Shown here piece by piece: positions 1 through 26,191 of a DNA stretch of 26,191 bases. The notes under the pieces are model-generated. The model was not told where the DNA came from. It made no database searches and was given only the letters and a program-made list of their open reading frames with translations. The stretch covers positions 1 to 26,191 of the IMG/VR virus record IMGVR_UViG_3300046004_002409, one strand, 5' to 3'. Source of the DNA: a virus. A program made the translations under genes and the position numbers. Position 1 is the first letter of the stretch, and each line of letters begins with the position of its first letter.

Positions 1-988
1 CTGAAAATCCTTCTAAAATTTCAGTCCAGCCACTTACGATGGTTTTAATGATGCCTTCGGATTTATCTCCCATTAAAGCATCTTCAAAGTTATGCCATGC
101 GTCACCTAGTACGTTAATTTTCCCACCGAGCGAATCCATCATTGTGGCACTTGCACCAACAGCACTGCTGCCCATTGCGGCGATTAACTTTTCAATTACA
201 GGGCGTGTGAGTTCACCCGCTCCCATCATTTTTACGATTTCATTTGATGTTTTACCAGTGACCTCACCTAATAATTTATAAACAGGAACGCCACGCTCAA
301 TCATTTGATTCGCTTCTTCGGCTTGTAATTTTCCTTTGCTGAATGCTTGACCTAACGCAAGCGTAATGCCTGAAAGCGTATCGCTTGAGCCGCCTAACTT
401 AGAAGTCATGTTGGTTAAATCTTGCATGACTTTCATGGTGGGTTCGATACCGAAGTTTTTCAGCATCGTGTAGGATTTTGCGATTTCTTGAACCGATTGC
501 GGAGTTTCTTTAGCGACTTGTAAAATGTTTTGAAATGCAATCCGCCCTAATTCTGCCGAACCCGTTACAGCAATCAAGCGCATTCTTAATGATTCAAATT
601 CAATGTTGACCTTGAGAATATCTCTTGCCAATGCACCTAAGCCAATCATTCTGATAACAGAATTCAAGGCACGCATCGAACCTGCCGCCGCATTCGTAAT
701 ACGGGTATTTTCTGCAAGTTGCTGATTTAAGCGAGTCGTACCATTTACCGCATCAAGTGTTGCACGGCTAAGACCGCTAACACCACCTGTTAAAGATGTC
801 ATTGCACTGGTTGACGAGCCTGAATAACGCCCCAAGTTTTGAACACCACCTGATAAACTTGCAACGCCCGAATTTGCGCGTGTGCCAGCGTTACCTAAAT
901 TATTAACAGCGGCTGTTGTTTGTGAAATAACAGAAATCGCTCCATTTGCATCCGCGCCGATTCTGATTGTGAGTGCTTGCGTTGACAT
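1..988 (-). CDS. Phage tail tape measure protein (N-terminal part, cut by window edge)
   Basis: Translation from the ATG at 988 stays open to the window edge, giving 329 residues of a longer protein. The start MSTQALTIRIGADANGAI, followed by a Ser/Gly/Asn/Ala-rich low-complexity stretch and then a helical region (LGALARDILKVNIEFESLRM), matches the tape measure N-terminal domain; KETPQSVQEIAKSY and LGQAFSKGKLQAEEANQMIE are typical of that domain. Tape measure proteins set tail length and are packed inside the tail tube. Its position right after the tail chaperone frameshift pair is the standard long-tail phage order. An AGGAAT Shine-Dalgarno lies 7 nt before the ATG. The C-terminus, where lytic or membrane domains may sit, is outside the window. 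Confidence 0.88.
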   Translation of the reverse strand, partial: MSTQALTIRIGADANGAISVISQTTAAVNNLGNAGTRANSGVASLSGGVQNLGRYSGSSTSAMTSLTGGVSGLSRATLDAVNGTTRLNQQLAENTRITNAAAGSMRALNSVIRMIGLGALARDILKVNIEFESLRMRLIAVTGSAELGRIAFQNILQVAKETPQSVQEIAKSYTMLKNFGIEPTMKVMQDLTNMTSKLGGSSDTLSGITLALGQAFSKGKLQAEEANQMIERGVPVYKLLGEVTGKTSNEIVKMMGAGELTRPVIEKLIAAMGSSAVGASATMMDSLGGKINVLGDAWHNFEDALMGDKSEGIIKTIVSGWTEILEGFS

Positions 989-999
989 TGAGGCGATTC

Positions 1000-1353
1000 C
1001 TATTTCTTGTTGCGTTTTTCGTTGGCTGCTTTTAAAAAGCCGCGCTCAATCGCGCTGACTTCGTGAAGTAAATTGAGGCGGTATTTCTTTTTGGCATACA
1101 GCTTAATCACACTGATAACGCTTGCGTAATTAAGCCCCGTAATACCTTCCATGCTGTAATTCCACTGCGTTTGGACGTTAAAAAACACTTCCAAAGCGAG
1201 CTTGGCATCGTAGAAAACAATGAATTCATCTTCATCTTCCTCATCGGGAATTTCAATCGTAACGCCCCACGCTGCCGCGCTATCTTCTAAACTTTGAGAA
1301 TCTTGCGGGCTATCACCTCGAGCGTAGTGATAGCCCGCATCTTCTAGTTTTTT
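1000..1353 (-). CDS. Frameshift extension of tail assembly chaperone (gpT-like, DUF1799-like)
   Basis: This reading frame ends in TAG at 1000-1002 and has no ATG or well-placed start. It runs back without a stop into the last codons of the upstream chaperone gene, in its -1 frame. The product contains EVFFNVQTQWNYSMEGITGL and NYASVISVIKLYAK, the F-x-x-x-TQW-(N9)-GL-Y pattern of DUF1799, a family found after the gpG-like gene in lambdoid-type tails. An acidic stretch (IPDEEDEDEF) precedes it. It is best explained as the C-terminal part of a G-GT type fusion made by -1 ribosomal frameshifting at 1347-1353, giving a fusion of about 237 residues. It would act with the short form as chaperone during tail tube assembly around the tape measure protein. 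A TTG at 1194 could give a 64-residue product, but that would lose half the domain. Confidence 0.8.
   Translation of the reverse strand, partial: KKLEDAGYHYARGDSPQDSQSLEDSAAAWGVTIEIPDEEDEDEFIVFYDAKLALEVFFNVQTQWNYSMEGITGLNYASVISVIKLYAKKKYRLNLLHEVSAIERGFLKAANEKRNKK
1305..1353 (-). other. Programmed -1 ribosomal frameshift signal
   Basis: On the minus strand the zero-frame codons CAA AAA AAC TAG contain the slippery heptamer A-AAA-AAC (1353-1347), immediately before the stop codon of the chaperone gene. Seven bases after the heptamer is a 13-bp perfect hairpin: arm GCGGGCTATCAC (1338-1327, plus A1339) pairs with 1316-1304, with a 10-nt loop (1326-1317). A slippery site, a 5-8 nt spacer and a strong stem is the standard bacterial -1 frameshift layout. 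The -1 frame leads straight into the DUF1799-like frame. All of this is read directly; frameshifting itself is inferred. Confidence 0.88.
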
Positions 1354-1712
1354 TGTTTCAACGCCTTATAAACAGCCGCTTGTGTTTCGCCATTTTGAAT
1401 ATGGAAAAATGCTTGAACCAACGCATTGCGAACCCATGAAATATCAAACAACGCATCAACTAATTCAGGCGTAAAATCAGCATCCGTGCCATCTTCATTT
1501 TTCACACCACCGATTGAAACCAATGCGCTTTTAATTTCTTCATCAAGAATTTCAGCATCGCCCACAACCGAGCGAACTTCATCGGCTTTGCGCTTAGGCA
1601 ATACTTTAAATTCCACGTCAAAAACGTGTTTTTTCACTTCCAAAAAATCGCCAGGTTCTTCTGCGGTGACTTTGAATTTACGGGTTTCTTTTTTACCGAT
1701 TGCTAATTTCAT
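1344..1712 (-). CDS. Tail assembly chaperone (gpG-like, short form)
   Basis: This 122-residue protein lies between the tail tube gene and the tape measure gene, the fixed place of the lambda G-type chaperone. It is a small charged protein starting MKLAIGKKETRKFKV, with a beta-rich first half and a helical second half (SWVRNALVQAFFHIQNGE). It should coat and hold the tape measure protein soluble while tail tube subunits assemble, and is not expected in the finished virion. GGAG lies 8 nt before the ATG. Its last codons form a frameshift site, so a fraction of ribosomes would make a longer G-GT-like fusion. I assign it by context, length and the frameshift signal rather than by a sequence motif. 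Confidence 0.82.
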   Translation of the reverse strand: MKLAIGKKETRKFKVTAEEPGDFLEVKKHVFDVEFKVLPKRKADEVRSVVGDAEILDEEIKSALVSIGGVKNEDGTDADFTPELVDALFDISWVRNALVQAFFHIQNGETQAAVYKALKQKN

Positions 1713-1726
1713 TTTTAAAGCTCCAA

Positions 1727-2680
1727 TTAAGTTAAAGTAATAGTTAATTCGTCGTTGCCTGTTGCAGTTGGAATCAGAGAAAAGCTCATGTCCAACATAT
1801 CCACGCCATCATTTGTTGCATATTTCGGGGCTTCAATTGCCATACCTTGTGAATGCGTTGCAATCGTGACGATATTTCCAGCAGTTTGACCGTGCTTAAT
1901 TGAAAATGTGCCAAGTGCAGACGTTTGAGCAAGATTGAAGAAATCTTTCGTTGCTAATGCAGGCGATTCAATTTTCAATGTGCCTTTTGGTTTTCTGTCG
2001 GAAATAATCACAGATTCACTACCGATTAAAATCCGTTGCTTCACGTCGTTTGAAATATCCATCGTGAACGATTCAATCGTTGGCGAATAACCGTAAAATG
2101 TTGCTGGGGTGGTGTTTGCTGTTGAAACCGCAACAGGTGTTGCTGCGACATAAGTCAGTCCTGTTGTGTTTAATGCGTTATCGGAAATCGTGCCAAGCAA
2201 GCCCGTAAAGGTAAACTTCAATTTAGGCAGTGTTTTCACTGTCAAATCCAAGCTAAACGAACCGCGTGCGCCCAGCAAAACGTGTTTGATTCCATCGCGT
2301 TGGAAATAAAGCGATAACGATGTGCCGCCTTGCAATGCAGAAGTTAGTGTAATCGGTGTATATGTCACACTAACACCTGCTGACACTGTTTCAGCCAACG
2401 CACAGCCTTTCAGCAATGAACCATAATGCGGCGCAGTTCCAGCCGTACCAGACCCCGTTAATTCCACTTCAAAATCGACTGCAACACTTTTTGAAACGAT
2501 AATTTTTTGATTGTTTCCAAAAAATGGCTGAATCAAATTTCGCTCAATAGCTTCAACATTTAACGGCGTGATATTCAAGCTGCCGCATTTAATTGCATTA
2601 AGCGCATTAGTCGGTGTGGCATCTGTTCCGTATGTTGTTTCGACCTTCGCCAAAATCATTTGTTTATTGGTTAAGCCCAT
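1727..2680 (-). CDS. Major tail tube protein
   Basis: This 317-residue protein begins MGLTNKQMILAKVETTYG, then TDATPTNALNAI; the K-x-E-x-x-YGTD opening is typical of phage tail tube proteins of siphoviruses with Mu-like heads. The rest is beta-rich and low in Cys, with repeated Thr/Ser/Gly-rich strands, as expected for a hexameric tube subunit. It lies directly upstream of the tail chaperone pair, which is its usual neighbour. GAGG 8 nt before the ATG overlaps the end of the small upstream gene, so translation is probably coupled. At 317 residues it is longer than the lambda tube protein (about 246), which may reflect an added Ig-like or surface domain; I cannot identify one. Confidence 0.82.
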   Translation of the reverse strand: MGLTNKQMILAKVETTYGTDATPTNALNAIKCGSLNITPLNVEAIERNLIQPFFGNNQKIIVSKSVAVDFEVELTGSGTAGTAPHYGSLLKGCALAETVSAGVSVTYTPITLTSALQGGTSLSLYFQRDGIKHVLLGARGSFSLDLTVKTLPKLKFTFTGLLGTISDNALNTTGLTYVAATPVAVSTANTTPATFYGYSPTIESFTMDISNDVKQRILIGSESVIISDRKPKGTLKIESPALATKDFFNLAQTSALGTFSIKHGQTAGNIVTIATHSQGMAIEAPKYATNDGVDMLDMSFSLIPTATGNDELTITLT

Positions 2681-2683
2681 CTG

Positions 2684-2842
2684 TTAATCCTCGCGTGGGG
2701 TACGTTTTCCAGTGAATGGGTCGCAATCGTATGAGCCGCCTTGCCCCCAGTATTCGTCTTGTTGCCAAATCGCTTGCAATTCGTCTTGCGAAAGCGGTTT
2801 TTTAGATACCAGGACTATTTTTTGCTCTGTTTCATCTGCCAT
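2684..2842 (-). CDS. Small hypothetical tail-region protein (52 aa)
   Basis: A 52-residue reading frame starts at ATG 2842, three bases after the stop of the tail terminator gene, and ends at 2684, four bases before the ATG of the tail tube gene. It fills the gap exactly and its final codons supply the Shine-Dalgarno of the tube gene, which argues that it is translated. It begins MADETEQKIVLVSKKPLSQD and contains WQQDEYWGQGG and DPFTGKRTPRED, so it is charged and soluble, with no membrane segment. I do not recognise a family. Small genes at this position are common in Mu-head siphoviruses, and their role is unknown to me. Confidence 0.62.
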   Translation of the reverse strand: MADETEQKIVLVSKKPLSQDELQAIWQQDEYWGQGGSYDCDPFTGKRTPRED

Positions 2843-2845
2843 TTT

Positions 2846-3265
2846 CTAAGCCCGATAATAAAATTGTGTTTGAAAAATATCATTCCAGCGAAGCGTCAAA
2901 TTGTCATACCCCGCTAGTTGTCCAGCGACAAATTCAGTTGGTGTTGAAGCATTTTGAGGCTCCCAATTAAGTAGAGCCTCCATAATTTCAGACCGAACAA
3001 TTTCAAGCTGTTTATGCCCACTTTCACCGCGTGCATCTGAAAAGTTGCGGATGGCGATTACAACGCCAATTTGAACTGTAGTACGCTGTGATAACGCATT
3101 CATAAGTGAATTTGATTCGGCTTTTTCACTCATCGGAATAACAAACGCGCAAGGCGGCTGCATTGTTGTTGGCTTTGCAATAGCTAACTCCGCTGCACCA
3201 AAAACCCGAAATTTTAAGATTGGACACTCTGTTTTTAAGCGGTCGATAAAATCGGAAATATCCAT
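2846..3265 (-). CDS. Putative tail terminator / minor tail protein
   Basis: The 139-residue protein opens MDISDFIDRLKTECPIL and has the alpha-beta pattern of phage tail terminator proteins: an N-terminal helix, strands (FRVFGAAELAIA, CAFVIPMSE), a helix with VRSEIMEALLNW, and a last strand NDIFQTQFYYRA. Such proteins form a ring that closes the tail tube and joins it to the head. Its place between the gp36-like connector and the tail tube gene fits (Mu gp37 position). It overlaps the connector stop by one base (TAATG). The family assignment rests on context and the general pattern, so a neck protein of another type remains possible. Confidence 0.65.
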   Translation of the reverse strand: MDISDFIDRLKTECPILKFRVFGAAELAIAKPTTMQPPCAFVIPMSEKAESNSLMNALSQRTTVQIGVVIAIRNFSDARGESGHKQLEIVRSEIMEALLNWEPQNASTPTEFVAGQLAGYDNLTLRWNDIFQTQFYYRA

Positions 3266-3693
3266 TACATTTTTTCCAAGAGTGATTCAGTGAAAAATGT
3301 AGCTGTTGCCGTTACAACAGGCTTTTGAATTAAGTTTGATGCCAAGGGAGTTGTCATCAATGCTGACAACATGGTTGTACCTTCACTTACGCCTTTTAAG
3401 AACCCAATTGCTGCTTCATAACGTTTTGTAACAGGCTCAATCGCACCGATGTCGTACAAATAAAACCGCACCATGTCACACGCTTTACGCACTAAAAAAT
3501 CACTTGGATTTGTTAGCGGTAAAGCAATATGCCCGACTAAATAGCTATCAATTTCTGCGCTAGCATCAGATATTGCCTGAGCCAAAGCGACATCATCAAT
3601 AATCCCACCCAATAACCCTGCTTTATCGGTTAAGCTAATAAGCTCCTCTTCCCAGCCACGAGCAATCAGATCGGCTTTAGTGCAATAAGTCAT
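3265..3693 (-). CDS. Mu gp36-like head-tail connector (DUF1320)
   Basis: The 142-residue protein begins MTYCTKADLIARGWEEELI, then SLTDKAGLLGGIID, a close match to the DUF1320 pattern (Y-x-T-x-x-D-L-x-x-R-x-x-E-x-x-L-x-x-L-T-D). The helical core includes ALAQAISDASAEIDSYL and VRKACDMVRFYLYD, as in head-completion (gp6/gp15-like) adaptors. It is expected to sit under the portal as part of the connector. It is directly downstream of the major capsid gene, as Mu gene 36 follows the capsid gene. The C-terminal tail from about residue 105 is less typical. The start 2 nt after the capsid stop implies coupled translation. Confidence 0.85.
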   Translation of the reverse strand: MTYCTKADLIARGWEEELISLTDKAGLLGGIIDDVALAQAISDASAEIDSYLVGHIALPLTNPSDFLVRKACDMVRFYLYDIGAIEPVTKRYEAAIGFLKGVSEGTTMLSALMTTPLASNLIQKPVVTATATFFTESLLEKM

Positions 3694-3694
3694 T

Positions 3695-4681
3695 TTAGGT
3701 TTCGGTTAATTTGATAATTGCCGCAGGACGCGTGCAGAGATTGAGTGGGTTGGATTGCGCTTCGAGAAGAACACCTTTTCCCATCTCCATTAGCTCAACT
3801 TTTGCGTAATATGGAATTCCTTTTGTGTTTACTGTTTCAACGTAGTTTGCTGGAGCAAATCGCGTAATAAACAAATCACTCACACCAGTTGGTACTGCAT
3901 ACGCTTCAGTATCTGCAATTTTCACTGCTGTTGTGCCGCGATAACGAATGAATCGCAAACCACCAAAGCTAATAGGGTTTCGTGGGTCGGCACGCAAATC
4001 GGCTGCTGCATTCCAGTTAAGAACGGTTTGTTTTAATGCACTATGCTCGATTAGCGAAGTCCAAAAAGTAGCACCGCAGTAAACATCAATACCTGAAAAT
4101 GGAATGCCATCAAGTGTGGTTTCGATAGCGTTGATGATTTGCTGACATTTTGTACGCACTGGCGTTGTTGAGGTTGGTAATGCCATTGCTACCGTTTGCT
4201 GAGAAACGCCAAATTCGGTAAATAATGAGGTGACGTTACCTGCTGCATCGTAGTAGTTACCCATTAACGCAGCTAAACGATGAGATTCAATCGTATAATC
4301 AATTTGGCGGCGCATTTTTAAAAGGCGTTCATCTCGAATGGCGTTAATTGACTGCGAAACATCTTCACTGCCAAAGGCTCGAATTCCTTGAACTTCATCT
4401 GCCATAATGTGTCCACGCTCTGGCAAATGCGGAACTCTAAACGAGCGAATAGCACGTTTATCGCCAACAACAACTTGTGGTGGGGCGTTACGTGGTTGAA
4501 CAGCAACTAAGCCAACTGTTTTACCGTCAGATTCAATTGATACATCAAGCGTTGTCACGCCTTCTTCTTGAAATAAGCCGCTATCAGCTAAAACGGCTGG
4601 CGTGTAAGCCTGTGCGTTAATTGCCGCCGTTAGCGACATAAGACTAAATCCGTCGGATTTAAAAGGGTCAAAACCAGCCAT
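3695..4681 (-). CDS. Major capsid protein (lambda gpE family)
   Basis: The 328-residue protein starts MAGFDPFKSDGFSLMSLTAA and continues with INAQAYTPAVLADSGLF, the usual opening of the phage major capsid protein E family. Further family features are TTLDVSIESDGKTVGLV, a run on RSFRVPHLPERGHIMADEVQ, and the C-terminal YYAKVELMEMGKGVLLEAQS. It forms the icosahedral shell. The gene follows a lambda D-like decoration protein by three bases, so the phage pairs an E-type shell with a D-type stabilising protein, as lambda does, although the neighbouring head genes are Mu-like. The length is close to lambda gpE (341). Confidence 0.93.
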   Translation of the reverse strand: MAGFDPFKSDGFSLMSLTAAINAQAYTPAVLADSGLFQEEGVTTLDVSIESDGKTVGLVAVQPRNAPPQVVVGDKRAIRSFRVPHLPERGHIMADEVQGIRAFGSEDVSQSINAIRDERLLKMRRQIDYTIESHRLAALMGNYYDAAGNVTSLFTEFGVSQQTVAMALPTSTTPVRTKCQQIINAIETTLDGIPFSGIDVYCGATFWTSLIEHSALKQTVLNWNAAADLRADPRNPISFGGLRFIRYRGTTAVKIADTEAYAVPTGVSDLFITRFAPANYVETVNTKGIPYYAKVELMEMGKGVLLEAQSNPLNLCTRPAAIIKLTET

Positions 4682-4684
4682 TTT

Positions 4685-5050
4685 TTAAGTTCTCACAATA
4701 ATGTTGTTAGTTGCTAATGCAGCGATGGCTGCTGTTTTGTTTGGTGCTGTAATTCCCGCCATATAAATCAAACGAGCATCAGCGACTTCTGCTAACCGCG
4801 CCACGATAACGCACGCTGTATCTGCTGTTGATGCGTCACAGTCAGAGCGTAAAATTGCCGCCGCTGTTTGCGAACCATCCGCCGCACCAGTGTTATGTCT
4901 GGTATATTTCCCTGATGCAGTGATTTTTCCCAAAACTGTGCCTGACAATAGGTTTTGACCACTGATAAGCGTTACTTTTTCAAGGCTTAAGTTTTCTTCT
5001 TGGTCAAGAATGAATTCTCCGTCATGAAATGTTTCTAATTTTGTAGCCAT
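4685..5050 (-). CDS. Head decoration protein (lambda gpD-like)
   Basis: This 121-residue protein has the gpD fold pattern: a flexible N-terminus, then LEKVTLISGQNLLSGTVLGK, ITASGKYTRHNTGAADGSQT, AAAILRSDCDASTADTACVI and VARLAEVADARLIYMAGIT. It would bind the three-fold axes of the expanded capsid as trimers and stabilise it. The gene lies between the protease/scaffold and capsid genes and overlaps the protease stop by one base (TAATG). The position is the same as lambda D relative to C and E. There is nothing odd about its length. Confidence 0.87.
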   Translation of the reverse strand: MATKLETFHDGEFILDQEENLSLEKVTLISGQNLLSGTVLGKITASGKYTRHNTGAADGSQTAAAILRSDCDASTADTACVIVARLAEVADARLIYMAGITAPNKTAAIAALATNNIIVRT

Positions 5051-5412
5051 TATTTTTTACCTTGTGGCTTGCGAGCGTCGTAAATTGCCGAAAAATTCAA
5101 TTGCGGCTCTGTTGGTTTAGTTTCGCCATCATTGGCTTGTGCGCTGAATAAATGTTCAGGTAAATTAGGCTTTTGTTCGCCTTTTTGTGCCATTAAATCG
5201 GCTGATACAACCTTGAATTGATCCGCAGAAAATTCAAAATAAGGCTTGGCTTTTTCTTCGCTGTATTCCCGACCTAATGAGGCGAACAACGATTTGATTT
5301 CAGTTTCACGCGCTGATTTTTTTGCGCTGTCTAAATCAGCTTTGAATTGCACATTTTCAGCTTTTGTTTTTTCCAGTTCTTTCTGTAGTTTTTCTGCTTC
5401 TTCGGGTGTCAT
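5050..5412 (-). CDS. Possible in-frame scaffold from an internal start
   Basis: Within the protease gene an in-frame ATG at 5412 (MTPEEAEKLQK, residue 180) begins exactly where the coiled-coil scaffold region begins. AGGA lies 10 nt upstream (5426-5423). It would give a 120-residue free scaffold, as Nu3 arises inside lambda C and Z inside Mu I. The Shine-Dalgarno spacing is rather long, so this is an inference from position and precedent. Confidence 0.42.
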   Translation of the reverse strand: MTPEEAEKLQKELEKTKAENVQFKADLDSAKKSARETEIKSLFASLGREYSEEKAKPYFEFSADQFKVVSADLMAQKGEQKPNLPEHLFSAQANDGETKPTEPQLNFSAIYDARKPQGKK

Positions 5413-5949
5413 ACTTGATGATTCCTGTGGTTTAGTGGGTTGAGCGTTAAAAACAGTGGCGGAAGTTTTGTCGTCAGCCCCAAGCGTGACAAACGACACT
5501 TCTCTTATTCGATTTTGTTTTAAAAGGGTGATTTCGCCAGTAAAGGACTGACCATTGATACTGTGGGTTTGTGTACCATTCAGGCGTTCAGTTGCCCCTG
5601 AAAAAATGCCAACAGATAATTGCCATTTGATGCCACGGTCAGCTTTGACTGCAATGTCTTTAGCAACGTCGTCAATGTCGGCAAATAAACGTCCTGCGAT
5701 TTCGATTTGTGTGCCGATTGACACCGTTTCGATAACACCAATAGGTGAGCCGCCATGATTGAAAAGCAAAGGCAAAGGCGTTTCTGCACTGGTTGTGACC
5801 AAATCAAACGCCACCGCGCTGTACCATGAGTGGTCAGTGATTGCGCCGCCAGCATAGGCAACGCCGCTAAACGTGCGTTCGCCTGTAGTGGTAGGTTTTG
5901 AAAGCTGAAAGTCAGCTAAAAAATGGATAATTTGATTTTGTGTTTTCAT
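5050..5949 (-). CDS. Prohead protease with C-terminal scaffold region
   Basis: The 299-residue protein has an N-terminal protease-like half: LPLLFNHGGSPIGVIE (about residues 59-74) carries the expected catalytic His of the prohead (herpes-assemblin fold) proteases, and RIREVSFVTLGADDKT (about 147-162) is the usual serine-containing strand. The second half is scaffold-like: a charged coiled coil (about 180-215, EEAEKLQKELEKTKAENVQF) and a basic C-terminus ending KPQGKK. This is the Mu I/Z or lambda C/Nu3 arrangement. It would chaperone capsid assembly and then be cleaved. It is the first gene after the terminator at 6021-6048 and lies 29 nt downstream of the repeated regulatory element at 5979-6015, as gene I follows a C-activated promoter in Mu. 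Confidence 0.85.
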   Translation of the reverse strand: MKTQNQIIHFLADFQLSKPTTTGERTFSGVAYAGGAITDHSWYSAVAFDLVTTSAETPLPLLFNHGGSPIGVIETVSIGTQIEIAGRLFADIDDVAKDIAVKADRGIKWQLSVGIFSGATERLNGTQTHSINGQSFTGEITLLKQNRIREVSFVTLGADDKTSATVFNAQPTKPQESSSMTPEEAEKLQKELEKTKAENVQFKADLDSAKKSARETEIKSLFASLGREYSEEKAKPYFEFSADQFKVVSADLMAQKGEQKPNLPEHLFSAQANDGETKPTEPQLNFSAIYDARKPQGKK

Positions 5950-5978
5950 GCGCGATAGATTGCCTATGTAATAAGGCT

Positions 5979-6015
5979 TTTTCTAATCGCGTGATTTAGT
6001 AATTTAGGCGAAATT
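5979..6015 (-). promoter_or_regulatory. Repeated late-gene control element, copy A (upstream of protease gene)
   Basis: This 37-bp segment matches 14008-14044 at 30 of 37 positions. Both copies contain CTAA-N9-TTAG (here 5983-5999) and lie between a minus-strand terminator and the first gene of a late block. A weak -10-like TATTAC follows at 5973-5968. The best guess is a binding site and promoter for the Mor/C-family activator, corresponding to the Mu PI promoter. The match is seen directly; the function is inferred. Confidence 0.6.
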
Positions 6016-6020
6016 TAGAC

Positions 6021-6048
6021 AATAAAAAGCCCGACAGAATCGGGCTTT
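6021..6048 (-). terminator. Rho-independent terminator after the 96-aa gene
   Basis: On the minus strand a 9-bp perfect stem (6048-6040 with 6034-6026), rich in G and C, has a 5-nt loop and is followed by TTTTTATT. It lies 15 nt past the stop of the gene ending at 6063 and upstream of the protease gene, so it separates the two transcription units. Confidence 0.88.
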
Positions 6049-6062
6049 CTCGTTTTCAAATG

Positions 6063-6353
6063 TTATTGGCTTGCCATAAAAGCGTTGTAGCACTCATCGC
6101 TCACTTCAATTTCGTCGGGGATAAATTCACCAACGTCACGTCCCATCATAAAACGCTGTGGCTGACCGTTGATGTAATACGGTTCGCCGTCTTGGTTAAG
6201 TGGCGTAGCATAAACAATCCAATCACCCAAGCCACCAATATAGCTAAAGCCGACATCTTCTTCTTTGATAATGAAAATGGTGTACTTTGGGTGATTGCTT
6301 TCATAAATTCCCGCGATGGGGCATTTTTCAGGCGAGGCGATTAATTTGTTCAT
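6063..6353 (-). CDS. Small hypothetical protein in its own transcription unit
   Basis: The 96-residue protein begins MNKLIASPEKCPIAGIYESN and contains YTIFIIKEEDVGFSYIGGLG and a Tyr/Gln-rich middle (PYYINGQPQRF). It is acidic and soluble, with no signal peptide or membrane segment. I do not recognise a family. AAGGAAA sits 6 nt before the ATG. The gene lies between two Rho-independent terminators (6470-6501 upstream, 6021-6048 downstream) inside the head gene block, so it needs its own promoter. This layout is that of a moron, an independently expressed insert in a phage genome. No strong promoter is obvious in 6354-6469; TTGATG at about 6430 is the best -35-like hexamer. Confidence 0.75.
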   Translation of the reverse strand: MNKLIASPEKCPIAGIYESNHPKYTIFIIKEEDVGFSYIGGLGDWIVYATPLNQDGEPYYINGQPQRFMMGRDVGEFIPDEIEVSDECYNAFMASQ

Positions 6354-6463
6354 TTATTTTCCTTAGTTTGTTGTTTTAAAAAGGCTTTTTAGTGCCGTCG
6401 AAGCACACATTACCGTTCAATTTAAAACGTCATCAAGTTAAGAAAACAAATCTAATCTTTAAA

Positions 6464-6501
6464 ACGCGAAAAGCCCCGCAACACTGGGGCTACGGGGCTT
6501 T
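6464..6501 (-). terminator. Rho-independent terminator after gpG-like gene
   Basis: On the minus strand AAAGCCCCG (6501-6493) pairs with CGGGGCTTT (6478-6470), a 9-bp stem with a 14-nt loop, followed by a T run. Inside the loop GCCCC offers an alternative pairing. It stands 32 nt past the gpG-like stop and closes the upstream head block. Confidence 0.83.
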
Positions 6502-6532
6502 GAAATAGTTTTTTTAGTACCGCACTGGCTGC

Positions 6533-6988
6533 TCAGGGCAAGGATAGGTGTTGCTCAATAATATCAACGATGTCCTCTGCCCATTGAGCTGGCAACTCCG
6601 CCGTTGGCATAAATGGACGAGCAGGTACATCGCCCCATAAATTCGGGAATTGCGCTTTTGTGCCGCCGAAATTCATCATGGCAGCATATTCAACATCGGT
6701 GGTGATTTCAACGTGCGAATTGGTGGCAACGTGTGCAAATGAGCCTTTTAATCTACCTGTATCGTTTAAAACCTTGTCGGAATTATTGCGCCGTTGTTTT
6801 ATTGTTGCTGGTGACAACGCTTTCCAGTTGATACCGTCGGGTGATTTTTCCTCACGAAAACACATCGCTACATTGTTTTTAATATCCTCGCCAATTGCAT
6901 TAAAAGCAGGTTGCAGATGTTGGCAACGGCGTGTTAATTCGTTTAAGGCAGCTTGTACGGATTGGCTTTGGATGGTGATTGTGGTCAT
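6533..6988 (-). CDS. Phage virion morphogenesis protein (Mu gpG-like)
   Basis: The 151-residue protein carries the family signature: CFREEKSPDGINWKALSPAT, then TIKQRRNNSDKVLNDTGRLK, then VEYAAMMNFGGTKAQFPN and DVPARPFMPTAE. In Mu, gpG is needed for head morphogenesis and joining of heads to tails. It follows the MuF gene through a small acidic gene, matching the Mu order F-G-I. The length is close to Mu gpG (156). There is no convincing Shine-Dalgarno before the ATG at 6988. It is the last gene of its block, followed by a strong terminator. Confidence 0.92.
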   Translation of the reverse strand: MTTITIQSQSVQAALNELTRRCQHLQPAFNAIGEDIKNNVAMCFREEKSPDGINWKALSPATIKQRRNNSDKVLNDTGRLKGSFAHVATNSHVEITTDVEYAAMMNFGGTKAQFPNLWGDVPARPFMPTAELPAQWAEDIVDIIEQHLSLP

Positions 6989-7009
6989 TTGCGATAGGTG
7001 TTGTGTAAT

Positions 7010-7195
7010 TTAATCATTTGCGGTTGCTATCACATCGCCGCCACTTAAAATCATTATGGTTTCAGTTATCTCACCATCTGGCATATTGGGGAATTCCTTT
7101 TTTACCAAATCAAACCATTCTTCTGGGTCTATAGTGAGCAAATTTGCTTCTATAAAATCAACCATTGCATCATCTTCTTTTTGTTCAATTGCCAT
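7010..7195 (-). CDS. Small acidic protein downstream of MuF (possible immunity protein)
   Basis: The 61-residue protein (MAIEQKEDDAMVDFIEANLL, then PEEWFDLVKKEFPNMPDGEI) is very acidic, soluble and helical. Its ATG abuts the stop codon of the MuF gene (TAAATG), so it is translated with it. I do not recognise a family. Because the MuF protein ends in an added metalloprotease-like domain of the type seen in MuF polymorphic toxins, a tiny acidic gene right behind it is where an immunity protein would be. A plain structural or connector role is equally possible on sequence alone. Confidence 0.68.
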   Translation of the reverse strand: MAIEQKEDDAMVDFIEANLLTIDPEEWFDLVKKEFPNMPDGEITETIMILSGGDVIATAND

Positions 7196-8503
7196 TTATA
7201 ACCACCGCATTTTTAAAAATAATTTATCAATTTCTTTTGAGATTAACTCAAAATCATCATCTTGCCACTGGCTTGATTTTCTTATTGGGGCAACTCTATC
7301 GCTGTTCCTTATATCGTCCAATTGCTTTATCAGATTCACATCTCCGCTTTTTGTTGCTATGTATTGCGCGTAGCTTCGCGCCCATTGCTCGTGAGTTGAT
7401 AAGTAATAAGACGACTTCGAGCCGCCTATGCTTTTTATTTCTTTTGTTGCATTTGAATTATCTACTGCATCACGCCACCCTGCAAACATCTCATTGTTGG
7501 TAGATGAAAAACCTTTTTCTCCGAATGCTTGGTGGTCAATGAAATGCCCTATTTCATGTGCAAGTGTCAATTCTGGGTGGTCGCCGTAACTACTAAGGTG
7601 TATGGCTACAGATTCTTTGCTTTGGATTTTGTGTTCGTATGCACCATAGAATTTCCTACTGGCACTTGCTTTTATTGGTATTTCTGGCAATTCTCCATCT
7701 GAATGAATACTGTCAATTATAGCAAGTATGCTTTTGCTTGGTGTTTTAGCATATCCAGATTTTGGTAGCTTTAGAGCATTAGAAACTGGAGCGGGTGGTG
7801 GTTTCGCTAAAGTCTTTTCAACCGCCGATTTTAACACTGGATTTGCCTTGCTATCCTTAATCGCCTTATTCACACCCGCCGTTAAATCCGTCCCAACGTT
7901 GTAATCAAAACCTTTATCGGGTTTCATTTCGTCAGAAATCGACTTATTTAATCCCTGTCCATTTTTTGAGCGTTCTTGTGCTTGTCTTTCATTGAGTGAT
8001 ATGCAACGGCAACGACATCGAAAACCATTCGGCGGGTAGTGAGAATTCCAAAAACTATCACCAACAGGGCGAATAATGCCATCCATAGCAAGGTGAGTAG
8101 GACGCACGCGGCTATCGTTAATAGCATCATACATAAGGTAAGGGCGTGTTTTTTGATGCTCAACGAATTTTTCCCAATGTCCGCGATTGTAGGCGGCTTG
8201 AATGTTGGTTCTAAAAATGTTGTCAAGTCGATGTTTAGGTAAGCCTAAATCTTGCACACGAATATCTTTTTGCCATTTCGCAAAGGTTTGACCTTCATTC
8301 ATGGCTTTTTCAAGTGAATCCAAAGCCGCCTGCAATTGGTCAAGTGAAGCCTTGCCAGCGATTGAAAAATTCAACTGCCGATGCAAGCCTTGCATTTCAC
8401 CGTAATACTTATCTGGCAAAACGACACCGCGCTTTTTAAGCTCTTCAACGGCGCGATAAAACGGCTGATTAAAGCTTAATCTAATTGGGTCAGGCATTGG
8501 CAT
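7196..8503 (-). CDS. MuF-type minor head protein with C-terminal zincin/LPD1-like domain
   Basis: The start at ATG 8503 (MPMPDPIRLSFNQPFYRAVE) overlaps the portal stop by 14 bases; a longer frame from 8575 would overlap by 86 and is unlikely. Residues about 10-170 are the Mu F / SPP1 gp7 head morphogenesis domain, ending in YDAINDSRVRPTHLAMDG and WNSHYPPNGFRCRCRC. A proline-rich linker (about 234-250) leads to a domain absent from Mu F: TLAHEIGHFIDH has the HExxH zinc site (H316, E317, H320), and YYLSTHEQWARSYAQYIA (about 366-383), resembling the LPD1 pattern, may supply a third ligand (E372). Total 435 residues. The head part is packed near the portal; the added part may be injected with DNA and act in the recipient cell. 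The domain calls come from motifs; the toxin or effector role is inferred. Confidence 0.85.
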   Translation of the reverse strand: MPMPDPIRLSFNQPFYRAVEELKKRGVVLPDKYYGEMQGLHRQLNFSIAGKASLDQLQAALDSLEKAMNEGQTFAKWQKDIRVQDLGLPKHRLDNIFRTNIQAAYNRGHWEKFVEHQKTRPYLMYDAINDSRVRPTHLAMDGIIRPVGDSFWNSHYPPNGFRCRCRCISLNERQAQERSKNGQGLNKSISDEMKPDKGFDYNVGTDLTAGVNKAIKDSKANPVLKSAVEKTLAKPPPAPVSNALKLPKSGYAKTPSKSILAIIDSIHSDGELPEIPIKASASRKFYGAYEHKIQSKESVAIHLSSYGDHPELTLAHEIGHFIDHQAFGEKGFSSTNNEMFAGWRDAVDNSNATKEIKSIGGSKSSYYLSTHEQWARSYAQYIATKSGDVNLIKQLDDIRNSDRVAPIRKSSQWQDDDFELISKEIDKLFLKMRWL

Positions 8504-9989
8504 AACCCAAGCAATCGGCGGCAAATGTTGCACGTTCCAACACGGTTCTAAATTCAGCCGTATCCGTTTCGACAAATAAAACCGCCAATCTATCGGCTAA
8601 ATCGTCGTAATCTTTCGCCGCTTTAATCGCGTTAAAAATTGCACCTTCAGGAATCGGACTGGATAGTTTTTCGAGGACGTTATCCGCCAAATCTTCAATA
8701 ATCTGCTGGTCGGGTGTGAATTTGGACAGCTCATTTGATGCCGAAAAATTAGACGGTTTATTTACGCCCATGGGCGTATTTTTATCAGGTGGCACATTAT
8801 TCGGAATCTCAAAATCGCCATCTTCGTAATCGTAAACACGCAATAAATAATCAGGGGTAAGTTTTAGAACCCCAGCTTGCACCAACTTTGAATCACGGTC
8901 GGCGCGTTCAACTTCCAATCCCGTGTCATCTTCCATTACAAATGTTGGCGGTTCACCTGTAAATCCATTTAGCGTATGCAGTGCATTGACCAGTGTTTGC
9001 ACGGTTTTTGTGGCAAGACGAATGTCCGCTATTTTTCGGTCACTGAGTACGTTTTCATGAACCTTTGCTGCTGCAAAACTTCCTGTTTTACCAACGTCAG
9101 ATGTGAGGGTCTGTCCAAGAATGACTTTTTGAATGCGTTTTAAAATCGCTTGTTCAAATTGTTCAAAACTAGTTCCAGTTTGAGTGGCAGATAAAAATTG
9201 AGCTGTCCAACCATCGGGTAAAGCCAGTGTCGCATTTGAAACGGCTGAATTTAAAACAGTGGTTAAATAATCAACCGCTGTCGTTCCGTCTGGTAATGTT
9301 TCGTTTGGGGCAGTGCCGACTAAAAATGGCGTACCTGCACGTTCAAGATTTTTTGCCCAATATTTCCAGCCGTTAACGCGAAATAACCATGCCCAGTAAA
9401 GACGCGATAGTAATGCCTCGCCGTATGGTTGGCGGTAGGTTTCATTGCGAATGGAAAGCAAAAATTTGAATTTTTTGTCTATTGCTTCGCCCTGCGGATT
9501 AAGTTGTGAGCGGTAAATCAATCGCCCATCTGATTTTGGCTCGAACCACTCAAACGGCTTTTCACTGACTTCTTTTAATCCAATTTTTCCATCGGGTAAT
9601 TGCTGCCAGATAATCTCCTGCACACTGTATCCGTACAAAACCGCATTAAATGCCCCGCGCAAAACGGAAACAATAACGCGGTCAAGTTCTTGCCAAATGA
9701 AATTATTAACCCGCGCCTTGCCTAATTCCAATCTCCAAGGCGTGGCAATTAACGCCTCACGACGAGTTTCAATGCACGCGGTAATTTCATCGTCGCCCTC
9801 CAAAGCGCGTAATTCTTTACGATGAACGCCTAACTTTTTAAGCGTTTCATCGGTATCTTGCATTTGAAAAAGCGGATTTACTAAGTAATCAATCGCTTGT
9901 TCGTTGTAGAGGGCTTTCGGTGCTGTCGATGTACTTGAAACTGTATTTTTACCGTTAAATTTTGATAAAAACTGAAATAATTTAGCCAT
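8490..9989 (-). CDS. Portal protein (Mu gp29-like, DUF935)
   Basis: The 499-residue protein shows the DUF935 pattern: an early helix with DEITACIETRREALIATPW, then VQEIIWQQLPDGKIGLKEV, EWFEPKSDGRLIYRSQLN, RQPYGEALLSRLYWAWLFRV and a C-terminal helical region. It forms the dodecameric ring through which the DNA is packed and ejected. It sits between the large terminase (2 nt upstream) and the MuF gene (14 nt overlap), the standard Mu order. The C-terminal 90 residues (from about PPDKNTPMG) are typical of the family's variable end. The length is near Mu gp29 (512). Confidence 0.92.
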   Translation of the reverse strand: MAKLFQFLSKFNGKNTVSSTSTAPKALYNEQAIDYLVNPLFQMQDTDETLKKLGVHRKELRALEGDDEITACIETRREALIATPWRLELGKARVNNFIWQELDRVIVSVLRGAFNAVLYGYSVQEIIWQQLPDGKIGLKEVSEKPFEWFEPKSDGRLIYRSQLNPQGEAIDKKFKFLLSIRNETYRQPYGEALLSRLYWAWLFRVNGWKYWAKNLERAGTPFLVGTAPNETLPDGTTAVDYLTTVLNSAVSNATLALPDGWTAQFLSATQTGTSFEQFEQAILKRIQKVILGQTLTSDVGKTGSFAAAKVHENVLSDRKIADIRLATKTVQTLVNALHTLNGFTGEPPTFVMEDDTGLEVERADRDSKLVQAGVLKLTPDYLLRVYDYEDGDFEIPNNVPPDKNTPMGVNKPSNFSASNELSKFTPDQQIIEDLADNVLEKLSSPIPEGAIFNAIKAAKDYDDLADRLAVLFVETDTAEFRTVLERATFAADCLGYANA

Positions 9990-9991
9990 GA

Positions 9992-11368
9992 TTAAAATGT
10001 CCTTGGTGTGCCGACTTGTGGCAATGCGTTTGTGGATTTAGAGCGTAACCATTCAAGAGCCTGTGACGTACTATCTGCCTGGTCATCGTGTGCGGCGAGT
10101 GGAAACGACAGTAACTCATGTTCGTAATCTGCCAGCCACGGTGAGTTTTCGGGTAAATAAACCTGCCGTGCTTCGAATATCGTTGACACAGAATTTAATC
10201 GGGTAATTTTGTCGCTTTCAGGCAGTATTGCGATGATTGGAATGCGTGAGTGTCTTAGCTCTTGGATAAGTGACTGTCCGCTTGCTTTATCTTCAATCAA
10301 TACCGCTTGTGGCTTGAATTGGTCATATTTCGATTGGACATGACGCTTTACATCGGGATATTCGCCACGAATGACAAAACAATCGAGCAAGTAGTATTTG
10401 TTATCTTTTGTTTGTAACCAGGTGGTACACACTGAAGGATCATTTTGCAATTTCGCTTTGTAAGCGGTATCCCATGATTGTATTACTCGTAATTTTTCAG
10501 CAGGCGGTACGCGATAACGCTCAAACCATTCGGATTTGATAATGCCGCCTTCTTTTGGTGTGGGTTCTTGCTGGTATTGACCGCTGAAATGGTACGGATT
10601 AGCCGCTTTCATTTTGAGCAAATCATCAATGGAATGTTTGAACGTCCATAGCTCTTCGCCATCTTCGTTAATCGCGGGAATTTTTAGGTGATGCCATTCG
10701 TCACCGCTGCCACCGTTTAACAAAAACCCGCTCAAGTCGTTATGGTGCAAGCGTTGCATGATGACAATAATAGGCGTGTGCGGCGTATTACAGCGACTTT
10801 CTACCGTTGATTGGTAAAACTCAAGGACGTTTTCACGCTGAATTGGACTTTCGGCTTCACCTGCCTTGAGCGGATCGTCAAAAATAATGCACCCGCCGAA
10901 TCCTTCACGCATTTTACCTGCACCGTAACCCGTGATTGTGCCGTCTGAACCCGAAGCGTACACAATGCCACCTTGTTTTGTTCGCCATTCATCTTTTGCC
11001 TTTGAATCGTCCATTAACGTTACGTCACCAAACAACTCACGATAGCCTTCACTTTTTACGACAGCTCGAGCTAAGTAAGCGTGCTTTGCGGCAACTCGTT
11101 TTGAATAAGAAATGTAGATAAATTCGCTGTCTGGGTACAAACCCAAACACCACGGAATAAAGTTAACAACGGTTAGTTCTGATTTTGAATAACGCGGTGG
11201 AATGTTAATAATCAGCCGCTTAATTTCACCTCGTACCACTTTCATCAGCGTGTCAGTAATCACGCGGTGATGCCAATTCACAAAAAATTTACGACCGCCA
11301 CGTTCACTGACGTAGCGCGTGAAGGCTAAAAAATCACGACAAGTTTTAAGACGATTTTCTTTATTCAT
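9992..11368 (-). CDS. Terminase large subunit
   Basis: The 458-residue protein has both terminase domains. ATPase: RLIINIPPRYSKSELTV (Walker A-like, about 51-67) and GCIIFDDP (Walker B, 159-166). Nuclease (RNase H fold): VIQSWDTAYK with D300, VLIEDKASG with E359/D360, and AHDDQADS with D428/D429. It cuts and pumps phage DNA into the prohead through the portal. It overlaps the small terminase gene by 8 bases. In Mu-like phages the equivalent is gp28. The N-terminus NRLKTCRDFLAFTRYVS is also typical of this terminase family. Confidence 0.95.
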   Translation of the reverse strand: MNKENRLKTCRDFLAFTRYVSERGGRKFFVNWHHRVITDTLMKVVRGEIKRLIINIPPRYSKSELTVVNFIPWCLGLYPDSEFIYISYSKRVAAKHAYLARAVVKSEGYRELFGDVTLMDDSKAKDEWRTKQGGIVYASGSDGTITGYGAGKMREGFGGCIIFDDPLKAGEAESPIQRENVLEFYQSTVESRCNTPHTPIIVIMQRLHHNDLSGFLLNGGSGDEWHHLKIPAINEDGEELWTFKHSIDDLLKMKAANPYHFSGQYQQEPTPKEGGIIKSEWFERYRVPPAEKLRVIQSWDTAYKAKLQNDPSVCTTWLQTKDNKYYLLDCFVIRGEYPDVKRHVQSKYDQFKPQAVLIEDKASGQSLIQELRHSRIPIIAILPESDKITRLNSVSTIFEARQVYLPENSPWLADYEHELLSFPLAAHDDQADSTSQALEWLRSKSTNALPQVGTPRTF

Positions 11369-11861
11369 CGTTATTAAAAATTTGCCTAATTAGCTCATCT
11401 CTAAAATCATCATCGTTGTTATTTTGTTGAGCGTTAGTGTTATTTATCGTTGTGCCAACAGGGTAATAAGGCACAACGCCTGCAACTTTCATGGTTGAAA
11501 CCAGTGCGTCCGCAACAGTTTTGCAATCGCTGGGTTTAGGCTTTTCTCCCAGCGACTTGACTGCCATGCTCGCTACTTTCAAACCCGCCTTTGAGAAAAA
11601 CTCACGGGCTTTGGTTAGTTCATCAATGTCTTTGACAACAATCTGTTGAACTGTTGACTCTAGTGTTGATATTTCGCCCGCAACCCGCACACCGTCCTGA
11701 ATTAGCTGTTGATAAATGCCTTTTTTCCAACCTTCTGCTTTTGCTTTTCTGCTGATTAAAGCGCGGTCGATTTCCGTTTCGGCGTTTATCTCGCTAAGAC
11801 TTCTTCCAGTTTCAAAAAGTGCCTTTGCTTTTGCCCATAATTCAGGTGTTGCTCTAGCCAT
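11361..11861 (-). CDS. Terminase small subunit-like DNA-binding protein
   Basis: The 166-residue protein opens with a helix-turn-helix: LWAKAKALFETGRSLSEINA followed by TEIDRALISRKAKAEGWKKG, the usual N-terminal DNA-binding unit of small terminases. A helical middle (STLESTVQQIVVKDIDELTK) would drive oligomer formation, and the end is Asn/Asp-rich (NNTNAQQNNNDDD). It should recognise the packaging site and load the large subunit. It overlaps both neighbours by 8 bases (methyltransferase upstream, large terminase downstream), so all three are coupled. The Mu gp27 position supports the call. Confidence 0.82.
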   Translation of the reverse strand: MARATPELWAKAKALFETGRSLSEINAETEIDRALISRKAKAEGWKKGIYQQLIQDGVRVAGEISTLESTVQQIVVKDIDELTKAREFFSKAGLKVASMAVKSLGEKPKPSDCKTVADALVSTMKVAGVVPYYPVGTTINNTNAQQNNNDDDFRDELIRQIFNNDE

Positions 11862-13155
11862 TGCTCAATTCATTAAATGATTTGCCATTACCTTCCAAGA
11901 CGGCTTCTTTCCCCGTGATTTCTTGCCAACGACGCACAATCACGTCGCAGTATTTCTCATCGAGTTCCATTAAACGAGCGACACGGTTGGTTTTTTCGCA
12001 AGCAATCATCGTTGTGCCAGAACCGCCGAATAAATCTAAAATAATCTCGCCGTCGTTGGAACAGTCTAAAATCGCATCAACTACAAGTTGCGTGGGTTTC
12101 ACGGTAGGGTGGAGTTTCTCGTTGCCACGTTCGCCATTTGAAAAACTGGTCACCATCGGATAATCCCAGACGTTTGTTCGGTAGCGTCCCGTTTCGCCAA
12201 GTTGGAAATTGTTGGTGTGTTTTTCTGTGCCGTTTTTATAAACAAAAATCAATTCGTGTTTATTGCGATAAAACGTCCCCATACCACCGTTATTTTTATT
12301 CCAAACACACAGATTTTTGAGTTCGGTGTACATTTCGCCAGCGGTGGTGAGTTCTTGAATGTGTCGCCAGTCCATACAAACGTAATGAATCGAACTATCT
12401 TTTGAGGCGGCAATCAGGCAAGTGAACACAGTGCGTAAAAAATCAGTGAACTCGTCTTTGCTCATTTCACCCGATGCCATTTTGAATTCGCCATGAATTC
12501 TGCCGATGCTGTTTTCCGATGCCGCACTGCCAAGTCCTGAAATTTTGACGTTGTACGGTGGATCGGTGAAAACCATGTCGGCTTTGGAATCTGCCATCAA
12601 CGCATCAACCGCATCAATGCTGGTAGAATCGCCGCACATCACCCGATGTTTACCACACAGCCAAACATCACCAAGTTTGGTAATTGGTTCAGCGGGTGGC
12701 TCAGGTATTGAATCTAAATCGGCATCGTCATCGAGCGTGGTGGTGTCATCGTCGTCAAATTGGCTGAAATCGAAATCTTCAAAGCCTGTTAAATCCAAAT
12801 CGAAACCCAATTCGTCGAGTTCTGTGAGTTCAAGGCGCAGCAAATCTATATCCCATTCGGATTCACCCACTTTGTTATCTGCAATCCGAGCCGCTTTCGC
12901 TTGAGCTGGGGTTAAATCAGCTCGAACAATCACGGGAATGGTAGTCATGCCGAGTTTTTTACAGGCAAGCAAACGCCCGTGACCTTTAATAATCACGTTG
13001 TCAGCATCGACCACAATCGGTACGTCGTGACCGTACTCGGCAATCATACTGGCGAGTTTGTCAATTTGTTCGGCTGGGTGCTTTTTAGTGTTATTCGCGT
13101 AAGGAATAACCGTGTCGATGGCAACATGCTGAATGGCGGCATTGAATTTATTCAT
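11854..13155 (-). CDS. ParB-like / DNA adenine methyltransferase fusion
   Basis: The 433-residue protein has an N-terminal ParB/Srx-like domain (about 10-95) with the box IIKGHGRLLACKKLG. An Asp-rich linker (about 110-150) follows. A methyltransferase domain comes next: FTDPPYN (catalytic DPPY at 198-201) precedes DLFGGSGTT (AdoMet site, about 374-382), which is the beta-class order and suggests N6-adenine (or N4-cytosine) methylation. HPTVKPTQLV is also typical. Such fusions are common beside phage terminase genes and probably mark phage DNA against host restriction or for packaging. It overlaps the endolysin stop by one base and the small terminase by 8. The target sequence cannot be read from the protein. 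Confidence 0.92.
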   Translation of the reverse strand: MNKFNAAIQHVAIDTVIPYANNTKKHPAEQIDKLASMIAEYGHDVPIVVDADNVIIKGHGRLLACKKLGMTTIPVIVRADLTPAQAKAARIADNKVGESEWDIDLLRLELTELDELGFDLDLTGFEDFDFSQFDDDDTTTLDDDADLDSIPEPPAEPITKLGDVWLCGKHRVMCGDSTSIDAVDALMADSKADMVFTDPPYNVKISGLGSAASENSIGRIHGEFKMASGEMSKDEFTDFLRTVFTCLIAASKDSSIHYVCMDWRHIQELTTAGEMYTELKNLCVWNKNNGGMGTFYRNKHELIFVYKNGTEKHTNNFQLGETGRYRTNVWDYPMVTSFSNGERGNEKLHPTVKPTQLVVDAILDCSNDGEIILDLFGGSGTTMIACEKTNRVARLMELDEKYCDVIVRRWQEITGKEAVLEGNGKSFNELSNG

Positions 13156-13601
13156 TACGCTAAAATTCCGCCTGAACGCTCAAACGACAAAACAAGATTC
13201 GCCATTTTATTTTCGCGTTGTCCATAACCTGCGCCTGGAAAACTCGCCCAACGTGAAGCACATTTTTTAATCGCAGATTCAATTCGACCCGCTTCAATAT
13301 CTTTCAATGCACCGCATTCTTTGATAAGTTGAATAGCAATCGCATCTTGTGCGGATTTGCTGAAATCTTTTAAACCTAATTGTTTTTTATAAAAATCAAA
13401 GTTGCGTGCAAGAATTTGATAACGACCAGCAGCTGTTGATTTAATGCCTAGTTTTGGTAAATCGACGGCAATGCGCGGATGGTCTGCGTAGCCTTCAAAA
13501 AATTTTCCACCAACAAGAACATCATAACCATCATCACCATGACCGAAAGTGCCTTCACTTTTGGCAATAGTGTCTAAAAAAGCTCTCATATTTTTAGTCA
13601 T
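13155..13601 (-). CDS. Endolysin (lambda R-like transglycosylase, GH104)
   Basis: From ATG 13601 the product is 148 residues and closely follows lambda R: TIAKSEGTFGHGDDGYDVLV with the catalytic Glu at 16, then FFEGYADHPRIAVDLPKLG, AGRYQILARNFDFYKKQLGL, DFSKSAQDAIAIQLIKECGA and WASFPGAGYGQ. It cleaves murein glycan strands, forming anhydro ends, after the holin has opened the inner membrane. It has no signal peptide, so it depends on the holin. AAGGTG before the 13601 ATG favours this start over the longer frame from 13625. It overlaps the holin stop by 8 bases. No Rz/Rz1 pair was found beside it. Confidence 0.95.
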   Translation of the reverse strand: MTKNMRAFLDTIAKSEGTFGHGDDGYDVLVGGKFFEGYADHPRIAVDLPKLGIKSTAAGRYQILARNFDFYKKQLGLKDFSKSAQDAIAIQLIKECGALKDIEAGRIESAIKKCASRWASFPGAGYGQRENKMANLVLSFERSGGILA

Positions 13602-13944
13602 GCTTTTCACCTTCAAATTGTTCAAATTCGCTTTCTGTTACGCCGATTTTTTTAGCCATGAAATGCTGAATGAGATAAATCGAACGACTTCCCATGTGAC
13701 CACTCAAGCCAATTAATGCCGCTGACGTGATTTGTTCAAGTCCTGCCGATTCACAGAGAAAAAAGGTGGTGATTCCCGCAAAGACACTGGTGATGGCTTC
13801 ACCAACTAATCCCCAAAAAGAAAATACTTTCGTTTTCCCTTGCTTGATTTTGTTGATATAACTCACAACGCCTCCAAGTGAAGAAACGCCAAAAACCCAA
13901 CAGTAGGTGAGTAACGAGTAAGTTGTAGGGTCTTTTGCTGGCAT
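13594..13944 (-). CDS. Phage holin (LydA/holin-3 type)
   Basis: The start at 13944 (MPAKDPTTYSLLTYCWVFGV) is favoured by GGAAG upstream; the longer frame from 14088 would run through the terminator and control element. The 116-residue protein has three predicted membrane segments (about 10-29, 45-63, 70-92), a short basic cytoplasmic loop (NKIKQGKTK) and a charged C-terminus (FEQFEGEKHD). VFSFWGLVGEAITSVFAGI and AALIGLSGHMGSRSIYLI fit the P1 LydA-like holin family. It forms the lesion that releases the lambda R-type endolysin encoded next. It is the first late gene after the control element at 14008-14044, with an untranslated leader of about 60 nt. Confidence 0.82.
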   Translation of the reverse strand: MPAKDPTTYSLLTYCWVFGVSSLGGVVSYINKIKQGKTKVFSFWGLVGEAITSVFAGITTFFLCESAGLEQITSAALIGLSGHMGSRSIYLIQHFMAKKIGVTESEFEQFEGEKHD

Positions 13945-14007
13945 TGATAGCTTCCATTTAGTTTTCACATATAATTCTGTAAACACATTAAAGGAATCAA
14001 AGTGATG

Positions 14008-14044
14008 TTTTCTAATCGCACGGTTTAGTAAAATGGGCGAATTT
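14008..14044 (-). promoter_or_regulatory. Repeated late-gene control element, copy B (upstream of lysis genes)
   Basis: This is the second copy of the 37-bp element (30 of 37 identical to 5979-6015), with CTAA-N9-TTAG at 14012-14028. It lies between the terminator at 14062-14095 and the holin gene, in the position of the Mu lys promoter. I infer activation by the Mor/C-family protein encoded at 19390-19698. No strong -10 is fixed relative to the element in both copies. Confidence 0.6.
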
Positions 14045-14061
14045 GCAGTTTTTGATAGACA

Positions 14062-14095
14062 CAAAAAAGCCCCGACAACTTTCGTCATCGAGGCT
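14062..14095 (-). terminator. Strong Rho-independent terminator before the late block
   Basis: On the minus strand a 12-bp stem (14095-14084 with 14079-14068, including four G-U pairs) is capped by a GAAA tetraloop and followed by a run of six T. It ends the Rha and 48-aa gene transcript, so the lysis and head genes need a new promoter downstream. Confidence 0.9.
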
Positions 14096-14101
14096 GTGTG
14101 C

Positions 14102-14248
14102 TTAATCGACCTGTGGTAGCTGAACGTTCACATACTCGTCGAGTTCAGGAATTGGCATCGTACTGTAATCTTTCAACAGCTCATCCAATTTCTTATCGTT
14201 CTCGAGAATAAAATCATCGTCAAGCTCAGGCGGTTCAATTCCGTTCAT
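14102..14248 (-). CDS. Small acidic hypothetical protein (48 aa)
   Basis: A 48-residue frame starts at ATG 14248 with GAGGAAGG three bases before it, an unusually strong ribosome site. It ends 6 nt before the terminator at 14062-14095. The product is highly acidic (MNGIEPPELDDDFILENDKK, then LDELLKDYSTMPIPELDEYV) and soluble. I do not recognise a family. It follows the Rha-family gene by 22 nt, so both are probably on one transcript. Small acidic phage proteins of this kind are sometimes inhibitors or DNA mimics, but nothing here proves that. Confidence 0.68.
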   Translation of the reverse strand: MNGIEPPELDDDFILENDKKLDELLKDYSTMPIPELDEYVNVQLPQVD

Positions 14249-14270
14249 GAGCCTTCCTCACTGTTGTGAG

Positions 14271-15146
14271 TTAGGCTTCTAAAACACCCTTAATACGCTC
14301 AACTTGTGATTTTGTTAGAATTTTACCGCCACACTGTTCGACAACATGCTTTAAATCGTCAAATTGAAGTTTTAATGATGATTGCTCCATTTCACGATAA
14401 CGATTTGCACTAATCATCACCATGTCATCGGGAATCAAAGTCATTGGCAATGCTTGTTGTTTTGGTTCATCTTTAACAGTTGATGACGCGCCACCAGAAA
14501 CAACACGAAACCGCTCAGGAATAGTGTAGATGTTTGGCAAACTACCGCCCGTTCTGTGACGAGTTCGTGTGATTGTCAAAAATCCTAAGCTTTCCAAACT
14601 GCTAACCGTTTCAACAATCGTGCTTTTCGCAATGCCGCAAAGATGTGCTAAATCTAAAACACCCATTTGAAACTGTCCGTTTTGGTCGGCTTTATCAATT
14701 ATCGTTAGCATGACCATCTTTTTAACAGGCGTTAAATTCGCTGACAAAATTTCTGACAACGCATTCGGGAGAGGTTTTGCGGTAGGTTGCTTTTGAAACA
14801 ACTTTGCGTGCATCAAATTAAACGCATTGATGTAGGCTTCTTTGATTTGTGCGGCGGCTTTGCCTGTGAATCCCATGACTAAAAACATGAATCCGTCTTT
14901 TGTCATTTCATACATTCGATATGATGTTGGAATTCCTAAGTTGTTTTCTTGTACATATTCGGTCTCCTCAAAATTGAGTTTTCCGAAAATATCAGATACT
15001 TGCGTTAATGTTTTCTCAATATCACGCAAAACATTGTCATGGCGTTTGCCAAATGCTTCTGCAACTTGTTTGGAATTTGTTTTGAGTTCTTCGCCTTGAG
15101 CGAAAATGAATGAAGTGAAATCTAATGCTTGAACTTGAGCGTTCAT
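14271..15146 (-). CDS. Rha-family phage regulatory protein with C-terminal winged helix
   Basis: The 291-residue protein has an N-terminal Rha domain (about 20-115): TNSKQVAEAFGKRHDNVLRD, EETEYVQENNLGIPTSYRMY and MTKDGFMFLVMGFTGKAAAQ, typical of phage regulators such as P22/phi80-type Rha and antirepressor proteins. A winged-helix region follows (about 135-215: GVLDLAHLCGIAKSTIVETV, SSLESLGFLTITRTRHRTGG), then a C-terminal region ending KSQVERIKGVLEA. It probably controls early or lytic functions. AAGGAAA precedes the ATG. Its leader holds a UUCG hairpin and a segment complementary to an upstream structured RNA, so its translation is probably controlled by antisense RNA, as with P1 ant. Confidence 0.85.
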   Translation of the reverse strand: MNAQVQALDFTSFIFAQGEELKTNSKQVAEAFGKRHDNVLRDIEKTLTQVSDIFGKLNFEETEYVQENNLGIPTSYRMYEMTKDGFMFLVMGFTGKAAAQIKEAYINAFNLMHAKLFQKQPTAKPLPNALSEILSANLTPVKKMVMLTIIDKADQNGQFQMGVLDLAHLCGIAKSTIVETVSSLESLGFLTITRTRHRTGGSLPNIYTIPERFRVVSGGASSTVKDEPKQQALPMTLIPDDMVMISANRYREMEQSSLKLQFDDLKHVVEQCGGKILTKSQVERIKGVLEA

Positions 15147-15160
15147 TTTTTTGTTTCCTT

Positions 15161-15204
15161 TGTCTAAAAGTTAGCCACCGAAGTGGCGGTTAGGAGCTTA
15201 GACA
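15161..15204 (-). promoter_or_regulatory. Structured leader of the Rha gene (antisense target)
   Basis: On the minus strand TGTCTAA (15204-15198) can pair with TTAGACA (15167-15161), enclosing GCCAC-UUCG-GUGGC (15187-15174), a very stable tetraloop hairpin. The AAGGAAA ribosome site lies just after. GTGTCTAAGC (15205-15196) is perfectly complementary to the loop region at 15365-15356 of the upstream C4-like RNA, and CTCCTAAC (15196-15189) to GTTAGGAG (15258-15251). Competing pairings could open or close translation. Confidence 0.6.
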
Positions 15205-15327
15205 CAGTTGAAACAGATACTGCTGCCGATATTCAATATATTCTCAGCAACTCCTAACACGCTGGCGCAATTTTACCACGAATGGCAAATTGCAAAAACT
15301 GTAGGCACAAAAAAACCGCTTGTCTTT

Positions 15328-15407
15328 CGTGTGCGGGTAACGCTATTTCAAACTGGTGTCTAAGCCAGTGCAATCTCGTGACTGCGAGCATAGGTTAAAC
15401 GCACACG
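15328..15407 (-). ncRNA. C4-like antisense RNA upstream of Rha
   Basis: On the minus strand an 8-bp stem CGTGTGCG (15407-15400) with CGCACACG (15335-15328) encloses two hairpins: CTCG/CGAG (15388-15375) and ACTGG/CCAGT (15369-15352). The loop of the second carries CTTAGACA, within a 10-nt stretch fully complementary to the Rha leader at 15196-15205. A three-way structure whose loop is antisense to a downstream antirepressor-type leader, on the same strand, is the plan of P1 c4 RNA. A perfect TTGACA at 15421-15416 might be a -35 but would start RNA inside the stem, so processing of a longer transcript is likelier. Confidence 0.55.
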
Positions 15408-15422
15408 CGAAGTTTTGTCAAA

Positions 15423-16679
15423 TCAGTTTAAATTTAATAATCTTTCAACAACCGTCCGAACTTGGTCATTGGTGACATTACAATCGCTGTCGCGCTTAAT
15501 GATATTACGCACTTTAGAAATAACATCATCAGTAAGCAATATTCCGCCAACAATTTCATTGCTTAACGCATTACATTCTCGCCACATTTTTTCAAGTTCA
15601 TTATTTTTATGATTCATGAAAACACGGGAAATCAATGCAAGTTTTTCAGCATCTTGCTGTGAAATTGCTGGACTTAACTTAATTGCAAAAATCAAATCTG
15701 CTTCAACTTTTTCCAGTGTTGATACGCGATAAAGCTGCCATTCCAACAAATTAGTCAATAATGCCCAGCGAATACCCGAATATGCTCCGTAAGATGTCGC
15801 TTGAAAAATTTGTTTATCACGAAGTGCCATTCCTGCTTTTTTCGCCTCAACGACAATAACATCGTTGCCATTTGCTGATAGAACATAGTCCGCACGCCGT
15901 CCTTGAACGTTTTGCTCTGCTTTTACTTCATCGATGTCATAATCTAAAACATCAATAAAAAAACGGTCTAAAATCATGCGCGTATTACTTTCATTTACGG
16001 CTGATTCAACGGCGGCGTTTATTTTTGGCAAAAACTTAATGATTTTTGTATGTAAAACAGCTGCGTATTCAGTTAAAACGACAGAGCGAGTGCGTCTTTT
16101 TCTTTTCAATGTTGTCGTGTTGGCGGCATTATTCACACTATCTATCATCACGCCAAAATGCCGCGCTAAAACGCCTAGCCCATCATTGTAACCTTGACCG
16201 ACAGCTCTAAATTTAAAAACACCTTTATTTCGATACAATTCGCCCATGATGACCGATGATTCATTGCAAATGTCGCTTAATTGATAACGAATACACTCGT
16301 TATCATTATCGCAAATTCGAATTATCACCTGGTCAAGTTTATTAAAATTCACAGGGCTTTCGTTTTGTTCTGCTGACAACGCAAAAACAATGCGTTGAAC
16401 TCCATCAGGTATTTTCAATGTATTTACTGAAAAAACGCAATTATCTAACTTACTGTTGGATTCTGAATTTAGCTGAACTGCCCCACATTGACTTTGAGGC
16501 TGATTATAAAAAATAAAACCTGAATCATTAACAACCTTCCCCAGCTCATCAATTAAAAATGCGCTAGCATCAATGTCGATTTGATTATCTTCTGAACGCC
16601 AACCAATACCGATATTAAATGAATTGCCACTTACTCCAGCGTCAGAAATTGAAGCATTACCGCCTTTTACAAGCTCCAT
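15423..16679 (-). CDS. TerD domain fused to a PD-(D/E)XK nuclease domain
   Basis: The 418-residue protein has a TerD domain (about 1-180): MELVKGGNASISDAG, NQIDIDASAFLIDELGKV, SGFIFYNQPQSQCGAV and the closing FKFRAVGQGYNDGL, with acidic residues of the Ca-binding sites retained. A basic linker (KRKRRTRS, 192-199) leads to a nuclease-like domain (about 225-325) resembling the N-terminal domain of type I restriction HsdR subunits: RRADYVL with D264, VIVVEAKKAG with E278 and K280, and Q293-x3-Y297 as in RecB-like nucleases. A helical tail follows. GGGTGA overlaps the stop of the upstream TerD gene, so the two are co-translated. The domains are read from motifs; a DNA-cleaving role in stress or phage defence is inferred. 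Confidence 0.85.
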   Translation of the reverse strand: MELVKGGNASISDAGVSGNSFNIGIGWRSEDNQIDIDASAFLIDELGKVVNDSGFIFYNQPQSQCGAVQLNSESNSKLDNCVFSVNTLKIPDGVQRIVFALSAEQNESPVNFNKLDQVIIRICDNDNECIRYQLSDICNESSVIMGELYRNKGVFKFRAVGQGYNDGLGVLARHFGVMIDSVNNAANTTTLKRKRRTRSVVLTEYAAVLHTKIIKFLPKINAAVESAVNESNTRMILDRFFIDVLDYDIDEVKAEQNVQGRRADYVLSANGNDVIVVEAKKAGMALRDKQIFQATSYGAYSGIRWALLTNLLEWQLYRVSTLEKVEADLIFAIKLSPAISQQDAEKLALISRVFMNHKNNELEKMWRECNALSNEIVGGILLTDDVISKVRNIIKRDSDCNVTNDQVRTVVERLLNLN

Positions 16680-16682
16680 ACA

Positions 16683-17261
16683 TCACCCAACATTTATGCC
16701 GTAATTACCTGCCAATGCAGCTAATCCACCAGCATAACCTTGACCAACCGCTTTAAATTTCCATTCATCGTTATGGCGATATACTTCGCCAAAAATCATA
16801 GCCGTTTCCGTTGAGGCATCTTCGCTTAAATCGTAACGTGTTACTTCAACGCCAGTGTCTTGATTTACAATGCGAATAGACGCATTTGAAACTTGCCCAA
16901 AATTTTGTTTTCTTATATCTGCTTCATGAATAGTAACTGTAAATGCAATACGCTGAACATTAGACGGAATCCAATCCAATTTTAAAATCAATGTTTCGTC
17001 ATCACCATCGCCGTCACCTGTTAAATTATCACCCGTATGTTCAATTGAGCCGCATGATGATTTGAGTTGATTATAAAAAATGAAATCTTTTTCAGAGCGG
17101 ACTTTTCCATTTTCTGCCAGCATGAATGCGCTGGCATCTAAATCAAAATCCTTACCATCGGTAGGTCGAGCGTCCCAACCTAAGCCAATGATGACGTTTT
17201 TTAAAGTTGGGTCTGTTTTTGAAAGGCTGATATTGCCGCCTTTTGAAAGTGAAACTGCCAT
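16683..17261 (-). CDS. terD: TerD-family protein (tellurite resistance / stress)
   Basis: From ATG 17261 (GAGG 7 nt upstream) the product is a 192-residue TerD protein: [58 protein letters not shown] and [20 protein letters not shown], ending [20 protein letters not shown]. It matches the full family length and keeps the paired acidic Ca-binding loops. TerD proteins belong to the Ter stress system, linked to tellurite tolerance, phage resistance and membrane-associated complexes. Here it stands without TerB, TerC or TerZ, paired only with a TerD-nuclease fusion 3 nt downstream. The longer frame from 17297 would include the ribosome-site hairpin and is rejected. Confidence 0.93.
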
Positions 17262-17265
17262 TTTA

Positions 17266-17294
17266 CGCCTCATTGTTTTGATTATTTTGAGGCG
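17266..17294 (-). promoter_or_regulatory. Hairpin enclosing the terD ribosome-binding site
   Basis: On the minus strand CGCCTCA (17294-17288) is perfectly complementary to TGAGGCG (17272-17266), with a 15-nt AT-rich loop. The second arm contains the whole Shine-Dalgarno GAGG of terD, 4 nt before the ATG. When folded it would hide the ribosome site. Confidence 0.55.
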
Positions 17295-17326
17295 CAAATA
17301 TCGCGCATATTTGTTTGGCTTGTCAA
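17295..17326 (-). promoter_or_regulatory. Promoter and operator-like palindrome of the terD operon
   Basis: On the minus strand a perfect -35 TTGACA (17326-17321) is followed after 18 bp by GATATT (17302-17297). A perfect inverted repeat CAAATAT-N5-ATATTTG (17295-17313) covers the -10 and part of the spacer. A repressor binding there would block the polymerase. The gene pair therefore seems to be separately controlled from the cyclase gene upstream. Confidence 0.6.
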
Positions 17327-17352
17327 AAAGTAAAATTCTTGTGGTGCAAAAA

Positions 17353-19143
17353 TTAGGTTTTATCTAAATTATCAGTTACCAAAACCACCTTATTGCGCCC
17401 CGTATTTTTTGCATCGTAAAGCCCTCTATCTGCTCGTTCAATCAATTCAATAACAGAATCATCACTGCAATACTGGGTTACACCAACGCTGATAGTTTTG
17501 TGATTCACAACAGGAAATTTGGCAGATTCAACGGTTGTCCTAATTTTTTCAGCGAGTTCAAAAGCCTGTTGAGAATTTGTTTGAGGCAAAATGATTAAGA
17601 ATTCTTCACCACCCCAACGTCCAAGAATGTCTGAATTGCGAACATTTTCTTTTAAAATTTGCGCCATAAAAATCAATACGGCATCGCCTGTATTATGACC
17701 ATGAGCGTCATTGACTTGTTTAAAATGGTCAATATCGATTAACACTACTGAAAAATCAGATTGGTAACGACTGGCATAATTGATTTCGTGATTGAGTACA
17801 CTGTCTAATTTCACCCGATTATAAATCTGCGTTAATTTATCGGTAATTGAAAGCAGTTCTAATTCAGAATTCACTTGTTCCAATTCAGATGTGACAACGT
17901 TAATAAAGTGCATCAAATGGGAAATGACACGAATGTGTTTATTCACATAAGGGTCATCGACTTGTGAAATTTGAACATCCGCCCATTGTTTTTTAGGATA
18001 AGTGGTTCTTCTAGCGTGTTGACCCTCACGCATTCCAACGGCAACCATCGCAGAATTGAGTAAATGTAAATTATTACTTTGTCCAAAGAATTCACCGTAA
18101 GTATAGAATCCAACCGTTGGCGCAATTTCTTGGAATGGCAATGTTTCTAATTCAACTTCTTCTTGCATTAAAAAACGACGGCATCCACAGGTATAAAGAA
18201 AAACAGCATCAGGCATGAAAGCACGCATAATGGCTTGAATTTCTTTTGCATCGTGAATAATAGTCGTGGGATTTCCATAACCGACCTTGAATTTTTCCCC
18301 AGTGCGAACATCTGCAACAAATTGAAGTGAGCCATCTTCTTCAACAGAAATGGGAACACGCGCTAAGGTTTCGCCATCACGTTCAACTAAAAATGGAAAT
18401 GCTAGAACATCAAGGTCAAAATTCACATCATTACTGATATTTAGATAGCGATGATAAACATTAAAAGCAGGTTCACCATCCACGGTTTTAACAAATTTTC
18501 CATTTGCTTCCGTAATGGTCATTTCCTTACTTAATGGAAGCCATCCAAGATAACTGTAAATATCAATATGTAATTCATTTCCTAAGAACACAACAGCGAC
18601 AGCACCTTTATTTAATAATTGTGTTCCAAGTAAAATCAATGAATTGTGCATTGCGCCATAATCCGCCGCACCACCGCCAAATACAGGATAATTTCCAATT
18701 CTTTTTGCCAGACCATTTAACAAATCTGTTACGTTAATGCTAATTGGGGTTGCTAAGAGTAATACGCCAGCAATATCAGAACCTGACGCGCTAATTGCTT
18801 CGCCTAATGTATTTCCAACAATTTCTTCATCATCTTCATGACATTCTGCAAGCAGGGGAACGAGCGTTGTAAATTCAAAAAAAGAAAATGAAATCACCGT
18901 TGATTTTACAAATGTGCGCCCATCAATAATTTCACCGACCGTTGTTGAACCCACTAAAACAGCGGTTGGCAAATTATCAGTGATAATTTCTGAAATACAT
19001 TTAATCCATGCGGGGACGGTTTGTGCAGAAAATATCTGCACTAAAATTGATTTTGCTTTGGCAACTTCTGTAATGATTTCTTTTGATGCTAAAAATTCAG
19101 TTAATCCACTAGGATTTTCAACAAGGTAAGTATAGTGTTTCAT
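17353..19143 (-). CDS. FIST sensor diguanylate cyclase (FIST_N-FIST_C-GGDEF)
   Basis: The 596-residue protein has a FIST_N domain (about 30-215: [37 protein letters not shown]), a FIST_C domain (about 220-375: [28 protein letters not shown]), a coiled-coil helix (about 405-430) and a GGDEF domain (about 430-590) with [35 protein letters not shown] and the active GGEEF at 511-515. R502-N-S-D505, five residues before it, is the inhibitory I-site. It should make cyclic di-GMP on sensing a small ligand, perhaps an amino acid. It is cytoplasmic, with no membrane segments. It has no obvious Shine-Dalgarno. Its presence among phage genes is odd; it ends 27 bp before the terD promoter. Confidence 0.93.
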
Positions 19144-19389
19144 AATTTAAAATTAGAAAAGTTGTTAAATGGATTGCCAATAGCGACGATTTATTTTGCC
19201 GTCAACTTTTCCTTATACTCGTCTAAATACTTTGTATCAACGAAATAAAAAAGTAGAGCTTAGAGAATAATTTTACAGTGTTATAAAAAACGCCGAATGG
19301 CATTCAAAATATTTGATAGATATGTTTCGCGTCAATTTTATTGCTGCTGGGTCGATTAGAAAAATTTGAATCTGCCTAGCTATGCGCCA

Positions 19390-19698
19390 TCAAGATGCAA
19401 ACAAATCGCCTTGCCTTTTCTTACGCTCAATTTTGATTATTTTACACACCTGCTGGTAACACAAATCGTATTCACTGCATATTTGGCGAATGTTACGTCC
19501 ATTGAAACGACGATAAATTTCAGCGTTTCTCATGCTGTTATCGCGTACTTTTTTTTGAATATAAACGGGCTGACCGCTGTAAGTTTGGCGGATTTTAACT
19601 GTGATGGTATCGCTGATTTTTTCAGCAGTTTGTAGGTCGATAGCATTGTGTTTTAATTCACTTTCCAATAGCTCGCGCAGCTCTGACAGGAAGTCCAT
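19390..19698 (-). CDS. Mor/C-family transcription activator
   Basis: The 102-residue protein matches the Mu Mor/C family: an N-terminal dimer helix (MDFLSELRELLESELKHNAI), a beta strand linker with GQPVYIQKK, and a helix-turn-helix (NAEIYRRFNGRNIRQICSEY, then DLCYQQVCKIIK). In Mu, Mor turns on the middle promoter and C turns on the four late promoters by binding dyad sites next to the polymerase. This is the only such gene seen here and is slightly shorter than Mu Mor (129) and C (140). AGGTG lies 9 nt before the ATG. The repeated elements at 5979-6015 and 14008-14044 are its likely targets. Confidence 0.9.
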   Translation of the reverse strand: MDFLSELRELLESELKHNAIDLQTAEKISDTITVKIRQTYSGQPVYIQKKVRDNSMRNAEIYRRFNGRNIRQICSEYDLCYQQVCKIIKIERKKRQGDLFAS

Positions 19699-19727
19699 AA
19701 AATAAGCACCTAAAATACGGGCTCGGG

Positions 19728-19755
19728 ATTTTATCTACTTTTTGGTTGGATGCAA
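19728..19755 (-). promoter_or_regulatory. Possible promoter of the Mor/C-like gene
   Basis: On the minus strand TTGCAT (19755-19750) and TAAAAT (19733-19728) are 16 bp apart, a fair -35/-10 pair 30 nt before the ATG. The -35 lies in one arm of an inverted repeat GGATGC/GCATCC (19748-19753 and 19782-19787) that could bind a regulator. Confidence 0.4.
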
Positions 19756-19805
19756 GAGTGGGTAGGCTTTGTGTGTGAATCGCATCCTTTATATAACGAA
19801 AATAA

Positions 19806-20693
19806 TTACCACTCTAATTTTTTTAGTATTCTGCTAGATATTTCTATACCACTCGAATAGTTCTCGCTGTAATCACCAGCAGGTATATAAACTAGCCCCA
19901 CAACAGGTCTTTTTTTCGTTAATTGAAACAACGTTACCGCAGAAGGCTTAGGTCCAAGAGAAGCAGCTATTATGTTGTAATTATCATCAAGACTATCAAT
20001 TTCTTTGCATAATTTATCGACAGAATTTTTGCTAATATCGTAAGCATCGAAATCAATAAACGAAATAGAATCATCATCAATTACATCAAAAAAATTACGA
20101 ATTTCGTTACTGAATTGTGTACCAACTTGCCTACCTATTATCATTTTTTTTGGCTCATACCTCTGTTTCAATTGTAAAAGTCTTTCATGATCGTAACCAG
20201 AAATCACTAATATACAAGTTGGTAAATCTGGATAAACGATCCCAGAACTTTTTATAACTAATCTGGGCGATTCCGCATCACGACTAAGATAATCATCCGT
20301 GTAACTTTCTGGTTTGAAATAACTAAATTCAGAATTTATAAGCCTACATGATAAATAATGCAGTATGTACCATACCAATTCCCTCGGTGTAGTTGATGCG
20401 TTCAGTCTTACTCTATCAGTGTTATCATTGCTCACGCAATCATCTAAAAACTCCATTGTCTTGTTATATGAGGAGACTTGGTCAAGGTAATTAACTTCAT
20501 ATTCCAAAAAAATTATTCCAAGATCTTCGGATCTTGTTCGAATTCTATCTCTAACAGATAACGTTCTTTCGGCATACCTTTCTGAAAAAGGTACTATCAA
20601 CATTGATGGTTTGAAATCATCAATGTCAAAATATACACCATCTTCAAAACGATCTTCCCAGCTTGCTGGAGCTATTAGAATATTTTTACTCAT
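19806..20693 (-). CDS. Unrecognised Rossmann-like protein, last gene of candidate defence operon
   Basis: The start at ATG 20693 overlaps the ATPase stop (ATGAGTAA). The 295-residue product begins MSKNILIAPASWEDRF, a hydrophobic strand followed by S-W-E-D-R (11-15). It alternates strands and helices (MLIVPFSERYAERTL, IIFLEYEVNYLD). Two glycine/proline turns after strands stand out: RVRLNASTTPRELVWYILHY (STTPR at 100-104) and NIIAASLGPKPSAVTLFQL (SLGPKPS at 245-251), followed by RPVVGLVYIPAGDY. They resemble ligand-binding loops of CARF-like or other Rossmann sensor domains, but I cannot assign a family. It has no catalytic motif I recognise, no membrane segment and no signal. It most likely senses or binds a nucleotide for its operon partners; that is inference. 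Confidence 0.8.
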   Translation of the reverse strand: MSKNILIAPASWEDRFEDGVYFDIDDFKPSMLIVPFSERYAERTLSVRDRIRTRSEDLGIIFLEYEVNYLDQVSSYNKTMEFLDDCVSNDNTDRVRLNASTTPRELVWYILHYLSCRLINSEFSYFKPESYTDDYLSRDAESPRLVIKSSGIVYPDLPTCILVISGYDHERLLQLKQRYEPKKMIIGRQVGTQFSNEIRNFFDVIDDDSISFIDFDAYDISKNSVDKLCKEIDSLDDNYNIIAASLGPKPSAVTLFQLTKKRPVVGLVYIPAGDYSENYSSGIEISSRILKKLEW

Positions 20694-22407
20694 CAAAAAT
20701 CTCTACTTGTTTTTTTTCATCACTTTTATCAAAATTTGTCGGTATTGATACTCCATTTTTTGCGGCATTTAATAAATCAATAGCTTTTAAAGATGCACGT
20801 CCATTTTGTCCTTGTACATCCAGCCCATATGCGGGAAGTAACATTCTGTTTAAAGTATAAAAATCCTCTCGTCCTCCACCAGATTTTGCAGGTCCACTTC
20901 GAATGTAAATTAATTGTGCTTTTCGAGCGACTCTGAACAACCCATCTAATTCTTTCTGATAGAATTCGTCGTACCCTGAAATTGAAAAACTAAGAACTCT
21001 TGGCTCTGATTTATGTTTATGCAATCTATCTCGAAAATGTTCGACTAATTTCGTTATAAGATTTTTTACTTTATCCGCTTCAGTTTTTCCACAACCCTCT
21101 ACTTGCATTTCTAATTTATTTTTAACAAAATCCCAAAGTCCAGAACTCAGATCATGAATAACTTCTGATTGTATGGCAGGCGTAACTGATTTTAGCTCTG
21201 AATCATTGTTTGCCTGCAATTGCTCAAACATTGAATAGCATGGGTTGAGCAAATGCCTGACCACACCAGTTGATAAGTGAACAATTGTTTCAAATCCAGA
21301 ATATTGGGGTTTATTTGCTTTTGCTGGTCTATTTTGGAAGTATCTTGCACGGGCGTACTTATACACATAATCCGTAATAGCTTTTTTACTCGCTAGACCT
21401 TTCACTATTGCTTCATCACGAACTATTTCTTCGTATTCATGAATTGCAGCGCGAAATGATTCATTTTCTGGAAAAAAATCATCTGCCGTCACAAATATCC
21501 CAGATTGATTCAGTCTTTTGGTCACAACATCCCTAGCAAATTTTCCGAATTCAGATTCTTTACTTTGATAAGGTTGTTCAAGATCAATCGTAATGTAATC
21601 ATGTCCTTCAAGTATTGTTCCTCCAAAAGATGTTCTCATATCATGGTAGCGGATACCTGCAATTGCTACTTTGAATGAAAAAACAGTATGATCCCTGTAT
21701 GCAAGCCATGAATTTAGCATTTTACATTGATAAGAATTAAGGTCGTGAGCATCATCTATCAAAAGGGAAATGTGCGTATTTTTAAGAAGTTCTGTTTGTT
21801 TTAGTATTGATAGGATAGGAAGCACTAACGTGTAGAATGAACCTGTTTCGATGCTATCTACACTGATACTAATCCCTTTCGCTAGTTGTATTTGATCTTT
21901 TTTTAATTTATCTCTTACCGCACGTTGTAAAAATTTAAATGTAGACAGGTTATTATAAGAACCATTGTCTACTTCAAGTAGATAGGAAAATTCATCATAT
22001 AACAATCTATGATCCATTTCCGAAAATTCATTTGAAATACTGTCTAAATCTTTAGCGATGGCAGCACAAATACTGTACGAGAAAAAATGTTCTGAGATAA
22101 TAGCCTGATCTATCTCTGTAAGTAGTTTATATTCTTGCTTATGAGTCAATGGGGTATTGCATGGAATATAAATACCTATGTGATCGGGTGGAAATTTTTC
22201 ATTTTTGAGTTTCTGACGTAATTTTTGATAACGAATGGAGTTATATATCAAATTCATACTTTTTCCAGAACCTCTTTCACCATTTATTATCACATTACGA
22301 GTAGATTGAATAAATCGTGAAAAATTATGATCCTCTATAAACCATTCAACTAATAATTTAGGATCTAAGTTGGGCGCGGCATCAAATTCAAAAGGATTTT
22401 TTGTCAT
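20686..22407 (-). CDS. AAA (ORC/CDC6-like) ATPase of candidate defence operon
   Basis: The 573-residue protein has a Walker A GERGSGKS (43-50) soon after the N-terminus and a Walker B HISLLIDDAHDL (212-223), with a sensor-like strand SFKVAIAGIR (about 244-253) after it. The order and the DDAHDL box suggest an AAA ATPase of the STAND/ORC-CDC6 class. The C-terminal 250 residues include GVVRHLLNPCYSMFEQLQ, a likely winged-helix or helical region, and AQLIYIRSGPAKSGGGREDF, TLNRMLLPAYGLDV near the end. It follows the HD gene by 13 nt and overlaps the last gene. It is probably the sensor or motor of the system. No nuclease domain is visible within it. Confidence 0.85.
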   Translation of the reverse strand: MTKNPFEFDAAPNLDPKLLVEWFIEDHNFSRFIQSTRNVIINGERGSGKSMNLIYNSIRYQKLRQKLKNEKFPPDHIGIYIPCNTPLTHKQEYKLLTEIDQAIISEHFFSYSICAAIAKDLDSISNEFSEMDHRLLYDEFSYLLEVDNGSYNNLSTFKFLQRAVRDKLKKDQIQLAKGISISVDSIETGSFYTLVLPILSILKQTELLKNTHISLLIDDAHDLNSYQCKMLNSWLAYRDHTVFSFKVAIAGIRYHDMRTSFGGTILEGHDYITIDLEQPYQSKESEFGKFARDVVTKRLNQSGIFVTADDFFPENESFRAAIHEYEEIVRDEAIVKGLASKKAITDYVYKYARARYFQNRPAKANKPQYSGFETIVHLSTGVVRHLLNPCYSMFEQLQANNDSELKSVTPAIQSEVIHDLSSGLWDFVKNKLEMQVEGCGKTEADKVKNLITKLVEHFRDRLHKHKSEPRVLSFSISGYDEFYQKELDGLFRVARKAQLIYIRSGPAKSGGGREDFYTLNRMLLPAYGLDVQGQNGRASLKAIDLLNAAKNGVSIPTNFDKSDEKKQVEIFDE

Positions 22408-22420
22408 TGTCTTTTATTTT

Positions 22421-23449
22421 TCACAATAATTTTTTAATTAGTTGATCAATATTGTAACTGGGATTTATTTGTTCAATTTTTCCAGAAATATTTCCGAGTA
22501 TATTTATGTCGTTTAAAACAATAGGATCTAAAGATAAATCGGTGGGTAAATCATTTTTAAAAAATGTGATACTGATAGATGTGTCTCTAAACAATGCCAA
22601 CTCTTTACAATAGTGTCGAGCGAATAATCTTTCGTGATTCATTTTTTCCGCTCTTGCATAAACTATTTTCAACAGCTGACTTAAATATTTTTTGAGCTTG
22701 GCTTTGTTTTTTGGATAGTCTTTATTTTCCGAATCGATACTATATGACAATGCAACCCTCCCACTAGCTGAATCAATCGATACACGAGTGATTTGGGCGT
22801 ACTGATGATATATTTCACTAGTATCATCAATCAATTTACTACTTATTAAAAAGTTTGATGTACGTTGCGGTCCCTCTGCAAGTTCATCAGCAAATCTCAC
22901 GATAGCGGCAATTGGTGCTAGTCTGACAGCTTCTTTAAAAAAATAGTTATTGCTCACACTGAGTGCTTTCAAGGTGTCATTTGATCCATTATCATCTTTT
23001 CCACAGTGAGCTCTGCCAACACTAAATATGACCTGTCTCTCTGTATTTCCCCATAAATTCCAACACGTTAATTCGGACCATACTTTGTTAATTTTTTCGT
23101 TATGCCTATCACGTCCATAGATATTGCCAATATCATGAAGTAGCAACCCCATCAATAGAATTAGCATTTCATGCGGAGAAAAAGTATGGCAGTCTGACCT
23201 ATAATTATCATCACCAAAATGGTTTTTAAATCCCAATAGAAGGGCAGCATTATCTATGACGTCTCGAATATGAACTACTCCGTGATCCGTCAATCCCTGT
23301 CCTTCTTTTGCTATCCAAGGCAATATTTTTGTGACAATTTCATTTCTAGTAGTTACATAGTCATTCCAAAGTTTATCTCCTTCCTGCCCTAATTTATCAC
23401 TCAATAGCCACTTCACATGCTGTTCAAGGGGTCTTTCTTCCCAGTTCAT
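22421..23449 (-). CDS. HD-domain phosphohydrolase/nuclease of candidate defence operon
   Basis: The 342-residue protein carries an HD metal site: LTDHGVVHIRDVIDNA (H56, H60), LLLHDIGNIYGRDRHN (H105-D106, H116), GRAHCG (H148) and RFADELAEG (D188). This is the H-HD-H-H-D series of HD phosphohydrolases; the DHG-x-x-H opening resembles HD domains found in bacterial conflict systems. The C-terminal half (SLKLIDDTSEIYHQYAQIT region onward) is alpha-beta and unassigned. It could cleave a nucleotide or nucleic acid and so be the effector, or remove a signal nucleotide. It starts 17 nt after the methyltransferase stop and lies 13 nt before the ATPase gene. Confidence 0.88.
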   Translation of the reverse strand: MNWEERPLEQHVKWLLSDKLGQEGDKLWNDYVTTRNEIVTKILPWIAKEGQGLTDHGVVHIRDVIDNAALLLGFKNHFGDDNYRSDCHTFSPHEMLILLMGLLLHDIGNIYGRDRHNEKINKVWSELTCWNLWGNTERQVIFSVGRAHCGKDDNGSNDTLKALSVSNNYFFKEAVRLAPIAAIVRFADELAEGPQRTSNFLISSKLIDDTSEIYHQYAQITRVSIDSASGRVALSYSIDSENKDYPKNKAKLKKYLSQLLKIVYARAEKMNHERLFARHYCKELALFRDTSISITFFKNDLPTDLSLDPIVLNDINILGNISGKIEQINPSYNIDQLIKKLL

Positions 23450-23466
23450 ACTTATTTTCTTTAAAA

Positions 23467-24522
23467 TTAGTTTGTTGACAATATTTGAGTCATAACAGCT
23501 CTCGCTAAAAGTGGAGGTACTGCATTACCTACTTGTTGTTGTTGAAAACCAATAGTGCCGCAAAACTTGAAACTATCGGGAAATGATTGAAGCCGTGCAG
23601 CTTCTCGTACAGACAATCCTCTATCTTTCCACGGATGAATCAACATATTTTTTCTGAAATTTCCGATAACGACAGATGGTTCATCTTCTTTTAATCTTCG
23701 ATAAATTCCAGTGTGACAACGCGATACGTCGGCATAATTTTTCATAAGTTCTTTTGGGATATTTTCCCAATTCCCTCCTTGCGGAATGTGCTTGTATCGT
23801 TCAACAACATGAGGAGCGTTTTTTGTGACAACATTGTTATGGCATTTTTTCATTTTTCTGCGTAACACCTTTGCATAATCTGAGTGAGCTGAACCTGAAT
23901 ATTCTTGTTCATCATTAGAATTACCACATTCAATATCAGGCAAATCCATTAAGGCATCGGCTACAGTGACATATTTTTTAGTTGTAGGCTCAGGTGCTGA
24001 AACCTCATGTCCATCCAATGACCCAATGATAAAAAGTCTATTTCTTTTTTGTGGCACGCCATAATCTGCTGAGTTCAAAATAAAATGGCTTGTGGTGTAG
24101 CCAGCAGATTTAAAACCATTGAGAATTTCATGCAGAAAAAAACCCTTCTCCGTTTCGACTAGACCTTTTACATTTTCAAACACAACCCAATCGGGCTTTA
24201 CTTCATTAACCAAACGCAAATATTCACTGTAAAGCCAGTTGTTTGCATTATCTGCATTTCTATTTTTTTGATTTGAGGTAGAAAATCCCTGACAAGGCGA
24301 ACCACCAAAAATTACAATAGGTTTACTACGATCGAGAGTGGCGAAATCAGAACCACTGACCTTCCTAATATCACAATCAAAAAGTTTAGTCTCTGGATGA
24401 TTTAGAGCAAAAGTTTGAGCTGCAAACTTATCTGCTTCAACGGCATAACATACATCTACACCACAGTCGGCTGCTCCCACAGACATTCCACCAGCCCCAG
24501 AAAATAAATCTATACCCTGCAT
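23467..24522 (-). CDS. DNA cytosine-5 methyltransferase
   Basis: The 351-residue protein has all conserved motifs in order: I DLFSGAGGMS (5-14), IV FGGSPCQGFS with catalytic C77, VI FENVKG (E116), VIII QKRNRLFIIG, a target-recognition region (about 190-280), IX RLQSFPDSF and X QQVGNAVPPLLARA. It makes 5-methylcytosine in a sequence that the recognition region sets and that I cannot read. The ATG fits the family start; no Shine-Dalgarno is seen, so initiation may be weak or leaderless. It is the first gene of a four-gene operon without a restriction enzyme. It may mark self DNA for the ATPase/HD partners. The upstream gap (24523-24621) holds a TAAC-N5-GTTA repeat. Confidence 0.96.
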   Translation of the reverse strand: MQGIDLFSGAGGMSVGAADCGVDVCYAVEADKFAAQTFALNHPETKLFDCDIRKVSGSDFATLDRSKPIVIFGGSPCQGFSTSNQKNRNADNANNWLYSEYLRLVNEVKPDWVVFENVKGLVETEKGFFLHEILNGFKSAGYTTSHFILNSADYGVPQKRNRLFIIGSLDGHEVSAPEPTTKKYVTVADALMDLPDIECGNSNDEQEYSGSAHSDYAKVLRRKMKKCHNNVVTKNAPHVVERYKHIPQGGNWENIPKELMKNYADVSRCHTGIYRRLKEDEPSVVIGNFRKNMLIHPWKDRGLSVREAARLQSFPDSFKFCGTIGFQQQQVGNAVPPLLARAVMTQILSTN

Positions 24523-24621
24523 AAAACTACATAACTAATTGTTAAAAATATGCTCGCAGCGTGACATATTTACTATGAATACTCAACTTATTTTTAAGGG
24601 ACATCCACTTGGAGACGTACA

Positions 24622-25542
24622 TCACCCCTTATTACACCCTTTAGGCACAACCCAAGACGTACTTTGTTTGCCATCTTTGGCATACTGAGCAACGGGAATT
24701 TTTTCGCCTGTTAGCTTTTCAATGTCGGCAACGCTGACGAGATATTTATCCAAATTTTTACGAGTAGCATCCTGACTATTTGGAACTATCCACGCGATTG
24801 CTTGCTCGCTTTGCCCCGTACCACGCACGATAACTTTCCAAAACGCATCTGGTGTTTTAACGCCGTGTGATTGCACAAAATAGTCGTCTACTGGGTTATT
24901 ACCCCAGATAACGCCGCCGATGACTAAAAGTTCATCAATATCGCGGTAGCACTCGATAATTTCTTCTGTTTGTAACCACGCGCCACGATTCATGTTTGCC
25001 GCTTGTGGCAAGATGTTTGTCATGTTGTTGGTTGCTTTAATCGCATTGGCTGAGTAATCAAGGTGGTTTGCGGGAACTAAATGTCCACGGTCATACTTGT
25101 TGCCATAAGCGTTCGCTGTGAGCTGTTGGCATTGCGATGGGACATTTGGGTCTAGCGTGAACTTCTCAACGCGCGGGAATGAGCCTGTATCGTGCTGTGC
25201 GTTATATTGAAATTTCACCGCGCCACGCTTTTCACAATCAATCCATACGGTGAAACCTTCGTAATCAAGTTTCATTATTTGTGACAATGTTACGGGAGCT
25301 GGTGCAGATGCAGTCACATTCGCACTTGGTTTAATAACAGGAGTGACAACGGAAGGGGCGGCAGTATTACCACCAAAAAACACTGTGCAATCTTTAGTCG
25401 AACCACTGGTACTTCCATCATTGCAAACAAATTTAGCCCCGTCACAATGATTAATTCCGCCCTTATTACCAAAGCATGGCTGATTTGCCGCATGGCTAAT
25501 CAGTGGAAAAAGCAGCAATCCAATTATCCCAATTTTATTCAT
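24622..25542 (-). CDS. Secreted DNA/RNA non-specific endonuclease (NUC1 family)
   Basis: From ATG 25542 (GGGGAG 5 nt upstream) the 306-residue protein has a signal peptide (MNKIGIIGLLLFPLISHAA, cleavage near 19), a small Cys-rich segment (CNDGSTSGSTKDC), a Pro/Ala/Val linker (about 60-85) and a beta-beta-alpha-metal nuclease domain. The domain has YDRGHLVPANHLDY (catalytic DRGH, H154), NMTNILPQAANMNRGAWLQT (Mg-binding Asn about 185) and a conserved EE nearby (about 193-194). It should cut DNA and RNA in the periplasm or outside the cell. It reads toward the candidate defence operon, 99 bp away. A role in nutrient scavenging or in destroying incoming phage DNA is possible; the sequence does not decide. 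Confidence 0.93.
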   Translation of the reverse strand: MNKIGIIGLLLFPLISHAANQPCFGNKGGINHCDGAKFVCNDGSTSGSTKDCTVFFGGNTAAPSVVTPVIKPSANVTASAPAPVTLSQIMKLDYEGFTVWIDCEKRGAVKFQYNAQHDTGSFPRVEKFTLDPNVPSQCQQLTANAYGNKYDRGHLVPANHLDYSANAIKATNNMTNILPQAANMNRGAWLQTEEIIECYRDIDELLVIGGVIWGNNPVDDYFVQSHGVKTPDAFWKVIVRGTGQSEQAIAWIVPNSQDATRKNLDKYLVSVADIEKLTGEKIPVAQYAKDGKQSTSWVVPKGCNKG

Positions 25543-25588
25543 TAGTTCTCCCCACACAAAAATGTGTGACTAAGCACTGAGTTAATAG

Positions 25589-26068
25589 TCACGCCGCCTG
25601 ACGATGCTCAATTCCATTCGTTGCTATGTAATGTGATATAGCTTCGTCAATGGATTGTAGAACGACCGAGATATTCGTAATCTCGTGCTTTTTTTGAGTC
25701 GGGGGCAAGCGTTTAATCATCCGCAATATCTGCAAATCCTCCTCACTAAACCGCTCATCATTCGCCCCGCCCCCCTTCAACATCGTTCCTTCGCCTGTTG
25801 GTGGTGTGTACGTCCCAACCATAGAACCTGTGCAATCGTCTAAGGTTGCATTAATACTACCCGTAACAACTCGCACGCCCGTCAATATGTAATTCACGTC
25901 TGCGCCAATTTCGGCAATTTTTGCCAAATATGCGCTATCAGGTGAACGTTTGTTTGCTTCGTAATTTATTTGTGAATTTTTTGTTATCCCCGCTATGTCG
26001 CCGATTCCAGCCTGACTTAACCCGAGTCTATTTCTTTCTTCTTTTAATCTTTCGCCAATAGTAATCAT
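25589..26068 (-). CDS. XRE-family repressor-like regulator
   Basis: GGAG 7 nt before ATG 26068 and the start MITIGERLKEERNRLGLSQA favour this start; the longer frame from 26140 would include the operator. The 159-residue protein has an XRE helix-turn-helix (about 5-60: IGDIAGITKNSQINYEANKR, ending YILTG). A low-complexity Gly/Thr segment (about 75-100) and a C-terminal helical region (EEDLQILRMIKRLPPTQKKH) follow. No LexA-type protease domain with Ser-Lys is present, so RecA-driven self-cleavage is not expected; an antirepressor such as Rha could be the inducing route. It diverges from the plus-strand gene at 26169 across a palindromic operator. Confidence 0.85.
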   Translation of the reverse strand: MITIGERLKEERNRLGLSQAGIGDIAGITKNSQINYEANKRSPDSAYLAKIAEIGADVNYILTGVRVVTGSINATLDDCTGSMVGTYTPPTGEGTMLKGGGANDERFSEEDLQILRMIKRLPPTQKKHEITNISVVLQSIDEAISHYIATNGIEHRQAA

Positions 26069-26111
26069 TTTTTTGCTCCAAAGTCTTGCATGGTCAAATT
26101 TTGTTTGCCAT

Positions 26112-26146
26112 ACTATCGCCACGTTGACCAAGATGGTCAAAATTTG
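26112..26146. promoter_or_regulatory. Operator and promoter of the repressor switch
   Basis: TTGACCA-AGA-TGGTCAA (26124-26140) is a perfect 17-bp palindrome. TGGTCAA recurs as a half-site at 26091-26097. On the minus strand TTGACC (26140-26135) and GATAGT (26117-26112) are 17 bp apart and would drive the repressor gene; the other arm gives TTGACC facing right for the divergent gene. Repressor binding would block both directions. Confidence 0.7.
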
Positions 26147-26168
26147 AGTGTACTACGAAGGGGAATAA

Positions 26169-26191
26169 ATGCAACAGGTATCTAATAATCC
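26169..26191 (+). CDS. Start of a divergent early gene (cut by window edge)
   Basis: An ATG at 26169 with GGGGAA 5 nt upstream opens MQQVSNN and runs off the window after 7 codons. It is placed as a cro/ner-like or other early gene would be relative to the repressor. Too little sequence is present to name it. Confidence 0.5.

Follow-up and report, generated by a model that had tools for sequence, protein, structure and literature searches.

The window, as we call the whole 26,191-nt stretch of DNA that was analyzed, carries on its minus strand a tail gene module in the order tube, chaperone, DUF1799, tape measure, with a tail terminator gene and a Mu gp36-like gene also located upstream (Table 1). 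The chaperone gene lies between the major tail protein and tape measure genes, and together with the DUF1799 frame it occupies the place of the G/GT genes of lambda. The 0-frame protein (P0001) matched phrog_313 'Tail assembly chaperone' weakly (E = 2e-4) and had no match in Pfam at E ≤ 1. When its profile was compared with the 0-frame partners of DUF1799 elsewhere, 99 columns were aligned with a probability of 97.9, and six of the nine partners with a match were Phage_TAC_4 or near it. The window protein did not reach the curated cut-off of PF08748 (Phage_TAC_4); since it had no Pfam match and the kinship was seen by profile-profile comparison only, we did not file it under that family. Its predicted fold (pLDDT 81) had no match among the solved structures, and in BFVD it matched phage proteins only, a few of them labelled tape measure chaperone, with weak E-values. 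Neither a DNA similarity search nor tblastn with P0001 found anything among the phage records, where the protein P0002 gave only a weak match, to Pseudomonas phage PS-1.

The rest of the minus strand holds several further gene groups. Between 19806 and 24522, genes for a C5 cytosine methyltransferase and an ORC-CDC6-like ATPase are clustered with those for an HD-CE protein and a CARF-like protein (PADLOC CARF6, E = 6e-21); from its sequence, the cluster has the appearance of an island for defence or regulation by nucleotide signalling. Of two adjoining TerD-domain genes at 15423-17297, that at 15423-16679 encodes a fusion with a type I restriction HsdR N-terminal-like domain, and a protein combining a FIST sensor with GGDEF (diguanylate cyclase) is encoded at 17353-19143.

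Table 1. Features of the chaperone/DUF1799 junction and the flanking tail genes in the window.
Feature	Coordinates	Strand	Basis
Tail tube gene (Phage_tube_2), upstream	1727..2680	-	PF18906, E = 5e-19
Tail assembly chaperone gene in the 0 frame, lambda G-like (122 aa and stop)	1344..1712	-	phrog_313, profile comparison, gene order
Slippery heptamer A_AAA_AAC, in frame	1347..1353	-	Sequence; identical in relatives
0-frame stop TAG, directly 3' of heptamer	1344..1346	-	Sequence; stop kept there in close relatives
7-nt spacer TAGAAGA, stop included	1340..1346	-	Sequence
Putative stimulatory hairpin, perfect 13-bp stem and 10-nt loop	1304..1339	-	Fold, uniqueness, relatives
Stem arms TGCGGGCTATCAC / GTGATAGCCCGCA; loop	1339-1327 / 1316-1304; 1326-1317	-	
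-1 frame extension LEDAGYHYARGD..., 115 aa, DUF1799; stop 1002-1000	1000..1347	-	PF08809
64-aa TTG ORF, likely miscall of the -1 extension	1000..1194	-	ORF list
Tape measure gene (TMP_3), downstream, cut by window end	2..988	-	PF20155, E = 8e-36

Read directly, the minus-strand junction is ...GCG TTG AAA CAA AAA AAC TAG, so that a heptamer of the form X_XXY_YYZ stands in frame within the overlap. An earlier note on this DNA had placed A-AAA-AAC directly before the stop, which proved correct to the base (1353-1347), and its 7-nt spacing, perfect 13-bp stem, and 10-nt loop were borne out by both the sequence and the fold. The span it gave for the feature, 1305-1353, was right at the heptamer end (1353) and one base short at the other, as the stem ends at 1304. 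RNA corresponding to 1360-1285 folded with -31.1 kcal/mol (z = -8.1), and none of 200 dinucleotide shuffles was as stable. No other inverted repeat in the whole 26-kb window combines a perfect stem of 12 bp or more with a loop of 3-15 nt, and the stem provides the kind of downstream stimulatory structure that is common, not universal, among signals of the lambda G/GT type. No Rfam family matched the hairpin region, and no T run was listed 3' of it. Since AAAAAAC is common in the window (23 copies, both strands counted), the heptamer alone means little; the evidential weight lies in the combination of heptamer and hairpin and in its conservation.

From the heptamer, the -1 frame is open for 115 codons until position 1000, and it matched PF08809 (DUF1799) with 32.9 bits against a curated cut-off of 26 (E = 7.6e-8), in agreement with the DUF1799-like sequence proposed earlier. 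That this frame lacks a start of its own was likewise substantiated: ATG, GTG, and TTG are absent from its first 51 codons, leaving none upstream of the conserved part, and the first ATG, codon 66 (1152), already lies within that part. Because no start occurs until codon 52, an ORF caller gives a 64-aa TTG protein, and the miscall that the note had foreseen was present in the ORF list at 1194-1000. Among close relatives, conservation of the -1 peptide starts right at the heptamer, with L1, A4, G5, and Y6 invariant. The predicted fusion would be about 237 aa long with DUF1799 as the C-terminal domain; the structure predicted for DUF1799 had a pLDDT of 44 and was left out of the structure comparison. 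The DUF1799 part of one relative (L004, 4366-4760) has an insertion of about 23 residues in its 'KLYAKKK' stretch.

Close relatives (L003, L004/L005, L007, L008, L009, L010/L011, L015, and L016, with L006 ending before the junction) were collected from viral and genome contigs by protein search, without reference to the heptamer. L015 and L016 are located in the metagenome-assembled genome (MAG) of an uncultured proteobacterium. Each of the eight distinct relatives that reach the junction has kept A_AAA_AAC, followed by TAG, TAA, or TGA and then, at equal distance, by the hairpin; no close relative lacks the heptamer and the overlap. A 12-bp stem was aligned in 11 rows, including L074 and L081, two loci added by a pattern scan and therefore biased, since the scan pattern contained the heptamer. 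In this alignment 90% of the cells were paired, compared with 30-57% when one arm was slid by 1-3 columns. Two-sided (compensatory) changes were present in four stem pairs, for instance G-C to U-A in L015 (columns 24/53) and U-A to C-G in L008 (columns 30/47). The shuffle control for covariation was exceeded only moderately, with 7-15 of 500 shuffles reaching the observed values, because the stem doubles as coding sequence and the alignment consists of a small number of related rows. In eight of the nine unbiased rows the hairpin folded with z between -2.9 and -7.6, the weakest being that of L016 (z -0.6). Outside the window family the hairpin signal was weaker, with a mean z of -1.15 against -0.22 for control stretches.

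The arrangement was then surveyed across DUF1799 at large. With the Pfam profile, matches were found in 8 of 101, 10 of 369, and 30 of 399 genomes sampled from the order, class, and phylum, respectively, of the L015/L016 MAG, and phage loci were sought by tblastn in phage records. The resulting 71 loci, from proteobacterial genomes, cultured phages, and the window family, were all found by protein family or protein search; they are related rather than independent, include near copies (L051/L052 and L084/L092), and exclude L026 with its degenerate match. An R_RRA_AAC heptamer (A_AAA_AAC or G_GGA_AAC) with an exact -1 shift into DUF1799 was present in 66 of the 71, directly before the 0-frame stop in 57 of these. 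Among 63 loci analyzed jointly, 41 had A_AAA_AAC and 20 G_GGA_AAC; one (L063) had A_AAA_AAG and one (L032), with DUF1799 but without a recognizable chaperone upstream, had no heptamer. As a gauge of chance level, the overlaps of this set contained just four further heptamers, of whatever type, in frame. The heptamer abuts the 0-frame stop in 52 of its 62 heptamer-bearing loci, and in the other 10 it is followed by 1-35 sense codons before the stop. L063, the sole DUF1799 locus with A_AAA_AAG, which is the heptamer that E. coli favours, has it 18 nt before the stop. Eight further phages were examined, five of which have A_AAA_AAC directly followed by TAA; the other three, e4/1c, Sushi, and Kp3 (L097, L099, L101), lack a heptamer and have a tetramer alone (A_AAA or A_AAG), placed one codon ahead of the stop.

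The frame relation, the missing start codon, the conservation of the heptamer and of the -1 peptide from that point on, the covarying stem, and the family-wide arrangement indicate that the window very probably carries a programmed -1 ribosomal frameshift of the lambda G/GT type. The frames, the conservation, and the covariation thus support the fusion of the tail chaperone to DUF1799 that the earlier note had put forward. Most ribosomes would stop at TAG and produce the 122-aa chaperone. In a minority, with tRNA-Lys and tRNA-Asn on AAA-AAC and the ribosome held by the hairpin 7 nt downstream, both tRNAs are predicted to slip back in tandem by one base, after which 115 more codons would be translated to give the DUF1799 fusion. 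As in lambda, a large number of short chaperones and a small number of fusions may cover the tape measure protein and bring in the tail tube protein.

Slippage is predicted to be rare. The signal had been called 'textbook', which is true of A_AAA_AAC for eukaryotic ribosomes but not for those of E. coli, where it belongs to the low-efficiency class (PMC4066793). In efficient bacterial -1 heptamers the A-site codon, AAG or AAA, re-pairs cognately (PMC4066793); the A-site codon of the window is AAC, which departs from this rule. The rate in the host of the window is uncertain, as the low-efficiency ranking is that of E. coli. Slippage could also depend on queuosine (Q) in tRNA-Asn: for U_UUA_AAC, frameshifting of about 2% with Q and 1% without it has been reported (PMC6787027). 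Two genes in a chaperone cluster resembling phage HK97 had rates of 6-7% (PMC3711429). Given such low rates and the requirement in lambda for about 30 gpG per gpGT (PMC5009743), a weak heptamer would suit a low fusion ratio and could fit the chaperone task.

The stop codon may also take part in the slip. In the 58 loci with Leu after the heptamer, Leu is encoded by CTN in all 58 and never by TTA or TTG, although within the window family, which is AT-rich, CTN accounts for only 30-50% of the Leu codons. Where the -1 frame has another residue at this point (Pro in L014, Arg in L037 and L071), AAC nevertheless retains its C. Among the 58 loci, an adjacent 0-frame stop was observed in 52 against 11.3 expected from the codon use of each locus, and the rare codon CTA was used for this Leu in 23 against 2.7 expected, the independence behind these expectations failing for related loci. 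The codon excess and the retained C suggest that AAC and the stop next to it are selected as nucleotides, beyond the amino acid sequence. It is conceivable, if unlikely, that the slip is coupled to the stop, i.e., that it occurs once translocation has placed tRNA-Asn in the P site and the stop codon in the A site, and that competition with the release factor sets the ratio of the products. Such coupling would agree with these excesses, with the stop abutting the heptamer in 57 of 67 heptamer loci, and with the three heptamer-less phages that keep the stop one codon after their tetramer. The 10 loci with sense codons between heptamer and stop speak against it, and adjacency may simply keep the 0-frame tail minimal. 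A wider proposal, that nearly all DUF1799 chaperones of proteobacterial phages use R_RRA_AAC abutting a stop, with weak A-site re-pairing and the stop co-selected so that termination fixes a low fusion ratio, is put forward here tentatively, as a speculation with the odds against it.

Other explanations fit the junction poorly. RNA polymerase could slip on the A run and yield mixed mRNAs without any ribosomal shift, and the window does have seven A in a row. Most close relatives have only six, however, and the fixed-distance hairpin is a feature of ribosomal frameshifting; above all, 20 loci of the family use G_GGA_AAC without a long homopolymer, for which reason we reject transcriptional slippage as very improbable. 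Separate translation of DUF1799, initiated internally at TTG 1194 or ATG 1152 or else coupled to the stop, is just as hard to sustain: both codons lie within or downstream of the -1 peptide that is conserved from the heptamer on, and the first 51 codons of this frame offer no start. A strong inverted repeat right after a stop codon might suggest a transcription terminator or a palindrome arisen by chance, with a decayed gene in the -1 frame. This is scarcely credible, as there is no T run after the repeat, the tape measure gene lies downstream, relatives retain the hairpin along with compensatory changes, and the protein sequence in the -1 frame is conserved.

If the window is read as a -1 ribosomal frameshift, a tail gene truncated by ordinary gene calling is restored, here and widely. 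Of 20 cultured-phage records inspected, three annotate the join, 13 have a separate DUF1799 gene, and four omit DUF1799; PMC9658991, which names DUF1799, also lists it as a separate gene. The label 'tail length tape measure protein' is attached to DUF1799 proteins in PHROGs (phrog_680, phrog_17368) and in many of the loci L085-L101. It looks like a transferred misannotation, the tape measure being the next gene. We found no paper on stop-abutting low-efficiency heptamers across DUF1799, although Xu, Hendrix and Duda (2004) may list some cases. A heptamer of low efficiency in E. coli set against the stop, also in E. coli phages, offers a natural set for studying a low ratio of fusion to short product.

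Frameshifts of this kind in tail chaperone genes are already known, as is AAAAAAC or GGGAAAC beside the stop in the single phages Loki and KL1. That the tail-gene frameshift is conserved was described by Xu, Hendrix and Duda (2004), whose work PMC5009743 and PMC2628397 summarise. In Acinetobacter phage vB_AbaS_Loki, a -1 fusion of gp12/gp13 has been predicted, and only predicted, with AAAAAAC immediately before the stop; unlike in the window, the passages on these genes in PMC5313236 mention no hairpin. Burkholderia phage KL1 gp18/gp19 has GGGAAAC right before TGA and a possible stem-loop in the next 35 bases, and differs from the window in using the G variant and in having an extra tail gene before the tape measure gene (PMC3483164). 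The g-t frameshift of the haloarchaeal virus HCTV-2 likewise uses A_AAA_AAC in a tail chaperone gene; its host is archaeal, and the likeness rests on heptamer and gene type (PMC5009743). The TfmS/TfmA/TfmB tape measure chaperones of T1-like phages (Drexlerviridae) have a DUF1799-type extension in the -1 frame, annotated as joined in Sushi. The heptamer abuts TAA in Shfl1, ityhuna, aalborv, PHB17, and K50evo21 and is missing from Sushi, e4/1c, and Kp3, and the similarity of these proteins to those of the window is weak. The lambda G/GT heptamer is G_GGA_AAG. Judged by its sequence, the window is a further member of the same known class: as in lambda, a -1 heptamer is located close to the end of a 0-frame gene flanked by those for the major tail protein and the tape measure, with a short product and a rarer -1 fusion predicted, whereas A_AAA_AAC in place of G_GGA_AAG, a stop abutting the heptamer, a DUF1799 extension, and a strong hairpin set the window apart.
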